Of a stretch of 64,000 bases of DNA, positions 1 through 64,000 are shown piece by piece. The stretch is taken from NCBI GenBank assembly GCA_027618835.1, contig JAQCHZ010000010.1, positions 1 through 64,000 of the forward strand, written 5' to 3'. Source of the stretch: Chloroflexota bacterium (lineage in GTDB: Bacteria; Chloroflexota; Dehalococcoidia; Lucifugimonadales; Lucifugimonadaceae). The notes under the pieces are model-generated. The model saw only the letters and a program-made list of their open reading frames with translations, made no database searches and was not told the origin of the DNA. The position numbers and the translations under genes were made by a program. Within the stretch, counting starts at the first letter, position 1, and every line of letters begins with the position of its first letter.

Positions 1-1
1 C

Positions 2-121
2 GACGAACTGCGAAACTATTTAATAATCCAGTCCGCGGCTAGCGAACATGTCCCAGCGGAAGTTCGACGTAAGATCTTCACCAGCAGGTGGCCGACTCTA
101 ATGGCCGAGTTGTCGGCTTAA
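2..121 (+). CDS. C-terminal end of an unidentified protein, cut by the window edge
   Basis: An open frame enters from the left edge and runs about 39 codons to a TAA at 119-121. The residues are of mixed, plausible composition and end in WPTLMAELSA. No family is recognisable from so short a piece. It converges on the minus-strand oxidoreductase gene that ends at 201. It could also be a chance open frame; only sequence to the left can settle it. Confidence 0.4.
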   Translation, partial: DELRNYLIIQSAASEHVPAEVRRKIFTSRWPTLMAELSA

Positions 122-200
122 TTAGTAGGGATCGATCGTGTATTCAGATCGCCCAAATCACTAAGTGAGCACTGAGATCTGACAGAACCTCTCCTACCCA

Positions 201-1439
201 CTACCGATGTCGAAAATCGGGAATATCGAGTGGTTCGCCGTTTCGCTTTACGTTCTCAATTGAAATCGGAAAAATACTGCTCCAAGTAACCGCATCGTAT
301 ACGTCGATTGGAGGCTCTATTTCTCCGGCCACGGCCCTTGCGAAGTCGTACGTCACAAAGTAATCACCGCCTCCGTGACCCGCCTGAATCGCCTCTTCCC
401 CTAGCTCTTTCCAATACGGATGCTCGTAAACGTCGCTCAAACCCCAAAGCGGCTGCCACTCGGGGTGGGTTTCGTTCGATTGACCGGGCGGTCGAGCCAT
501 GCCTTCGTATCCAAAATTCGCAGGGCTGACACCGGTCGACACGCCATCAAGCCAAACAAGTGGCTGCTCGCCATCGAACCGACCCGACATGTATGCCCCT
601 TGCGTGCCCTGCAACGTGTGGAGCGCCATGTTGTGCGGCCTCGGGCTAGCCGAGTCTTTGCGCAGACAAATCACGCGTCCTTGTTCGGTTTCGATCAATG
701 TCGTTGCGGAGTCAGTGAAGTCGGCCCATGCAGCGTCCTGCGCATCGACGTGTCCTTCTGGCAACACTGATCGTGCCCATTCTTGCCGGGCGGCCGATTT
801 TGTGACGAATGTCGTTGTGCGAGCTAGTCGATCTCCACGATTTATTCCTAGCCACTGAGCGATCGGACCCAGCGAGTGCGTTGGATATCCGTTCCCGCGC
901 GTTGACTGCGTAATACCGGTTCCGCCGCCGCGCCACGTTCGAGTTAAATCGGCATTGAACATGAGGTCGCGACAATCGTGAATGTACGCACCTTCCGCGT
1001 ACGTCAATTCGCCAAAAACGTTCTGGTCTGCCATGTTCTTGATCATCATAGCTTCACGTCGATAGCAGTAGTTTTCGGCCATCATGTACGTCAGGCCAGT
1101 CTTCTCGACCGTCTCGACCAGCGCATAGCACTCGTCGAGAGTCGTTGCGGCTATCACTTCGGAGAGAACATGCTTACCAGCGTTTAGGGCGGTTAATGCT
1201 TGTCCGGCGTGAAGCAGCATCGGAGTTGCGATGAACACAGCGTCGATGCCGGGATTTTCAATCATATCTTCGAACTGCGAATACGATTTTAGCTCAGGTC
1301 GACCGTCCGTCCACCGCGATCGAACTTCGTCTGAAGGATCACAGATCGCAACCAGTTCGATCTGATCTTCGAGACCACCCAAAACCTGATCGAATCTGGC
1401 GCCTCGGTTTCCGCCAGCCACTGCTAGTTTTATTGTCAT
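201..1439 (-). CDS. Gfo/Idh/MocA-family NAD(P)-dependent oxidoreductase
   Basis: This is a 412-residue cytoplasmic dehydrogenase of the Gfo/Idh/MocA family, which oxidises or reduces sugars and related polyols with NAD(P). The N-terminal Rossmann fold begins KLAVAGGNRGARF, and the cofactor-binding strand ATPMLLHAGQAL is followed by GKHVLSEV, where most members carry an EKP motif; the Lys is therefore missing here. A helix with AENYCYRREA fits the family's C-terminal substrate domain. It lies 18 bp downstream of a methyltransferase gene in the same direction, so the two probably form an operon. The substrate cannot be told from sequence. The scattered rhamnose-type genes elsewhere in the window make a deoxy-sugar substrate possible but unproven. 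Confidence 0.85.
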   Translation of the reverse strand: MTIKLAVAGGNRGARFDQVLGGLEDQIELVAICDPSDEVRSRWTDGRPELKSYSQFEDMIENPGIDAVFIATPMLLHAGQALTALNAGKHVLSEVIAATTLDECYALVETVEKTGLTYMMAENYCYRREAMMIKNMADQNVFGELTYAEGAYIHDCRDLMFNADLTRTWRGGGTGITQSTRGNGYPTHSLGPIAQWLGINRGDRLARTTTFVTKSAARQEWARSVLPEGHVDAQDAAWADFTDSATTLIETEQGRVICLRKDSASPRPHNMALHTLQGTQGAYMSGRFDGEQPLVWLDGVSTGVSPANFGYEGMARPPGQSNETHPEWQPLWGLSDVYEHPYWKELGEEAIQAGHGGGDYFVTYDFARAVAGEIEPPIDVYDAVTWSSIFPISIENVKRNGEPLDIPDFRHR

Positions 1440-1457
1440 TCTGGCGACTTCCCGTGA

Positions 1458-2306
1458 TTACTTTGCGGTTGCGATGAGTGGGTAGAAATCGGGTGAGCCG
1501 TCCTCGTTGCCTGCCGACCAGCCACCCGGAGCCTCCGACACTGTAAACCCTTCGGCCTCGACCATCTGCACCAGATCGTCTTTCGTGTGCTGAACAACAG
1601 TTTGGGAATACGGCGTCACCTCTCCGGTTTCGGCATCCAACACATACCAGCGTTTCACCGCCATTTTCACGTCGCCGTGCCAGAACCCCTCTTCGAGAAG
1701 CATGTGAGGTCGTTCGCTGAAAAGACCAGACGAATGTGAACTCCACGACGGGCTGCTCTCGAAGTTGGCTCGAACGGCTTCTGGTTCGTGAGGTTCAAGC
1801 AGCAGAACACCATCGCTCTTTAGAGCAGCGCGTGCGTTGCCAACGATCAAGCTCAAATCAGTGGAATTGAACACATTAATCTCGCCAAAAAGCAGTATCG
1901 CGAGATCGAAATCGGTTCCGAACTCCATAGTACGAACGTCGCCGTGAACGAATTCGCTGCCAAGCGACTGCTCTTCTGCAGACGACCTAGCCCATTTGAT
2001 CGACGCCGGAGAAAAGTCGATTCCGTGCGTGCTGTGCCCGCGTCTCGCGAAGTCCAGCGAATGAAATCCAGGGCCACATGCGAGATCGAGCACTTTTAGA
2101 TCATGATCCAACCCACCAGCGACCCTCTCAAGATAGTCGACCTGCCGGTGAACGATGTCGAACCGCCTACTCACGTCGTTGTGATCTTGAGAAAGGTGTT
2201 CTTTCAGCATTCGCTCGCTAAAACCAGGCTCATCCCACGGAATTTTCTCACCCTCCGCCCACGGCTGAGGTGGAACGATGCGATTCACTATGTCGGCAAT
2301 TTTCAT
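1458..2306 (-). CDS. class I SAM-dependent methyltransferase
   Basis: This 282-residue protein has the class I methyltransferase core: motif I is LDLACGPGFHSLDFA near residue 75, with the acidic loop GIDFSP about 20 residues later and the motif II region DLAILLFGEINVF. These positions bind S-adenosylmethionine. The N-terminal 60 residues are helical and probably cap the substrate pocket. The acceptor is unknown. The gene is followed at 18 bp by the Gfo/Idh/MocA gene. The start ATG at 2306 gives a normal length for the family. Confidence 0.85.
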   Translation of the reverse strand: MKIADIVNRIVPPQPWAEGEKIPWDEPGFSERMLKEHLSQDHNDVSRRFDIVHRQVDYLERVAGGLDHDLKVLDLACGPGFHSLDFARRGHSTHGIDFSPASIKWARSSAEEQSLGSEFVHGDVRTMEFGTDFDLAILLFGEINVFNSTDLSLIVGNARAALKSDGVLLLEPHEPEAVRANFESSPSWSSHSSGLFSERPHMLLEEGFWHGDVKMAVKRWYVLDAETGEVTPYSQTVVQHTKDDLVQMVEAEGFTVSEAPGGWSAGNEDGSPDFYPLIATAK

Positions 2307-2461
2307 GTGCTTAATCTTGCAACATCTGAAGCGACTATGAATATCCAGAACTAATCACGTTCACGACACGCCCACAATCGACTTATCGAGTGCATCCCAG
2401 AGATCTTGTGCTGGGTCGCATTCGATCACTAAGCGCCTCAACTTTTTTCATCCTTATGCGC

Positions 2462-2500
2462 AAAAAAAGGTAAACCCACGCCGTTAAGGCGTGGGTTTAC
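2462..2500 (-). terminator. Rho-independent terminator downstream of the zinc-ribbon gene
   Basis: Two perfect 13-bp arms (2470-2482 and 2488-2500) flank a 5-nt loop. On the minus strand the hairpin is followed by a run of seven T (2462-2468). It lies about 80 bp beyond the stop of the minus-strand gene at 2581. The wider gap 2307-2580 otherwise contains only a small dispersed repeat. Confidence 0.8.
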
Positions 2501-2538
2501 AAATTGCAGCATCGACGACCGTAGCTGCCATTGAACAA

Positions 2539-2563
2539 GATCCTGAAACAAGTTCAGGATGAC
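2539..2563. repeat. half copy of dispersed repeat family B
   Basis: The sequence is a palindromic unit of the form GATCCTGAAAnnnnTTCAGGATGAC. It matches the right-hand end of the longer composite elements at 14101, 44479 and 52437 and is intergenic, as are all other copies. Confidence 0.7.
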
Positions 2564-2580
2564 CTGCACCCAGCTGACTG

Positions 2581-3126
2581 CTATTCCCGATTACCTCTTG
2601 GGCCAGAAAACGGTCTCGCACTTTTGCGTGGACCACTAGCTCCAGCATTCGAAGGATTAGCTTTCTTTTGTTTCGGTGTGCCCGGTTCAGGCAGAAGCAG
2701 CGGTAATCCACATTTTTGGCAATAGTGAACTTTGAATTTTTGCTTCGATCTCTTACCGGTATTTTGGCGAATCCGTTTGTTCATTACCCAAGAGGCTTCA
2801 CCGGGCGGGATGTCTGAATGGCAGTTCGCGCACCGAGATAAATCCTCAGTAGATTCAGATTTGAATCCGAGCCGAATCACTATGTTGCCCCATGCAGCAT
2901 GGCCGATGAGCGGATGGGTTCTTTCGCATATTTCCGAATGAAGAAATTCCAGTGTTGCCAGATCTTTTCGCTGTTTCCTGGCGCGAACGATTTCTTTTTT
3001 AGCGTGAACGTCTTCTCTATCAAAGCGAGCGTCTTGTTTCTCAGAAGCAGAGGACTTTATCTTCTCAAGTCTGAGTTTTTTTAATCTCGCCCATTTATCT
3101 ACATCTGTCTCTTTTTGTTTAGCCAC
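2581..3126 (-). CDS. small basic zinc-ribbon-like protein, function unknown
   Basis: The 181-residue product is rich in Lys and Arg. Its first 70 residues look helical and highly charged, like a coiled or nucleic-acid-binding segment. A zinc-ribbon-like pair follows: CANCHSD near residue 103 and CQKCGLP near residue 140, giving a CxxC...CxxC arrangement able to hold one zinc. The C-terminal 35 residues are Pro/Gly/Ser/Lys-rich and probably disordered. It is a single gene with its own terminator and a 7-bp dyad just upstream of its start. I do not recognise a named family; an RNA- or DNA-binding role is only an inference from charge and zinc ligands. Confidence 0.65.
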   Translation of the reverse strand: MAKQKETDVDKWARLKKLRLEKIKSSASEKQDARFDREDVHAKKEIVRARKQRKDLATLEFLHSEICERTHPLIGHAAWGNIVIRLGFKSESTEDLSRCANCHSDIPPGEASWVMNKRIRQNTGKRSKQKFKVHYCQKCGLPLLLPEPGTPKQKKANPSNAGASGPRKSARPFSGPRGNRE

Positions 3127-3141
3127 AGCGCAATCCTCTAG

Positions 3142-3162
3142 TGAGATTATGAATCAATCTCA
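3142..3162 (-). promoter_or_regulatory. candidate operator dyad upstream of the zinc-ribbon gene
   Basis: A perfect 7-bp inverted repeat, TGAGATT and AATCTCA with a 7-nt spacer, lies 16-36 bp upstream of the ATG at 3126. That position would overlap a core promoter, so it may be a repressor site or a leader hairpin. Confidence 0.35.
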
Positions 3163-3260
3163 GACGGCTTGTGAAAATCTCATCAACATTAGCCCAAACG
3201 ATCAGCAGAGCCATCTCAGCGGATCGGCCACCGTCGACCGACCTCGCAGAAAACGCAGTA

Positions 3261-3650
3261 TTACTGCCGGTGAATGAGTTCGATTCGGATGTCGCCGGGA
3301 GCCGCTACGAATGCAATGCTCACGCCGCCGCCGTTGTTGATCGGGCCCTCTTTAAGCTCCGCTCCAAGCCCAACCAATCGAGCGATATCGGCATCCATAT
3401 CGTCAGTGTCGAAACCAAAGTGCTCGAGACCGTAGTGAGGGTTCGCATCGGCAGGTCCGAGCTTCTCGTCGGTTCGTTCGGACGAAATGTTGATCGCCAG
3501 TCCGCCCTCTGACTTAGTAACAATAAATCGGTCGCCAACAGGACGTACATTGTCGGAAACGATCTCCACTTTGAACGCCTCGACGAACCAATCAGCAGTT
3601 TTCTTAGGGTCGCTGGACTTTAGGTGGATGTGGTTTACGTTGAACGGCAT
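3261..3650 (-). CDS. VOC (glyoxalase/bleomycin resistance/dioxygenase) family protein
   Basis: The protein has 129 residues from the ATG at 3650; a longer frame begins at 3698, but the family normally starts at NHIHLKS. It shows two beta-alpha-beta-beta-beta modules: NHIHLKSSDPKKTADWF at the start and HFGFDTDDMDADIARL in the middle. Potential metal ligands are the early His of HIHLKS, the His of LEHFGF, and the Glu near the end in IRIELI. VOC proteins catalyse isomerisation, dioxygenation or epimerisation; which reaction occurs here cannot be read from sequence. Confidence 0.8.
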   Translation of the reverse strand: MPFNVNHIHLKSSDPKKTADWFVEAFKVEIVSDNVRPVGDRFIVTKSEGGLAINISSERTDEKLGPADANPHYGLEHFGFDTDDMDADIARLVGLGAELKEGPINNGGGVSIAFVAAPGDIRIELIHRQ

Positions 3651-3838
3651 ACTTTTACTCGATATCGAAATACATAAAAGCCAGTCACGAATCGACAAGC
3701 TTGCGGAAACTCAACTGCCAAAGCTACGTTCAAAGAGCGTGTCAGTCAAACGGCAATCGGCTACACGAAGCCATCGTGCTGCCCGCAGTCGCTATACTGC
3801 GCCCACCAACGTATCGAATCGATTGATCGAAGAGTCAA

Positions 3839-4315
3839 TTGTCAGGCATCCCTGAGTCACCAGATATAAACGTCCGCCAGATTTGCCAGATCGATTCCGA
3901 AGCGGTTCGACTGCTTGATTCGAGTATCCAAGGCGCCGATCGATCTTCCACTTGGGATTTATACGTAAAGCGTCTACTTTCGATCATCGAACTCCACTGG
4001 CTACAGTACCCACCTTCGGGCTGTTACGTTGCCGAAAGCGAATCCGGTCTAGTCGGGTTCCTGCTCGCTGAACAGCAGGCCACCGCTTACGGGCTGCCAC
4101 CTGGAGCCAGAATCGTTGCCATGGCAGTCGAGCCTACATTACGCAGAGTTTGAATCGGGAGAAAACTCGTCCAAGCGCTTGAGCAACAGGCGCGCACTGA
4201 AGGCATCAAGCAGATTTACTCGGTACTGCTCGCCGAAGACGATCGTGATACCAAGTTTCTCGAATCAGCCGGATTCAACGCTTCTGATCTGAAAATCTAC
4301 GCCAAGAAGGTGTGA
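3839..4315 (+). pseudogene. GNAT acetyltransferase gene interrupted by one in-frame TGA
   Basis: Reading from a TTG at 3839, the frame gives a GNAT domain (SESGLVGFLLAE, then RIVAMAVEPTLRRV) and meets TGA at 4151-4153. The same frame continues as IGRKLVQALEQQAR, which is the acetyl-CoA pyrophosphate loop, and ends at LKIYAKKV with TGA at 4313-4315. The TGA sits exactly where the conserved first Gly of the RxxGxG motif belongs, so GGA changed to TGA is the simplest reading. All other codons are intact over about 158 codons, so the lesion is recent or a sequencing error. Selenocysteine is unlikely because Gly at this position contacts CoA. Confidence 0.75.
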
Positions 4316-4458
4316 AACTCTCGCTGGCGAGCATCGGTGCTAGGCGACGTGACACGACTCGATTTCGTAGAACACGGCTGACGCAATCTACTCAAAACAC
4401 CCGCAAGCCATCGCGTAAGTCAAGAGATTTCATCGACCAATGAGAAATTAGCTGTACC

Positions 4459-5401
4459 ATGCCGCGCATGGATAAGTTCTCACATGTTCAGATACCACTC
4501 GTAGCGCTCGCCCTCTTTCTAATCGTCGGCTGTGGCGGATCAGACCCGGTCACCCGTAGGGAGATCAGGGATGCTGCGTTTCAAAGCGGCGTGGACGAGT
4601 CTAATCCCCTAGCCAACGATCCCAATCGTACTGACGAAGGTCTCAAATTGACGATTGTGGGACCGGCGTCATTAGACGTTGGTGAGACGACGACAATCAA
4701 CGTACGCCTAGCAAACTACAGCGACAGGTACAGGGCGTGATCCGTTCATGTTCCAGCAGGACACTGCCGAACTAATAACCACAGGCCCCGTGGTTCAGAC
4801 ACCAAATAAACCAGTTCCAAATGATCTGATAATTCGACCCAACGGCACTTATATCTTTTACTACGACGTCAAGTGTACAAAGGCGGGCACAGGGAACATA
4901 TCTTTCAACTCACGAGGTCAATCTTAAATCACTGATCCCACAAGCGACTATTCCTCTATCGTTGAGCTGAGCGTGGTCTGTCGAGAACCACTCCCAACCG
5001 AGATCGTTGTACTAGACGAAACCCCTCAGCTGTTCGTTACATACGGCATCGACGGTCGTCCTTACCCAAGAGCTCAGTTCTGGGAGGATGACGGACACGA
5101 GGGATGCACGCCAACCCACATTCACGCAGATGGCACGGTTTACCCAATAGAAGAGTGGTTGGTTCGGGGCGGTGACGGCACTATGCAAGTCACTGGTCCG
5201 GGACATCTGACTGATCCAGACAAATCCAAATGCGGCTTCGGCGCGCCTACTACTTTGGGCCCGCCGAACGTACTGGCGACAAGAGATTCGGCGATAAAGT
5301 TTTGCGAAGGTTCAGAATTAAGCTGGATCGAAACTCGAACCGAATTCGAGGAATTGAATCTCGAGCGGCTAGTGGATCTGTGCAACACGCTCAGGCAGTA
5401 G
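4459..5401 (+). pseudogene. decayed secreted lipoprotein gene (frameshift and nonsense)
   Basis: The 5' part encodes a lipoprotein signal peptide (hydrophobic stretch ending LIVGCGGSD, lipobox Cys near residue 25) and the start of an Ig-like strand region (LTIVGPASLDVGETTTINV). Frame 1 ends at TGA 4738-4740. Coding sense continues in the next frame (RDPFMFQQDTAEL onward), crosses a TAA at 4925-4927, and resumes to the stop at 5401. The distal 142 residues contain four Cys and a GCTPTHIHADG stretch that could bind metal. At least two lesions make this a pseudogene or a poorly read region. Family unknown; an exported binding protein is a guess. Confidence 0.6.
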
Positions 5402-5407
5402 CCGTTA

Positions 5408-6244
5408 CTACTTCGCCATCGCGGCTAGTAACTGTTCGTGAATCACTGGCCAGCCGATAACTACCACCGATAGCTCGTCGTCTTTCGACCAGTCGATAGG
5501 CTCTCCCAGTTCGTCTGTCACCAATACGCCAAGCTCATCGGCGATCATGGATCCTGCGGCAAAGTGCACAGGCTCGATGCCGTAGAACACCGCCGCAGAT
5601 AATCGACCTAGGCAGACGAGCGCAATTGGGTAGGCAGCAGAAGCGAACGTATTTATCTGACTTACAGACGGTATCCAATCGAGATCACCAGCCAATCTCG
5701 TGCGCCACTCTTCAGGCCCATCTACTTCAAGGCCGATTGCCGATTCAGATAGTTTTTGCCTTGGCGAAGAAGCAGTGAACGGTTCGCCGTTTCGAATTAC
5801 TCCGTTGCCCTTGGTCGCAGAGAGGCTTTCGCCCAGCGAAGGCAGCGGAAGCGATGCCGCGATCAAATCGCCATCTTGACGCAAGGCGATGTTCACTCCC
5901 CAGTGATCCATGCCTGTGCTGAACGGAACCGTTCCACAGAGAGGATCAACGAGCCACGTTAGCGAGTCGTCATCCGAAAGCTTCGTCAAGCTCTCCTCAG
6001 AAAGTATTCGCCCGGGAGCATTCGATGCTTTGAGCGCTTCAGTGATCGCCTTATCACTAGCCAAATCGGCATCGGTCACTAAGGCATTCGGTGACTTGTA
6101 GAACGTATCAAGGGCTTCGGTGGAGCTAGGTCGAAATCTTGCGAGTAGCACTTCGCTCGCGGCAGCGGCGGCGCTATCGGCAGCTTTTAGAATCTGCTGA
6201 AGATCGAGTTCTCTATTTTCTTGACGGTTCTTCAACGGATACAT
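5408..6244 (-). CDS. inositol monophosphatase-fold protein with altered metal site
   Basis: The 278-residue protein has the IMPase/FBPase fold: VTDADLASD near residue 57, the loop SEES at 82-85, and WLVDPLCGT at 98-105. Classical members read WxxDPxDGT; here the second Asp is Cys103. The C-terminal metal motif WDxAAG is VHFAAG, replacing Asp with His227. Two of the canonical Mg-binding Asp are therefore changed to Cys and His, while Glu83/84 and Asp100 remain. Family members hydrolyse sugar or nucleotide phosphates; this variant may use another metal, another reaction, or be inactive. It is 17 bp from the C69 peptidase gene upstream, so they are likely cotranscribed. Confidence 0.75.
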   Translation of the reverse strand: MYPLKNRQENRELDLQQILKAADSAAAAASEVLLARFRPSSTEALDTFYKSPNALVTDADLASDKAITEALKASNAPGRILSEESLTKLSDDDSLTWLVDPLCGTVPFSTGMDHWGVNIALRQDGDLIAASLPLPSLGESLSATKGNGVIRNGEPFTASSPRQKLSESAIGLEVDGPEEWRTRLAGDLDWIPSVSQINTFASAAYPIALVCLGRLSAAVFYGIEPVHFAAGSMIADELGVLVTDELGEPIDWSKDDELSVVVIGWPVIHEQLLAAMAK

Positions 6245-6261
6245 CTCATATTTACGAATAA

Positions 6262-7602
6262 CTAGCTGATAGAGGCAGTAGCAGGAACCATCGATTTTAC
6301 TTTCGAAATCACCCGTTGAGCGTTCTCAGCCATGTATTTCGTCAACATCTCTGCAGCGGCATCATCTGAACCGTTCCCGATCAGTCCACGTCCATTTTCA
6401 GCGACTTCGTAAGCCGATTCGAATAGCTCGCTCTGAAGATTCGCCAGTTCCAATCTAATATCAACTCGAGCCTCAGCTCCAGCCTTCACTCCGTGCTGAG
6501 TAAGCCGGTAGAAATCCCACCACGGGCTGTCAGCACTCTCTTGTTCACCTGCGATTCCGAGCACCTCTGGCAGGTCACCTTCGATGAAATTAGGTAGGAA
6601 AACAGTCATGCAAGGCGAATAAAGTCCGGTCCAGTAAATCGGTAAACGCTCGTCGGTGGCGGAGAGATCAGCAACGAGACTCGCAGTCGAAGCTCCGGTT
6701 GATTCGCCAACGTTGCGGTGCAAACAGATCGATAAATCGCCTGCTACATCCACAACACGATCTTCATCTGGGTTCTCGCCGTCAGAATGATCGGTCAATA
6801 CGTCGATCATCGATCGCACATCTAATTGACCAGCACCGCGTCCCAGCATCGCGTCAGATCGACACTGCCTGGCAAGTCCGCTCGAAGAGTTTGCAGGATC
6901 CGCGAAGGCACCACCAAACGCAAATTTATCGCCAAATCCCATCTCGAAAAGACCCAACTTAGTCGCCTGAGATTTTGCGCCTTGTGACACCCGATCGGCA
7001 TCCGCACCAATCTGTGCAATATTGGATATTGAAGTAACGTTTTCGACCTGCTTCACCGCCCAATCATGGCCTACGCACTCAACCACATAAGCCGACGATG
7101 GATCGGCGATCAGGAAAATATTGTCGTAGGTGCGAACTCCATCGGAGTTCGAAAACTTGCCCTGGCCGAACTCAGATACGAGACCAGTGATAACGTCGAC
7201 AGCTTCTTCGGCCGACTTCGACCATTCGAGTCCAAGCCTAAGCACTTCCATTCCTACCAATTTCGGCTCCTTCACTTCGGGTAGAAGTGAAGGCAATGCC
7301 TCATTGCCAATTACGACCTGGTGTTCGTTGTAGCCATGCTCGTAACCCGCGCACCAGTAAGGCTTCGACCCGACGTGCCGATACGTATGTGAAACTTGCG
7401 GCACATCAACGAACTGGGTTCCTGAAAATCCGCCTGAGTGGTCAGCTGCTTCAACCTGAATCAGCGGTTGGGGTTCGTCGTAAGGCCTATCGCTGTTTTT
7501 CGCGAAAACGGTGTTTCCGCCTTTGGTTGATCCGCCCAACGCCACCATCGTGTCGCACGATTGATCCCAATCTTCAGAGTAAGAGGGTTTGTTCGGTCGC
7601 AT
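6262..7602 (-). CDS. C69-family peptidase, secernin-like (Ntn hydrolase)
   Basis: The 446-residue protein has the secernin/C69 dipeptidase signature: Cys16 in SCDTMVAL, followed by NTVFAKNSDRPYDE. In Ntn hydrolases the Cys becomes the N-terminal nucleophile after removal of the short leader, here 15 residues. The remainder matches the family's length, with CVGHDWAVKQV and a DHSDG segment in the C-terminal half. It likely cleaves a dipeptide or another C-N bond in the cytoplasm; no export signal is visible. It precedes the IMPase-like gene in the same direction. Confidence 0.85.
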   Translation of the reverse strand: MRPNKPSYSEDWDQSCDTMVALGGSTKGGNTVFAKNSDRPYDEPQPLIQVEAADHSGGFSGTQFVDVPQVSHTYRHVGSKPYWCAGYEHGYNEHQVVIGNEALPSLLPEVKEPKLVGMEVLRLGLEWSKSAEEAVDVITGLVSEFGQGKFSNSDGVRTYDNIFLIADPSSAYVVECVGHDWAVKQVENVTSISNIAQIGADADRVSQGAKSQATKLGLFEMGFGDKFAFGGAFADPANSSSGLARQCRSDAMLGRGAGQLDVRSMIDVLTDHSDGENPDEDRVVDVAGDLSICLHRNVGESTGASTASLVADLSATDERLPIYWTGLYSPCMTVFLPNFIEGDLPEVLGIAGEQESADSPWWDFYRLTQHGVKAGAEARVDIRLELANLQSELFESAYEVAENGRGLIGNGSDDAAAEMLTKYMAENAQRVISKVKSMVPATASIS

Positions 7603-7785
7603 TTTCAGATTGCTCTTTCGGGGGCGGATTTGGCAGCACTAAATTAATCGAATGCTATATTCAGCGGAATCTTACACGCCACCTTCACAATATTTTAGAG
7701 CTTTCACACACGCTGCAAACTATCTTGATTTACGTCGGGATCGGCAACAGTAACTTCTTGGCAAACAACTTATTGGAACATTTCA

Positions 7786-8187
7786 ATGACACAGGCATCT
7801 ATCAACTACGGAATACTGCGCACAACAAGTCTCGGATTCGACGAGGCGGGCGAAGCAGTCACGGCGGCACTAGCTGAAGAGGGATTTGGGATTCTCACCG
7901 AGATCGATGTTCAAGCGACGCTAAAGAAAAAGTTGGATATCGACCGACCGAAGTACACAATTCTCGGCGCATGCAACCCGAATCTTGCCAATGTTGTTCT
8001 AAACGTCGAACCGTGGGGCGGGCTGCTTTTGCCTTGCAACGTTGTGATTCAAGAACTCGACGGCGTAACTCAGGTTGGGTTCATGGATCCCGAAGTGATT
8101 CGACGTGAAACTCAGAATTCCACGATAGCCGAAACAGTACGTGACGCCAAAGATCGACTCACACGAGTCGCAAATAGCATCCCCTAG
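7786..8187 (+). CDS. DUF302-family protein
   Basis: The 133-residue protein matches the DUF302 pattern: TTSLGFDEAGEAVTAALAEEGFGI, TEIDVQATLKKKL, YTILGACNPNLAN and LLLPCNVVIQE. The conserved Cys of the GACNP motif and the LPCNV Cys are both present. The biochemical role is not established. It stands about 100 bp before an SQR-like flavoprotein gene on the same strand, and DUF302 genes are often seen near sulfur-oxidation genes, so a shared job is possible. The first 300 bases before it (7603-7785) show no feature. Confidence 0.85.
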   Translation: MTQASINYGILRTTSLGFDEAGEAVTAALAEEGFGILTEIDVQATLKKKLDIDRPKYTILGACNPNLANVVLNVEPWGGLLLPCNVVIQELDGVTQVGFMDPEVIRRETQNSTIAETVRDAKDRLTRVANSIP

Positions 8188-8284
8188 TAGCAACTTTCCC
8201 TCACTATCTCTCCTAAAAACCTATAAGGTGTCGCCGCAGTCGTTTTTGAATCTGACTGTGTAGGAATGTCGGGGGCAGAAAAGT

Positions 8285-9433
8285 ATGGCCGGTAGGAAAG
8301 TTCTCGTTCTGGGTGGTGGTTTCGGAGGAGTGCAAGCTGCGATCAGCGCACGCTTATCTCTGGATGCTTCACATGAAGTAACTATCGTCGATCGAAATAG
8401 GGTGCCGCATCTCTGCGGAATGAACCCGCTGTTGATAGTGGGTGAACGAGATACCGACAAAACCGGCAGGTCGCTGGGTCGACTCGCCAACCGTGGCATC
8501 AAGTTCGTCGAAGCGAACATCGACGCTATCGACACGACAGGCCAGAAGGTCGAAACATCGGCCGGCACGCTCGATTACGACTATTTGGTTATCGCACTCG
8601 GCGCCGCTTACGACTGGGACGCTGTTCCCGGTGCGAGAGACGCCTACTCGTTCTACGATTTCGACTACGCTCGTCAATTACGACGTCGGCTCAGCCGACT
8701 GAAGCGAGGCAAGATCGTACTTGCCGCTGCAAAGCCACCATACAAATGTCCGCCTGCACCATTCGAAACTGCCATGATCCTCAACTGGTGGGCTCGAAAC
8801 AAAGGCATCCGAAAAGACCTCGAAATTTCCGTTTACATTCCCGAGCCAGGACCTCTCGGAGTCGCTGGTAAAGAAGCGTCGATGAGGGTTCGTAGCGCGC
8901 TAGATCAACGCGGAATCGAACTTGTTACAGGAGCTGGCGTGACCGAAGTTTCACCAAACGGCAGGGAAGCGTCGTTCTCCGATGGCTCATCGACTACCGC
9001 CGATATCATCGCAACTGTTCCAGTTCACAAAATGCCCGAAATCGTTACAGCAAGCGGCGTTTCTGGCGGCAAGCCTTGGGTCCCCGTGAACAAGGCGAAT
9101 TTGGAAACATCTACTTCGAACGTATTTGCAATTGGTGACGTGAACGTTGTGCCATCGGGTGATTTCGCCATTCCGAAAGCTGGCGTGTTCGCCGCTGGAC
9201 AAGGTACGAAGGTCGGCCAGGTTATCGCTAGCCGAATAAACGAAACCAGTGAACCGGAACCGTACGACGGTGTTGGCTACTGCTTCATGTCGTACTCAGG
9301 CGGTCGATCAGCGACTGTTGGCGGCGAGTTCTTGGCCGAGGGCGGGCCGGCTACGATCCTTAGCGAACCGACCGTATCTGGCATGAAGAGCAAGGATCGA
9401 TTTGAGCGAGACTGGCGCAGTTTCAAGATCTAA
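8285..9433 (+). CDS. FAD-dependent sulfide:quinone oxidoreductase-like protein
   Basis: The 382-residue flavoprotein has an N-terminal dinucleotide-binding motif VLVLGGGFGGVQAA, a second FAD strand ending VFAIGDVN near residue 290, and the ATG-like LVIALGAAY. Three Cys match positions used by the SQR/flavocytochrome c family: Cys44 (PHLCG), Cys155 (YKCPPAPFE) and Cys333 (VGYCFMSY). The pair Cys155/Cys333 corresponds to the flavin-proximal redox pair. It probably transfers electrons from sulfide or a related sulfur donor to quinone at the membrane face. The NDH-2 family is the main alternative, but the Cys pattern favours SQR-like. DUF302 lies upstream. Confidence 0.75.
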   Translation: MAGRKVLVLGGGFGGVQAAISARLSLDASHEVTIVDRNRVPHLCGMNPLLIVGERDTDKTGRSLGRLANRGIKFVEANIDAIDTTGQKVETSAGTLDYDYLVIALGAAYDWDAVPGARDAYSFYDFDYARQLRRRLSRLKRGKIVLAAAKPPYKCPPAPFETAMILNWWARNKGIRKDLEISVYIPEPGPLGVAGKEASMRVRSALDQRGIELVTGAGVTEVSPNGREASFSDGSSTTADIIATVPVHKMPEIVTASGVSGGKPWVPVNKANLETSTSNVFAIGDVNVVPSGDFAIPKAGVFAAGQGTKVGQVIASRINETSEPEPYDGVGYCFMSYSGGRSATVGGEFLAEGGPATILSEPTVSGMKSKDRFERDWRSFKI

Positions 9434-9491
9434 GCCTGTTGTCGCCTTTTAGTCGTTCGATTTCGACATTTGAAAATAGAAAGAATTACTG

Positions 9492-9791
9492 ATGATTGCA
9501 GTTCGACGAACCTACCTTCCAAAGCCCGGCACCGGCGGCAAACTAGCCGCTCTAGTGCATGAAGCAAGTACCGCAATGGAAGCTGCCGGCTACAAGAAGC
9601 CGGCCGTATACAAAGGCTGGCACGGGTCGCACGGAATGCTGCAAACTGAGCAACTCTGGGATTCGATCGCCGACTACGAAACGTCACGAAGCGCAGTTCG
9701 CCAAACGCCCGGAATCACGACGATCTTCGATCAGATCTACCCGCTCCTAGCAGAAACCCACAACACCGAAATCTTCGAAATCACGAGCTAG
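9492..9791 (+). CDS. small dimeric alpha/beta-barrel-like protein, unknown function
   Basis: The 99-residue product follows the SQR-like gene after 58 bp on the same strand. Its pattern (MIAVRRTYLPKPG, a helix LAALVHEASTAMEAAGY, a strand with KGWHGSHGMLQTEQLW, a helix and a final strand) resembles the ABM/NIPSNAP ferredoxin-like barrel proteins. No catalytic motif is evident. The two His of WHGSHG could bind a metal or haem, but this is speculation. Confidence 0.65.
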   Translation: MIAVRRTYLPKPGTGGKLAALVHEASTAMEAAGYKKPAVYKGWHGSHGMLQTEQLWDSIADYETSRSAVRQTPGITTIFDQIYPLLAETHNTEIFEITS

Positions 9792-9809
9792 AGCGTCTCA
9801 CCACGCTCG

Positions 9810-12800
9810 CTATCCCTTCATAGCCACAGCGAGATTCAGCCGCCTGAGTGCGACGTAATCGCGTGCAGCAACTGCGAGCACGGCAAGCACTAATCCACCT
9901 ATCAGCACCCAAACAAACGTCCACTCTGTTGAAAAATGAACTGGTGGCACGACCACTCCAATAGAGGTCGTTTGAGTCGTTGTATCTACTGCCAATCTCG
10001 CCATAAAAATTCCCGCCACAAGACCGGCCCCAATGCCAATGACCAAAACGGTCGTCGACTCGACAACGGCAATTGCCAGTAGCACCCGTCTCTTGATTCC
10101 AAGCGCACCTAGTACGGCCAATTTGTGGCGATCGCCTGATGGTCTAGCTGGAGCGAACGTCAAGAACCCGATCACACCAATAACCACTGCCAACACCGAT
10201 GTGACTACCGCGGCTCCACGCCAACCGGCGATTGCCAACGGTGTAACCAACGAACCGCTCTCGAGTTCGTCACGGTCGACCAACGCATGAATGCCGCCAA
10301 TCGCATCAGAAATATTTGAAATCACTTCTTGATCGTCAGGGTCATCGAGCCCGATAAACATCTCTCGCAAGAATCCAGCCGAATTGAAGCTGCTCATCGA
10401 TAGATAAGTCCAGAGCGAAGCCGAATCGGCAATAACGAAGCCCGATTGAGTTGGATCCATCGTCGGGAAAAAATCCACTTCGCCAACAATTCGTGCTGGA
10501 ACCGACTGCTCAAATACATGGATCACAGTGCGATCGCCAACTGACAGGCCGTTCTGTTCTAACGCTTCATCACTGAACAACACCGGAACCAATCCTATCG
10601 CCGATCTGACAACCCCTCGAACACCCCGGTTCGTTCCCACGCCGAGTTCAAGTTGAATAGCGCGGTCAGCTATTCCGGTGCGATCGTGTTCAACCGAACT
10701 AATCACCGTGTCGATGCCTTTGATCGAAGCAAGCGGATACCAATCATCGACGGTGTCGAAATCGACTAACGTTGTGGTCGTCGGAATCGTTGCGTCATCA
10801 GTAACTCTCGTTTTTACGTCGACCAGTTCGTCGATAAGAACCGTCATCGGAATTCCAAGTTCGTCGTTCGCCTGCTCGAAAAATACGATGCCGACTATTT
10901 CGACAGGCCGCACCGCAGATTCTGGAACATCACCGATTCGCAATTCCCAATCGGTGGCAGTTACGGGTCCCAAATCAACTGACCAAGACCGACCGACGGC
11001 ATCCACTAATCTCAAGCTGGCATGAACGAACTCTTCAGACGAACTCGCCTTCATTCTCATCCCGACTTGATCAGGATCGTCCATAAGCGGCGTCGAAAAG
11101 AACACCGAACCCGATCCACTCGGAGCAATCATCTCAGCCAATAGCCGCTCTATCGATTTGTCAGCATAGTCGTCTCGGAAAATACCGATCTTGGAGAATT
11201 CTTCCGGCTCGATGGCAATAAACTCGAACGGAGCACCACGTCCTCCATCACGAAGCCCCCCAATCGTTCGTAGTCCGATAGATGCGCCCGTAACGCCTTC
11301 GATATCGCGAACCTGATCCAGAACTTCAGTTCTAGGACCGCTATTGAAATCAACCGGAAATGCTCGTAGATCCGCACCCACCTCGTAGCCCGTCTGGTCG
11401 ACGGCACTTCGCTCTAGCGAAGCAGAAACGGTTGCCGACAGGACTATCGACCCTGTCGCCATCCCTACAATAGCTATCGGCCACGCGTACGTGTTCGGCA
11501 ATCTCGCGAACATGGCAACCAAAATATGAAGCCATGCTGGGCCACGCTTATTAATAACTTCAGAGGTGAGTCGTGCGACTTCGGGCATGATCCGTAGTGA
11601 AAAAACGATCACCACTCCCAAGAAGATCGCCGGAGCGAACACCAACAACTGGCCAACGTCACCAATCTGCCCGGTTCGCTCAGCCACGACTGATTCCTCC
11701 GTGGTCAAATCCCACAGGACAACGCTCCCGAATATCAGGAATATTAAGTCGAGATAGTGACGCTGGAAAAACGGCCGGCTTTCAACACGCTCCAACGTCA
11801 AACGCTCGGAATCAATCTCACGTGCGTTAGCCGAGAATGCGATCAGCTGCATGTACGCGAGCAACATGAGCCCACCGGCGAGCGACACGGCAAGCGCCTG
11901 CCATGACAATCGAACAGGTACGCCTCCACCAAGGGTCGTCAGTTCGTATTCAGGCAGCAGATCAAACGAGGAAATAACGGCGAACGCAATAAACGGTGCG
12001 ATCAATACAGGGACAAGCACGAACGGTGCCGATTCATAAAAACGCCCTATGGCAATGCGACGCCTACTGAATCCTCGGGCGCGCAATCTGCCAGTATCGA
12101 CACGTGTTCTCACCACTAACGAACTCGCAGAGGTGATCGATAGGAATACGGCAACTGCCAGTACGACTCCGCCCATCATCAGCACTGGTATCCGAGCGAA
12201 TACGATCTCTTCACGAAGCGCTTTGAATCGGTTCTCTAACGCTGATATTAGCTTCGCCTCTGGAAATTCCGAGCGCAGTCGACGGGCCGCAGCGTCGATC
12301 TGTTGTTCGACCGCCGCGGGTCCTTGATCGTTGATTTCGTCAATGTCCAACTGAACCAACCAACGACTCGACCCGATCGAGGCAGGGCCGCCAGTGACGA
12401 GATCAAGCAATCCATTTCCGCTTACAAAAAGAGGAAGCGGGTGCCTTGCAACTAACGATGGACTCGGCGGCTCAACCGCTTCAAAGCCTAGGTCAAACCA
12501 GAACTCTTCTTGGAGATCATCTGGCGTAAATCTGCCTACGACTTCAAGTTTCAGATATGGCGGGTCGACCGGCGATGATGCAAGCCAAATGTCGTCACCA
12601 ACGCTCACCCCAAGCACCTCAGCGCGGGCGAACGGAATAGCAGCCTCGGCAACGAGAATCCCTGATTCGGATCCGACAACGGGGTCGGGAGCACGACCGT
12701 CAACGAACTCAACGTGATCAGGAAATCCTTCGAATTGATTGATAATCGCACTGTCCGAAGAGCGACCCGGGATGATGGCGTCAGGCTCGAATGCCCAATA

Positions 12801-13106
12801 GTGGGCACGTGTGCGCGATTCCTGCGCAACGCTTAACGGCAGATCGCCTAGCGCGCCAAGTGTCGTTTCGACTCTTTCTGATCCCGCTGTTATTGAACTT
12901 TGGGTCAAAGGGAAATTGCTGACAGAAATCAACAGATTCCTATTCGCTGGCGAGAGGGTATCCAGAACCGATCTGAGCCCAAGCGACTCGATGGTGTTGA
13001 GGTACATCGGAGCGCCCGCGATGATCGTCGTTGTCAGCAGAACAGAGATTGCGAGCGCGAGGGATTGTGCCAGATTAGAGCGGAATCGCCTGAAAACTAG
13101 AATCAA
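9810..13106 (-). CDS. giant FtsX/MacB-type ABC transporter permease
   Basis: The 1098-residue membrane protein starts with a TM helix (SLALAISVLLTTTIIAGAP), then a large extracytoplasmic domain to about residue 300. A first FtsX core follows (VLMMGGVVLAVAVFLSI, RARGFSRRRIAIGRFYE). A central block of helices, a second large external domain, and a second FtsX core at the C terminus (VVTSVLAVVIGVIGFL, LAVLGALGIKRRVLLA, TFVWVLIGGLVLAVLAV) complete it. Two FtsX cores in one chain give a complete permease that needs a separate ATPase, and none lies next to it. Likely role: export or extraction of lipoproteins or lipids, or cell-wall control. The methyltransferase gene at 13169 is 62 bp upstream on the same strand. 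Confidence 0.85.
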   Translation of the reverse strand: MILVFRRFRSNLAQSLALAISVLLTTTIIAGAPMYLNTIESLGLRSVLDTLSPANRNLLISVSNFPLTQSSITAGSERVETTLGALGDLPLSVAQESRTRAHYWAFEPDAIIPGRSSDSAIINQFEGFPDHVEFVDGRAPDPVVGSESGILVAEAAIPFARAEVLGVSVGDDIWLASSPVDPPYLKLEVVGRFTPDDLQEEFWFDLGFEAVEPPSPSLVARHPLPLFVSGNGLLDLVTGGPASIGSSRWLVQLDIDEINDQGPAAVEQQIDAAARRLRSEFPEAKLISALENRFKALREEIVFARIPVLMMGGVVLAVAVFLSITSASSLVVRTRVDTGRLRARGFSRRRIAIGRFYESAPFVLVPVLIAPFIAFAVISSFDLLPEYELTTLGGGVPVRLSWQALAVSLAGGLMLLAYMQLIAFSANAREIDSERLTLERVESRPFFQRHYLDLIFLIFGSVVLWDLTTEESVVAERTGQIGDVGQLLVFAPAIFLGVVIVFSLRIMPEVARLTSEVINKRGPAWLHILVAMFARLPNTYAWPIAIVGMATGSIVLSATVSASLERSAVDQTGYEVGADLRAFPVDFNSGPRTEVLDQVRDIEGVTGASIGLRTIGGLRDGGRGAPFEFIAIEPEEFSKIGIFRDDYADKSIERLLAEMIAPSGSGSVFFSTPLMDDPDQVGMRMKASSSEEFVHASLRLVDAVGRSWSVDLGPVTATDWELRIGDVPESAVRPVEIVGIVFFEQANDELGIPMTVLIDELVDVKTRVTDDATIPTTTTLVDFDTVDDWYPLASIKGIDTVISSVEHDRTGIADRAIQLELGVGTNRGVRGVVRSAIGLVPVLFSDEALEQNGLSVGDRTVIHVFEQSVPARIVGEVDFFPTMDPTQSGFVIADSASLWTYLSMSSFNSAGFLREMFIGLDDPDDQEVISNISDAIGGIHALVDRDELESGSLVTPLAIAGWRGAAVVTSVLAVVIGVIGFLTFAPARPSGDRHKLAVLGALGIKRRVLLAIAVVESTTVLVIGIGAGLVAGIFMARLAVDTTTQTTSIGVVVPPVHFSTEWTFVWVLIGGLVLAVLAVAARDYVALRRLNLAVAMKG

Positions 13107-13168
13107 CCCGAGCTACGTCCAATCTATAAAAGCGGAGATGGTCTCGTGTCATAGCGAGACGCCGTGCA

Positions 13169-13999
13169 TTATGCCTTCGTTCCAACCACTTCGACCTGCA
13201 TGAACGCGAAAAACGCACCTTCTGCCTGAACCCAATCGAGCCAACCCTGCGAAATCTCTTGAAGGTCGCTCTCGGTGGCGATTTCGTACTCGACAGCACG
13301 TTTTGCGAGATCCGATCGAAGAATCCGTTCTGCCCACTGCTCGCCCCACCACTTCAGCCCGCTTTCTTCAGCGAACGTCCAAGTTGAAGTTGTCACGACT
13401 AGATCGCCAAACCCTGCTTCAGTGAACCACTGCTTCAAACGACGACCCGCAAACGCATCGCCACCGTTACGTTCGGCAACCTTGTTGTAAACATCGAAGA
13501 ACTTCGAAAGTCTTTCGTCGTTTGGCCAAATAGCTGAAGCACCCCAGTCGACCTCGCGAACAGCACAAATTCCGCCGGGCTTGAGCACCCGCTTCACTTC
13601 GAACAACGCGGCTACTGGCTCCGATAAATGCTGCAAAACCTGATGTGCGTACGCAGCATCGAAACTAGCTGGCTCGTAACCAGTTTCGTAAATGGAGTTC
13701 ACTTCGAACTCGACGTTTGCTAGCTTCTTCTCAGCAGCAGAACTGCGAGCCTGCTCGATCACGACTTCTGAGCTATCAAGTCCTACGACCGATCCATCAG
13801 GAAGCAGGTGTTCACAAAGATCGTTCGTGATCGTTCCCGGCCCACACCCAAAATCCAGCAATCGCATCGGAGATTTCAGCTGCGGCAACACAAACGCTGC
13901 CGCCTCGCTCGCGCGTCTCACGGCATGAGCCGCAACTACCGATTCATGATGCCCATGCGTGTACTTTTCCGAATTCGAGCCTGAAATAGGTCCAGTCAT
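13169..13999 (-). CDS. class I SAM-dependent methyltransferase (UbiE/Coq5-like)
   Basis: The 276-residue enzyme shows LLDFGCGPGTITNDL (motif I), VGLDSSEVVIEQA (acidic loop), and FDAAYAHQVLQHL (motif post II), the usual methyltransferase 11 set. The C-terminal half carries the lid region. Substrate unknown. It lies just upstream of the giant permease gene and may be cotranscribed with it. Confidence 0.85.
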   Translation of the reverse strand: MTGPISGSNSEKYTHGHHESVVAAHAVRRASEAAAFVLPQLKSPMRLLDFGCGPGTITNDLCEHLLPDGSVVGLDSSEVVIEQARSSAAEKKLANVEFEVNSIYETGYEPASFDAAYAHQVLQHLSEPVAALFEVKRVLKPGGICAVREVDWGASAIWPNDERLSKFFDVYNKVAERNGGDAFAGRRLKQWFTEAGFGDLVVTTSTWTFAEESGLKWWGEQWAERILRSDLAKRAVEYEIATESDLQEISQGWLDWVQAEGAFFAFMQVEVVGTKA

Positions 14000-14100
14000 T
14001 TCGTTTTTAACTCTCCACGATTATTCAACACGCACACTGTCATTCTGGACCAGATTCAGAATCAGCGACCAAATGCGACCGCTCACCAACTCAGCACAAT

Positions 14101-14232
14101 GTCATGCTGAATTCATTTCAGTATCTCTCTAACCCCTTTGCAGCGACTCAACCAGCTAGCAAACGATACTGACGTAATGATCCCGTACTCATTGCAATCA
14201 GGAGAAAGATCCTGAAATAAATTCAGGATGAC
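14101..14232. repeat. composite repeat family B, full copy 1
   Basis: Two palindromic units in opposite orientation bound about 130 bp: the left begins GTCATGCTGAATTCATTTCA and the right ends ATAAATTCAGGATGAC. The left unit is followed by CTCTCTAACCCC and GCAGCG, a tail shared with other copies. A further decayed unit sits at 14038-14064. The structure resembles a MITE with terminal inverted repeats. The rest of the gap 14000-14339 shows nothing else. Confidence 0.7.
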
Positions 14233-14339
14233 AGTCGGCTAGAGCGTAATCTTGATCTGCCAATGGGCGTAGTAAGTCAGTTCAAGTGCGCAGGAGCCGC
14301 TACTTTCCGGTGGCACCGATCAACGCCTTGATCCCGAAA

Positions 14340-15317
14340 CTACCGCGTAGCCAACAACATCATTGCCAGCGGCACATCGACTACCCAGGGACCGTCGGTC
14401 GCCAATGTCGCGTATACGTCCTGATTCGGGAGCAGCTCTACTTCTCGTTCGCCATCGAGAGCAATGGTTCCGGGTTGAGTATCGATTGCGATCTTGTCGC
14501 CCGGATAGAACTTGTGCCATTCCATGATTTCGACGTCAGTGATCGTGCCAGGAGCAATCGGCGCTCGAACGGTCGTGGCATTTTCGCCCGGCTCGCCGGT
14601 AAGCCTGAGGTAAAGCCCGTACTCTTCGTCGATCGAAATAGGCATAATCCTCGATCCAATCGACGAAAGCCCAATGCTCGCCGGTTCAGCCCGAGTCAGA
14701 AACATCGACTGCAGAGTCTTGGTGTCCCAAACGGCTCTTGCGCCAACGAACATCTGGTTCGACACCGCAGCATCGACTAACGCATCGTCTCGACGCTCGC
14801 CGTTCACATAAATATCGATTCGCTTCGAACGTCGGCAAGCTTCTTCAATGGTCAACACACCTGTCGCCATCGATCCTGCGGCGATTCCGGCGAGAGTGCC
14901 TTCGGTATTCGCAGGGAAAACGTTGTTCGTTCCCGTTGAAATAGGAATCAGCGGCACGGCACCAGCACCCTTGGCAACGACACGGTTGGTGCCATCACCG
15001 CCGAGAGTCACAATGCTATCTGCGCCTTGTTCCGCCATCGTTCGGGCAGCATTCGTCGAAGCACCCTGATGATCGGCGACGGGCATTTCGACATAGTCGA
15101 TTTTGATCTGACCTTCGACATCATGAGCAGCCGGACGTGCCAAGCCCGAATGATCTGGCATGACCAGAAGTCGATCAGCGCCAGTCGAAACAACACCGGC
15201 GAACACCCTGCGAAGAATGTTTGCCTTCTCTTGATTCGAGACCACGCGACCGTGGGCTACCAAACGACGAATGTCTTTGCCCGCCGCAGGATTTGCGATT
15301 ATTCCGACCGTGCTCAA
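14340..15317 (-). CDS. acoX: ATP-NAD kinase-like protein, AcoX type
   Basis: The 325-residue protein has the NAD-kinase fold: GIIANPAAGKDIRRLV at the start and SIVTLGGDGTNRVVAKG near residue 105, containing the GGDGT nucleotide motif, then PISTGTNNVFP. This shorter, divergent branch includes AcoX, encoded with acetoin dehydrogenase genes. It follows the E2 gene by 42 bp in the same direction, which supports the AcoX assignment. Its real reaction is not established; a kinase or NAD-binding role is inferred from family. Confidence 0.75.
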   Translation of the reverse strand: MSTVGIIANPAAGKDIRRLVAHGRVVSNQEKANILRRVFAGVVSTGADRLLVMPDHSGLARPAAHDVEGQIKIDYVEMPVADHQGASTNAARTMAEQGADSIVTLGGDGTNRVVAKGAGAVPLIPISTGTNNVFPANTEGTLAGIAAGSMATGVLTIEEACRRSKRIDIYVNGERRDDALVDAAVSNQMFVGARAVWDTKTLQSMFLTRAEPASIGLSSIGSRIMPISIDEEYGLYLRLTGEPGENATTVRAPIAPGTITDVEIMEWHKFYPGDKIAIDTQPGTIALDGEREVELLPNQDVYATLATDGPWVVDVPLAMMLLATR

Positions 15318-15359
15318 TTAAAAAGTCCCAAACTAGTCACTAATGACATATGCCGACGC

Positions 15360-16589
15360 TTACGCCTTCATCCAGCTTGGATCGCTGAGCAATTTAGCGA
15401 TTGATCGCACGAACTCGGCAGCCGGTGCGCCGTCCCACGCTCGGTGGTCGAACGCAAGATTCAAGTTGGCAATCGATCGGATAGCCACTTCGCCATCGAC
15501 AACCACAGGTCGCTCTTCAACCGTTCCGACTCCCAGAATTCCGATTTCAGGCTGATTCAGTAGTGGATCAAATGTATCGATGTTGTACGAGCTCAAATTG
15601 GTGATCGAGAACGTGCTGTTCGTCATTTCGTCGATCGAAAGGCTGTTTGATTTTGCCTTCTTAGCGAGTTCACGAACTTCCTGTGCGATTTCCAACAAAG
15701 ATTTCCGATCGGCGTTCTTGATAACCGGAACCAACAACCCTTCAGGGATCGCCATTGCGATTCCGACGTTCACTTCGTCGAGCACTCGCACTTCGTCACC
15801 GACAAGATGAGAGTTGGCGATTGGAGATTCCTTGAGGGCACGTGCGACAGCAGCAATTACAAGATCCTGGTACTGCGGACGCAGCTTGTGTTGTCGCCAT
15901 TCACCGACGAGTTCACGCTGGAATGCGATAGCGTCGGTAACGTCTGCAGTGGTCGATAGAGTCACCGTTGGAATAGCTGCACTTTCGGTCATACGGCGTG
16001 CGATTGTTCCTCGAAGGCCCGACAGTTTGATCGTTTCTTTTACTGGAACGACAGATTCTGGCAAAGGAGCAGCGGCGGCAGGCGTTCCTCCTGCAGGTGC
16101 TGAAGCAGCAGATTTCACATCATCCTCGGTAACACGTCCGCTAGGTCCGGTTCCGAGAATTCCTGATAGATCAACGTTCATCTCTTTGGCGAGCCGGCGA
16201 GCCCTAGGCGTAACGATCTGCTTGCCGCCCTTTGGAGCGACACCAGCGGCGCCAGAAGCGGCGGCGGCGGCAGGTTTTACGGCCACTGGAACGGGAGCGC
16301 CAGCAGGTCCGCGAGCTGCAACTACATCTGGTAGATCAGCTTCCGAATCACCTGCTTCGAGAACATGCCCGAGAACGGTTCCGATGTCGACAATACGACC
16401 TTCTTCAACATCGATTCTGCCGAGCGTGCCATCGACAGTTGCTTCGACTTCAGCGTTTACTTTTGAAGATTCGATCTCGACGAGTTGATCGCCTTTAGCG
16501 ACCGGGTCGCCGACAGCCTTTAGCCATTTGATGACTTCGCCGTCGTTCATTCCCATTCCCCACTGTGGCAGGGTGATAGGTGCAGACAT
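15360..16589 (-). CDS. dihydrolipoamide acyltransferase (E2) of a 2-oxoacid/acetoin dehydrogenase complex
   Basis: The 409-residue E2 core enzyme has a lipoyl domain at residues 1-75 with the lipoylated Lys43 in EIESSKVNAE. An Ala/Pro-rich linker is followed by an E3-binding domain (TPRARRLAKEMNVDLSGILGTG) near residue 125-160, and a catalytic domain ending in DHRAWDGAPAA, where His382 and Asp386 form the HxxxDG active site. It transfers the acyl group from lipoyl to CoA. Its E1 partners are at 19551-21585 on the same strand, separated by two unrelated genes. No E3 gene is in the window. Confidence 0.9.
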   Translation of the reverse strand: MSAPITLPQWGMGMNDGEVIKWLKAVGDPVAKGDQLVEIESSKVNAEVEATVDGTLGRIDVEEGRIVDIGTVLGHVLEAGDSEADLPDVVAARGPAGAPVPVAVKPAAAAASGAAGVAPKGGKQIVTPRARRLAKEMNVDLSGILGTGPSGRVTEDDVKSAASAPAGGTPAAAAPLPESVVPVKETIKLSGLRGTIARRMTESAAIPTVTLSTTADVTDAIAFQRELVGEWRQHKLRPQYQDLVIAAVARALKESPIANSHLVGDEVRVLDEVNVGIAMAIPEGLLVPVIKNADRKSLLEIAQEVRELAKKAKSNSLSIDEMTNSTFSITNLSSYNIDTFDPLLNQPEIGILGVGTVEERPVVVDGEVAIRSIANLNLAFDHRAWDGAPAAEFVRSIAKLLSDPSWMKA

Positions 16590-16763
16590 ATTTACCGTTT
16601 ACCGTTCTTTGCCAACCGCCGGGCGCAACGTCAGCTGGCTGTGCGTCGCCTTACTCGCAAGATGCCAAGTGTAGGCGAAACTCTGAAATTGGAATCAAGA
16701 ATACAGCGCCGTCGGCTAGTTTACCGCAGTTGAAGAGTAGTTCGGAAGGTTTAGTCGACTGAG

Positions 16764-18146
16764 TTAGTCAGGGATAGTGATTTCGACCGTGGTCATGAAC
16801 TCGTGAGCACCGGCGCTTTGAAGTTTTTGTGCCACCCCCACTGACGATCCAATTCCGATCGCTATTCGATCCGTTACGTCATCTGATGCCCAGCGACTAA
16901 TCACCATGTAACCACCGGGAGTCTTCCATGACTCAAGAACTCCAGGAATGCCGTCGCCTACGGCCGAATAGTTGTCGTCAGTTCCCATTGCACCAGTGAG
17001 TGCTTTGAAGAATTCCGTCGAGTCGTCGCTTGTATCCCAAGCAATAGTGACTGCCAGCCCTGTCTCTCCACTCGAAGCATTTTCGTAAACGACGTAGGTG
17101 TCGCCGCCCCAACCGGCTGCGGCTGCTGTTGCATTTTCTGAACCCAATGCCTCTAACCAAGTCCGCAAGAAGAACTCACCAAAAACGTTTTCGGCCTGTA
17201 CCGACCAGCCCCCGCCCATCGCATAGTCAGGAATGACGATCTCTATCGGGTCTTCTTTGTCGAAATATTTTTCTGGATGAATAATCTGCTCGGTACTCTT
17301 CGGCGGATCGATGAATACCGCGTCGACCGCGGCGAACTTTCCAAGTTGAAGAATTATCGAAATGAACGCAGCGCCTTCGGTATACGCAAACTCCAATGTT
17401 TGCTGCAAAAAGTAAGGCGACTCCGGGAGTTCATCCTGGCTAGCAAGCGCGGATTCAAGCAACTCGCTTAGTTGTGCGAAATCGTAGTTGGCAAGCATGT
17501 ACTGGGTCTGCACCGATGTAGCATCGCCTTCGACCAGAGCCGAAATCGCCAGTGCCATATCGTCGCCGGATGCAAGCTCTTTGATGACTTCGAGATCGAA
17601 CTTTGCATCCTGAAGCCGATGCACGTACTCGTGGGCGTAAGTTAGTTGCGCCTCGACGTCGAGAGATTCAGCTCCCGATTGATCGTCACCAAGTACGAAA
17701 AATTCTTCCTTCTCAGGATCGTAAAGTCCCAGAACTTGACTACCGAATAGACTGTCGTAAATCGCGCCAAGATCAGCGTCTTGCCGGATTACCCCGAGCA
17801 ACTTGAACAAGGTCGATTCATGAGCGATCTGTTCCAGTGTTTCAGGATCGTTAAGCTCCTCGGCAAGGCGCGCTCGCATGCCATCTTGATCGACAAAGTT
17901 GTGCTCGACAGCAGGCGGCGTATCTATCCCTCGAAGCTCTTCGATACCACGTTCGATTTCAGCGAGAAAGTCTTCAACAGTGAGTTCCGCGGGTTCGATC
18001 ACCGCAGTCGGAATTGGCTCTTGGGTTGGGCTAATCGTCGAAGTCGGAGTCGCAACCATCTCAGGATCAGGCGCGGAAGAACAGGCAACCGCCAGCAATA
18101 AAACTAGCGTCAAACCAAAAGTTAAACTGGAATTAACTGTCCTCAC
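16764..18146 (-). CDS. secreted lipoprotein with HExxH metallopeptidase motif
   Basis: The 460-residue protein starts at a GTG (18144-18146) one base from the stop of the HAD gene, so translation is coupled. A signal peptide ends in the lipobox LAVAC (Cys22), followed by a Thr/Pro-rich linker of about 25 residues. In the middle, AQLTYAHEYVHRLQDAK contains HEYVH, the zinc-binding HExxH motif of gluzincin-type peptidases; a downstream Glu (EGDATSVQ) could be the third ligand. The rest is helical then beta. It probably acts outside the membrane, anchored by lipid. The substrate is unknown. Confidence 0.75.
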   Translation of the reverse strand: MRTVNSSLTFGLTLVLLLAVACSSAPDPEMVATPTSTISPTQEPIPTAVIEPAELTVEDFLAEIERGIEELRGIDTPPAVEHNFVDQDGMRARLAEELNDPETLEQIAHESTLFKLLGVIRQDADLGAIYDSLFGSQVLGLYDPEKEEFFVLGDDQSGAESLDVEAQLTYAHEYVHRLQDAKFDLEVIKELASGDDMALAISALVEGDATSVQTQYMLANYDFAQLSELLESALASQDELPESPYFLQQTLEFAYTEGAAFISIILQLGKFAAVDAVFIDPPKSTEQIIHPEKYFDKEDPIEIVIPDYAMGGGWSVQAENVFGEFFLRTWLEALGSENATAAAAGWGGDTYVVYENASSGETGLAVTIAWDTSDDSTEFFKALTGAMGTDDNYSAVGDGIPGVLESWKTPGGYMVISRWASDDVTDRIAIGIGSSVGVAQKLQSAGAHEFMTTVEITIPD

Positions 18147-18866
18147 TTAGCCGTCCCCTCGGGACAGAAGGGCATCGGCTAGCTCGGTGAAATTGAGCAC
18201 AGTGGAATCGGGCTTGTACATATCGTGAGTATCCTCGAACGGTAAATCGTATCGATTTACATACGCACCGCGCAGACCGCAGGTTCTCGCACCCATCACA
18301 TCGAACGAATTCGCCGAAACCATAATTAGCTCGCCAGGTTCCATATTGAGATTACGAGCAGCACGACGGTAAACCCCCGGCTTCGGCTTGAAGTAGCCCG
18401 CCTGTTCGACCGACATCACATCGTCGAAATCGTACTTAATACGGTTTTTTACGAGATGGTCGAGAAACCACGGGTTACCGTTTGAAAGTGCAATCAACTT
18501 GTACCGTTCACCGAGTCGATCAAGACCAGCAACGCACTCTGGAAACGGCGAAAGCTCCTGCCAACCCGCCATGAAAGTGTCGGTCTGCGCTGGCGTCGGA
18601 TCGAGCTTGTTCGCTCGGGCAACATAGTCGAACGCCTTCTGTACCGTTTCTAGGTATCCCGAGTGGCCAAGTTCAACCAATGTGTCCTGATACTGCTCGA
18701 TTCTCTGTCGGTACCGAAGCTGCTGCCACATCGCCGCGGGGTCGATATCTGAACCCCGACCGTCCAAGAATATTTTCAGATGCGGAGTAAGCGATCCGCC
18801 CAAATCAAGCACCGTCCCGAACAGATCAAACGTAAGTGCCTTGCAGTTCTCAAAAACAGGATTCAC
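18147..18866 (-). CDS. haloacid dehalogenase-type hydrolase (type II HAD)
   Basis: The 239-residue protein has all HAD motifs: motif I LTFDLFGTVLD with the nucleophile Asp near residue 14, motif II IALSNG, motif III Lys in YFKPKPGVYR, and motif IV MVSANSFDVMGA. This matches the 2-haloacid dehalogenase subclass; a phosphatase is the alternative. Its stop TAA directly abuts the GTG of the lipoprotein gene, indicating cotranscription. Confidence 0.85.
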   Translation of the reverse strand: MNPVFENCKALTFDLFGTVLDLGGSLTPHLKIFLDGRGSDIDPAAMWQQLRYRQRIEQYQDTLVELGHSGYLETVQKAFDYVARANKLDPTPAQTDTFMAGWQELSPFPECVAGLDRLGERYKLIALSNGNPWFLDHLVKNRIKYDFDDVMSVEQAGYFKPKPGVYRRAARNLNMEPGELIMVSANSFDVMGARTCGLRGAYVNRYDLPFEDTHDMYKPDSTVLNFTELADALLSRGDG

Positions 18867-19085
18867 TAGGATGCTCCGGGGTGTGTATACGGGTCGAGGG
18901 GATGATCGTCTGAATGCGAATTACTAGCCTACCGTGAAAAATCGAAACTTTCGCGACTAACAAACCGCACAAATTACCCTCTTCCCGACCGTAGCAAATC
19001 GGAGCGGAGGTACCTAGAACCTAGGCGTAGCGACTAACTGCCATCAGCATTAATAGTTCGAACGCCGATCAACGATGATACGAGT

Positions 19086-19367
19086 ATGGCTTATCACGTT
19101 TACATTCTCGCCAGCCGATAAAGAACTTTGTACACAGGCGTTACTTCGAACTTGGGACTTCGACTTAGCCAGCATGCAGAAGGCCACGGATCGAAATTTG
19201 CGAAGAAGTACAACGTAAATCGATTGGTGTTTGCCAAGGAAGCTGTATCCCGTATGGAAGCTGTCAGCCGAGAGAAGCAAATAAAACCTTGGCGAAGAGA
19301 AAAGAAAATCGCTCTCATTGAGTCAGTCAATCCGAAGTGGGTCGATATGACAAATACAGCTCGTTAA
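19086..19367 (+). pseudogene. GIY-YIG nuclease domain gene with an in-frame TAA
   Basis: From ATG 19086 the frame gives MAYHVYILASR, then TAA at 19119-19121, then RTLYTGVTSNLGLRLSQH and on to the stop at 19365. VYIL and LYTGV are the two halves of the GIY-YIG catalytic motif of small UvrC/URI-like endonucleases, and RxxxH and E residues follow. The nonsense codon falls between the halves. A TTG at 19128 opens the distal 79 codons, but they would lack the first strand. It is a recent pseudogene or carries a read error. Confidence 0.8.
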
Positions 19368-19475
19368 GCGAACATCTCGTGACCAGAGATGGCCTTCGTA
19401 ATGTCCCATATCCCTCCGCTCCGCTTTGCTGCGGTCGGGAAGAGGGGCCACCCCCCCCTGGACCCTCACGCGCCC

Positions 19476-19508
19476 AAAAAAACAAAAACCCCGGGCGTAT
19501 ACCCGGGG
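19476..19508 (-). terminator. Rho-independent terminator of the E1 genes
   Basis: A 7-bp GC stem, CCCCGGG and CCCGGGG (19489-19495 and 19502-19508) with a 6-nt loop, is followed on the minus strand by a T-rich tract (19476-19488). It lies about 40 bp beyond the E1 beta stop. Upstream bases 19400-19470 are G/C-rich and hold a degenerate repeat. Confidence 0.8.
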
Positions 19509-19550
19509 CTTCTATCACTACTGATTTCTTAGAAATCGTGCCAACGGCAC

Positions 19551-20537
19551 CTAGCTCTCGAGCGTGCGCTTTACTGCTGCGATGATCTTAGGCGTATCTG
19601 GGTACACAAGCTTCTCAAGGGCAGGTGCGTACGGGATGTGAACCTGTTCCGAAGCCACCTTCTGGATCGGCGCCTGAAGAGACCAGAAGCCTTCTTCAGA
19701 TACGATCGAAGCAATCTCCGAAGCCGCACTGCAAACCTTGTGAGCAGGATCGGCAATCACAAGTCGACCTGTCTTCTCGACAGATTCCAGAATCGACTTC
19801 TTGTCCAGCGGAACCAGAGTTCGCGGGTCGACTACCTCAACCGAAATACCCTCTGCGGCCAACTGATCAGCTGCTGCAATCGCATGGTTCACTGAACCAC
19901 CAATCGCAACGATCGTGCAATCTGTACCTTCTCGGAAAATTCGAGCCTCACCAAACGGAACCAACAACTCTTCGCCCGGAAGCTCTGAATTGTCTGGAAC
20001 TTCGCCTCTCATACCGAAAAGCGTGCCATCTTCGAACACGATAGTTGGGTCATCGTCACGAATCGCCGTCTTGAGCAGGCCTTTCATATCGGCCGGGTTC
20101 GACGGAACGATGATCTTGATTCCAGGCATGTTCATAAACATCGGGTACGAACGATCGGAGTGATGAGCCGCTGCCCCACCACCGTAGAACATCGATGCTC
20201 TGAATACGACTGGAAGCGTTGCCTGCCCACCGAACATGTACCGCATCTTGGCGGCCTGAGAGACGAGCTGGTCCATTGCGACCCACATGAAGCTAGTCAG
20301 GGTCTCCACTACCGGGCGCATGCCCACCAGCGATGAACCAATTGCTGCTCCAAAGAAACCCTCTTCGGAAAGCGGAGTATCGAGAACTCGCTTTTCACCG
20401 AACTCACTTAGGAGATCGGCTGTCGCTCCATAAATAGCTCGACGAATGTCCTCACCCAAGATGTAAACGCTTTCGTCGCGTCTCATCTCTTCCTGAATTG
20501 CCTGATTAATTGCTTCTAAAAATACGGTCTGCGCCAT
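19551..20537 (-). CDS. 2-oxoacid/acetoin dehydrogenase E1 component, beta subunit
   Basis: The 328-residue protein matches transketolase-type E1 beta subunits: ESVYILGEDIRRAIYG, LSEEGFFGAAIGSSLVGMRPVVE, AAAHHSDRSYPMFMNMPGIKIIVPSNP and VVDPRTLVPLDKKSI. Glu29-Asp30 in the GED motif contact TPP. It pairs with the alpha subunit gene 58 bp upstream to form the TPP-dependent decarboxylase of the complex. Substrate may be pyruvate, acetoin or a branched-chain oxoacid; the AcoX-like neighbour favours acetoin. Confidence 0.9.
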   Translation of the reverse strand: MAQTVFLEAINQAIQEEMRRDESVYILGEDIRRAIYGATADLLSEFGEKRVLDTPLSEEGFFGAAIGSSLVGMRPVVETLTSFMWVAMDQLVSQAAKMRYMFGGQATLPVVFRASMFYGGGAAAHHSDRSYPMFMNMPGIKIIVPSNPADMKGLLKTAIRDDDPTIVFEDGTLFGMRGEVPDNSELPGEELLVPFGEARIFREGTDCTIVAIGGSVNHAIAAADQLAAEGISVEVVDPRTLVPLDKKSILESVEKTGRLVIADPAHKVCSAASEIASIVSEEGFWSLQAPIQKVASEQVHIPYAPALEKLVYPDTPKIIAAVKRTLES

Positions 20538-20595
20538 TTTGATCTATTACCTGTGAACTGAGAAATACTTTTTGAAAAATGAGTAAAAAGTTGGT

Positions 20596-21585
20596 CTACG
20601 GCTGTGGAATTGGATTCGCCCACATGTCCTCAAACAGAGCTTTTGGCTCTGGGAACGGACTGTTTCGAGCGAAGTCGGTGGCTCTTTCGACCTCTGCTAC
20701 CGTCTCAGCGTTTATCGCATCGCACTCCTCACGAGTAGCGATTCCCTGCGAAGTCAGAGTCTTCTCAAGAATGTCGAGCGGGTCGCGTTTACGCCACTCG
20801 GCAATTTCTGCCTCATCGCGGTACGCACCACGAGCCACTCGGCCAAGACCCAGAGAGTGCTCTTCAAATCGGTAGGTCAAGCCCTCGATCAAAGTCGGGC
20901 CCTCACCAGCTCTTGCTCGTGCAACAGCAGCAGCAGTCGCCTCGTACATCGCAATAACGTCCTGCCCGTCAACAAGCATTCCCGGCATGTTGTACGCCGA
21001 AGCTCGGTCGGAAACGTGATCTACAGCCACCGTTTCGGCGTAAGAAGTAGTCACGGCGTACTGGTTGTTCTCACAAAGGAAAATAACTGGAAGTTTCCAT
21101 ATCGAAGCGAGGTTCATCGATTCGTGCAGAGCGCCCTGGTTAGAAGCCCCGTCACCGAAGAACGCCATCGAAACAAATTTATCGCCCCGAATGTGTGCAG
21201 CAAGAGCTGCGCCAACGGCGACGGGAACTGACGAGCCAAGAATGCCCGATTCACCAAGAATGCCGATCGAATAGTCGGCTAGGTGCATCGATCCGCCCTT
21301 GCCCTTGCAGTAGCCATCGACTCGTCCGTAGAGCTCGGCCATCGCCTTGTCGACTCGACCGCCCTTAGCGATTGGGTGTCCGTGTGAACGGTGGTTGCCG
21401 GTAATGTAGTCGGTGTCTTCCAAAGCGGCACAGGCCCCAACGGCAACGGCTTCCTCACCGATATAAGGGTGAGCAGCTCCACTGAATTCACCGGCACTGT
21501 GAACTTCCATAACTTTCAATTCGAAGTTTCGAATCATCCACATTCGGCGAAGCATCAGCAATAACAGATCGCGGTCGATTTCCAC
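20596..21585 (-). CDS. 2-oxoacid/acetoin dehydrogenase E1 component, alpha subunit
   Basis: The 329-residue protein has the TPP-binding motif GDGASNQG(x)17CENNQYA near residue 145-175, NHRSHGHPIAKG, and GGSMHLADYSIG, all typical of E1 alpha. It is the first gene of the E1 pair. E2 and the AcoX-like gene follow 3 kb downstream after two unrelated genes. A lipoamide dehydrogenase must come from elsewhere. Confidence 0.92.
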   Translation of the reverse strand: MEIDRDLLLLMLRRMWMIRNFELKVMEVHSAGEFSGAAHPYIGEEAVAVGACAALEDTDYITGNHRSHGHPIAKGGRVDKAMAELYGRVDGYCKGKGGSMHLADYSIGILGESGILGSSVPVAVGAALAAHIRGDKFVSMAFFGDGASNQGALHESMNLASIWKLPVIFLCENNQYAVTTSYAETVAVDHVSDRASAYNMPGMLVDGQDVIAMYEATAAAVARARAGEGPTLIEGLTYRFEEHSLGLGRVARGAYRDEAEIAEWRKRDPLDILEKTLTSQGIATREECDAINAETVAEVERATDFARNSPFPEPKALFEDMWANPIPQP

Positions 21586-21761
21586 GGTTAACCCTCGAAT
21601 TTCTTAGGCACAGCAGGCTGCTTCATTTAGATTCACGCAGCTGCAGCTTCATTCATAAATCAATACATAATCCGGGGAAACAACGCTTTCAGGGGAACAG
21701 AGCGCTTCACTCGAATGGCGAGATTATAGACCCGCTTGATCGTCAGGTCTGCCTAGTTTCA

Positions 21762-22058
21762 TCATGCAATCGCAGCAAACACAACCGCTACTACAAGCGC
21801 CATGTTGAACAGAACGACTAAGACGTATTTAGCTATGAACGATCGTTTTGAAGTCTTATGCCGAAACCTGCGCATAGCCCAAATACCGCCGGGGCACCCA
21901 CCAACTAGAGCCCAAACTAGAAGGGTCGACTCTTTAATTCGCCATTGATCCTTCTTCGCACGGCGCTTATCCCACCAGATAGCGATAAGCGATCCGACGT
22001 TTAGAACCAACAGCGCTGCAACGATAAAAAGTACGAATTGTTGGGTCGAAATATCCAC
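21762..22058 (-). CDS. DUF1294-family small membrane protein
   Basis: The 98-residue protein has a TM helix near residues 7-27, the conserved cytoplasmic motif WWDKRRAKKDQWRIKESTLL, a second hydrophobic stretch LVGGCPGGIWAMRRFRHKTSK, and a C-terminal TM helix. This is the DUF1294 pattern. The function is unknown. It diverges from gyrB. Confidence 0.85.
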   Translation of the reverse strand: MDISTQQFVLFIVAALLVLNVGSLIAIWWDKRRAKKDQWRIKESTLLVWALVGGCPGGIWAMRRFRHKTSKRSFIAKYVLVVLFNMALVVAVVFAAIA

Positions 22059-22163
22059 TGTTAATCCAATGCAAAAGAAAGCCGGAGCACGAGCAACCGA
22101 AATACGGGTCGATTTTATACTGTCGTCATACTTGGCTCAAACTGGGCGAACACTGCCTAAAAA

Positions 22164-22200
22164 TGGTAGAATTACGCTCTCGTTTACAGGTTATGTAAAC
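22164..22200 (+). promoter_or_regulatory. extended -10 promoter and operator-like dyad upstream of gyrB
   Basis: TGG followed by TAGAAT (22164-22172) resembles an extended -10 element. A perfect 7-bp inverted repeat, GTTTACA and TGTAAAC with a 5-nt spacer (22182-22200), would cover the transcription start. It lies about 145 bp before the gyrB ATG. No good -35 is visible. Confidence 0.35.
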
Positions 22201-22219
22201 CCACGCGAATCAATCCTGA

Positions 22220-24856
<2,637 letters not shown>

Positions 24857-24865
24857 TCGCTGGTT

Positions 24866-24951
24866 CTCCCTCCCAGAGTGGGAGGGAGTTAGAGGGTGGG
24901 AGATTGCGACGCGGAGCCGAGTCATCCGATGACGACCGCGACTAACGAGAC
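24866..24951. repeat. dispersed repeat family A, copy 1
   Basis: A 10-bp perfect hairpin (CTCCCTCCCA, 3-nt loop) is followed by a GC-rich segment and the 13-bp palindrome GTCATCCGATGAC at 24921-24933, then GACCGCGACTAACGAGA. Here it lies between the convergent gyrB and pyrE genes, where the hairpin could also help end transcription. Confidence 0.75.
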
Positions 24952-24966
24952 TGCGCCCCCGGCACC

Positions 24967-25566
24967 CTAAACCGCGATCGTAATCTTGCCGTCGGGAGTC
25001 GACTCCCACAATTTGAAGAACGGTATACCCCGACGTTTGACCTCGGCTTCTCCGCCCTGACGGCGATCAAGTATCGCCATAGAACAACCTCACAACCGGT
25101 CGCCTCTTACAGCATCGATCGCCGGAAACAGCGACTCGCCAGTCGAGATGGTGTCGTCACAAGCAGCGACCTTCATTCCCGGGATGAGATTGCCTTCAAT
25201 CTGTTTAGCGGCACCATGCTCTCCCCGTTCAGGTCGAACAAAGAAACCCACACGCCTTTTTTTATCAATGTGTGAGCGCAACGCCAACGCACCAACTATT
25301 GGCTGGGCTTCAACGGTCGATCCTCCGAATGCATCTGCTCCGACAAAATCCATCGCAATGCTGAATGCACGTGAGATCAGATCTGCACCCTCAGGATCGG
25401 TCGAAAGCAATTGGCCATCAAAGTAGTAGGAACTCTTCTGACCCGACGACAACGTGTAATCGCGAAAGCGCAGCGAATCAAGCTCCATGGCCCGGTCGTA
25501 CAGGCGACTTGCAATACGGCTGAGGTCAGTTCCGTTGGTCATACCGGCAAGTTCTTGATTAACCAT
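24967..25566 (-). pseudogene. pyrE: orotate phosphoribosyltransferase gene with an internal lesion
   Basis: The protein starts at ATG 25566, which overlaps the nadD stop and has AAGGA upstream. OPRT motifs are present: SSYYFDGQLLSTDP, FFVRPERGEHG and the PRPP loop VAACDDTISTGESL. After AVRGDRL a TGA appears at 25090-25092, yet the same frame continues for 40 codons as MAILDRRQGGEAEVKRRG and ends at 24967. Around the TGA, the +1 frame reads GCEVVL, exactly the expected family text, so two compensating indels (one extra base, one missing base) explain it better than recoding. This enzyme makes OMP in pyrimidine synthesis; a loss would be serious unless another copy exists. Confidence 0.75.
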
Positions 25567-26170
25567 ATATTCCTTGCTTTTCAATGAACTCAGCCACTGG
25601 TGCTGAAATCAAGTCCCCAACAACTCGATTGTCTGAAAGTAAGCCCCGCACGCGGGTTGCCGAAATGTCGATCATCGGTCCCTGAATGTACTTTGCCCCG
25701 ATCGCTGGGTGTGATGCGTCCAAAGCGTGGATCTGTAGATTCTGGCCTGGACGTCCCACAGCAACGATAGTAGCCAGCGCCGGTATCCGATCGCCGTCTT
25801 TCCATCGATCCATCGATAGCGCGGAGTCTGAACCAACGATCAGGAACAATGTAGCCAATTCGCCAAGTTCGGCTCGCAAGTCGTTAAGCGTATCGACCGT
25901 ATATGTCGATCCCTCGCGCCGGATATCGATATCGGAGGCCGAAAAACTTGGCACGCCCGAAACAGCAAGTTCGACCATCCTCAGACGATCGCTGGCAGAA
26001 GCAACAGGTGGCTTATCACGCAACCATTGGTCGGAAGTAACGACAAACAACACTTGGTCGAGATCAAGTTCATCACGAACAGCCAACGCTACCGCCAAAT
26101 GCCCGTTGTGGATTGGATCGAACGTGCCGCCAAACACGCCCACTCGCTTGGTGATGCGTGAAGTAGACAT
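25559..26170 (-). CDS. nadD: nicotinate-nucleotide adenylyltransferase
   Basis: The 203-residue enzyme makes deamido-NAD from nicotinate mononucleotide and ATP. The nucleotidyltransferase motif VGVFGGTFDPIHNGHL opens the protein, and ISATRVRGLLSDNR lies near the C terminus. The ATG at 26168-26170 overlaps the obgE stop as TAATG, so I choose it over the upstream frame start. It is the middle gene of obgE-nadD-pyrE, with overlaps on both sides. Confidence 0.93.
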   Translation of the reverse strand: MSTSRITKRVGVFGGTFDPIHNGHLAVALAVRDELDLDQVLFVVTSDQWLRDKPPVASASDRLRMVELAVSGVPSFSASDIDIRREGSTYTVDTLNDLRAELGELATLFLIVGSDSALSMDRWKDGDRIPALATIVAVGRPGQNLQIHALDASHPAIGAKYIQGPMIDISATRVRGLLSDNRVVGDLISAPVAEFIEKQGIYG

Positions 26171-27459
26171 TAGTCCCAGTCGAACTCCCAATTACCGATC
26201 AACACCGTGTCGCCCGATTCTAAGCCGGCAGTTTTAAGCGCTTTGGTAACTTTCAACTGGTCGAGACGTCGGTGAAACTGCAATCGAGCTTCGTGCGAGT
26301 CTAAGTTGCTGCCCTTAGCCAGACGGACCGCTTTGGCATGAACGATTCGTAGTTGGCCATCGGATTCTCGAACCACAACTTCTGTAGATTTTCTTACAAC
26401 CGGTCGAAGCACCGGGATCTCTTCTTCGGGGACTTCTGAAACCGGGGGCTCGTTCTCGTACGACGATCTTAGCAAGTGGAACATCGCCTGCTTTAGTTCG
26501 TCGAGACCATCGTAGGTCGCGGCCGATACAAAGAAAGTTTCGGAATGAAGTCCGTCGAAATCTTTGAGAGATTCTTTGATTTCATCGATCAAAACCGACA
26601 CTTCATCGAGGTCAAGTTTGTTTATCGCCAGAATCTGAGGCTTCTTTGCAAGCTCAGGATCAAACTGAGTAATCTCTGAGTTGATCGCCTTGATCCGACC
26701 CGGAACATCGTCTTCACTGCCGTCGACAACGTGAACAAGCACTCGCGTTCGTTGAACGTGCTTCAGAAATTCGTCACCTAATCCAACGCCTGAGTGAGCA
26801 CCTTCGATCAATCCAGGAATATCGACCGCAACAAACGCTTGCGTACCCGCCTCAACCACACCCAGCACCGGTTCAAGCGTAGTGAACGGGTAATCAGCTA
26901 CTTTAGGTCGAGCTGCGCTGATAGCGGTCAGTATGCTCGATTTGCCGGCGTTCGGCATACCGATCAGACCAACATCAGCAAGAAGCTTAAGATTCAGGCG
27001 AACTCGACGTATCTCACCATCGCCCCCAGCTTCAGCCAGAAGTGGTTCCTGATGAGTAGCTGTTACGAAGTGAGCATTGCCCCATCCACCACGACCACCT
27101 TCAGCGACAATCATCCGCTGTCCATGCTGACTCAAATCGCCTATCAGCTCTTTATCTTCAGCATCTTCCCAGAGCCAAACCTCAGTCCCTACCGGAACCG
27201 AGACTTCAACACTTTCACCTTGGGCACCATTTCGAACATGGCCATCCCCCTTGGTGCCATTTTTCGCAATGAAATGAGGTTGCCAGTGAAACTTAGTAAG
27301 GGTGTTGATCGCTTTATCAGCAACCAGAATTACGTCTCCGCCGTGACCACCGTCACCACCACCTGGTCCGCCTCGCGGAAGAAGTGCCTCTCGAATGAAA
27401 GCCACGAGTCCATGTCCACCGTTTCCGGCGCGCACTTCTATTACTGCAGAATCTAACAT
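26170..27459 (-). CDS. obgE: GTPase Obg/CgtA
   Basis: The 429-residue ribosome-associated GTPase has the glycine-rich Obg fold (AGNGGHGLVAFIRE, GGPGGGDGGHGG), the G domain (GMPNAGKSSILTAIS, DIPGLIEGAHSGVGLG, NKLDLDE) and the C-terminal OCT domain ending LIGNWEFDW. It assists 50S assembly. Its start codon overlaps a DnaA box at the edge of the oriC region, so initiation complexes and obgE transcription may interfere. Confidence 0.95.
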   Translation of the reverse strand: MLDSAVIEVRAGNGGHGLVAFIREALLPRGGPGGGDGGHGGDVILVADKAINTLTKFHWQPHFIAKNGTKGDGHVRNGAQGESVEVSVPVGTEVWLWEDAEDKELIGDLSQHGQRMIVAEGGRGGWGNAHFVTATHQEPLLAEAGGDGEIRRVRLNLKLLADVGLIGMPNAGKSSILTAISAARPKVADYPFTTLEPVLGVVEAGTQAFVAVDIPGLIEGAHSGVGLGDEFLKHVQRTRVLVHVVDGSEDDVPGRIKAINSEITQFDPELAKKPQILAINKLDLDEVSVLIDEIKESLKDFDGLHSETFFVSAATYDGLDELKQAMFHLLRSSYENEPPVSEVPEEEIPVLRPVVRKSTEVVVRESDGQLRIVHAKAVRLAKGSNLDSHEARLQFHRRLDQLKVTKALKTAGLESGDTVLIGNWEFDWD

Positions 27460-27783
27460 GTGTATAACCGGATCAATTAAATCTTCTATTTAGTTAATCT
27501 TCATATCAGTAAGCATTGTTGATATGTGAATAACACTCTTACTTTGAGTATAAAGCTACTGTTGAGAAACGGTTGGTAACGAAAGATGAACTCAGGAAAT
27601 TCTTTGTTGGTAACTAATCATCTGTTGAATAAGTTTTTGTAAATATAATTCATCACTTATTGGTCGAAAACCATTTCAGGATATTTGTCTACTTACCAAG
27701 AGAGTCGTAAGAATTTATTCACAAGATACACAGAAACTTATTCGACGATTTAGCAGTTATTCACAACGCAAATTCGATCTGAA
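27459..27783. other. oriC: probable chromosomal replication origin (oriC)
   Basis: The AT-rich region between obgE and dnaA holds four exact matches to the DnaA box TTATNCACA: 27459-27467 (minus), 27525-27533 (minus), 27715-27723 (plus) and 27757-27765 (plus). The two outer pairs point toward each other, and the two plus boxes are 42 bp apart, four helical turns. A weaker box, TTATTCGAC, is at 27738. Between them lies an A/T-rich stretch (27600-27720) suitable for unwinding. Together with dnaA at 28331 and gyrB nearby this strongly suggests oriC. Confidence 0.85.
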
Positions 27784-28201
27784 TTATAAGATATCCATAT
27801 CGCCCGGAGAATATCCGAGTTTTGTGAGCATCATCGCTACTTCACTTCGGTGCTGAGTACCGTGATTAACCACGTGAATCATCATCTCACACAGGATTGT
27901 CCTATTGCCCCTTCCGTCAGGAAACGCACGCTTGTACGGTCGATTCAGCTGATCATTAGACGTTATAGATCTGACACATTTATAAACTTTTGTATCGACT
28001 GATTCCCAGTAAATGCGGATGTTTTCAGGATCAGGGAAGTCGCTAGATTTGCGTTATTTGAGTTGCTGCTCTGATCGATGGCTGCCCAACGACGATCACA
28101 TCGATGAAGCCGCGATCGGAAACCTATGAACTTACTTTGAACAGATGATTATTCGACTCTCGCTGATACGCATACAGGCGTTCCACGGCATCGACAAACA
28201 T
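27784..28201 (-). pseudogene. remnant of a DinB/DUF664-family gene
   Basis: On the minus strand the C-terminal text HVVNHGTQHRSEVAMMLT and LGYSPGDMDIL, ending at TAA 27784-27786, matches DinB-fold proteins; the HxxxHxxH-type ligands are visible. The N-terminal text MFVDAVERLYAYQRESNNHLF starts at 28201 in another frame. The middle, which should contain the rest of the four-helix bundle, is short and frameshifted. It lies between oriC and dnaA. The sequence from 28202 to 28330 shows nothing recognisable. Confidence 0.65.
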
Positions 28202-28330
28202 AGATGAATAAGCCCTTCAAAGCGCTACAGACGTCTAGCCCTAGAGTCTTAGCTTGTCCGGTTCATCAGTAAACACCTAATGTCATAACAAGTCAGAATA
28301 AGGGAGCAACGATCGATATAACTCGGATAT

Positions 28331-29731
28331 CTATTTAGTCGTGAGGTTGACCCTGCGAGCTCGAATTACGATGTCTCGAACTGCAGCCAGGTGTTGTCTC
28401 ACTGAACTATCGGTTTCCATCAATTGCTCGAAGCGTTTTTGGGCATATAAAACTGTCGAGTGATCCTTACCGCCGAGGGCTGCACCGACTCGTGCGGAAG
28501 TCAGATGAGCATCTTCTCTCAGCATGTACATCGCCATCCGACGTGCCTCAGCGGTTGCCTTGTCTCGTCGTTTGCCGGTAATGAGGTCGATAGTTACACC
28601 GCTGAATTCAGATATTGATTTCAATATTTCATCGACGGATGCAACGTCTTTTGTCGTTTCAGCCAGAAGGCTCTTCAACGCTTGATCCGCGAGTTCAGTG
28701 GTAACCGGACTTCCAATCAGCTGCGAATAGGCTATAACTCGGTTGAGTGCGCCTTCCAGTTCGCGAACGTTCTGGTGAGCACGTTGAGCGATCTGATCCA
28801 GAACAGCTGGTTCGAGATGTTGAGCCTTACTCTGTAATATCGCGTACCGAGTTTCGTAATCGGGCGGCTGTATATCTACCTCGAGCCCGCCAGCGAGGCG
28901 CGACTGGATACGTTCTTGAAGCAAGCTCTTGCTTGCAGGCTCATCGCCGGTAATGACGATCTGCTTGCCAGCCATGTGCAACTCGTTGAACGTATGGAAG
29001 AAGCCTTCCTGAGTTTGCGGCTTTGAAGCGATGAACTGAATATCGTCAACAAGCAACACGTCGGCACTTCGGTAGCTCTCGCGGAACTTATTCGCTGTTC
29101 CATCGCGAATAGCGCTGATGTACTCGTTGGTGAATCGTTCACTGCTTACATACATCACTTTTAGGCCACGCAAAACCAGCATGTTCCCAATGGCATGTAG
29201 TAGATGAGTCTTGCCAAGCCCTACTTCTGAATAGATATATAGAGGGTTGTAGACGCTTCCTGGCGACTCTGCAACTTTGGCCGCGGCAGCCTGCGCAAGA
29301 CGGTTCGAGGGGCCAACGACGAAGGTCTCAAAATTGAATGATGGCTTGAGCGAGTAAGACTTAGCGTAGTCGATTTTCCCAGCGGATTCGTTTGGTTCAG
29401 ATTCCGACGTTTCAGACCGCTCTGAAACGTCGGAATCTGATAGCACTTCATGGTTTGAACCTTGGACCTTGAAGTGTACTTCAAGCTTTCGTCCAGCGAC
29501 TCGTGAAACGGTTCTGAGGATCGTTCCCGATAGACGCTTCTCGAGCATCTCGGCAGCAAAAGGAGACGGCGTGGAAATCGTGAGGATGTCATCAGATAAA
29601 CCTACCGCTGAAGTAGGTTTTAACCACGTTTCGTAGTTGGGTCTGGGAATTTCAAGTTGGAGCTGTCCCAGAGCTGCTGACCAGATTTGCCGTGCGTTAT
29701 CCGTGGTCAAACCCTCACTAATTTTGGACAC
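28331..29731 (-). CDS. dnaA: chromosomal replication initiator protein DnaA
   Basis: The 466-residue initiator begins with GTG at 29729-29731. Domain I (residues 10-85) includes the family's WLKP motif. Domain II (about 90-130) is an acidic Ser/Glu linker encoded by a perfect palindrome. The AAA+ domain has Walker A EVGLGKTHLL at 169-178, Walker B VLLVDDIQF, and the C-terminal domain has the signature KDHSTVLYAQKRFE for DnaA-box binding. It unwinds oriC, which lies 550 bp downstream. No dnaN follows in this direction. Confidence 0.97.
   Translation of the reverse strand: MSKISEGLTTDNARQIWSAALGQLQLEIPRPNYETWLKPTSAVGLSDDILTISTPSPFAAEMLEKRLSGTILRTVSRVAGRKLEVHFKVQGSNHEVLSDSDVSERSETSESEPNESAGKIDYAKSYSLKPSFNFETFVVGPSNRLAQAAAAKVAESPGSVYNPLYIYSEVGLGKTHLLHAIGNMLVLRGLKVMYVSSERFTNEYISAIRDGTANKFRESYRSADVLLVDDIQFIASKPQTQEGFFHTFNELHMAGKQIVITGDEPASKSLLQERIQSRLAGGLEVDIQPPDYETRYAILQSKAQHLEPAVLDQIAQRAHQNVRELEGALNRVIAYSQLIGSPVTTELADQALKSLLAETTKDVASVDEILKSISEFSGVTIDLITGKRRDKATAEARRMAMYMLREDAHLTSARVGAALGGKDHSTVLYAQKRFEQLMETDSSVRQHLAAVRDIVIRARRVNLTTK
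29397..29440. repeat. perfect 20-bp inverted repeat inside dnaA
   Basis: Arms at 29397-29416 and 29421-29440 are exact reverse complements separated by only CCGC. The segment encodes the Ser/Asp/Glu-rich domain II linker of DnaA. In mRNA it would form a very stable hairpin. Linker sequence is poorly conserved, so a palindrome could be tolerated here without harm. Confidence 0.9.
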
Positions 29732-29739
29732 AAGTGTCC
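29726..29739 (-). promoter_or_regulatory. palindrome GGACAC-AA-GTGTCC over the dnaA start codon
   Basis: A perfect 6-bp dyad with a 2-bp spacer covers the GTG start and the bases just before it. It could be an operator or control access of the ribosome. No classical Shine-Dalgarno sequence is obvious between it and the promoter. The rest of 29740-30040, between the divergent dnaA and fmt genes, shows no other clear signal. Confidence 0.4.
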
Positions 29740-30040
29740 CTGAGCCGGTAATGCTGGCTTGTAAAAAAATCGATCTAATATGTCTATGCCGTGATCAGCA
29801 TTTTCGGCAGCTGGACGTTGCCTGTGGCGATCCTGACCTGATGGCAACCGTACCATGCGCTAGGCTGGTGTATGCAACCCCTCCAATGGGTCAATTGGCT
29901 CGAATTCAGGACCAATTTCCCAGAAATTTTGTGACAACAATCAGGACCAAGTTTGAACGACCATTAAAATTAACATTTCTCCAACAATGCAACCCTCGAC
30001 CGGACTGGCGATTTCAGCGCACCGCGCCAGGCGCCAAGCT

Positions 30041-30046
30041 TATAAA
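30041..30046 (+). promoter_or_regulatory. possible -10 box of fmt, suggesting a leaderless mRNA
   Basis: TATAAA ends 8 bp before the fmt ATG at 30055. Transcription would begin at or next to the start codon. No Shine-Dalgarno sequence is present. Confidence 0.35.
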
Positions 30047-30054
30047 GTTGTCAC

Positions 30055-30987
30055 ATGCGAATAGTATTTTTTGGATCGCCCACAGAAGCCGCTGAATCTC
30101 TCGAGTCGTTGATTGCAGCAGGTCACGACATTGCCGCGGTCTACAGCCAACCCGACCGTAAGTCCGGTCGAGGGAGAAACAAGACAGCCACACCCGTTAA
30201 AACGTTCGCTACACAAAACGACCTCCCCGTCTTCACTCCAAAAGGTCTTCGAAATAACGTTGAAGAGCTAGAACGGCTCAATGATCTAAACGCCGATGTG
30301 TTCGTAGTCGTGGCATACGGAAGAATTCTTCCAGCCGAAATTCTTCAGGTGCCACCGATGGGAGTTGTGAACATCCACCCATCGCTGCTGCCGAAGTACC
30401 GCGGACCAAGCCCGGTCGTAACGGCGATTTTAGAGGGCGAGGACACCGCGGGCGTCACAATCATGCTGCTAGACGAAGGAATGGACACTGGGCCGATCCT
30501 CGCTCAATCGACGCCCATACGGCTGTCAGGTACCGAAAAAGGCGCTGCGTTGCAGAGCGCTCTCTTTAAGGAGGGGGCATTGATGCTCCCCAACGTCCTT
30601 AAAGGGCTACATGAGGGATCGTTGACCCCACAGCCACAAGATGACAGCAAGGCGAGCCTCACCAGACTTCTTGAAAGGTCAGACGGCGAGATCGATTGGT
30701 CGTCGTCTGCGGAACGCATAGATCGAATGATTCGAGCGTACGATCCGTGGCCAGGAACTTTCACCAGCTGGAGCGGTAAAGGCTTGAAGGTGCTTGATGC
30801 TGAAATTAGTTCGGCATCCACATTAGGAGCTGGCGTAGTTATGGTTGTCGACGATCGGCTGCTTGTGGGCACCGGATCAGGATCTATCGGGCTAAAGCAA
30901 GTTCAACTTGAAGGTCGTCAACCCGTTGCGGCCGCCGACTTTCTCAGGGGTCAACCGGATTTCGACGGCGTAACGCTAGGGACTTAG
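30055..30987 (+). CDS. fmt: methionyl-tRNA formyltransferase
   Basis: The 310-residue enzyme formylates initiator Met-tRNA using 10-formyl-THF. It begins MRIVFFGSPTEAAESLESL and has the catalytic and folate-binding stretch VVNIHPSLLPKYRGPSPV with Asn/His/Asp (LLDEGMDTGPIL). The C-terminal OB-like domain includes RMIRAYDPWPGTF. Length and motifs are normal. It diverges from dnaA. Confidence 0.95.
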   Translation: MRIVFFGSPTEAAESLESLIAAGHDIAAVYSQPDRKSGRGRNKTATPVKTFATQNDLPVFTPKGLRNNVEELERLNDLNADVFVVVAYGRILPAEILQVPPMGVVNIHPSLLPKYRGPSPVVTAILEGEDTAGVTIMLLDEGMDTGPILAQSTPIRLSGTEKGAALQSALFKEGALMLPNVLKGLHEGSLTPQPQDDSKASLTRLLERSDGEIDWSSSAERIDRMIRAYDPWPGTFTSWSGKGLKVLDAEISSASTLGAGVVMVVDDRLLVGTGSGSIGLKQVQLEGRQPVAAADFLRGQPDFDGVTLGT

Positions 30988-30991
30988 CCCT

Positions 30992-31285
30992 CTACGCGGT
31001 TTCGATCTGGACGATATTGCGGTGTGATAGGTGGCTTCGCACGTGGTCGACGTTAGCCAACCAGTAGTCGCTTCCGTAGAACTTGGCTTCAGCAGTTGCG
31101 ATGTTTGCGACATCGTCGCCGTACGATCGAATCCAAATGAACTGAGTGCGCTCTTCGTTGACCCAGCTGCTTTCAACCTTGATACCGGCTTCGGTCATTA
31201 CAGGGATGAGCTTTGGGAAGGTGTCGAGCCAGCTGTCGAGCATTCCTTTGTTAATGGTGTACGTGCGCAAGTGGGCAACAGTCAT
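30992..31285 (-). CDS. NIPSNAP-family protein
   Basis: The protein has 97 residues from ATG 31285 (TVAHLRTYTINKGMLDSW); an upstream frame start at 31318 seems unlikely. The pattern of the first strand, a helix with LDTFPKLIPVMTEAGI, and FIWIRSYGD fits NIPSNAP/ABM ferredoxin-like barrels. The role is unknown. It ends 4 bp from the fmt stop on the opposite strand. Confidence 0.75.
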   Translation of the reverse strand: MTVAHLRTYTINKGMLDSWLDTFPKLIPVMTEAGIKVESSWVNEERTQFIWIRSYGDDVANIATAEAKFYGSDYWLANVDHVRSHLSHRNIVQIETA

Positions 31286-31390
31286 CGTTCCTAAAACTCC
31301 GTGAGCCAAAGTGGCCATTCGTATCAGTGAAATTCAAGTAGCTGATTCTATCGACGATAAAGACGAGTTGGGTAATTGAACTACCCAAAA

Positions 31391-31645
31391 TCTCGACCAA
31401 AGTGGAGAGACCTTCGACGGCGCGGTGCGTGGTGGGCGATCCGGATAGTGCTCCGCACTGACGACCCAAAGCGGTGATCGAGAGCGGGATTACCCAAAGC
31501 TATAGCCAACTAACGCACCCAACAGCCGCCCGGTGTCATCCTGATTCATTTTCAGGATCTCTCTCACCCCAGCAGCGAAAACACCCAATCCGCCAACACC
31601 CCGACTTCACGAGCGGAGTGCATCCTGAGCACAGTCGAAGGGTCA
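31391..31645. repeat. cluster of repeat families C and B in an intergenic gap
   Basis: A family C unit (TCTCGACC...GGAGAGACCTTCG, 31391-31430), a half family B unit (GTCATCCTGATTCA...CAGGATCT with GCAGCG tail, 31535-31577) and a CATCCTGAGCACAGTCGAAGG motif near 31620 fill the gap between NIPSNAP and ffh. No gene is visible in 31319-31763. Confidence 0.7.
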
Positions 31646-31763
31646 TCGGAGTCGAGGGATCTGGTGCGGGGTCGCGGCTATTGGGTAACTGGGCAGACTG
31701 GGCATTCCGGAAATAAAACGCAAATCTGAACTCAAAACACCCCACAACAAGCCAAACACCGAG

Positions 31764-33101
31764 CTAGCCCTTGAGCATGTTCATCAATGCGCGCTTGCCA
31801 CCCGGACCCGAGATCTTCTTCATCATCTTCTGCATCTGCTTGAACTGATTCAAAAGCTGGTTGACCTGCGTAGTCGTGGTTCCAGAACCATCGGCAATTC
31901 GCTTGCGACGAGACCCATTGATAATCGTCGGATTCTCGCGTTCCAACATCGTCATCGAGTGAATAATCGCCTCGGTTCGAGCCATCTGGCTCTCATCGAT
32001 GTCCTTCGGATTGATCTTGCCTCGAAGTGAACCCATCCCAGGAATCATGCCGAGAATATCGGTAATCGATCCCATCTTTTTGATGGTCTGGAACTGCTGC
32101 AACATGTCGTTTAGATCAAATTGATTCTTCTTGATCTTCGCTTCGAGAGCGGCAATCTCTTCAGTATCGAACTGAGATTCTGCCTTTTCGATAAGCGACT
32201 CGACATCGCCCATGCCAAGAATCCGTGAAGCAATTCGATCCGGGTGGTACACCTCGAACTGATCAGGTCGCTCGCCGACACCGATGTACTTGATGGGCAC
32301 ACCAGTTGCAGATCGCATCGAAAGAGCGGCACCACCACGGGCGTCACCGTCCATCTTCGTTAGCACCATTCCAGTGATACCGATTCGATCATTGAACTCG
32401 CCACCAGAACGTACTGCGTCCTGACCCGTCATAGCGTCGAGAACGAGTAGCGTTTCGACTGGTGAAGTAGCGTCGCGAATCTCTTCGAGTTCGCTCATCA
32501 GATCGTCATCAATAGCCAAACGGCCTGCCGTGTCGAGGATCAGATAGTGAACGCCCTCTTCCTGAGCCTTTTTGTAGGCTGCTTTGGCGACCTTCACAGG
32601 CGTGGAGCTTGAAGGCTCTTCCGAGTAAACGGTGAGATCAAGCTGCTTTCCGAGCTGCTTCAGCTGATCGATAGCTGCAGGACGTTGCAGGTCACATGCT
32701 GCCATCATCACGGGCTGTTTCTGCTTGCGCAGCCACAATGCCAACTTCGCGGCGAGTGTGGTTTTACCGGCACCCTGAAGTCCAACTAGCATGATGACGC
32801 TCGGTGGCTTGTCAGCACGGGCAAGTTCGACTGCTTCTCCACCAAGAATTTCGGCCAATTCTTCTCGAACTATTCGAATAACCGATTGTCCGGGAGTGAG
32901 AGAAGCGTAGACTTTGTCGCCATCCGCACGTTCTTTGACATTTTTGACGAACTGGCGCGCTACTTTGAAGTCGACGTCTGCTTCGAGCAGCGCTAGTCGA
33001 ACTTCGCGGAGGGCCGCGTCGATGTCTTTTTCAGATAATTTACCGCTACTGGTTAGCTTGCCGAAGACTCCGCCAAGCTTGTCGGAAAGTGACTCAAACA
33101 T
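31764..33101 (-). CDS. ffh: signal recognition particle protein Ffh
   Basis: The 445-residue SRP GTPase has the N domain, the G domain (LVGLQGAGKTTLAAKLA, LDTAGRLAID, TKMDGDARGGAAL) and the Met-rich M domain (GSRRKRIADGSG, FKQMQKMMKKISGPGG). It binds 4.5S RNA and signal peptides and delivers ribosomes to FtsY. Length is typical. No SRP RNA gene was seen nearby. Confidence 0.97.
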   Translation of the reverse strand: MFESLSDKLGGVFGKLTSSGKLSEKDIDAALREVRLALLEADVDFKVARQFVKNVKERADGDKVYASLTPGQSVIRIVREELAEILGGEAVELARADKPPSVIMLVGLQGAGKTTLAAKLALWLRKQKQPVMMAACDLQRPAAIDQLKQLGKQLDLTVYSEEPSSSTPVKVAKAAYKKAQEEGVHYLILDTAGRLAIDDDLMSELEEIRDATSPVETLLVLDAMTGQDAVRSGGEFNDRIGITGMVLTKMDGDARGGAALSMRSATGVPIKYIGVGERPDQFEVYHPDRIASRILGMGDVESLIEKAESQFDTEEIAALEAKIKKNQFDLNDMLQQFQTIKKMGSITDILGMIPGMGSLRGKINPKDIDESQMARTEAIIHSMTMLERENPTIINGSRRKRIADGSGTTTTQVNQLLNQFKQMQKMMKKISGPGGKRALMNMLKG

Positions 33102-33352
33102 AGTTTGATTTTACATGCGGAAATCGGCTAAAAACGGTTAGATCACGTGTGCACCGCTAAATATGTGGCTTGATAACAGCCAAGCGCAGTCGTTTTTATC
33201 TAAGTGAGAAACCGGAATGATCATCCATCTCGACTCAGCTATTGACCTACGGATTCCAGCGTAGCCTCGGCTTCTCCTGTGGCAGTTTCAGCCACGAACA
33301 GTTCTGCGACGACTGTCGCTTCCACATCTTCGGCAGTGCTTCGATCAGAAGC

Positions 33353-33499
33353 TTAACTCACTAAAAACCATAGCGCGAACAACAGAACAATTCCAAGAAG
33401 CGTCCAATATCCAGCGTTTTCGTATCGCTTCCGAAATGAGAGTTTGCCCTGATTGGCTATATTTGGTCGGGACTGAACCCGGGTTGGCTCTTCGTTCAT
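33353..33499 (-). CDS. 48-residue single-pass membrane protein
   Basis: A short frame from ATG 33499 to TAA 33353 encodes a charged N-terminal half with FRKRYENAGYW followed by a hydrophobic C-terminal helix (TLLGIVLLFALWFLVS). The layout of a charged cytosolic segment and a tail anchor looks coding, and the flanking bases do not. Function unknown. The rest of the gap (33102-33352, 33500-33732) shows nothing I can name; an overlapping plus-strand frame there looks spurious. Confidence 0.5.
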   Translation of the reverse strand: MNEEPTRVQSRPNIANQGKLSFRKRYENAGYWTLLGIVLLFALWFLVS

Positions 33500-33732
33500 T
33501 TCACCATCAATTGTCGAACGGCGCCGACAAATGTCGACTCATCGGGGGCGGAGTTAACAATATGCGAACGAGGCTTATCGACGCAGTTCGATCTTTAAAC
33601 ACGGTTGACACGATTATGACGCTTGGAATACCAAATGCGTTTGAGTCGGGCAAATCGTTCGACGCCATGTCGAAAGTCTACTCGACCGTTCACTCGTACG
33701 TGCGTGCGCGGTGCTCAGGTCGACCGACGCTG

Positions 33733-34431
33733 TTACGAAATCTCGACGATTTCGCCATCAACAACCAAAGTCGCTTCGGTTAAAGCCTGAACATCATCGA
33801 ACGACCAGCCCGGCGCAGTTTCTCTCAGAATCATTCGACCGCTCACGCGATCAATCTTGATTACCGCAATGTCGGTAACAATCTCATCAACACACCCCGG
33901 TGCCGTTAATGGAAACGTGCATTCCTCGACGATTTTTGGCGTGTCGCCTCTCGCCGTGTGCTCCATAGCGATTACAACTCGCTTTGCGTTTGCCGCGAGG
34001 TCCATCGCTCCGCCAATACTGCCAATTCCACGTTTTGGGATTATCCAGTTTGCCAAATCACCAGTTCGCGAAACCTGAAGTGCGCCTAGCACTGTCACAT
34101 CAATATGCCCACCGCGAATCAGGTTGAATGACTCTACGGAATCGAAAAATGCCATTCCCGGCACGAGCTTCGGAAACTTGCCACCGGCGTCCATCAGATT
34201 TGGGTCGCCTTCGCCCGGAGCCGAAAGTTCTTTGAAGCCGAGAATGCCGTTCTCTGCGTGATAAAGAAGTTCGACGCCATCTGGTAGAAAATTGGCACAC
34301 AACGCCGGAATGCCAATGCCAAGGTTCACCGTTGAGCCATCGACGAGATCGCGAGCCGCACGTTTAGCAACCGCAGCACGATCAAGACGTGGGGCAGGGT
34401 CGTTTCCAGCGGGCTTTCCAGAAATGGTCAC
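33733..34431 (-). CDS. 3-oxoacid CoA-transferase, subunit B
   Basis: The 232-residue beta subunit shows VNLGIGIPALCANFLP and YHAENGILGF, in which the Glu of AENG is the catalytic residue that forms the CoA thioester. GGAMDLAANAKRVVIAMEH and LTAPGCVDEIVTDIAV complete the family pattern. It overlaps the stop of subunit A by 4 bp (ATGA), so translation is coupled. It transfers CoA between succinyl-CoA or acetyl-CoA and a 3-oxoacid. Confidence 0.92.
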   Translation of the reverse strand: MTISGKPAGNDPAPRLDRAAVAKRAARDLVDGSTVNLGIGIPALCANFLPDGVELLYHAENGILGFKELSAPGEGDPNLMDAGGKFPKLVPGMAFFDSVESFNLIRGGHIDVTVLGALQVSRTGDLANWIIPKRGIGSIGGAMDLAANAKRVVIAMEHTARGDTPKIVEECTFPLTAPGCVDEIVTDIAVIKIDRVSGRMILRETAPGWSFDDVQALTEATLVVDGEIVEIS

Positions 34432-35159
34432 GGTAGTGGATCTCCCGCTTCTCGCTGAACAATCCGATTCACATACGTGCTCAGCGTTTCGACCCGCTCA
34501 GGATCAATACCGCCGACTTCAACAATCTCGTCTACCTCAACGATTGTGACCTTCGCGGCAGTTGCCATCGCCGGGTTAAACGCCCGAGAGGTACCCGTAT
34601 ATTGCAGATTGCCTCGGGTATCGGCTTTTTGCGCTCGAATTAACGCGTAGTCGGCCGAAAGTGCCGTTTCGAGCAGATATGTGCGGCCATCAAAGTCACG
34701 ATGCTCTTTGCCCTCTGCAACCGGCGTACCAACTCCGGTAGGAGTGTAGAACGCGGGCACGCCAGCTCCAGCAGATCGAATGCGTTCGATAAGCGTGCCT
34801 TGCGGAACGATATCGACTTCGGCTCTGCCTTCGCGCCACGCCCTTTCGATCTCGCTCAGCGGATTGGTCGTTCCCGGGACTGGAAACGAGCACGTGATTT
34901 TCGTCGCCTGCCCGCTCTCGAAAAACATGCCATGGTCGATCGGATCAAGATGCTCTGGCCAGCCGTAGCCCGTTGTTTTCGAAATACCAGCCACGTTGCC
35001 GATGATCGTTAGATCACCTACTCCGAGATCACGTAGTGCCATCATCAGGCGAGTCGGTTGACCGCCAGCGCCCCCGAATCCGCCAATCATGATCGACGCA
35101 CCCGAAGGAATATCGGCTACGGCGTCGACGAACGAGTTGGAGATCTTATTAATTGGCAC
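34428..35159 (-). CDS. 3-oxoacid CoA-transferase, subunit A
   Basis: The 243-residue alpha subunit has the glycine-rich CoA-binding loop MIGGFGGAGGQPTRLM near residue 21 and YALIRAQKADTRGNLQY. It forms a heterotetramer with subunit B encoded immediately downstream with a 4-bp overlap. Which 3-oxoacid it uses (acetoacetate or 3-oxoadipate) cannot be decided from sequence. Confidence 0.92.
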   Translation of the reverse strand: MPINKISNSFVDAVADIPSGASIMIGGFGGAGGQPTRLMMALRDLGVGDLTIIGNVAGISKTTGYGWPEHLDPIDHGMFFESGQATKITCSFPVPGTTNPLSEIERAWREGRAEVDIVPQGTLIERIRSAGAGVPAFYTPTGVGTPVAEGKEHRDFDGRTYLLETALSADYALIRAQKADTRGNLQYTGTSRAFNPAMATAAKVTIVEVDEIVEVGGIDPERVETLSTYVNRIVQREAGDPLP

Positions 35160-35280
35160 GGGAGCCAGATTGTACGGTCTTTTCGATGGGTGTCACTTAC
35201 ACTACGTTGAGTTTTTACTTGTAATCGTCCGTATTTCGCGCTCAGCTGACCACTCGAACTGCCAAGAATCCCATTCGTAA

Positions 35281-36090
35281 ATGCCATCTAAAAAGAAGAA
35301 ATCGAAACAGCCCGACTTCACCCTGATCGCACATCGAGGTGCCTCATACGACGCACCCGAGAACACGTTTGAGGCGTTCGATCTTGCTCTCGCGCTCGGC
35401 TTCGACAACTTTGAAACCGACGTCCAACTAACTAGCGATGGTAGAGCTGTTCTCGTTCACGACGACACGCTGGATCGAACGACCGACACAACCGGTCTCG
35501 TCGCTGAAACCGGCATCGCTAAGATCAAATCACTTAATGCCGGGCTTTGGTTTGAAGGACCCGACGATGGCGCTGGCGTGCGCGGCACCATGGCGTACGC
35601 AGAAGCGTTCGTGCCAACACTCGATGAGTTTCTTGAACGATACGCCGGCAATGCGCACGTTCATTTAGAGCTAAAGTCGACTCAACCCGATCTCGCTGCG
35701 ACATCGATGAAGTCGCTCAAGCAGTGGGGTTGGCTCGATCAACATACCGGCGATTCGGTCGCTCCCGGCCTTACTATTTCCTCGTTTCATTTCGAACAAC
35801 TCGAACGATCAATCGCGCTCATGCCTAACATCGCCCACGGCTGGCTGCTTCAAAAGATAGATAAGGCTTCTTTAAAAGCAGCAACCGATCTAGGCCTCTC
35901 TGGCATCTACCCGAACGCGAGCAAAGTAACCAAGAAACAGATCGACGATGCGAACAAAGCTGGGCTCGTAGTCCGAACCTGGGGCATCGCCGACTCCAAG
36001 CCCGCGCTTCGTCGTGCATACCGTTCTGGAGCCGTTGGAACGACGGTCGATTGGCCTTCAAAAGCCCGCGTAATCATCGAATCGCTTTAG
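35281..36090 (+). CDS. glycerophosphodiester phosphodiesterase
   Basis: The 269-residue TIM-barrel enzyme has IAHRGASYDAPENTFEAF, with the catalytic His and the metal ligand Glu, then DNFETDVQLTSDGRAVLVHDDTLDRTTD, with the ligands Glu and Asp and the second catalytic His, and HLELK. It cleaves glycerophosphodiesters to sn-glycerol 3-phosphate and an alcohol. No signal peptide is present, so it is cytoplasmic. The Lys-rich N terminus is unusual but short. It diverges from the CoA-transferase pair. Confidence 0.93.
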   Translation: MPSKKKKSKQPDFTLIAHRGASYDAPENTFEAFDLALALGFDNFETDVQLTSDGRAVLVHDDTLDRTTDTTGLVAETGIAKIKSLNAGLWFEGPDDGAGVRGTMAYAEAFVPTLDEFLERYAGNAHVHLELKSTQPDLAATSMKSLKQWGWLDQHTGDSVAPGLTISSFHFEQLERSIALMPNIAHGWLLQKIDKASLKAATDLGLSGIYPNASKVTKKQIDDANKAGLVVRTWGIADSKPALRRAYRSGAVGTTVDWPSKARVIIESL

Positions 36091-36253
36091 GAATATCCGT
36101 GATGTTCGAAGACGCCTCGGCCGTTCTTGTGTAGATATTCGGCGCGTCCGCTATCGGAACGGGCTGTCACTACGGTAAAGTCGCGCTCATCAACACCGGG
36201 CGCGTCATTCGACCCGTCAAGTCCAACAAACAGGAATATCAAAGAAGAGTCAC

Positions 36254-37456
36254 ATGAAAATCGAAAAAATCCGACTTCGTCACGTATTTGGAACGATTGA
36301 AACCGATGGTTTGTTCTGGGAAGAACGACTCGTCCAGCCGCTCGACGTGTACGAGGAATTCCGTGACATTGGCGGGCGGGTCGAGTGGGGTTCAGCGAAC
36401 TCGAAGAACGAACTCGCCCACGACGCCTACTTCGTACAGATCGAAACCGACGAAGGCGTAATTGGAATCGGCGGTCCGATGGACAAATCCGTCGCCTTCA
36501 TCATCGAAAACGAACTGAGCCGCTACTTGATCGGACGCGACCCACTCGCAACCGAGTTCCTCTGGGACATCATGCACCGTGGCTCAGTTCATGGTCGTCA
36601 GGGCAACACGATGATCGCCATCAGCGCGATCGATAACGCGCTCTGGGATCTCAAAGGTCGCTACTTCAACGCTCCCGTCTACAGTCTCATCGGTGGCCCG
36701 ACCCGAACGGAAGTGCCTGCCTACGCTTCGATGCTTGGCTACCACGTCCTCGATATGGGGCTCGTCGCAGAACGCGCCAAAGAGAAGCAAGACGAAGGCT
36801 ACACGGCTCAGAAATGGTTCTTCCGACACGGCCCGATGTCTGGTGCTGAAGGATTTAAGATGAACGTCGACATGGTGCGAACTCTTCGAGAAATTCTCGG
36901 TGATGACGATGACATCATGCTCGATTGCTGGCAGTCGATGGACGTTAACTACGTAATCAAACTCGCCGAGGCGATCGAGGAATTCCACCCTCGGTGGCTC
37001 GAAGAAGTCGCTATGCCGGATCGCATCGATTCATATCGCAAGATTCGCGAAGCAACGAACATTCCGCTGTCGGGCGCAGAGCACGACTACACACGCTGGG
37101 GCATGAAGCAGTTCATCGACGCCGAAGCACTCGACATCATTCAGCCAGACATCTACTGGGCTGGTGGACTATCGGAAGTGCTGAAGATCGCAGCTCTCGC
37201 TACTACCTTCGATCTAATCACGATTCCGCACGGTCACTCGACCAACGCCGGAATTCACTTCTCGGTCACCCAGTCGCCGATTCACACTCCATACCAGGAG
37301 TATTTGGTGAAATGGAACACCATCCACCAGCACTTCTTGAAGGACCCTGTAACCCCGGTGAACGGCTCGATTCACGCACCGTCAGGCATCGGAATGACAA
37401 TGGATCTAGATCCCGACAAAATCGAACGAGAAGAAGAACCAAACTTCGGTTCGTAA
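36254..37456 (+). CDS. enolase-superfamily dehydratase, L-rhamnonate dehydratase-like
   Basis: The 400-residue protein has a capping domain and TIM barrel of the mandelate racemase group. Metal ligands fit Asp224 (MLDCW), Glu250 (RWLEE) and Glu276 (GAEHDYTRWG). The barrel motif AQKWFFRHGP at 185-194 and the catalytic His in PHGHST near 326 match rhamnonate dehydratases, as does the length. It removes water from a sugar acid to give a 2-keto-3-deoxy acid. It is the first of three paralogues in tandem. The leader 36091-36253 contains no family A repeat. Confidence 0.85.
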   Translation: MKIEKIRLRHVFGTIETDGLFWEERLVQPLDVYEEFRDIGGRVEWGSANSKNELAHDAYFVQIETDEGVIGIGGPMDKSVAFIIENELSRYLIGRDPLATEFLWDIMHRGSVHGRQGNTMIAISAIDNALWDLKGRYFNAPVYSLIGGPTRTEVPAYASMLGYHVLDMGLVAERAKEKQDEGYTAQKWFFRHGPMSGAEGFKMNVDMVRTLREILGDDDDIMLDCWQSMDVNYVIKLAEAIEEFHPRWLEEVAMPDRIDSYRKIREATNIPLSGAEHDYTRWGMKQFIDAEALDIIQPDIYWAGGLSEVLKIAALATTFDLITIPHGHSTNAGIHFSVTQSPIHTPYQEYLVKWNTIHQHFLKDPVTPVNGSIHAPSGIGMTMDLDPDKIEREEEPNFGS

Positions 37457-37502
37457 GTACCGAGCAAGCAAGCTAACAAATTCGAGATTGAAACAATTAG
37501 TC

Positions 37503-37582
37503 CCCCTTCCGGATGGAAGGGGTTAGGGGATGGGTAGATTGCAGCGGCGACCAAGTCACGCTAGTGATGCCCGGAGCTAATT
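37503..37582. repeat. dispersed repeat family A, copy 2
   Basis: An 8-bp hairpin CCCCTTCC-GGAT-GGAAGGGG (37503-37522) is followed by a G-rich tract, GATTGCAGCGGCGACC and a decayed palindrome GTCACGCTAGTGATG. It ends a few bases before the ATG at 37586. Confidence 0.7.
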
Positions 37583-37585
37583 ACC

Positions 37586-38782
37586 ATGAAAATCACCGAC
37601 ATACGACTTAGAAAACTTACCGGAACCATGGAGGTCGACGGACCATTCATGGAAGAGCGACTCGTAATGCCGCTCGACGTCTACGAAGAATTCCGCGTGC
37701 AAGGCCCACCGGCAGCCGGAACTCAAGTCGACGATTCGCACTACGAATTGAACCAGGTCTTCGTTCAGATCGACACCGACGAAGGTGTATCCGGAATCGC
37801 CGGACCAACCATGCCCGGCGGCACCGCATTCCACGTTTGGCAGATGAAGGATTTCCTCATCGGGCGCGATCCGCTGGCTACCGAATTCCTGTGGGACATC
37901 ATGCATCGCAAGTCGGTACATGGTCGACAGGGCGAACCGATGATGGCAATCAGCCTGATCGACAACGCCTTATGGGATCTCAAAGGCAAGTGGTTCAAGC
38001 AACCCGTTTGGAAGCTCATCGGCGGCGCTGGCCGTGGCCCAATGCCTGCTTACGCTTCGATGCTCGGATATGCGACGCAAGACCTCGGTCTCGTGAAAGA
38101 ACGAGCTCTCGAAATGCAGAGCCGGGGCTACAAGGCACAGAAATGGTTCTTCAGGCACGGTCCGATGTCAGGCGCTGAAGGATTCAAAAAGAATGTTGCC
38201 ATGGTCGAGACCATTCGCGAAACACTCGGTGATGATGACGACATCATGCTCGACTGCTGGCAGTCGATGGACGTCAACTACGTAGTCAAACTGGCAGAGG
38301 CAATTGAAGATTTGAACCCTCGGTGGCTCGAAGAAGTCGCAATGCCAGATCGGATCGACTCATATCGAAAAATTAGAGAGTCAACGAACATCCCGATCTC
38401 CGGAGCCGAACACGAATACACCCGCTGGGGATTCAAACGGTTCATCGAGGCGGAAGCTGTCGACATCATCCAGCCCGATCTCAACTGGGCGGGTGGTCTC
38501 TCGGAAGTAATGAAAATCAGTGCGCTCGCGACCACATTTGATCTGATAACCATTTGCCATCAGGGCGTTAGTCCTCCGGGCATGGCTTGGTCATCTGCTC
38601 AATCGCCTATCCACACGCCCTACGTTGAAATGCTCGTGAAGCACGCTGCCATGAGCTACTACTTCGATGCGAACGGCGGACCGAACTTCTCGGACGGCGA
38701 GCTTTCAGTAAGCCAAAACCCCGGTTTGGGCTTTGACATCGACGAATCAAAAATCGAATCACAAACCGATATTAACTACTAA
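37586..38782 (+). CDS. enolase-superfamily dehydratase, second RhamD-like paralogue
   Basis: The 398-residue protein is clearly a paralogue of the preceding gene (AQKWFFRHGPMSGAEGFK and DIMLDCWQSMDVNYV are shared). Metal ligands are Asp223, Glu249 and Glu275. It differs at the C-terminal active site, reading ICHQGVSPPG in place of IPHGHSTNAG; the His remains but its loop is changed, so a different sugar acid is likely. It lies 129 bp downstream of the first copy with a family A repeat between. Confidence 0.85.
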   Translation: MKITDIRLRKLTGTMEVDGPFMEERLVMPLDVYEEFRVQGPPAAGTQVDDSHYELNQVFVQIDTDEGVSGIAGPTMPGGTAFHVWQMKDFLIGRDPLATEFLWDIMHRKSVHGRQGEPMMAISLIDNALWDLKGKWFKQPVWKLIGGAGRGPMPAYASMLGYATQDLGLVKERALEMQSRGYKAQKWFFRHGPMSGAEGFKKNVAMVETIRETLGDDDDIMLDCWQSMDVNYVVKLAEAIEDLNPRWLEEVAMPDRIDSYRKIRESTNIPISGAEHEYTRWGFKRFIEAEAVDIIQPDLNWAGGLSEVMKISALATTFDLITICHQGVSPPGMAWSSAQSPIHTPYVEMLVKHAAMSYYFDANGGPNFSDGELSVSQNPGLGFDIDESKIESQTDINY

Positions 38783-38851
38783 TCGTCCGATACCGAGGCA
38801 AGCACACGTGTTCGCACGGCTAGATTCGGTTTAGCATCGCGATAAATAAGT

Positions 38852-38933
38852 CCCCCTTCCAGAAGGAAGGGGTAGGGGTAGGAGACTGCGACGCGGAGCC
38901 GAATCATCCGATGACGACCGCGACTAACGAGAC
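38852..38933. repeat. dispersed repeat family A, copy 3
   Basis: The hairpin CCCCTTCC-AGAA-GGAAGGGG (38853-38872) precedes GACTGCGACGCGGAGCCGA, a near-palindrome ATCATCCGATGAC and GACCGCGACTAACGAGAC. It is nearly identical to the copy after gyrB and ends 6 bp before ATG 38939. Confidence 0.8.
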
Positions 38934-38938
38934 ACATC

Positions 38939-40018
38939 ATGAAAATCACCGACGTTAAGGCATACCCACTAAAAACCCGAACGGCACTCGTTCGGATATT
39001 CACCGACGAAGGAATCGAAGGCATCGGCGAATGTTCACCAATGAACGTTCCAATCATGTGCTACTTCGTCGAGCACGCCCTCAAGCCACTCATCATCGGC
39101 AAGAACCCTCTCGACGTGGAGCGACTTTGGGACGACATGTTCTTCGGCACATACAAACTCGGAACGTCAGGAACCCAGCCAAGCTGTATCAGTGGAGTCG
39201 ACATTGCGTTGTGGGACATCAAGGCGAAAGTCGCCGGTATGCCGCTCTACCAGCTGCTAGGTGGCGCAGTGCGTACCACGTTCACGATGTACAAGAGCAT
39301 GGGTGGCGGCAGCGACAATACTCCTCAAGAAATGCTGGCGAGAGTAGAAGAGGCGTACGAAGAAGGCTTCAAGGCGATCAAAATTCGCATGGATTGGAAA
39401 TATCGCCAGGACGTAAACCCCGAAAAAGACCTCGAAATGTTCCGCCTTTGCCGAAACTTCCTGCCAGACGATTTTCCGTTGAGCTTCGACGCCAATAACG
39501 GCTACTCAGTCTCAACCGCGATCCAGCAAGGTAAGAAATTTGAAGATCTCGGCATCTGCCACTTTGAAGAACCGGTATCGCCAACCAACTACGAAGGCAT
39601 TCGCGAAGTCGCAGAAGCCCTCGATGTGCCGATCTCAGCAGGCGAGCACGAATATACCCGTTGGCAATTCCGTGATCTCATCAACATAGCAAAACCGGAC
39701 CTTCTGCAGCCCGACGTCGTGAAGTGTGCAGGTCTAACCGAAGGCAAGCGAATCGCTACTCTCGCCGAAACGCACGACATATCAGTTGTACCCCACATGA
39801 CCCAGCCGACGATAGGTAACGCCGCGTCGCTCGCTCTCTGCGCAACGCTACCGCTTTCCTCGCGACCTCACGAGTACTCGGGACAACGGGACGATCTCGA
39901 CGAGCTATTCGAAGACCCGTGGGAGTTCAAAAACGGCGAAATAACCATTCCGAACAAACCGGGACTCGGCTTAACAGTGAATGAGAAGGCTCTCGCATCG
40001 GCGGTTATGGACCTGTAA
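38939..40018 (+). CDS. enolase-superfamily enzyme, mandelate racemase/dehydratase group
   Basis: The 359-residue protein is a more distant member: catalytic KxR at Lys148/Arg150 (AIKIRMDW), metal ligands Asp184, Glu210 and Glu236, and barrel His286 (VVPHMTQP). The KxK-type motif and the late His suggest both acid/base groups are present, as in galactonate or other acid-sugar dehydratases and racemases. The substrate is unknown. It follows the two RhamD-like genes in the same direction. Confidence 0.85.
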   Translation: MKITDVKAYPLKTRTALVRIFTDEGIEGIGECSPMNVPIMCYFVEHALKPLIIGKNPLDVERLWDDMFFGTYKLGTSGTQPSCISGVDIALWDIKAKVAGMPLYQLLGGAVRTTFTMYKSMGGGSDNTPQEMLARVEEAYEEGFKAIKIRMDWKYRQDVNPEKDLEMFRLCRNFLPDDFPLSFDANNGYSVSTAIQQGKKFEDLGICHFEEPVSPTNYEGIREVAEALDVPISAGEHEYTRWQFRDLINIAKPDLLQPDVVKCAGLTEGKRIATLAETHDISVVPHMTQPTIGNAASLALCATLPLSSRPHEYSGQRDDLDELFEDPWEFKNGEITIPNKPGLGLTVNEKALASAVMDL

Positions 40019-40269
40019 CGCTAAGCCTTTAGGGGGTTTCACAGTCGGCGTTGCGTAAGCGCTCCGTGCTATGTCAACGGGATGACCATGAGCGACTTTA
40101 GGTCAAGGGCCTGACGCGATTATTCATCGTCAGATTCCAGGTTGAAATTCTCTAGCTCTTCGCCGATGCGAACAACCGGAATATTCGCGTGGAATAAGTC
40201 CAAGTTTGGCTGTTAACTGCCTAACTTCTATTTCATACGAAAATTCGACTATAAGCGAAATGGTACGTA

Positions 40270-40734
40270 CTAGCTAAGTAGCTGTTTCGCGTACTTCAGT
40301 TCCATCTCTGCAAGCTTGTCTACACGGCGTCTGAAATCTGGATCAGTCGAAAACTCTGCAGCAATGAACGCGTCGAGAATTTCCTTAGCGACAGCGATTC
40401 CGATAATCCACGCACCCATGCAAATCAAGTTCACATCATCGTGTTCAACGCCCTGATGTGCGCAGTGCGTATCGTGAGTCAAAGCCGCGCGAATGCCAGG
40501 AACTTTATTACCGGCGATCGACGCCCCAACGCCCGTGCCGCACACGAGAATGCCCCGTTCTGCGTCACCCGAAAGAATCGCAGAAGTAACCCGCTGAGCA
40601 ATATCAGGGAAGTCGACCGGGTCTTCAGAGTGAGTTCCGTAATCTGTAACTTCGTGACCCTGTGATTTCAAATATTCGACTACTGGGACTTTCATAGAAA
40701 ACCCGGCGTGATCGCCGCCAACTGCTAACTTCAT
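40270..40734 (-). CDS. rpiB: ribose-5-phosphate isomerase B
   Basis: The 154-residue RpiB/LacAB-family isomerase has GGDHAGF with Asp8/His9, the active-site Cys65 in GILVCGTGVGASIAGNK, and HDTHCAHQG with the catalytic His region. It interconverts ribose 5-phosphate and ribulose 5-phosphate; related isomerases use allose or galactose phosphates, so a role with the nearby sugar-acid genes is possible. The gap 40019-40269 shows no feature. Confidence 0.93.
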   Translation of the reverse strand: MKLAVGGDHAGFSMKVPVVEYLKSQGHEVTDYGTHSEDPVDFPDIAQRVTSAILSGDAERGILVCGTGVGASIAGNKVPGIRAALTHDTHCAHQGVEHDDVNLICMGAWIIGIAVAKEILDAFIAAEFSTDPDFRRRVDKLAEMELKYAKQLLS

Positions 40735-40826
40735 TCCGATCTCCTTGTAACTCGCCCAATCAGTAAAGCAAAAAACTTATTGAGTCGCTTCGTCAACTCA
40801 AGTTGAAAGTTTTTACTGTGTAGAAC

Positions 40827-41333
40827 CTATAAGTGCTGAAATAGCCCCGTCGGATCGGCCCACTCGTCAGGCACCCGAAGCGAAAGCACCGCCGCATCGC
40901 AAGTTAGCACTCCGTCATGCGAGAAGAAATCGACCGCATGGCTAGTCTTCTTGTCCGTTTTCTCAATAATGCGTGCTCGTGCCGTAACCGGACCATCGAT
41001 TCGAGTGGGCTTCCGGTAGTTCACCGTCAATGAAGCCGTGGCGTACCAAATCGTATCGCCCTCACCCACCTCACGACCCTCAGTTCGGTACGCGTCCGCC
41101 ATCGCCGAGCAAACGCAGTGGCAATCGATAATCGAGGCAATCATTCCACCGTTCATCACGTCAGGCGGCATCGCTGCATGGTGAGGCTCAGGCTGAAAAA
41201 CACACACCGAAACATCGCCATCCCAGTACGATTTGATCTGGAGACCCTTATCGTTCCATGCCCCGCAGCCGTAACAATTATTGCCGTGCAGACCGTCCTG
41301 AATGTAAGTGCGTTCAAGTTCACTATGGCTCAT
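40827..41333 (-). CDS. hotdog-fold acyl-CoA thioesterase (PaaI-like)
   Basis: The protein has 168 residues from ATG 41333 (MSHSELERTYIQDG); a longer frame to 41513 runs into the MFS gene and is rejected. The hotdog core shows CYGCGAWNDKGLQIKS, PPDVMNGGMIASIIDCHC and ATASLTVNYRKPTRIDGPV. The first segment with CxxCG is seen in a PaaI subgroup and may bind zinc. It likely hydrolyses a short acyl-CoA. Confidence 0.85.
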   Translation of the reverse strand: MSHSELERTYIQDGLHGNNCYGCGAWNDKGLQIKSYWDGDVSVCVFQPEPHHAAMPPDVMNGGMIASIIDCHCVCSAMADAYRTEGREVGEGDTIWYATASLTVNYRKPTRIDGPVTARARIIEKTDKKTSHAVDFFSHDGVLTCDAAVLSLRVPDEWADPTGLFQHL

Positions 41334-41492
41334 ACTGCTCCTCGAAACCAATTTTCTCTCGTGGCACGCTGCTAGTTGCAACAAACAATACCGTGCGGAA
41401 TCGAACCGTGGGAGCACTTCGAACTTCCGCACTCTCGACCACCAACCCAATCTTAAGAACATCTTTGACGATAGTCCGTACATCGAACCCGC

Positions 41493-42719
41493 ATGCTTCA
41501 CTCTGAATCTCAATCGAATTCTAGGTCACGTGCCCTGATTCTCGTATCTCTCGCCACATTCTTTTCGCTATCAGTGTGGTTCTCGACCAACGCAATATCA
41601 GGTGCGCTCGAAGTTGAGAAATCGATCGACGAATCCTCAATGGCGATCCTCACTATCACCGTTCAACTCGGCTTTGTCTTTGGCACTCTACTCATCGCCG
41701 TCACCAATTTGTCCGATCTAATAAACGCCCGAACCCTATTCGCCTATGCATCAGTGCTAGCGGCACTCGCCAACTTATTGGTAATTCCTTTCGATTCGAC
41801 ACCCTTATTGATCGCCGCTCGATTCGCAACAGGTGCCTTTCTCGGCGGCGTTTACCCACCGGCGATGAAAGTCATCTCAGGCTGGTACACGAAGGGCAGA
41901 GGATTCGCGCTCGGAACAATGGTCGGTGCGCTCACCATCGGATCAGGATCCCCTCATCTGCTGAGATCTGTATTCTCCGAAAACTGGCAAGCAGTAATCA
42001 TCGGAAGCTCGGTGCTTGCAATTTCCGGCGGGCTGATACTTAAATTCCTCGTGAAAGACGGTCCCCACGAAGTCAGAGGCGCTAAGTTCAACCCGAAGTA
42101 TCTGATTGGTGCCATCTCACAACGGGGTCCTCGGTTGGCATTAACCGGATATTTGGGACACCAGTGGGAGCTCTACGCGATGTGGGCTTGGATCGGCAGC
42201 TTCATGCTCTATATCGTTGGCGAACAATCTCTCATCGGTGACCGCCTTGATCTTGCGAGTGCGCTTACGTTCCTCGTATTCGCAGTCGGGGCAATTGCGA
42301 GTTCGTACGCGGGAATATGGTCGGAGAAAATCGGTCGAACTGCAGTGACCAGCATCGTCATGGTAATAAGTGGTGGAGTCGCGGTATTCATCGGATTCCT
42401 GCCTCCCGAAATGACTGTCCTGATAGTGATATTGGCGATGATCTGGGGCGCTTCAGTGATAGCCGACTCAGCCCAATTTTCGACTGCGATGACCGAACTA
42501 AGCGACCCAGCGTACAGAGGAACCATGCTGACGTTTCAGACCGGAATCGGGTTCGCATTAACCGCGGTGTCGATATGGCTATTGCCGATAGTAAAAGACT
42601 CTTCAGGCTGGGGTTGGGCGTTCGCCATGCTCGCCCTCGGACCCGTCTTAGGAACCGCTGCGATGCTCCGATTACGTTCACTCCCTGAAGCAATGAATCT
42701 GGCGGCTGGAAAACGTTAG
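41493..42719 (+). CDS. MFS transporter
   Basis: The 408-residue protein has about 12 hydrophobic helices. The first follows SRALILVSLATFFSLSVWFS, and the loop 2-3 region has DLINARTLFAYA, a variant of the MFS motif. GAFLGGVYPPAMKVISGWY lies in helix 4. The substrate is unknown. It is a stand-alone gene diverging from the thioesterase gene. Confidence 0.85.
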   Translation: MLHSESQSNSRSRALILVSLATFFSLSVWFSTNAISGALEVEKSIDESSMAILTITVQLGFVFGTLLIAVTNLSDLINARTLFAYASVLAALANLLVIPFDSTPLLIAARFATGAFLGGVYPPAMKVISGWYTKGRGFALGTMVGALTIGSGSPHLLRSVFSENWQAVIIGSSVLAISGGLILKFLVKDGPHEVRGAKFNPKYLIGAISQRGPRLALTGYLGHQWELYAMWAWIGSFMLYIVGEQSLIGDRLDLASALTFLVFAVGAIASSYAGIWSEKIGRTAVTSIVMVISGGVAVFIGFLPPEMTVLIVILAMIWGASVIADSAQFSTAMTELSDPAYRGTMLTFQTGIGFALTAVSIWLLPIVKDSSGWGWAFAMLALGPVLGTAAMLRLRSLPEAMNLAAGKR

Positions 42720-42954
42720 TAATTTGCTATATCGAGTCGTATCGATTGGCAAATTCAAGTTAGATAATAGCGTTACAGCTCGCAAATGCATCCTGCGGCG
42801 CGAATGCCATCCTGAGGCAGCTCGCCCTGATGGAAACCGGGAAAGGATCGCATGCAAAGAATCAACTATCGACCTCATCACAAGGGCAACCGGAAATTAC
42901 CATTATCATCTCGGAACGAGACGGTTCTTGGATTAGAACGGAAATATCTCGGAT

Positions 42955-43878
42955 ATGGAAATTACTCAACCAGTAAAAAATCAGCTTGGCAACACCGGCT
43001 TGCAGGTGACGCGACTCGGCTACGGTGCGATGGAGATTCGGGGCGAGGGTGAAGGTCGGGCGGCCACTGCGAAACAGGCCGAAACGATACTCAACGCAGT
43101 GCTAGATGCTGGAATTAATTTTGTCGATACCTCAATCGACTATGGCGATAGCGAGGAGCACATCGGAAAATTCATATCGCATAGGCGTGACGAATTCTTC
43201 TTAGCATCAAAATGTGGCTGCCAGTTCGACGCTAAACCAGATGGCGGCGATGGCTGGAGCCCGCATAGTTTCGACCACGAAAACATCACCTCCGGAGTCT
43301 AGCAAAGTCTCCGCCGTATGAAGACCGAATACCTCGACATCGTTCAGTTCCACAAAAGCCCTACGATGCGTCAACTCGAAGAGCATGGTGCGCTCGATGC
43401 TCTGAAAGAACTACAGGAGCAGGGCAAGGTGCGTCACATCGGCGTATCTGGAAACTTTCCTGAAATGACAGAACAACTCGAGTCAGGTGAATTCGGTGTG
43501 TTGCAAATCCCGTACTCCGCGCTGCAAAGAGAGCACGAAGGAATCATTACTCAGTCGGCAGAACGCGGAGTCGGAACTATCATCCGAGGAGGGCTCGGAC
43601 AAGGCGATCCCGACTTCTCAGGATCTGTACGTCTAGACAAATGGGCAGCGTGGAACGGAGCGTCCTTAAATGATCTTCTTGAGGATGGGGAAAGCAGGAC
43701 CGGATTCATGTTGCGGTTTACTCTTTCGCACCCGGATGTCGACACAGTCATCGCGGGTACACAGAACCCGATGCACTTAGTGGAAAATGTTGCTTCAGCA
43801 GCCAGAGGGCCACTCAGTTCAGACGTATATACCGAAGCGAAGCGCAGACTGCTTGCGGCAGGACAGGGACCCGCATAG
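42955..43878 (+). pseudogene. aldo/keto reductase gene with an in-frame TAG
   Basis: From ATG 42955 the frame carries the AKR fold: LGNTGLQVTRLGYGAMEI, DTSIDYGDSEEHIGK (catalytic Asp and Tyr), LASKCG (Lys), then HENITSGV and TAG at 43300-43302. The same frame continues QSLRRMKTEYLDIVQFHKS (catalytic His) to the stop at 43876. Homologues typically read GVEQSLRR, so GAG to TAG is likely. All other residues are intact over 307 codons. Decayed repeat text lies in 42780-42860 upstream. Confidence 0.8.
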
Positions 43879-43914
43879 GATTCCACGAAACGCCGAATTC
43901 ATGGAAGAGGATAC

Positions 43915-44436
43915 GTGCAAGTAAATAATCACACAGTCAATTATTTAAAAAAGTATTTTGGCATGCTTTTGTTCGTATCTCTAACGGTCATTGGGCTGGC
44001 GGCTTGCGGCTCGGATGATTCAACCGCCGATAGCGTCTCGACTAACAATGACGGCGAAGAAGTTGCACCCGTTCTCCGAATCGACGAAACGTTCACGGTC
44101 GAAAACTTTGAAGATGCCGGATTCAAGCTGAGCAAAGAGTTTGATACCGAGACCGTTCCTTTGGCTACAAATGTCTACTACGGATTCGCCAGTCGCCGAG
44201 ATATTGAGATCAGGAAGTACGCTTCGCACGCCGATGCAATGTCAGCAGGCGTTGAATCGGCGCTTGCGATACTCGGTCGCTCTCCAGCATCGAACTCAGC
44301 TGGCGGAATTATCACCTCGGGTAACAATCGCACCAGCTACCACGCCTATCTCGTAGCCGGGAACGTCGTTATGCTCTGCCAAACCGATATTTCAGCCTGT
44401 GAAGACCTCGTAAACGCCGCCCAAAGCGGCAGCTAG
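43915..44436 (+). CDS. small secreted lipoprotein, unknown function
   Basis: The 173-residue product starts at GTG 43915 or at ATG 43963 (MLLFVSL). The signal peptide ends at a lipobox LAACGSDD. A Ser/Asp/Thr-rich linker precedes a compact domain with VYYGFASRRDIEIRKYAS and two late Cys (MLCQTDISACEDL) that could form a disulfide. No family is recognised. It lies 36 bp after the broken aldo/keto reductase. Confidence 0.7.
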   Translation: MQVNNHTVNYLKKYFGMLLFVSLTVIGLAACGSDDSTADSVSTNNDGEEVAPVLRIDETFTVENFEDAGFKLSKEFDTETVPLATNVYYGFASRRDIEIRKYASHADAMSAGVESALAILGRSPASNSAGGIITSGNNRTSYHAYLVAGNVVMLCQTDISACEDLVNAAQSGS

Positions 44437-44478
44437 TTCTGGCTTGGTCGCCCGCTCGTGTCGTTCATAGCGGCAACT

Positions 44479-44584
44479 GTCATCCTGAATTCATTTCAGG
44501 ATTTTTCTAACCCCTGCGATGTCATCGCGATAATTCCTAACGCTGCAACAAACTGGGTAGATCCTGAAATGAATTCAGAATGAC
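44479..44584. repeat. composite repeat family B, full copy 2
   Basis: Inverted units at 44479-44508 and 44560-44584 (GTCATCCTGAATTCATTTCA and AATGAATTCAGAATGAC) enclose about 50 bp with ACCCCTGCGATG. It is the same architecture as the copies at 14101 and 52437. Confidence 0.75.
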
Positions 44585-44609
44585 ACCGTTAACGTTGTCG
44601 CCCACCACC

Positions 44610-44660
44610 TCTCGACCGAAGCGACAGCGAAGGGGAGAGACCTTCGGTGGGGATGGGCAC
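44610..44660. repeat. dispersed repeat family C unit
   Basis: The unit reads CTCTCGACCGAAGCGACAGC then GAAGGGGAGAGACCTTCGGT. CCGAAG and CTTCGG can pair. It follows the family B element directly, as also occurs at 52343-52547. Confidence 0.65.
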
Positions 44661-44704
44661 GAGGCCATGTTGCGACATTGAATTGGCAGTAACCAACGAT
44701 TGAC

Positions 44705-44814
44705 TTCCCGAGTGCCGCCGAGGGATCTGGGGTGGTGTCGCGCTATTGATCGAACATCGTCAACGCAAAGCGACGCACCAACCCCGCACCAGATCCCTCG
44801 GTGGCACTCGGGAA
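44705..44814. repeat. 110-bp element with 26-bp inverted arms
   Basis: Arms 44705-44730 and 44789-44814 are reverse complements with one mismatch. The inner segments (GGTGGTG and CACCAACCCC) extend the pairing imperfectly. No gene lies inside. It could form a cruciform or be a MITE remnant. The gap 44437-44934 holds only these repeats. Confidence 0.7.
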
Positions 44815-44934
44815 ATCGATTATTAGCGTTTGTAAAGCAAACCCAAACACAAAAAAGACTCGCCAAAAAACGGGTCTCTCTCTAAAAATTACGAACTGAA
44901 TCAACCGTTCGCTATGTGGGCGTTCCGGTCGGAA

Positions 44935-45177
44935 CTAAGCTGCCTGGTTGTGGTCGTCATCTGAGTGTGAAAAGTTCACTACTCGTGCAGCCCGACCCAA
45001 TCGAGCCTGCTTGGCGATGTGACCCCGAGAAACCATGTCGAAAAATGCGCCCTGAGCTCGTAGACCTTCAGGACATACAGTGCCCTCTTCACCAGCTCCT
45101 AGTACCAATCCCAATCCGCCTCGTGCTGGAATGATCGTGTTACCGGTTGAAGTGTTCTTAATGCTGATGAGTGTCAT
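44935..45177 (-). CDS. 80-residue protein of unknown function
   Basis: From ATG 45177 the product reads MTLISIKNTSTGNTIIPARG and ends in a His/Asp-rich tail (HSDDDHNQAA). It has beta character in the first half and a basic helix (AKQARLGRAARVVN) in the second. An alternative start lies 30 bp upstream. No family is recognised. It is flanked by repeats and might be spurious. Confidence 0.45.
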   Translation of the reverse strand: MTLISIKNTSTGNTIIPARGGLGLVLGAGEEGTVCPEGLRAQGAFFDMVSRGHIAKQARLGRAARVVNFSHSDDDHNQAA

Positions 45178-45335
45178 TGTTTTGCCCTTATTGCGCTGAG
45201 ACCCCAATTTGCCCTTGGGTCTCTATCAGTGTGTATTTGCCTGATGCCCACAACTTTAGGCTTCTGGCATGTGGGCGGATCCGGGCTAGCTACACAACGC
45301 GATTGTGAGTCAGCCCCCACAGAAATGAACCACCC

Positions 45336-45353
45336 GGCTCACGGGCGTGAGCC
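45336..45353. terminator. hairpin downstream of uvrA
   Basis: GGCTCACG and CGTGAGCC form a perfect 8-bp stem with a GG loop, 39 bp past the uvrA stop. No T-run follows, so its activity as a terminator is uncertain. The rest of 45178-45391 shows no gene. Confidence 0.4.
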
Positions 45354-45391
45354 ATTACAAGTGCGATTCCAGTATTTTCAGTTGGTTCCGG

Positions 45392-48300
45392 CTATTGAGC
45401 GGCGGGGGCACCGCGACGACGTCTGCGATACCTACCGGTGTTCCTACGCGACTTTGACGCCCCGTTCGCATATGCGGCAGGTCTATCCGGTAACGTGATT
45501 TCATCACGAGCGCTACCGTTCACGGATGTGTTGAACTTGCGAGCCTTTGTCGTACCTGCTGCCTTTGCGCTCGGCGTTATGCCATTCATCTCGGCCAAGT
45601 ACTGACCCGTAGATGACTTCTTCACCGACGCCACGAACTCAGGCGTTCCTTCTGCGATGACTTGTCCACCACGTTCACCAGCCAGCGGGCCCATTTCCAG
45701 GATCCAATCGGCGTTCTTGATCAAATCGAGGTGATGTTCGATCAAAATGATCGAGTTCCCAGCGTCGACCAATCGGTGAAGCACAATCATCAACTTCGCA
45801 GCATCGTCGAACGAAAGACCAGTAGTCGGCTCATCGAGAATGTAAACCGTTTTACCGGTCGACCTCTTCGAAAGCTCCGAAGCAAGCTTGATTCGCTGTG
45901 CCTCACCACCCGAAAGTGTCGTCGCAGGCTGACCCAAATGCACGTAGCCAAGACCCACATCGGTCAACGTCTTCATCTTGTTGGAAATCGACGGAATATT
46001 CTCAAAGACGACTGCAGCTTCCGAAACCGTCATATCGAGTACTTCAGCGATCGACTTGCCCTTGAACTTAATCTCAAGCGCCTCTCGGTTGTATCTCGCA
46101 CCCAAACAAATCTCGCAAGGAACCGTTACGTCCGGCAGGAACTGCATCTCGATCTGAACGTAACCAGCACCACTGCAAGCCTCGCAACGTCCGCCCTTCA
46201 CATTGAACGAGAACCGGCCCGCCTTGTAGCCACGGGCTTTCGATTCAGGCATCGATGCGAAAATGTCTCGAATGTTCGTGAACACACCCGTGTATGTAGC
46301 CGGATTCGATCGTGGAGTTCGACCAATCGCCGACTGATCGATGTTAATCACCTTATCGACGTGTTCAAGCCCGAGCACTTCGTCGTGCTCTCCGGGTCGA
46401 TCCTTCGAACGGTAGAAGTGCTGCGAGAGCTTCTTCGAGAGAATCTCGTTCACGAGTGTGCTCTTGCCCGATCCTGAAACACCCGTCACACAAGTCAACG
46501 TTCCAAGTGGAATCGCCACTGAAACGTTCTTCAGATTGTTCGCCCGCGCCCCGATAATGGCGATCTCGTTGCCGTTGCCTTTGCGACGTTTTTTCGGAAC
46601 AGGAATAGATTTTCGGCCGCTCAGGTACGCACCCGTCAGCGATTCTTCGCTTTCGAGAACAGCTTCGATAGGTCCTTCAACCACAACGTTACCGCCGAAC
46701 TGACCCGCTCCCGGACCCATATCGACGATATGGTCGGCGGCTCGCATTACAGCTTCATCGTGCTCGACGATCAGCACCGTGTTTCCAACATCACGCAAGT
46801 TCTGGAGCGTTCCGATTAGGCGATCGTTATCAGCAGGGTGAAGTCCGACAGACGGCTCGTCACAGACGTACAAAACGCCCATCAAGCCCGATCCAATCTG
46901 CGTGGCGAGCCGAATGCGCTGACCTTCACCGCCCGAAAGCGTCGCAGCCGCACGGTTGAGTGTCAGATAGTCGAGTCCAACTCTCGATAGGAATCCCAGT
47001 CGTGCTTCGACTTCTTTTAATATTTGGGTTGCAATCGACTGCTCACGACTGCTCAGCGGATCTTCAGCGTCACCGTCGTGCTCGCCTTCACCGGGCCACA
47101 CGCCCGTGCGACACGCCTCGACCCAACGAAGTGCATTCTCAACCGACTGACCCGTGACTTCCATCACGTTCATTCCGAGAACGGTCACTGCGAGAACTTC
47201 GGGCTTGAGTCGGGCACCGCCACAAGTAGCACACGCTCTCTGCGTCATGTACCGAGCGATGTCCTCACGAACGGAGTCCGATTCGGTGTCGACGTGCCGT
47301 CGTTCCATATTCGGAATTACACCATCAAACGCAGTATTCCAGCTGTAAACCTTGCCTTTTTGAGTCTGATGAGAGACTTCAAGCTTGCTCCCGGCTGTTC
47401 CATACAAAATCACGCTCAGGTGCTCAAGATCCATCTCTCTAATCGGCATGTCCATCGAAAAACCAAAGTGTTGCGACAACGATTCGAGCGTTGAGTGATA
47501 CCAAGGCGAGTTCGTGCCCGATAGCGCCCACGGCGTAATCGCACCATTGTTCAAACTTAGGGATTGGTCCTGAATCACAAGATCAGGATCGACCTCCAAC
47601 TTGAAGCCAAGCCCAGTGCAAGTTGGGCAAGCACCGAACGGCGTATTGAACGAAAAATTGCGTGGCTCAAGCTCGGCTATTGAAATATCGCAGTGAACAC
47701 AGGCGAAGTGCTCTGAATAGACAACGTCCTCATCATCACCCTTTTTACCAGTGCCGAGCTTCGATGCGATCAGGTTCCCGCCTGCGAGGCGAAGCGCCGT
47801 TTCGACCGACTCTGTAAGCCGGCCTCGATCGGTGTCTTCTCGAACGATTATTCGATCAACCACCACTTCGATGTTGTGCCACTTCGTCTTGGCTAGCTTC
47901 AACTCCTCAGCGAGCTCACGCGTATCGCCATCGATTCGTACCCGAACGAATCCATCACGTCGTGCCGTCTCAAACACCTGAACGTGCTCGCCCTTCATAT
48001 GCGTAATCATCGGAGCGAGAATCTGCAGCCTCGTCCCCTCGTCCCATTTCAGAATCGAATCCACGATCTGCTGAATCGTTTGTCGTTGAACAGGACGTCC
48101 GCAGTTGTGACAATGTGGGCGACCCGCTCGCGAGAACAGTAATCGAAGATAATCGTAAATCTCGGTCACAGTTCCAACAGTCGAACGAGGGTTTTTCGAA
48201 ACGCCTTTTTGGTCGATAGAAATCGAAGGACTCAAACCCTCGATGTGATCGACGTCAGGCTTTTCCATTCGCCCAAGGAATTGCCGAGCGTACGCCGACA

Positions 48301-48475
48301 ACGATTCCACGTATCGCCGTTGTCCTTCGGCGAATATCGTGTCGAACGCAAGACTGCTCTTGCCTGAACCTGAAACACCCGTAATCACAGTCAGCGTGTC
48401 ACGAGGAATACTAATATTTATGTTCTTCAGGTTGTGTTCGCGGGCTCCGCGAATGACGATGTTAGAGTCGGTCAT
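45392..48475 (-). CDS. uvrA: excinuclease ABC subunit A
   Basis: This is the 1027-residue damage-recognition ATPase of nucleotide excision repair. It has two ABC ATPase halves: Walker A TGVSGSGKSSLAFDT near residue 32 and TGVSGSGKSTLVNEI in the second half. Signatures NRAAATLSGGEGQRIRLA and PATTLSGGEAQRIKLA, zinc modules CHNCG, CVHCDI with CPTCTGLG, and CEACSGAG with CEICLG are present. The last 60 residues form an unusual basic tail (RKFNTSVNG..., SKSRRNTGRYRRRRRG), absent from typical UvrA. Confidence 0.96.
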   Translation of the reverse strand: MTDSNIVIRGAREHNLKNINISIPRDTLTVITGVSGSGKSSLAFDTIFAEGQRRYVESLSAYARQFLGRMEKPDVDHIEGLSPSISIDQKGVSKNPRSTVGTVTEIYDYLRLLFSRAGRPHCHNCGRPVQRQTIQQIVDSILKWDEGTRLQILAPMITHMKGEHVQVFETARRDGFVRVRIDGDTRELAEELKLAKTKWHNIEVVVDRIIVREDTDRGRLTESVETALRLAGGNLIASKLGTGKKGDDEDVVYSEHFACVHCDISIAELEPRNFSFNTPFGACPTCTGLGFKLEVDPDLVIQDQSLSLNNGAITPWALSGTNSPWYHSTLESLSQHFGFSMDMPIREMDLEHLSVILYGTAGSKLEVSHQTQKGKVYSWNTAFDGVIPNMERRHVDTESDSVREDIARYMTQRACATCGGARLKPEVLAVTVLGMNVMEVTGQSVENALRWVEACRTGVWPGEGEHDGDAEDPLSSREQSIATQILKEVEARLGFLSRVGLDYLTLNRAAATLSGGEGQRIRLATQIGSGLMGVLYVCDEPSVGLHPADNDRLIGTLQNLRDVGNTVLIVEHDEAVMRAADHIVDMGPGAGQFGGNVVVEGPIEAVLESEESLTGAYLSGRKSIPVPKKRRKGNGNEIAIIGARANNLKNVSVAIPLGTLTCVTGVSGSGKSTLVNEILSKKLSQHFYRSKDRPGEHDEVLGLEHVDKVINIDQSAIGRTPRSNPATYTGVFTNIRDIFASMPESKARGYKAGRFSFNVKGGRCEACSGAGYVQIEMQFLPDVTVPCEICLGARYNREALEIKFKGKSIAEVLDMTVSEAAVVFENIPSISNKMKTLTDVGLGYVHLGQPATTLSGGEAQRIKLASELSKRSTGKTVYILDEPTTGLSFDDAAKLMIVLHRLVDAGNSIILIEHHLDLIKNADWILEMGPLAGERGGQVIAEGTPEFVASVKKSSTGQYLAEMNGITPSAKAAGTTKARKFNTSVNGSARDEITLPDRPAAYANGASKSRRNTGRYRRRRRGAPAAQ

Positions 48476-48652
48476 AGTTCAGGTGCCGAAGCACATCTTT
48501 CAACGGGCAGTTGCCAATAATTACGGAAATTTGAGAACGGTATTTGGACGATTCACTTACTTGCGCCCAACGTTCAACAAGCGTTACACCGCTAGTTCAG
48601 AATCAGTTCAAACGAGTGTAACAACTCGATGCAAGTTTTCTGACCGCCGATG

Positions 48653-49474
48653 TCAATCGCTCGAACTATCGCTCATGGTTCGTCCAATTCCGTTCGCGCG
48701 ACCCGGTCGAGTACGAACTTCGTCCATGAACGCCTCTGATCGCAATCCACGATCGAGAACATGATGAATCTGCGCCCTCAAAATCCGAGAAAGCTGCCTA
48801 TTCTCGTCTTCGCGGGGCTTCATCGCAGTCGCCTGCACGACGTCGGCACGAGACAAAAACCTGAGCAACTTGATCGTGTTCAAACTTGCCGGTAGTAACG
48901 CCGTTTCGCCAACCGGGCGTGACTCGCTACTCACTATCCCGCCCCGATCAGCTGAGTACAAATGATTCGCAGGCTCAAGCTCAACGCCACTCTCAACACA
49001 TCGTGAAAGCTCAGGAGCAAATCCGCTCAGCTGCAGCAAGCGCATTTCGTAGAAGTGAATCGCCATTTCTGGATTGTCACTTACTTCTAAAGTACTAAGC
49101 ACATCGATAAGTAGCCTGAACAACGGCTGGTTAGCACCACTCTCGACCGAAAACTGCTCCGCCATTTCCGAAACGTACGAACCCCTCGAAAACCGATCAA
49201 GATCATCTCGAAGCCCACGGAATCCATTCACAGTCGATACCTGGCTAAGCCCGTGCAGCGTTCGAGTCTCTCGAACGGAAACACTCACGTGCTTCAATAA
49301 ATCGAGATGTCCGCCCATTTTCGATCCCGGCTTGCGTGCCGCCTTAGCAACGCCTCTGACTATCCCGTGAATCGGTGTCACCAGCGTAATAATCCGGTCG
49401 GCCTCGCCCAAGTTGCTCGTGCGAACAACCACGCCATCAGTCGTATATGTAACCGGCCGCCGCTTCGAAGTCAT
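48653..49474 (-). CDS. recO: DNA repair protein RecO
   Basis: The 273-residue protein has the N-terminal OB-fold (TDGVVVRTSNLGEADRIITLVTP), then GVAKAARKPGSKMGG, and the helical domain. RecO proteins often have a CxxC zinc module in the middle; here only one Cys remains (ELSRCVESG), so zinc binding is probably lost. It loads RecA on gapped DNA with RecR, which is encoded 1.7 kb away. A non-coding gap of about 175 bp separates it from uvrA. Confidence 0.88.
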   Translation of the reverse strand: MTSKRRPVTYTTDGVVVRTSNLGEADRIITLVTPIHGIVRGVAKAARKPGSKMGGHLDLLKHVSVSVRETRTLHGLSQVSTVNGFRGLRDDLDRFSRGSYVSEMAEQFSVESGANQPLFRLLIDVLSTLEVSDNPEMAIHFYEMRLLQLSGFAPELSRCVESGVELEPANHLYSADRGGIVSSESRPVGETALLPASLNTIKLLRFLSRADVVQATAMKPREDENRQLSRILRAQIHHVLDRGLRSEAFMDEVRTRPGRANGIGRTMSDSSSD

Positions 49475-49546
49475 AGTTGGCTAATCATATGGGTTTGCCG
49501 ACCATATCTGAGCTAGGTTCGTTGTTCATCCGTTAACAAAAATCGA

Positions 49547-50674
49547 TCAGCTCGCGCTTTCGCACTCACCCGATTCAGCAACTTCCAACGGAGTCGCAGC
49601 GATTAACCCCGTATCGGCATCGCGACCCATCCGAATTGGTGAATCGCCGTCTACGCCAAGAACGATCGTCCTGAACTTTGGATCGCCAGGCAACGTGAAG
49701 ACAATCTTCGCGTTGGACGGATTCGATCCCGATGGCTGAATAGCCCACTCTCCAATACCCAAAAGATCGCCATCGAGTACTGCAACGCGTTCGGCACATA
49801 GGTGCAGATCGCCAGAAAACGCCTCAGTTACCGAATACTGAGCGTAGTTGTAAGCCACTGCGTTGACTACTGAGCCAGACAAATACGCTCTCCAGTAGTC
49901 GATACCAAGGTTTTCGTCGATTTCGCTCGACCCTTCAACCGTGATCTGTGATGGAAACTCGCGCTTGCCGTCTAGCCACGGAATTTCGTCGATAACGATC
50001 TGCTCGATCTCGACTTGCTCTGCCAACTTGCGTTCTTCATCAGTAAAGGCATATTGAATCCCGACATTCGAAAGCGCACATCTATCACTCGACCTGAACT
50101 CCATCGGAGTAGAACTGCCCGATCTCGCGGGATTGCCATCGTTCACACCAATCGCGTAAGTCACCGAATCGCCAGTAAACGGAATTTCATGTGAAAGCGT
50201 GACCTCATACCAGTACCCGGCAGAAGGATTAACAGCCCACTTCACTGGTCCCTCTGGATCGCCCAAGAGAAAACCGGTGCCGCCAGGGCATAAGTGCAGG
50301 TCCCCTTCGAAACTGCGGCGGCTGCGGAAGTAAAACCGACCCGACGTTGCGCTCGAAACAGTTCCCGTCAGGAACTGCGTCCAAAGCGCAACTACTTCAT
50401 CAGAATCAGCACGCGCATAGAACTCAGGATCGAGCCCTTCAGGAATTACCCGCACTGCGTCGTCCACAAGATTCGGCCACGGCGTAGCGGTCGGTGAAAT
50501 CGGTGCAGGAGTCACATCACGCAAAGCAAAAGTGGCTACCGGAAAATCAGGTCGACCCGCAGCCGGCAATGGTTCGGTGCCGCACGCGGCTAAAGCGATT
50601 GCGAAGAGCGACAAAAAAAGCACAACACTCAGTGAGCCTTTTCGGCGATTTGAATATGTGCGGAAGTGACTCAT
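49547..50674 (-). CDS. secreted lipoprotein with a duplicated domain
   Basis: The 375-residue product starts at ATG 50674 (MSHFRTYSN). A basic N-region and TM stretch end in the lipobox LAACGTEP. Two homologous domains follow: each has an F/Y-rich strand, then GDLHLC, then a G-D-x-x-G stretch, WAVNPSAG or WAIQPSG, and a final GV(N/D)G(N/D)PxRxG. These are visible near residues 90-190 and 250-360. The pattern suggests an internal tandem duplication of a beta-sandwich-like domain. No named family is recognised. Confidence 0.7.
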   Translation of the reverse strand: MSHFRTYSNRRKGSLSVVLFLSLFAIALAACGTEPLPAAGRPDFPVATFALRDVTPAPISPTATPWPNLVDDAVRVIPEGLDPEFYARADSDEVVALWTQFLTGTVSSATSGRFYFRSRRSFEGDLHLCPGGTGFLLGDPEGPVKWAVNPSAGYWYEVTLSHEIPFTGDSVTYAIGVNDGNPARSGSSTPMEFRSSDRCALSNVGIQYAFTDEERKLAEQVEIEQIVIDEIPWLDGKREFPSQITVEGSSEIDENLGIDYWRAYLSGSVVNAVAYNYAQYSVTEAFSGDLHLCAERVAVLDGDLLGIGEWAIQPSGSNPSNAKIVFTLPGDPKFRTIVLGVDGDSPIRMGRDADTGLIAATPLEVAESGECESAS

Positions 50675-50803
50675 GGTTTTCGATACGACGGTCGCTGCCA
50701 ATCGGATTGAACGGCTTGATCGCCTACACAATAAACGCCAGCAGAACGCATGTCACCGCACTTACTAAGGTGAAACAACCCTCGCCAACCAGCCAACTGC
50801 CCA

Positions 50804-50944
50804 ACTTCTCGACCGAAGCACAGCGAACTGGAGAGACCTACGGAGGTGCTGGGTCCTCGTCGGCAGTTCAACCAGCTAACCCTCCCCAACCAAGCCAGCA
50901 ATGTCATACTGAATTCATTTCAGGATCTTTCTCACCCTTGCGGC
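50804..50944. repeat. family C unit followed by half family B unit
   Basis: CTTCTCGACCGAAGCACAGC with GGAGAGACCTACGGAGG (50804-50850) precedes GTCATACTGAATTCATTTCA (50903 on). The order C then B is the same as at 52343-52547. Confidence 0.65.
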
Positions 50945-50981
50945 TCGCGCGTTCACAACCGCTCGAAGTCACGTTCGACAC

Positions 50982-51091
50982 CTACACGGTAAGACGTTCG
51001 CAGATACCGTGTAGCGAACTCTGAAAAGTCCATATCGACTACGGAAACCGTGTAACCGTAATCGAGAAATGCTGCCTATCGTTACCGTGTA
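50982..51091. promoter_or_regulatory. cluster of four ACCGTGTA motifs
   Basis: TACACGGT appears inverted at 50982-50991, and ACCGTGTA recurs at 51005-51014, 51047-51054 and 51083-51091. The first two form a perfect 10-bp dyad (CTACACGGTA and TACCGTGTAG) with a 13-bp spacer. The cluster lies between recR and the duplicated lipoprotein gene, which is transcribed away from it. Confidence 0.4.
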
Positions 51092-51111
51092 AGCACCGCC
51101 GCACGCATCCA

Positions 51112-51165
51112 ACTTCTCGACCCTAGCAAGGCAAAGTCGCGAGACCTTCGGTGAGGAGGAAGGAC
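51112..51165. repeat. dispersed repeat family C unit
   Basis: A diverged copy: CTTCTCGACCCTAGCAAGG then CGCGAGACCTTCGGTGAGG. It lies just beyond the recR stop. Confidence 0.55.
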
Positions 51166-51187
51166 CCGGCGAAAAAGCGCACAACGC

Positions 51188-51832
51188 CTACTCAGGCGTA
51201 CCCGTCTGGCGCTGTGGAATCTCCGCCCGGCTTTCCAGCGCGTGGGCAAGAGTCGAATCGTCGGCGTACTCGATATCCGATCCGCTTGGCAGTCCGCGAG
51301 CAAGCCGAGTTACCTTTACGCCCAGCGGACCTATCAGCTGCTGAATGTACATAGCCGTAGCCTCGCCTTCGAGGTTCGGATTCGTTGCTACGATCACTTC
51401 AATAACCGTGCCATCCCGCAATCGTTCCAGCAACTCACGCAGTTTTAAGTCGTTCGGGCCAACGCCGTTCACCGGAGAAATCACTCCGTGAAGAACGTGG
51501 TACTTGCCCGAATAAACCCTCGCACGCTCAACAGCGACGACGTCCAAAGGCTCTTCAACTACACATATACGAGTGCTGTCACGCTGAAGATCGCTGCAAA
51601 TAGTGCACTCGGCAGCTTCCGCAATATTGGCGCACGTGTCGCAAAGAACGACTCGCTCTTTCACGCCAAGTATTGCTGCAGCAAACTCTTCAGCCTCATC
51701 CTGAGGCATCCGAATCAGGTGATACGTCAGCCGCTGTGCGCTCTTAGGCCCAATTCCGGGCAGCCTGTGAAACGCCTCGATCAATCGGGCGACAGGTGGA
51801 GCAGCGGAAGGTGTAATGTCGGAAGATGGCAT
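51188..51832 (-). CDS. recR: recombination protein RecR
   Basis: The 214-residue protein has the HhH segment (LPGIGPKSAQRLTYHLI), a C4 zinc finger (LCDTCANIAEAAECTICSD) and the TOPRIM domain (ICVVEEPLDVVAVERARVY, ATNPNLEGEATAMYI). It works with RecO and RecF in gap repair. It is the last of the dnaX-ybaB-recR set on this strand. Confidence 0.95.
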   Translation of the reverse strand: MPSSDITPSAAPPVARLIEAFHRLPGIGPKSAQRLTYHLIRMPQDEAEEFAAAILGVKERVVLCDTCANIAEAAECTICSDLQRDSTRICVVEEPLDVVAVERARVYSGKYHVLHGVISPVNGVGPNDLKLRELLERLRDGTVIEVIVATNPNLEGEATAMYIQQLIGPLGVKVTRLARGLPSGSDIEYADDSTLAHALESRAEIPQRQTGTPE

Positions 51833-51872
51833 TCGTGTGTTTCTAATGAATCAGCCGAAGCTGAAACGCTGG

Positions 51873-52181
51873 CTACATAAGGCCAGGAATGTTCAAGCCG
51901 CCGGTGATAGCGCCCATCTTGTCGGAAGCAAGCTTCTGAGCAGTGTCCATCGCCTCGTTTACAGCAGCGATAATCAGATCCTGAAGCATTTCAACGTCTT
52001 CTGGGTCTACTACTTCCGGGTTGATCTCGATCGACTCAACCGTCGATCCACCAATAACCGAAACCTTGACCATCCCACCGCCAACTGATGCTTCAGTTCG
52101 TGCGACTGCGATCTCTTCCTGCACTGCCGCAAGTCGGGCCTGCATCTGCTGCGCCTGCTTGAGCATGTTCTTGTTCATCAT
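51873..52181 (-). CDS. YbaB/EbfC-family nucleoid-associated protein
   Basis: The 102-residue protein has an N-terminal helix (NMLKQAQQMQARLAAVQEEIA), the VGGGMVKVSVIGGSTVESIEINPEVV strand set and the LQDLIIAAVNEAMDTAQKLA helix typical of YbaB. It binds DNA as a dimer. It lies between dnaX and recR, the common genomic order. Confidence 0.93.
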   Translation of the reverse strand: MMNKNMLKQAQQMQARLAAVQEEIAVARTEASVGGGMVKVSVIGGSTVESIEINPEVVDPEDVEMLQDLIIAAVNEAMDTAQKLASDKMGAITGGLNIPGLM

Positions 52182-52342
52182 CGAAATAAGTCCTGACCCC
52201 TGCCAACAGGGAGCGTCTCACTCCCGATTATCGAGAAACAAGACGACATAAATTGAATCCGACAATCATACGTCGTTACCAACGAGTAAGAGCAATCGTT
52301 ACGGCGTAGCTCTACCGCCAAGATGAAAGAATCGTCAAATTC

Positions 52343-52547
52343 AACTTCTCGACCGAAGCAAAGCGAAGTGGAGAGACCTTCGGCGGGGCGGCGCGGACGA
52401 TCAACCAGTAATCCACTCTCCAATCAAGCCAGCAATGTCATCCTGAATTCATTTCAGGATCTCTCTAAATTAATGCAGCGAAAACAGATTGCGAACAACA
52501 GACATCATGTAAGGGGGAGAAAGACCCTGAAATGAACTCAGGGTGAC
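52343..52547. repeat. family C unit plus full copy 3 of family B
   Basis: Family C is at 52343-52393 (CTTCTCGACCGAAGCAAAGC, GGAGAGACCTTCGGCGGGG). The family B element at 52437-52547 has a left unit GTCATCCTGAATTCATTTCA, tail ATGCAGCG and an inverted right unit ending AACTCAGGGTGAC. The region 52182-52624 between ybaB and dnaX has no gene. Confidence 0.75.
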
Positions 52548-52624
52548 AATACCGGTGCGACTGAAGAACCAGGTCGATTTCAGCTACAAACCGCTAACTA
52601 CCTAGCAAGCCACAAGCACCAAAA

Positions 52625-54307
52625 CTAGTCATCCTCACCAGCATCCTCAGTGACAACCTTGGCGCCCATCGCCATCGCAGCACGCACCATTGCGCTTTCT
52701 TGATCTGTTGAAGTTCCCGACTGACCGTTGCCCGGCCTCGACGCTCCCCCAGAGGAACCATTGGCGCTGGCGTTAGCCTTCGCCTCTTCGGCCGCCTCGT
52801 GCGGAGAGCGAACTTCCAGTTCTAGCTCAGAACCGTACGCATCATTAATCGCGGCTTTTAGAGCATCACGCGATCGCTGATCCTGCATCTCCTCCATGAA
52901 GTTGTTCTTCAGGGCGTTGCTTTTGAAGCGGAGTGAAATCTTGCCTTCGGCTGGCGTAGGCATCTCAACATTGCGAAGAATCGGGCCAACGACATATTTG
53001 CGATTCTTAGTTCGACGCATCGCCCAAACAACCTTGTCCCACTGCTGTTCAGTCGGCGTTCGATCTCGACGTCGAGCCGGTGCAGTCTCTTCAGCACTCT
53101 CAGAACCATCAGACTGCTGGTTCGCAGGCTGCTGGGTAGCTGCAGGCCGAGAAGGAGCAGCACCCGAAGAAGCCGGAGCCGCCGGACCTGATGCCGCCGC
53201 AGTAACAGGCTTCGTAGTCGCCTTCAATACCGCCAGTTCGAGCGGAAGTGGCGACGACGAATTAGCTTTCATATCGGCCTGACCCAAAGAAGTCAGGATG
53301 TGCAAAATTTGGTTCAGACGTGCAGATCGTGCCGCTGCCGCCATCGTCTCGGCGAACTCTGAACCCTGCGTAATCGAATCCTCAACGCCCGCCTTCATCA
53401 GCAACGCCACTCGAAGCGCATCAACAGCACCCGAACGCAACGCCCGAAGATCGGCACCACGCTGTGCCTCACGATTGATAACAGTCAGAGCAACAGCGGC
53501 ATCCTTATTAAGCAACGCGATCGCTAGCTCGGTGCTAGTAGCGGTATCACCCAGACCAAGCAACTCTCGTGCCTGTCCCTCGGTTATCTCTGAAGGTTGA
53601 CCATCAGCGTCGGCCTGTCCGTACGAAACATATAGCTGTTCAAGCAGGTTCTCGGCGTCGCGCAACGATCCCCACGCTGTTCTAGCGATCATCTCAAGAA
53701 CAGCAGGTTCCGCCTCGATCTCTTCAGCCTCGCAGACCTCGATAAGTCGCTCGATAACATCGTCGTTCGAAAGTCGCTTGAAATCGAACCGTTGGCAGCG
53801 ACTAATAATCGTCGCTGGAACCTTGAGCGCATCGGTTGTCGCCAAGATCATTACCACCTTGGGTGGCGGCTCCTCGAGAGTTTTGAGCAGGGCATTGAAC
53901 GCAAAGTCTGTGAGCATGTGTACTTCATCGATGATGTACACCTTGTACCCACCCGCCGAAGCCTGAAACTGCGTGTTGTCTCGCAACTTTCGAATGTCAT
54001 CGATTCCACGATTAGACGCAGCGTCAATCTCGATCAGATCAAGGAAGCTACCGTTGTCTATAGCCCTAGAAACATCAGAATCTGAAATCGGCTCACCGTC
54101 ATCTGTCAGTTCCGAGTTTAGTGCCTTAGCAAGAATCCGGGCCGTAGATGTTTTGCCGACTCCACGAGGACCTGTAAACAAATATGCGTGCGCTACTCGA
54201 TCGGTGGCAATGGCCTGTTTGAGAGTTTTGGTGACGTGCGCTTGCCCTGCCACCTCGTCGAAACGAGTAGGGCGCCATTTTCTGTAAAAAACCTGGCTAT
54301 TCGTCAC
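52625..54307 (-). CDS. dnaX: DNA polymerase III subunit gamma/tau
   Basis: The 560-residue clamp loader subunit has Walker A FTGPRGVGKTSTARILAKAL near residue 45 and the box DLIEIDAASNRGIDDIR, then YIIDEVHMLTDFAFNALLKTLEEPP and the sensor IISRCQRF. The zinc module usually lying between (four Cys) reads LNSELTDDGEPISDSDVSRA here, with no Cys. A Pro/Ala-rich linker precedes the tau-like C-terminal domain. It loads the sliding clamp at forks. Confidence 0.95.
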   Translation of the reverse strand: MTNSQVFYRKWRPTRFDEVAGQAHVTKTLKQAIATDRVAHAYLFTGPRGVGKTSTARILAKALNSELTDDGEPISDSDVSRAIDNGSFLDLIEIDAASNRGIDDIRKLRDNTQFQASAGGYKVYIIDEVHMLTDFAFNALLKTLEEPPPKVVMILATTDALKVPATIISRCQRFDFKRLSNDDVIERLIEVCEAEEIEAEPAVLEMIARTAWGSLRDAENLLEQLYVSYGQADADGQPSEITEGQARELLGLGDTATSTELAIALLNKDAAVALTVINREAQRGADLRALRSGAVDALRVALLMKAGVEDSITQGSEFAETMAAAARSARLNQILHILTSLGQADMKANSSSPLPLELAVLKATTKPVTAAASGPAAPASSGAAPSRPAATQQPANQQSDGSESAEETAPARRRDRTPTEQQWDKVVWAMRRTKNRKYVVGPILRNVEMPTPAEGKISLRFKSNALKNNFMEEMQDQRSRDALKAAINDAYGSELELEVRSPHEAAEEAKANASANGSSGGASRPGNGQSGTSTDQESAMVRAAMAMGAKVVTEDAGEDD

Positions 54308-54355
54308 TTCTGAACCAGTCTCACTGCTCTCATAGACCCGATCAAGCGATCAGGA

Positions 54356-54919
54356 CTACTCGCCAAAAATCTTCGCCAACACAACGTCGGTCTTGCCAAA
54401 CATAACCTTTTCTTCGTCGACCTCGGCGTGATCATACCCGAGAAGATGAAGAACACCGTGGATAGTCAACATTGCCAATTCACGATCCGCCGACTTGCCG
54501 TTCTCAGCCGCCTGTCTAACGACCTGAGGAAGCGAAATCGCAATATCGCCAAGACGATTCCATTCTACTTCGCCGTCGTCAGCAAAATCAGGCCATTCAT
54601 CGTCGCCCAATTCGCCTTCATCAGTGCCCATGGCTGAACTCTCTGTCTCACCGGCAGGTTCGCCATCGGCGTTGAACGAAAGCACATCAGTGATCGCGTC
54701 CTCGCCTTTGAAATCCCGATTCAACTCCCTGATTCGCTCATCGCCGGTAATCATCACCGTGATGTGATCTGGACCCTCAAATTGCTCGGAATCAAGCCCG
54801 GCAACTGCCGCTTTCATCACGAGAGCGATGTCGGATTCTGACAGCTCATCGAGATCGAACACGACCTCAACTCGACCGTCTTCAGACAAAAAGGATTCGG
54901 TATCTTCGGGAGACTTCAA
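54356..54919 (-). CDS. ybeY: endoribonuclease YbeY
   Basis: The 187-residue protein carries the metal-binding motif HGVLHLLGYDHAEVDEEKVMF near the C terminus (three His), the ELNRDFKGEDAITDVLSF segment, and an acidic insert (about 25 residues, GTDEGELGDDEWPDFADDG) between them. It matures rRNA. The start follows a short gap after dnaX; the order dnaX then ybeY is unusual. Confidence 0.92.
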   Translation of the reverse strand: MKSPEDTESFLSEDGRVEVVFDLDELSESDIALVMKAAVAGLDSEQFEGPDHITVMITGDERIRELNRDFKGEDAITDVLSFNADGEPAGETESSAMGTDEGELGDDEWPDFADDGEVEWNRLGDIAISLPQVVRQAAENGKSADRELAMLTIHGVLHLLGYDHAEVDEEKVMFGKTDVVLAKIFGE

Positions 54920-54977
54920 AGTGCCATCATCCTAGCATGCTCGAACGTGAATTCGAGACCCTGCGTCACTCGAAACT

Positions 54978-55310
54978 CTAGCTCATTTTCGAAGCTATCT
55001 CGGCTTCTTCGGCGAGCACACGAATTTTCGAATAGAGCGGTGCGTAACGGGAGTCATAGTTCGCCAACTCACCGGCTTCTAAGCGAGCGTTCAAAATGCC
55101 CAATCTAATCTCTGGCGACCTCAACTGACCTATTTCGATATACGTTCGAGCGTTGTAGAGGCTCGGAATCAACTTATCGCTGATAGTTCGAGCAACCCAG
55201 CGTTCGGCAGGGGGCGCGGCAATTTCTTCCGCCATCTGCACGGCTTCTTCGAGTGTGGTCAACACTTCCGGGCCCGTAGGCCACAGATCTTCAGCGTCCC
55301 TAATTGGCAT
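54978..55310 (-). CDS. 110-residue helical protein, unknown function
   Basis: The product is largely helical (LTTLEEAVQMAEEIAAPPAERW, YSKIRVLAEEAEIASKM). It lies 14 bp downstream of the VanZ gene and 58 bp upstream of ybeY on the same strand, so it is likely in their operon. No cysteines, signals or known domains are visible. Confidence 0.6.
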   Translation of the reverse strand: MPIRDAEDLWPTGPEVLTTLEEAVQMAEEIAAPPAERWVARTISDKLIPSLYNARTYIEIGQLRSPEIRLGILNARLEAGELANYDSRYAPLYSKIRVLAEEAEIASKMS

Positions 55311-55324
55311 TTGTTCTAATCGCT

Positions 55325-55750
55325 CTAATCGTCGCCAGACTCAACGTCTGGCTTGGCTCGAAATCTTTTCAGGAAGAACCAAAATACCACTACCAGCACC
55401 GCTCCGGAAACATCAGCAACCACATCAATCACCTCAGATGCTCTTCCTTCAACGCTCGATTGGTGAAATTCGTCCAGCAGTCCGTACACAAGAGCCACAA
55501 ATATCGTCGAGTAACCGATTAGGCCTTCGGTAACCGGGCGCAGCAACATGAACGCACGCAACACGAACACGCTAAGTATGAAGTACAACGCAACGTGAAC
55601 CACAACGCTGGCAAACGGCAACCACGACACAACATCGTTCGCATCGTCGTAGTCACTACCAGGCCGATCAGAAAGCGCGTAAATAAAAGCCATCCAACCA
55701 ATAGCCAAAACACCCCACGCCCAAGCACGATCAAATTTAGTTATATTCAA
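55325..55750 (-). CDS. VanZ-family membrane protein
   Basis: The 141-residue protein has four TM helices and the VanZ motif YGLLDEFHQSSVEGRASEVIDVVADVSGA with the acidic and His residues. The name comes from teicoplanin resistance, but most genomic members have no proven role. It is the first gene of a small run toward ybeY. Confidence 0.88.
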   Translation of the reverse strand: MNITKFDRAWAWGVLAIGWMAFIYALSDRPGSDYDDANDVVSWLPFASVVVHVALYFILSVFVLRAFMLLRPVTEGLIGYSTIFVALVYGLLDEFHQSSVEGRASEVIDVVADVSGAVLVVVFWFFLKRFRAKPDVESGDD

Positions 55751-55766
55751 CTCAGCTAAATCTCAA

Positions 55767-55815
55767 ACTTCTCGACCGAAGCAAAGCGAAGTGGAGGGAT
55801 CTTCGGCAGGGTGGA
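55767..55815. repeat. dispersed repeat family C unit
   Basis: The unit reads CTTCTCGACCGAAGCAAAGC, GAAGTGGAGGGATCTTCGGC. It is nearly identical to the copy at 52343, and lies between VanZ and the mutarotase gene. Confidence 0.65.
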
Positions 55816-55874
55816 GTGCCCACCCAGCAAGCAATACACCACTCAACCAAGCCAACCATCCCAAGAAAACGAGG

Positions 55875-56219
55875 CTAAGCCTCCCATTCTGAATCGAACG
55901 CCAAACTCATCGGGTACCACCAGTCATCTTCCGCAGCCTGCGGAACCTTCTGCTGATAAGTCGACATCAGATCGTTCCACTCTTTAGCCCGCTTCGAAGC
56001 CGTATAGCTCTGGAAATCACGGCGTGGATCGAAATCGTCGGGAACCGTGCAGTACATGAACAGATGATTTCCGCTTCGGAAAATCTCCATCCGCTCGATT
56101 CCGATGCCCTTCAGCGCCTCAAGTACCTCGGGCCACACGTTGCGGTGGTACTCCTCATACTCGGCAATGATCTTAGGATCGTCTTTGAGGTCCAAAACCT
56201 GTGCAATCGACTTCGACAT
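55875..56219 (-). CDS. L-rhamnose mutarotase family protein
   Basis: The 114-residue ABM-fold protein has YEEYHRNVWPEVLEALKGIGIERMEIFRSGNHLFMYC, in which the His of EYHRNVWPE and the Arg/Tyr set match RhaM. It equilibrates the anomers of L-rhamnose or a related deoxy sugar. It is divergent from a second mutarotase gene at 56493. Confidence 0.85.
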   Translation of the reverse strand: MSKSIAQVLDLKDDPKIIAEYEEYHRNVWPEVLEALKGIGIERMEIFRSGNHLFMYCTVPDDFDPRRDFQSYTASKRAKEWNDLMSTYQQKVPQAAEDDWWYPMSLAFDSEWEA

Positions 56220-56351
56220 TCGTTCTCACTCCCGTCTATCTAAAACCCTTCATGTATTGCCTCGACGAAAACTCATCATCCTGAGCCCCGTCGAAGGGTT
56301 TTGGGCTGCGTTCTATGGGCGCATAGCCTACACTCTTCTCAGTCCAATATC

Positions 56352-56460
56352 CTCCCCCGGAGTGGGGGAGTTAGAGGGGGAGACTGCGCTGCGGACCCGA
56401 GTCATCAGATGACGAGCGCGACTAACGCAATTGCAGCGAGGTCCCAAGTCATCCGATGAC
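56352..56460. repeat. dispersed repeat family A, copy 4, with two palindromes
   Basis: A 7-bp hairpin (CTCCCCC and GGGGGAG) is followed by two copies of the palindrome GTCATCNGATGAC (56401-56413 and 56448-56460) with GAGCGCGACTAACG between. It ends 33 bp before the mutarotase ATG. CATCCTGAGCCCCGTCGAAGG at 56277 is another small repeat. Confidence 0.75.
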
Positions 56461-56492
56461 GCCCGGACCCAAACAAAACCAAGGACAGAAAT

Positions 56493-56816
56493 ATGCAACG
56501 AGTCGGATTCGAGATGAAAATCCACCCTGAAATGGTCGCTGAGTACAAACAGCGCCATGACGATATCTGGCCTGAAATGTCGGAAGCCCTAATACGAACA
56601 GGCTGGCGCAACTACACGATCTTCTTCCGAGAAGACGGCACTCTGTTCGGATACGTGGAGTGCGACGAATCGCACGAGGCATCAATCGCTGGGATGTCCA
56701 AAGAAGACGTAAACCAGCGTTGGCAAGATGATATGTCGCCGTTCTTCCAACTACCCGAAGGCGCCCACGCCGATGAAAACATGACCACCTGGCGAGAAGT
56801 CTTCCACGCCGACTGA
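56493..56816 (+). CDS. L-rhamnose mutarotase family protein, second copy
   Basis: The 107-residue protein shows VAEYKQRHDDIWPEMSEALIRTGWRNYTIFF, the RhaM signature with His and Trp, and an H-rich C terminus. An AAGGACA stretch lies 8 bp upstream of ATG. It is close to the classical RhaM length. Confidence 0.88.
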   Translation: MQRVGFEMKIHPEMVAEYKQRHDDIWPEMSEALIRTGWRNYTIFFREDGTLFGYVECDESHEASIAGMSKEDVNQRWQDDMSPFFQLPEGAHADENMTTWREVFHAD

Positions 56817-56927
56817 CGAGTGAGGTTTTCTTGAGGACTATCGGTTCCAGTTCACATGTCATCCTGCTCCCCGTCGAAGGACGAAAGGCAAGACAGCCAC
56901 GAACGACTCCAGAATCCGCCGCCCACT

Positions 56928-56972
56928 GTCATCCTGAATTCATTTTAGGATCTTCCTACCTCAATTGCAGCG
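56928..56972. repeat. half copy of repeat family B
   Basis: GTCATCCTGAATTCATTTTA with the TTGCAGCG tail; it ends 17 bp before ATG 56989. A CATCCTGCTCCCCGTCGAAGG motif lies at 56855. Confidence 0.65.
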
Positions 56973-56988
56973 AATAACCACCTAAGCC

Positions 56989-58107
56989 ATGACCGACCAA
57001 CCCAGCAAAAAACCAACACCCTCAGAAAAAGTGCGAGTGGCACCACCTCGCCTAACTTCCGACTCGCTTGAACTTCCCGGGCCGCTCGAAGCCATCGAAG
57101 CCTTCTTCGAAAACGGCTGGTCGGATGGCCTGCCAGTAGTCCCTCCAACGCCCGAAGCCGTCACGGTGATGCTCAGTGCCGCCAATCTCGCACCCGACGC
57201 CATACTCGGTGTTGAACCCGTAAAAGGTGCCGTAGTCACTGCCGAAAAAGCAGCCATAAACGCCGTAATGGCAGGATGTAAACCTGAGTACATGCCAGTC
57301 GTCGCTGCGGCCGTCGACGCCATCACACAACCCGAGTTCAATCTCCACGGAATCACTGTTTCCACGATGGGTGCGGCGATCATGCTGATCGTAAACGGAC
57401 CGATAACCGAAGAGCTCGGGATTAACGGAGGCGTTTCAGCGTTTGGGCCCGGCTACCGAGCAAACGCAACGATCGGTCGGGCCATCCGACTCATCGTGAT
57501 GAACGTTCTTGGTACCAGAAGCAACGACGGACTCGATAAGGCAACGCTCGGTCACCCCGGCAAATACACATGGTGCGTAGCCGAAAACGAGCAGGTCTTG
57601 CCCGATAACTGGAGTCCGCTGCACGTGACCCGAGGCATCGACGAATCGGAAAGCGCCGTAACCGTCGTATCTGGTCTCAGCGCAACTCAGTTTGGTGAGC
57701 ACGAAGCCAACACACCAGAAGGCATACTCGACGCCTTCGCCCAACGCCTCTACCCAATGGGGCCCGGCGTAAAACAGGTGATATTGGTCATATGCCCCGA
57801 ACATGCCGCCCACTTCACGACCGCTGGATGGAAGAAAGAGCAAGTTGGACAGTACCTGTACGAAAACGCCACAAAGCTGACCTCTGAATGGATCGCAATG
57901 GGTCTGCCAAGCGGGGCGCAAAAAGACTCAAATGCAGAACTAAGCATTGAAAACGGCGACCCGCCAATAAGTGTTTTAGATTCGCCCGAATCGGCGATAC
58001 CAATCGTAGTTGGCGGCGACGGTGGAGCCTGGAGTGCGGTAATCCCGCCGTGGTCGCTGGGTTCGCGGTCAAAAATCGTCACCCGGCCGATCATCACAAA
58101 CAAGTAA
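56989..58107 (+). CDS. conserved protein upstream of the UGSC selenoprotein, unknown function
   Basis: The 372-residue protein has no signal peptide. It contains ENGWSDGLPVVPPTPEAV near residue 40, VMAGCKPEYMPVVAAAVDA near 90, GNA-like stretches rich in Gly/Ala (FGPGYRANATIGRAIRLI) and CAEN-type Cys at TWCVAENEQ, with another in VICPEHAAHF. The repeated Cys/His positions are possible redox or metal ligands. It ends 33 bp before the ATG of the UGSC gene, on the same strand and with the same spacing of an operon, so it is the likely functional partner. I do not know its reaction. Confidence 0.75.
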   Translation: MTDQPSKKPTPSEKVRVAPPRLTSDSLELPGPLEAIEAFFENGWSDGLPVVPPTPEAVTVMLSAANLAPDAILGVEPVKGAVVTAEKAAINAVMAGCKPEYMPVVAAAVDAITQPEFNLHGITVSTMGAAIMLIVNGPITEELGINGGVSAFGPGYRANATIGRAIRLIVMNVLGTRSNDGLDKATLGHPGKYTWCVAENEQVLPDNWSPLHVTRGIDESESAVTVVSGLSATQFGEHEANTPEGILDAFAQRLYPMGPGVKQVILVICPEHAAHFTTAGWKKEQVGQYLYENATKLTSEWIAMGLPSGAQKDSNAELSIENGDPPISVLDSPESAIPIVVGGDGGAWSAVIPPWSLGSRSKIVTRPIITNK

Positions 58108-58140
58108 GATGTCATGAGAAGAATCTTGGAGGAGCGTCAT

Positions 58141-58695
58141 ATGACAACCAATGCAAGCGAGAACACATTCAGGGTTCTCGATCCCACCGCACCACAGTCA
58201 ATTGCGACCGATGGTATGGCAGAACGTCCCGAGTCGCTACAGGGTTTGCGCGTCGGTCTTCTTCGCAACGACAAGCTCAATTCAGAACCGCTTCTCGATG
58301 CTATCTACGATGTGCTTGCCGAACGATTTGATGTCGCCACTGCCTACAAAATAAACAAAGGCGACGCATCTCGACCCGCCGAACCCGATCTACTCGGTGA
58401 CTTTTCGAACGAAGTCGATGTTGCGCTACTCGCAAACGGCGACTGAGGAAGCTGCTCGTCGTCCAGTGTGTACGACTCGCTAAAGCTCGAAGCTCTCGGC
58501 GTTCCTGCGATCGCAATTTGTACCGAACCGTTCAAATCAGGTGCCAAAGCAATCGCCAATCTCGGCGGCATGCCCGACTACCCATTCGCTCTAATCCAGC
58601 ACCCAATCGGCAGCCTAACCCTCGAACAAATCCGAGAACGAGCAATAGAAGCAGCACCGCAGATTCTAAGCTCGCTATTGGCTCGGCGATCCTAG
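58141..58695 (+). CDS. UGSC-family selenoprotein, TGA read as selenocysteine
   Basis: From ATG 58141, which has TTGGAGGAG 6 bp upstream, the frame runs to a TGA at 58444-58446 and continues unbroken to TAG at 58693-58695. The joined 184-residue product reads VALLANGD-U-GSCSSSSVYD, which is the motif of the UGSC (seleno)protein family: selenocysteine 102 and Cys105 form a redox UxxC pair. Domain start QGLRVGLLRNDK and the end GVPAIAICTEPF, GGMPDYPFALIQHPIGSL are typical. A SECIS-like stem-loop directly follows the TGA. The alternative is a Cys-to-stop mutation. The exact reaction is unknown; thiol/selenol redox is inferred. Confidence 0.88.
58450..58487 (+). promoter_or_regulatory. candidate bacterial SECIS element
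   Basis: The mRNA can fold AGCT(58450-58453), GC(58454-58455), a 2x2 internal loop, then GTCGT(58458-58462) with ACGAC(58472-58476), GC(58479-58480), a 3-nt bulge and AGCT(58484-58487). The 9-nt apical loop CCAGTGTGT contains GU, and its G lies about 20 nt after the TGA. Position, size and loop agree with SelB-binding hairpins. Confidence 0.7.
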
Positions 58696-58705
58696 TGCAT
58701 AAACT

Positions 58706-59917
58706 TTGCCAACATTACGACAACTGCCATTAGTCCAGCTTCTCGCCAAAGGCTCGTACCGAGATCTCGTAACCAGCAACTTCACCAACATGATGGGCGT
58801 CGAACTGCGCATCATGGCCCAATCATGGCTGATTCTCGAACTCGGAGCCTCGCAAATCTGGGTCGGAGCCGCAACCGGACTTTGCGTCGTTCCAGCGCTT
58901 GCAATCGGACTATTTGCCGGGGTCATGGTCGATCGACTCGGTGGTCGATCCGTCTTGATATTCGAACGCTTACTCCTCCTACTGCTGGCGGTAGTTACAG
59001 CGGCTGTTGTAGTAGCAGGCGTGGTGAATCTGTGGCAAATAGTCGTTCTATCGATCGTGTCGAGTGCCGTATTGGCAATAGGGATGCCCGCTGGCCAAAC
59101 TCTGGTGATGCACTACCTACCTAAAGAATCGCTCCAGGCAGGAAATTCACTGAATATGGTTGGCGCCAGCCTTGTCCGAGCAGTAGGGCCGCTCGCCGGT
59201 GGGTTTCTTATCGCAGGCTTTGGATTGGGATCACCATTTCTCGCACTCATCGGTTTATACGCACTGTCGGTCTACTTCACTTATCGACTGCCAAGGTCAG
59301 AGCGCAGCAAGCCCTCTGGAACATCAGCCCTCAGAGAGATTAGCGACGGCCTAAAGTACATCAAATCCAACCCCGTACTGTTTCGCGTGATGCTCATAGC
59401 GTTCTCGGTGATACTCAGCGCAGCAATGGTTCCGATCATCCCGGTCTACGCCCGCGACCGGTTTGATGTTGGCGAAACCGGATTCGGAATCATGCTTGCG
59501 GCGTGGGCGGTTGGGCAAGGCGCGTCGGCACTGTGGATAGCGTCTAAGAAACCGTGGGAGCGCAACGCTCCACCAATCTTGATCAGCACGGTTCTATTCG
59601 TCGTTGCCGATATTACGTTCGCACTATCGACAAATTTTCCGCTCACCCTCGCATCTCTGGCTTTGGTCGGCGCTGCTATTCCCGTTTGGGCATCATCAAC
59701 GATAACCCTGCTCCAAACGCAGTCCGATCCCAAGATGATCGGCAGAGTGATGTCAGTGTTCACCCTCTCGCTGCAATCGATGATGTTGGGCTGGTTCTTG
59801 GGCGCTTGGATCGGTACGATCATTGGGAACGCCCAAATGATCATCATCGGAACGCTCATCTACCTAGTCGTGAACTTCGGACTAATCTTCAGCTCCCGAG
59901 ATCTACGACGCTTATAG
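58706..59917 (+). CDS. MFS transporter
   Basis: The 403-residue protein (TTG start, 10 bp after the UGSC stop) has 12 hydrophobic segments: FTNMMGVELRIMAQSWLILELGAS in the N-terminal helix, GLFAGVMVDRLGGRSVLIFERLLL as the loop 2-3 motif, and the second half with VGETGFGIMLAAWAVGQGASALW. It resembles the MFS_3 enterobactin-exporter-like group. The tight spacing suggests it belongs to the selenoprotein operon, possibly exporting or importing its substrate. Confidence 0.8.
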   Translation: MPTLRQLPLVQLLAKGSYRDLVTSNFTNMMGVELRIMAQSWLILELGASQIWVGAATGLCVVPALAIGLFAGVMVDRLGGRSVLIFERLLLLLLAVVTAAVVVAGVVNLWQIVVLSIVSSAVLAIGMPAGQTLVMHYLPKESLQAGNSLNMVGASLVRAVGPLAGGFLIAGFGLGSPFLALIGLYALSVYFTYRLPRSERSKPSGTSALREISDGLKYIKSNPVLFRVMLIAFSVILSAAMVPIIPVYARDRFDVGETGFGIMLAAWAVGQGASALWIASKKPWERNAPPILISTVLFVVADITFALSTNFPLTLASLALVGAAIPVWASSTITLLQTQSDPKMIGRVMSVFTLSLQSMMLGWFLGAWIGTIIGNAQMIIIGTLIYLVVNFGLIFSSRDLRRL

Positions 59918-60232
59918 AGTTTGATTGCAGATAGCTTGAAAACTTCCGTGTAACAATGTCTAGCTAGTCCGTGAGCGGCCGAATCCGCGATACACTCGAC
60001 GGAATGTTCAGCCCTAAACTCTCAGACTCACGACCCCAAGTGCCCTTGGTGATCGCCTCCACAGCGACCCATTCGACTAAATAGTCCGACTCACTTAGTC
60101 AAAAATCCTCAAGGTCGCCTATCTTGCGTGGCGAAGCACGTTCATCTTCCAGAAGAATGAACTAGCGATTCAACCAACCCCAGCCGATCTCTTGGAAAAC
60201 GTGCCAGTGGCACCACCAGAAAGCGCAACACG
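59918..60232. other. gap without recognised features
   Basis: A short frame (ATG at 60003) looks spurious. I see no RNA gene, repeat or coding remnant. Confidence 0.5.
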
Positions 60233-61138
60233 TTGCTACCTGAATTCATCGATACGCACCACCACCTCTGGGACCTCGAAAACAACCCCTACCCGTGGCT
60301 CATGGAACCCATCGATCACTTCGTTGGCGACTACTCACCAATTCGTAAATCGTGGCTAATTGGCGATCTGCACGAAGGTGCAAAAGACATCCCGCTAGTG
60401 AAATCAGTTCATGTTCAGGCTGAATGGGACCACAACGCCGATCCCGTTGGCGAAACCGCTTGGCTGCAGTCTGTAGCCGATGATCCCAACTCAAAAGGCA
60501 TGCCAAACGCCATCATCGCCTACGCGAACCTCTCCGATCCAAACGTCGAAGCAACGCTAGAGCGACACGCCAGCCACGCCAACTGGCGCGGTATTCGCCA
60601 CATGCTCAACTGGTCCGACGACAAGCCGAATTTCCGATTCGCCGAAGCCGGAAACCTAATGAGCGATCCCCAGTGGTTATCTGGATTCAAACTACTCGAA
60701 AAATTCAACGGCTCGTTTGAAGTCCAAATATGGCCTTGGCAGCTTCAGGAAGCAGCCAAGCTTGCCAACGATATTCCCGAAGTCCAAATCATTCTAGGCC
60801 ACGCCGCAATGCCAATCGGTCGAACTCCTGGCGATCTACGAGAATGGCGAAAAGGACTCGAAGCCCTCGGAACCGCCCTGAACGTCTCTGGAAAAATCTC
60901 AGCACTCGGAATGCTCGACAATCAGTGGACCACCGATTCGATCGCACCGTTCGTACTCGATATGATCGACATTCTCGGCATCGACCGCTGCATGTTCGCT
61001 TCGAACTTCCCAGTCGACAGCCTCTTCAGCGACTACAACACCGTTTGGAACGCCTACGACGAAATCACCTCAGATTTCACTGACACTGAGCGAGCGAAAT
61101 TATTCAGCGAAAACGCCGAAAAGTATTACCGAATCTAG
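60233..61138 (+). CDS. amidohydrolase family protein (COG3618-like lactonase candidate)
   Basis: The 301-residue TIM-barrel hydrolase begins at a TTG with LPEFIDTHHHLWDL (metal ligands HxH near residue 9), YPWL, VQAEWDH (HVQ strand), GIRHMLNW, ILGHAAMPIGRTP (His ligand) and CMFASNFPVDSLF (Asp). This is the amidohydrolase 2 group that includes L-rhamnono- and L-fucono-lactonases. A lactonase step would fit the mutarotases and RhamD-like enzymes in the window. Confidence 0.75.
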   Translation: MLPEFIDTHHHLWDLENNPYPWLMEPIDHFVGDYSPIRKSWLIGDLHEGAKDIPLVKSVHVQAEWDHNADPVGETAWLQSVADDPNSKGMPNAIIAYANLSDPNVEATLERHASHANWRGIRHMLNWSDDKPNFRFAEAGNLMSDPQWLSGFKLLEKFNGSFEVQIWPWQLQEAAKLANDIPEVQIILGHAAMPIGRTPGDLREWRKGLEALGTALNVSGKISALGMLDNQWTTDSIAPFVLDMIDILGIDRCMFASNFPVDSLFSDYNTVWNAYDEITSDFTDTERAKLFSENAEKYYRI

Positions 61139-61334
61139 TCAATCCTCAATTACCAAAGCAACCAATCAATCAATGTCATCCTGAGCCAATTGAAGGACAA
61201 CAGCCAAGCCAACAACTTTTCTGCAGCAATGCTCTACTCCTCCACATTCACCAAGCCTGCCATTGCGAGGAGTCAGCGACGTGGTAATCAGCGAACCCGA
61301 CCACCGATCATTGCTGTCGTACGAAGCCCAACTC

Positions 61335-61814
61335 ATGCCTACCATCCACAACATCTACCACACCGGCTTCATCGTCGAAAACCTCGATAAAGCCCTCGAT
61401 TTCTATACATGCGTTCTCGGAATGAACGTCGAGCGCGAACCCGCCATTTCCGAAACTCCCTGGATATCCGAAGTAGTCGGATACGAAAACGTAAAAATGC
61501 GACAGGCATACGTCGGTGTTGGTGACGGACACTCGATCGAGCTAATCGAGTACATGCGACCCCGCGGTGAAAAACGCTCCGACCAATCTGCCCGCAACCG
61601 ACCCGGCTCCGCCCACGCAGCAATGATCGTCGACGATGTACCAACTTGGCGAGACCGACTCGAAGCTGAAGGCATCAAAACGTTTGGCCCCCGTTACGAA
61701 CGCGAGCTCGAATACCCTTGGGCGCGCTTCGCAATCTACTTCCAAGACCCCGACGGCAACTGGCTCGAAATGATCTCCCGCAACCCTAAACCCGAAGGCT
61801 CAAAAGAAAACTAG
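61335..61814 (+). CDS. VOC-family protein
   Basis: The protein has 159 residues from ATG 61335 (MPTIHNIYHTGFIVENLDKAL), chosen because the earlier frame start at 61263 adds unrelated text. Two modules appear: YHTGFIVENLDKALDFYTCVLGM and HAAMIVDDVPTWRDRLEAEGI, with DPDGNWLEMI holding the last Glu. It may be an isomerase, lyase or dioxygenase. A decayed CATCCTGAGCC repeat lies at 61174. Confidence 0.8.
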   Translation: MPTIHNIYHTGFIVENLDKALDFYTCVLGMNVEREPAISETPWISEVVGYENVKMRQAYVGVGDGHSIELIEYMRPRGEKRSDQSARNRPGSAHAAMIVDDVPTWRDRLEAEGIKTFGPRYERELEYPWARFAIYFQDPDGNWLEMISRNPKPEGSKEN

Positions 61815-61943
61815 CGAGGCACGAATCGAAATCACTCCCCCTTAAAGAGAGAGGGCTAGGGTGTGGGTAAAATCGCTCAGAAGCCGCCCTTGGCCGACTT
61901 AGCAACGAGCATCCTGACAGTCCGTTCCCGCCAACACCCACAC

Positions 61944-62480
61944 ATGCCAAACCCAATCTCAACATGGCTAGATAAACTTCTCGGCCGCCAACAGCGACCA
62001 AGACGCTCAACACCCGAAAAAATCATCAACACGTTCAAAAACGCCGTGCGTGAAGTCGACGAAGGTCACCCCAAAAAGGCGATCAAGTACTTCACTGAAG
62101 CTATTTCCGCATCACGAAACTCAGCAAAACTCCACCACTACCGAGCCGACGCCTACGCCCTCGCTGGCGAGCATGAGCAAGCAGTAATCGACTACGACAC
62201 CGCAGTGCGCCTCAACCCCAAGTATCCCGACACCTATCTCGACCGCGGAAACTCGCACTACCAGCTCGGCAAGCTAGAAACAGCCCTCAAAGACTTCTCC
62301 GAAGCAATTAGGCTCAAACCAGAGTGGGGCGAAGCATTCGCAAACCGCGCGGTAATCCACACCGAACTCGGCAACGCCAAAGAATCCGAAGCCGATGCTG
62401 CAATCACGATTTCTCTCGGAGTCGACGAAGCGAAACTAAACGAAATGCTCCAAGCTGCTAAAAATGAAGCTGGCGAGTAG
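61944..62480 (+). CDS. tetratricopeptide repeat protein
   Basis: The protein has 178 residues from ATG 61944. Three TPR units follow a short basic N terminus: PKKAIKYFTEAISASRNS, EQAVIDYDTAVRLNPKYPD and ETALKDFSEAIRLKPEWGE, with an A-rich C-terminal helix. TPRs bind other proteins. A partial family A hairpin with a G-rich tract lies at 61835-61870. Its role is unknown. Confidence 0.85.
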   Translation: MPNPISTWLDKLLGRQQRPRRSTPEKIINTFKNAVREVDEGHPKKAIKYFTEAISASRNSAKLHHYRADAYALAGEHEQAVIDYDTAVRLNPKYPDTYLDRGNSHYQLGKLETALKDFSEAIRLKPEWGEAFANRAVIHTELGNAKESEADAAITISLGVDEAKLNEMLQAAKNEAGE

Positions 62481-62542
62481 CTACTTGTCGATACACTCTC
62501 CTCGGATATCCAAAGTACGCAATCAAGGGCAGGCGACACCCA

Positions 62543-63626
62543 ATGGCCACCTCCACCGGTAAACTCGGCTCAACAATCGATCCTATCGAAATCGTATTCG
62601 CTGGCGATGGCGAACCACACACGCCAGAATCGACTGTAGAGCGCCTCAACAAACTTCTCGCGGAAGGCAAACTACAGCCCGATAAATATTCACTTGGCGG
62701 AACGGTCTAACAGCTAGAAACCCGAATGGCAGCCGAACTCGGCAAACAAGCCGCCATATGGATGCCCGCCGGAACGATGGCAAACATACTCGCCCTTCGT
62801 AAGCACTGTGGGATGAACGCCCGGGTCGTACTGCAAGATCAGAGCCACATTTACCAAGACGAAGGCGACGCACTTTCACGACTATACAGCTGAACGCCGT
62901 CCCGCTCGCACCGAGTCGCCCATATTTCACCACGCACGAGCTCGAAGACGTACTAGAACTCTCTGTATCCGGCCGAGTTCTAAATCCGGTCGGCGCCGTT
63001 TCTATCGAAAGCCCCGTGCGGCGTCAGGCTGGCCAGATCATGCATTGGGACGAGATGAAAGCGGTCACTGAGCTTTGTAAAAACGAAGGAATACCTTCTC
63101 ACCTCGATGGAGCACGGCTCTACATGATGTCGGCAGAAACAGGCATCAGCATCAAGAAGTACGGTGAACTGTTCGATAGTGTCTATGTGTCAAGCTACAA
63201 ATACTTTGGAGCCCCATTTGGCGGCATCCTTGGCGGCACAAAGGAATTCATCGAAGGCATGTTCAATGACCGCCGAATGTTTGGGGGCGGAATACCGTTT
63301 GGCTACCTAGCAGCAGCACTTTCACTAGATGGACTCGATGGTTTTGAGGCGAAATTCGCAGAATCGTTAGCCAAAGCAAAATCTCTGTTTACTGAAATTA
63401 GTAAGCTGCCTAACGTTTCGATAAATACCTTCGAAAACGGTTCAAACATCTTTGAACTTATTCTCGACGATGAAATCGACGCCGATCAGTTCATAGTGAA
63501 CTTGCGTGAGAACCAACCGTCGTCAATTGGCCCAACAGCGAATGGCCCGTGCCGCTGCTTCACGTGAACCCCAGCATCCTCCGTCAACCTAACAGCGAAA
63601 TCCTTCATGCATTCGCAAGCGCCTAG
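62543..63626 (+). pseudogene. decayed beta-eliminating lyase/threonine aldolase gene
   Basis: From ATG 62543 the protein carries DPIEIVFAGDG at the start and KYSLGGTV, then TAA at 62708-62710 where homologues have Glu. The frame continues QLETRMAAELGKQAAIWMPAGTMANI to a frameshift near 62890 (LNAVPL in the next frame), then the PLP domain HLDGARLYMMS and SSYKYFGAPFGG with the lysine, to about 63508. A second frameshift there shifts to NWPNSEWPVPLLHVNP and the stop at 63624. Three lesions mean a true pseudogene or bad sequence. Confidence 0.8.
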
Positions 63627-63731
63627 GGCGCAGGTCACTTTCGTAGCCGACTAAGTGATTAGCAAGCCGCGAAAGTGAGCTTGAAAGCAATTCGACGTAC
63701 TTTGGCCTACTGGGCGATCGCCTGTGCCATC

Positions 63732-64000
63732 CTAAATTCTCGATACTGCAACTGTCCATTCCGAATAAAACGGCATGTCATCGGCATGTGACGACACCTC
63801 TGCAGGCACATCGAGAATCTCTGGGCCGTGAACACGCTCGAATCACTGAACCTCTTCTTGATAGAAGAAAACCATTACAGATTCACTCGAATGACGAGTT
63901 CCGTTCGGCAATAACATGCCCGCTGGCAGCCCTCGCCACATGTGAGGAACACCAGGCCCGATGTCGCAAAGCGTATTCGGCATGATTACGATCTGCTCAC
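63732..64000 (-). pseudogene. 3' part of an unidentified gene with an in-frame TGA
   Basis: On the minus strand the frame enters from the right edge with MPNTLCDIGPGVPHMWRGLP and SSESVMVFFYQEEVQ, meets TGA at 63843-63845, then runs on as FERVHGPEILDVPAEVSSH and stops at 63732. Composition looks coding on both sides of the TGA. Family not recognised. It may be a pseudogene, or the TGA may be a Trp, Arg or Cys change. Confidence 0.5.

Follow-up and report, generated by a model that had tools for sequence, protein, structure and literature searches.

A perfect inverted repeat in the dnaA linker of a SAR202-related bacterium, probably the scar of a replication template switch, and a conserved leader upstream of the gene

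The dnaA gene of a marine bacterium whose nearest named relatives are SAR202 bacteria, including Candidatus Lucifugimonas marina, carries a perfect 20-bp inverted repeat in the segment that encodes its domain II linker. Sequence comparison with related genomes indicates that this repeat is very probably the scar of a template switch that occurred during replication. The repeat is restricted to one species, the departure from the relatives is concentrated in one of its arms, and a sister species (G011) possesses a second, different repeat in the same linker. The locus is a clean natural case in bacteria: a single mutation event seems to have changed several residues in the flexible linker of an essential protein. 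The source genome, a 2.4 Mb assembly of 41 contigs that is 89% complete, contributed contig C21, and the whole stretch of 64,000 nucleotides analysed here is called the window. It was compared with 18 other genomes of the Ca. Lucifugimonas genus (n = 19 with the window). The coordinates of the features discussed below are collected in Table 1.

Table 1. Positions of the dnaA gene, its linker repeat and its leader within the window.
Feature	Position	Strand	Basis
dnaA ORF, 466 aa from the GTG of the ORF caller	28331..29731	-	ORF caller, TIGR00362 and Pfam
3' arm (mRNA sense), encodes SETSESE, common to relatives, presumed template	29397..29416	-	2/20 differences from each of G014 and G011
Loop, 4 nt	29417..29420	-	Arm coordinates
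5' arm (mRNA sense), encodes SDSDVSE, rewritten arm	29421..29440	-	8/20 differences from G014, 12/20 from G011
7-nt contiguous block, 5'-arm positions 6-12, every base different from G014 and G011, equal to the reverse complement of the matching 3'-arm block	29429..29435	-	
ACG, candidate true dnaA start	29702..29704	-	18/19 genus members; 8 nt after the GAGG Shine-Dalgarno-like motif
Second palindrome GGACAC-AA-GTGTCC over the GTG of the ORF caller; leader helix 5, one base out of register in this species	29726..29739	-	
Helix 4 hairpin of the leader	29743..29759	-	Upstream alignment and covariation
Leader core, model R1	29777..29882	-	19/19 genus genomes, 0/81 others

The gene is recognised as dnaA by TIGR00362 with 457.5 bits, for a cut-off of 343.9. 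Pfam assigns residues 15-73 of its product to DnaA_N and residues 128-286 to the ATPase domain, and the repeat, which covers residues 98-112, falls between the two. An earlier note on this DNA had described a perfect palindrome of 20-bp arms around a 4-nt loop at 29397-29440, had placed it in a Ser/Asp/Glu linker of domain II and had judged its chance occurrence very improbable, and each of these points was confirmed. Indeed, the two arms of 20 nt are 100% complementary, with 4 nt between them, and encode the peptides SDSDVSE and SETSESE, the latter from the 3' arm that reads TCT GAA ACG TCG GAA TCT GA in the sense of the mRNA. In the 64-kb window no other perfect inverted repeat with a loop of up to 20 nt is as long, the runner-up reaching 13 bp. 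The maximum obtained in 20 runs of a first-order Markov simulation never exceeded 13 bp, and, calculated analytically, 9e-7 repeats with arms of 20 bp or more are expected per 64 kb. A perfect repeat of 20 bp is therefore far beyond chance.

REP and RPE are names given to types of dispersed palindromic elements. When the arm pattern was searched with three mismatches allowed, this locus alone was retrieved from its own genome, and homologues of the 3' arm were found in G014 and G011; an element of the REP or RPE type was rejected because similar copies are absent from the rest of the genome. Other inverted repeats were noticed on the way. A 13-bp perfect one with a 5-nt loop lies outside ORFs at 2470-2500 of the window. 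An AAACGAC...GTCGTTT repeat, perhaps a terminator or a small element, recurs mostly outside ORFs in four congeners (L117:8531-8567, L118:14362-14393, L119:4173-4204 and L125:14120-14156).

The dnaA sequences of the window and its 18 congeners were aligned, and linker length is equal in most species, so that the columns are comparable; those of L014, L015, L016 and L021, whose linkers differ in length, are less sure. None of the 18 congeners in this alignment has the palindrome. In a tree computed without the linker columns, the window is sister to the pair formed by G014 and G011 (support 100), which are themselves sisters (99). Compared with these nearest relatives, the length and frame of the linker are unchanged, and the differences are unevenly distributed: the 3' arm differs at 2/20 positions from either species, the 5' arm at 8/20 from G014 and 12/20 from G011, and the rest of the linker outside the arms at 15/91 from either. 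The loop differs from G014 at two of its four bases. Seven of the changed 5'-arm bases are contiguous, and this block now carries the reverse complement of the one opposite; it reads TTCCGAC in the window, where nine of the 18 congeners start with AAA. Residues 98-103 read SDSDVS in the window for SEKLVP in G014.

One arm homologous to that of the relatives, and the other rewritten in place to its reverse complement, is the pattern that fits the template-switch correction of an imperfect repeat, and it speaks for the proposal of template switching made in the earlier note. A perfect repeat (20/20) is present where the homologous columns of close relatives pair imperfectly, at 12/20 in G014, with matched ends and a mismatched middle, and at 8/20 in G011; among the 17 congeners other than G014 the range is 2-9/20. 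Moreover, the multibase change is concentrated in one arm and equals the reverse complement of the other, although in a perfect repeat every changed base is necessarily complementary to the other arm, which is thus no independent proof.

This pattern leads us to infer an ancestral state, one event, its strand and its copying mechanism. The ancestral linker would already have carried an imperfect inverted repeat, favoured by its Ser-Asp/Glu codons (TCAGA and TCTGA are reverse complements of each other). An ordinary substitution in the 3' arm would have come before the switch; this extra step is needed because in one base pair (5'-arm position 6 with 3'-arm position 15) both bases differ from those of G014 and G011. 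Of the nascent strands, that complementary to the mRNA would reach the 3' arm first, and would then have paired with its own copy of this arm, or with the sister strand, extended there and returned to the normal template. The 5' arm would thereby have become a reverse-complement copy of the 3' arm, with length and frame kept, and the linker would have tolerated the rewritten residues. A separate event of the same polarity would have produced the repeat of G011.

Could the palindrome result from assembly or amplification, as a chimera or a fold-back of the read library? The fragmented and incomplete state of the assembly leaves some room for this explanation, but frame, length and flanks match the relatives on both sides, when a fold-back chimera would be expected to continue in inverted orientation, and a comparable but different repeat occurs in the same linker of another assembly, that of G011. 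According to the earlier note, relatives with unrelated linkers would denounce an artefact; worded in this way the rule fails, since the linkers of the nearest relatives are homologous and differ mainly in one arm, an observation that favours mutation. We thus consider an artefact very unlikely.

Ordinary substitutions, or recombination with a divergent lineage, might also have given a Ser-Asp-rich 5' arm that mirrors the 3' arm by chance, in a linker that is fast-evolving and rich in Ser, Asp and Glu. The distant congener G017, whose linker has a different length, shows the 7-mer TTCCGAT, near-identical to that of the window, at the aligned columns. This near-match is likely a convergence of Ser-Asp codons, and the block is not unique. 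Chance is nonetheless not expected to give a perfect 20-bp repeat, the changes fall mainly on one arm, and an origin by such independent changes seems extremely unlikely.

A palindrome as old as the split from G014 should have received about 3.3 substitutions in its 40 arm bases on the window branch, and the probability of finding no mismatch would be about 0.04, in an approximate calculation that takes the linker rate and branches of equal length as given. For this reason the palindrome is probably younger than the G014 split, or has been corrected again since.

The earlier note also raised an mRNA hairpin controlling DnaA synthesis. Selection would then have built or would keep the pairing, and the hairpin would tune synthesis through ribosome pausing, RNase III cleavage or mRNA decay. 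Folding of 75-nt windows along dnaA in the 19 species, compared with protein-preserving shuffles, revealed a very stable stem (down to -37.9 kcal/mol, z -3.8), and the window and G011, where a second strong stem is present, stand out in the linker. At codon 100, z lies below -2 in six of the 19 species against codon-preserving shuffles, which suggests some pairing tendency beyond these two. Furthermore, translation of Caulobacter DnaA is regulated via its own early coding region, although the account of PMC8443254 makes the peptide responsible, rather than mRNA structure. Against a selected hairpin, the mean z of the linker (-0.87) is weaker than those of codons 175-180 (-1.2) and 250 (-1.1), with seven species below -2 at codon 180, so that, across species, other parts of dnaA are more structured than the linker. 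The pairing is kept in 0/18 congeners, the stem of G011 is in another register, and the change sits mainly in one arm instead of being spread as compensating pairs. The check proposed earlier, conservation of the palindrome with compensating changes in close relatives, thus gave a negative answer, and control of DnaA synthesis by a hairpin in the linker is not supported; we regard it as unlikely. A conserved cis-regulatory RNA at this place was likewise rejected on the covariation test, as no congener keeps the pairing. A perfect stem of 20 bp should all the same fold easily in the mRNA of the window, where it may have an effect.

The whole window was also searched with Rfam at the gathering score, and neither the linker palindrome nor the leader described below was matched. 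A permissive search returned sub-threshold matches of the perfect stem to four microRNA-precursor families and one plant U3 family, which were taken as chance. No tRNA or tmRNA was found in the window.

The second linker repeat, that of G011, is a perfect inverted repeat of 15 bp with an 8-nt loop, starting at codon 102. It covers the same codons as that of the window in another register, and no other species pairs at more than 10/15 there. Here too, more changes lie in the 5' arm, with five differences for two in the 3' arm when compared with G014, and six for three when compared with the window. A survey of 369,098 bases from the window and the 18 congeners, of which 320,156 belong to ORFs of 100 aa or more, yielded three ORF-embedded repeats with arms of at least 12 bp. 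Two are the linker repeats of the window and G011; the third, in a 122-aa ORF of G014, resembles intergenic repeats of G011, G012 and G018. Four ORF repeats, all with 12-bp arms, were found in 383,822 bases from 58 further loci, nearly all outside the genus (L050-L108 without L068); both surveys cover stretches centred on dnaA and their counts are not a genome-wide rate. That two related species each carry such a repeat in the dnaA linker suggests a hot spot there, presumably since mutually complementary Ser and acidic codons, of the TCAGA and TCTGA kind, would seed imperfect repeats.

Both events, in the window and in G011, imply a nascent strand complementary to the mRNA. The strand bias of template switching in E. 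coli is described in PMC8794818 as being towards the leading strand. Four of the five matches to TTWTNCACA in the window, a DnaA-box-like motif, are clustered at 27459-27765, in an 870-bp gap without long ORFs located between obgE and the 3' end of dnaA, and form a candidate oriC. Such a cluster 3' of dnaA would make the mRNA-complementary nascent strand the leading one; GC skew shows no switch at this candidate and hints at the opposite.

Upstream of dnaA, a leader of about 165 nt (29718-29882 of the window, minus strand) is conserved in 17 aligned congeners, the upstream alignment being made without G005, and its pairing is kept by covariation in these relatives. With strict filters, a model of the leader core finds one copy in each of the 19 genomes of the genus, and none in 81 other genomes of the family and order. 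Two-sided changes affect 14 of the 29 pairs, and two-sided cells amount to 43, compared with 15.7 in shuffles and at most nine in slid versions of the structure, values that are favoured by the derivation of this structure from the alignment on which it was tested. Some pairs are often broken (columns 65/73 in 11/18, 151/157 in 9/17), and one of five measures, that of further pair types, is not above the shuffles (89/500). On the dnaA sense strand G-U pairs (43) outnumber A-C pairs (21), which favours an RNA read in the direction of dnaA. Gathering and permissive Rfam searches gave no family for the leader. A consistent switch in which the leader sequesters the Shine-Dalgarno-like motif was not found, as the predicted pairing varies among the 18 species folded (mean unpaired probability 0.00-0.71).

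A further palindrome had been reported to cover the start codon. It does exist, over the GTG chosen by the ORF caller, and corresponds to the last stem (helix 5) of the covarying leader, but this GTG is probably not the start. It is not conserved in frame, some species having a TTG nearby or nothing. An ACG that lies 27 nt downstream may be the true start: G006, which has GTA there, is the exception within the genus, the ACG is one of three invariant columns among 111 fourfold-degenerate ones, and the GAGG motif precedes it in all 19 genomes. In G017, the stretch from the upstream in-frame stop, 48 nt away, to the ACG contains no ATG, GTG or TTG, and initiation at the following start downstream would cut into domain I. 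Alternatives to the ACG (GTG, TTG, CTG) are not conserved within the genus, a TTG 6 nt upstream of it being found in 10/19 genomes. The leader, or a constraint at the DNA level, could instead conserve the bases of the ACG. Outside the genus, 21 named loci were inspected (L050-L067, L069-L071), and 18 of them have a CTG behind a purine-rich motif near the corresponding place, 8 codons ahead of the I/L/V-W that is conserved in domain I; in seven of these 18, no ATG, GTG or TTG is found between the upstream in-frame stop and the CTG. This CTG is likely the dnaA start in the 18 loci.

Taken as a whole, it is possible, though we would stop short of calling it probable, that a genus-specific leader RNA controls dnaA translation from a conserved ACG (a CTG in most sister genera) instead of an ATG, GTG or TTG, the synthesis of the initiator being throttled by a poor start codon that follows the structured leader, and that the linker palindromes, slightly further downstream, are replication-switch scars at a hot spot. 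The leader would matter more than the linker palindrome. If dnaA is read from an ACG behind a conserved RNA structure, automatic calls of the dnaA start would be wrong in this group, and translational control of replication initiation could be studied in a cultured relative, Ca. Lucifugimonas marina. As to the palindromes, template-switch events that go unrecognised resemble clusters of adaptive substitutions or selected RNA hairpins.

For structured dnaA leaders and unusual dnaA starts, the only clearly relevant match in the open-licence PMC literature was the 5'UTR of Caulobacter dnaA (PMC8443254). As described there, it is like the SAR202 leader in having about 155 nt, several stems, related sequences in its own family and a stem by the start region, and the same paper mentions a CUG codon close to the start. 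Position and size are comparable, by description only, and no sequence relation is claimed. For the linker palindrome the mechanism is already known and the instance is new. Template switching between the arms of inverted repeats is documented by quasipalindrome assays in E. coli (PMC7202029), and as a maker of hairpins in PMC8794818. The E. coli mutation, as presented in PMC7202029, similarly makes an imperfect repeat perfect by copying one arm from the other, but was followed with genetic reporters in lacZ, whereas here it is deduced from species comparison in a natural dnaA. In yeast, the homogenisation of arms in coding genes outlined in PMC8604942 shares with our case a multinucleotide change in one arm, amino-acid replacements and repeated events at one site; the arms there have 7-16 bp, in contrast to 20 bp here, in a bacterium, and the two linker events differ in register. 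Finally, perfect inverted repeats in protein-coding sequence, with template switching suggested as their origin, are described for nematomorph mitochondrial genes (PMC6649704). The repeats given there number 110 in four genomes, occupy conserved regions and have arms of up to 142 bp, whereas the window has a single one in a variable linker.

Follow-up and report, generated by a model that had tools for sequence, protein, structure and literature searches.

A UGSC-family selenoprotein gene of a Chloroflexota genome and its near-constant upstream partner: a putative two-component selenium reductase with a GrdB-type selenocysteine segment

The UGSC family of selenoproteins has been on record since about 2006-2008 (2008 Global Ocean Sampling study, PMC2398784), and in aquatic microbes its members rank with the most abundant selenoproteins (PMC2398784, PMC9402790). 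A likely thioredoxin-like fold has been assigned to the family (PMC2398784; PMC13188914), and a 2008 paper gave the name 'Unknown_1' to a conserved domain found in fusion with UGSC (PMC2398784). In glycine reductase, binding of the substrate and release of the substrate's amine are the work of the selenoprotein GrdB (review PMC13188914). In a literature search that was not exhaustive, UGSC and GrdB/PrdB stand as separate families with no stated relation between them, and no biochemical data on UGSC proteins were found.

The locus described here lies in a window of 64,000 nt, the whole stretch of DNA that was analysed, which is contig C21, positions 1-64000, of a Chloroflexota genome assembly (2.41 Mb, 41 contigs, 89% complete). 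The UGSC gene, split at its selenocysteine (Sec) codon by a standard gene caller, is preceded by a gene without an entry in the family libraries searched, which ends 33 nt 5' of the UGSC start (Table 1). New here are this near-obligate partner, a GrdB-type Sec segment in UGSC and a SECIS element found family-wide with covariation. A first-pass annotation, made from the letters of the sequence, had described the UGSC gene; it mentioned neither the conserved upstream partner nor the fusions at other sites of this genome, nor a relation to GrdB.

Table 1. Features of the UGSC locus, in coordinates of the window.
Feature	Position	Strand	Remarks
Partner gene, first of the pair, 372 aa	56989..58107	+	No described family; AF2 model, pLDDT 88
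Shine-Dalgarno TTGGAGGAG 5' of the UGSC start	58126..58134	+	Direct reading of the sequence
UGSC family selenoprotein gene (predicted)	58141..58695	+	184 residues with Sec102; NF041046, PF24696; AF2 model, pLDDT 92.4
In-frame TGA, predicted selenocysteine codon Sec102, GD-U-GSC motif	58444..58446	+	Codon shared by 115 of 121 UGSC relatives and by L079
Cys105 codon TGC, second residue of the UxxC pair	58453..58455	+	Three codons 3' of the TGA; Cys in 98% of UGSC relatives
Bacterial SECIS-type apical hairpin (predicted)	58458..58476	+	GUG loop, 58466-58468; apical stem with one C.U mismatch
MFS transporter gene	58706..59917	+	PF07690 and PF05977; 11 nt after UGSC

From its ATG to the terminal TAG, the UGSC frame is open except for the TGA at codon 102. 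The read-through product matches the model 'UGSC family (seleno)protein' (NF041046) at 131 bits (cut-off 125, residues 35-179) and PF24696, end to end, at 176.2 bits (cut-off 25, residues 11-179). A single family thus spans both sides of the TGA, as had been proposed from the UGSC-like text on its flanks, and the family membership proposed with it is now backed by two curated models above cut-off. In the family alignment the TGA falls on the Sec of the UGSC motif, with a Cys three residues later. Gene calling with table 11 did produce the anticipated split into two fragments (58114-58446 and 58468-58695), and the strong Shine-Dalgarno claimed ahead of the ATG is present. Judged by its sequence, the gene is a genuine, intact UGSC-family selenoprotein gene. 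Compared with the family as described (NF041046; PF24696; the 'UGSC-containing protein' of the 2008 Global Ocean Sampling study), it has the same full-length match, the Sec at the motif and a SECIS 3' of the UGA. The motif reads UGSCSSSS, versus UGSCSxCS in many relatives, and nothing else distinguishes the product, which is an ordinary stand-alone member of the family with its partner upstream.

The TGA is conserved across many phyla (Table 1), and homologue alignment, proposed in the first-pass annotation as a check, thus agrees with its reading of codon 102. Six of the 121 relatives are without it: in L108, L129 and L136 the motif is CGSC or CAGC, TGC taking the place of the Sec codon, L075 has Cys in a degenerate motif, and L069 and L076 have no Cys there, so that Cys stands at the Sec position in four of the six. 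The nearest relative found, L079 (Chloroflexi MAG isolate SI053_bin14), is 86% identical in the partner and 83% in UGSC. It carries the same TGA at codon 102, and the sequence 3' of this TGA is under strong purifying selection (dN 0.048, dS 0.57), which argues against both a sequencing error and a decayed gene.

The hairpin downstream of the TGA had been described as irregular, with a GU-bearing apical loop at a distance suited to a SECIS. This description is accurate: the loop, GUG, is the family consensus and begins 19 nt after the UGA. The case for a SECIS is convincing only through comparison of family sequences, not through the energy of this hairpin, which alone is unremarkable (z = +0.6 against shuffles). 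A hairpin whose first two loop bases include a G, at the right distance after the UGA, is present in 110 of 115 UGSC genes, and the same test at offsets of at least 60 nt, in and around the same genes, finds one in 22-61 of 115. In the apical stem, which has four pairs, 95% of cells are paired (shuffles, 75%; slid stems, 15-70%), and 62 changes are double-sided (shuffles, 12.6 +/- 2.7). The shuffles take no account of relatedness, and this part of the gene also encodes protein, so these covariation figures are not probabilities.

A search of the genome for selA, selB, selC and selD, another check that had been proposed, found all four, against the refuting condition of their absence. The tRNA-Sec, with anticodon TCA, is on contig C40 (66.4 bits), SelA on C6 (513 bits), SelB on C11 (318 bits) and SelD on C41 (366 bits); SelD has an in-frame TGA of its own, in the context ATCAG-U-AGK. 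By these matches the genome has the capacity to decode Sec, and together with the TGA of the relatives they support the Sec predicted at codon 102, which the first-pass annotation had inferred. All six tested genomes with a TGA-type UGSC have a tRNA-Sec over cut-off. The haloarchaeon Natrialba asiatica (L108) carries the pair with TGC at the Sec position, and a tRNA-Sec search of its genome gave nothing over cut-off. In a sample of 400 genomes of the phylum, a strong SelA match occurs in 39 of the 42 genomes with UGSC; this co-occurrence is weak evidence, because SelA is over cut-off in 321 of the 400. One genome rated 98% complete (G344, locus L057) has a TGA-type fused UGSC, yet a SelA search of it gave no match.

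The gene upstream of UGSC is its partner in nearly all loci examined. Of 80 named loci retrieved with the partner as sole query, 71 carry a UGSC gene less than 1 kb away. UGSC lies downstream in 64 pairs, upstream in 10 and on the opposite strand in one, loci with two pairs being counted twice. For seven of the nine loci without a UGSC nearby, a genome-wide search located one at another site in each; the other two (L099, L103) stop about 200 nt or less from the partner, at the end of a contig. The chief departure from the pairing is seen in Poribacteria (L083, L097, L098, L102), where partner and UGSC are both present and non-adjacent. What looks like a split partner in Poribacteria lies in a single reading frame and is not a frameshift. 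In the sample of 400 genomes, UGSC occurs in 42, the partner in 42 and both in 41. Furthermore, the source genome has UGSC copies on contigs C14 and C25, both with a TGA and both fused to the partner; in fused copies, here and in other genomes, a single chain has UGSC first. Because UGSC and partner are so seldom found apart, they probably make up one selenium-dependent enzyme. Linkage and fusion point to a shared function, not necessarily to one complex. Since the partner is the domain fused to UGSC in the loci examined, it is probably the 'Unknown_1' of PMC2398784; here it is seen in several phyla and as a near-obligate companion.

Pfam, NCBIfam and PDB-sequence searches with the 372-aa partner gave no family match, and Pfam and NCBIfam searches with all 39 members gave merely scattered chance matches of single members. 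Its most constant residues are D46, G47, P49, P53, A89, A95, G96, G137, G163, R164, N172, E199, W208 and G216. No cysteine is among them; the best Cys columns are C97 (91%) and C196 (87%), neither of them invariant. The fold search gave weak Foldseek or VIA-align matches, mostly to the C-terminal part, with a best Z of 6.2. The folds matched are those of class I fumarase, cyclic amide hydrolase and the Bacillus chorismate mutase type, with Z too low for meaning and TM-scores of about 0.2, and they were set aside as evidence for any of these identities. The partner is also without invariant cysteines able to hold an Fe-S cluster.

The Sec segment of UGSC, on the other hand, leads to a described family. 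GrdB-type proteins of the same phylum were extended through their own TGA before the profiles were compared. HHalign of the UGSC profile with the GrdB Sec segment gave a probability of 96.2 and a score of 67.4, with Sec on Sec and Cys on Cys, over about 90 residues and on the basis of six full-length GrdB-type sequences from Chloroflexota. The controls (20 column-shuffled profiles, the reversed profile and GrdB without its Sec segment) gave at most 24, and GrdE gave 29. The relation is reciprocal: an HMM of UGSC finds all six full-length GrdB-type proteins, and an HMM of the GrdB Sec segment finds 44 of 44 UGSC. Run on about 1,200 neighbouring ORFs, this second HMM has two intact Cys-type UGSC genes as its top two matches. 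No match was obtained between UGSC and the unextended Pfam GRDB region, because the Pfam model stops just before the Sec codon. Profile evidence thus indicates that the Sec segment of UGSC is related to that of GrdB.

UGSC and GrdB/PrdB (PF07355 and relatives) have in common a strand, UxxC, a helix, E..GIP, a strand and a P(I/L/V)G turn, and UxxCxxC occurs in GrdB and in many UGSC. UGSC is, on the contrary, much shorter and without the large N-terminal PF07355 region: this family was found neither in a Pfam scan of the protein nor among the families listed for 44 relatives. A GrdB-family match was looked for in the source genome and none was found. The partner also differs from the partner subunit of glycine reductase. 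Against 12 GrdE-type sequences (PF09338) HHalign gave a probability of 0.1, and the Pfam search was empty; the partner was rejected both as GrdE and as a relative of GrdB. As it has no detectable relation to GrdE, the analogy with GrdB is limited to the Sec segment. Among the PF07355 loci, L159-L164 indicate that the in-frame TGA has apparently truncated the Pfam GRDB model, which is without the Sec segment. Widespread in the phylum are short relatives of PF07355 (L166-L178) whose Sec site reads UPxC or CPxC; they may be of the PrdB type.

In the AF2 model of UGSC, strand and helix alternate in five units, and Sec102 sits at the N-terminal end of the helix that follows strand three. The proteins that this fold matches are generic, of Rossmann-like or flavodoxin-like type; no thioredoxin is among the matches listed, an absence from that list which proves nothing. 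By PDB sequence there were weak matches alone (a flavoprotein and others), which were taken as chance. With a Rossmann-like model and generic Rossmann/flavodoxin matches, the published 'likely Trx-like fold' becomes doubtful, and the model favours a Rossmann-like fold instead.

We propose that UGSC and its partner form a two-component, GrdB-like selenium reductase, with Sec decoded at the in-frame TGA and a Rossmann-like UGSC, and give this reading a probability of about 0.6. Ribosomes would read the UGA as selenocysteine by means of SelB, tRNA-Sec and the hairpin just 3' of it. UGSC would be the selenium-bearing half of the enzyme, and the 372-aa protein the other half. By analogy with glycine reductase, a small organic substrate, held largely by the partner, would be attacked by Sec102, which would serve as both nucleophile and reductant. 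Cys105 would assist; the leaving group would be released, with formation of a Se-S bond between Sec102 and Cys105, and a cellular reductant would then reduce this bond. The physical complex, the reductive chemistry and the class of substrate are predictions, while sequence evidence establishes the gene, the decoding capacity, the SECIS, the partner linkage and the GrdB-type Sec segment. With a near-constant partner and a GrdB-like Sec site, an 'unknown redox protein' becomes a defined two-protein system with testable chemistry.

UGSC could also be a general thiol-disulfide oxidoreductase, in which Sec102 and Cys105 work like the CxxC of thioredoxin and keep the partner, then the sole catalyst, reduced. 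The UxxC spacing is that of redox motifs, a likely Trx-like fold is given in PMC2398784 and PMC13188914, and C97 or C196 of the partner could be the target. We consider this unlikely: neither of these cysteines is invariant, the predicted model lacks a Trx-type hairpin, and the profile relation points to GrdB. Moreover, a near-strict pairing with a single partner and as many as 29 copies per genome better fit a dedicated enzyme. Handling or detoxification of a metal, metalloid or peroxide by the pair, with Sec102 as metal ligand or peroxide-reactive site, would be in line with the action on metals suggested for several selenoprotein systems of recent description (Sao, Tso; PMC13188914). This is rather improbable, as no recurring metal-transport or regulator genes lie near the pair, which is accompanied instead by catabolic enzymes and organic-solute transporters, and at the invariant positions of the partner Gly, Pro, Asp, Asn, Arg, Glu and Trp predominate, not the residues of a Cys/His metal site.

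A different objection concerns the TGA itself, which would be a real stop if the gene were a decaying pseudogene or contained a sequencing error. A hairpin that alone is no stabler than its shuffles would be expected in this case. Such a stop has next to no chance of being right, and was ruled out by the TGA in 115 homologues, the covariation of the SECIS and the independent genome L079, with the same TGA and purifying selection 3' of it; the full Sec machinery in the genome also speaks against it.

It is possible, and we suggest it tentatively, that UGSC and partner represent a new class of selenocysteine-dependent reductase, related to glycine and proline reductase, with a new, undescribed substrate-binding subunit and diversified into numerous copies across Chloroflexota, Proteobacteria and other phyla to act on many organic substrates. 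The genome of Betaproteobacteria bacterium RE-9nov16-207 (L157 / G406), a MAG of about 5.2 Mb, contains 29 UGSC over cut-off, all 29 with TGA, and a tRNA-Sec. Copy numbers as high as this suggest diversification of the substrate. If the bin is clean, this is an unusually Sec-rich genome.

Neighbours of the pair include SDR, CaiB, CoA-transferases, acyl-CoA dehydrogenase, peptide-type ABC transporters and LysR. They are too diverse for the substrate to be named by gene context, and this route to a substrate was abandoned; together with the high copy numbers, they fit a predicted role in the catabolism of organic matter. At the present locus, the MFS gene is possibly co-transcribed with UGSC and lies outside the claimed enzyme; in L079, the DNA 3' of the pair also matches the MFS-gene region. 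Two adjacent rhaM-like (L-rhamnose mutarotase) genes on opposite strands (55875-56219, minus; 56493-56816, plus) adjoin the pair, and downstream of it an amidohydrolase at 60233-61138 has weak similarity to fuconolactonase.
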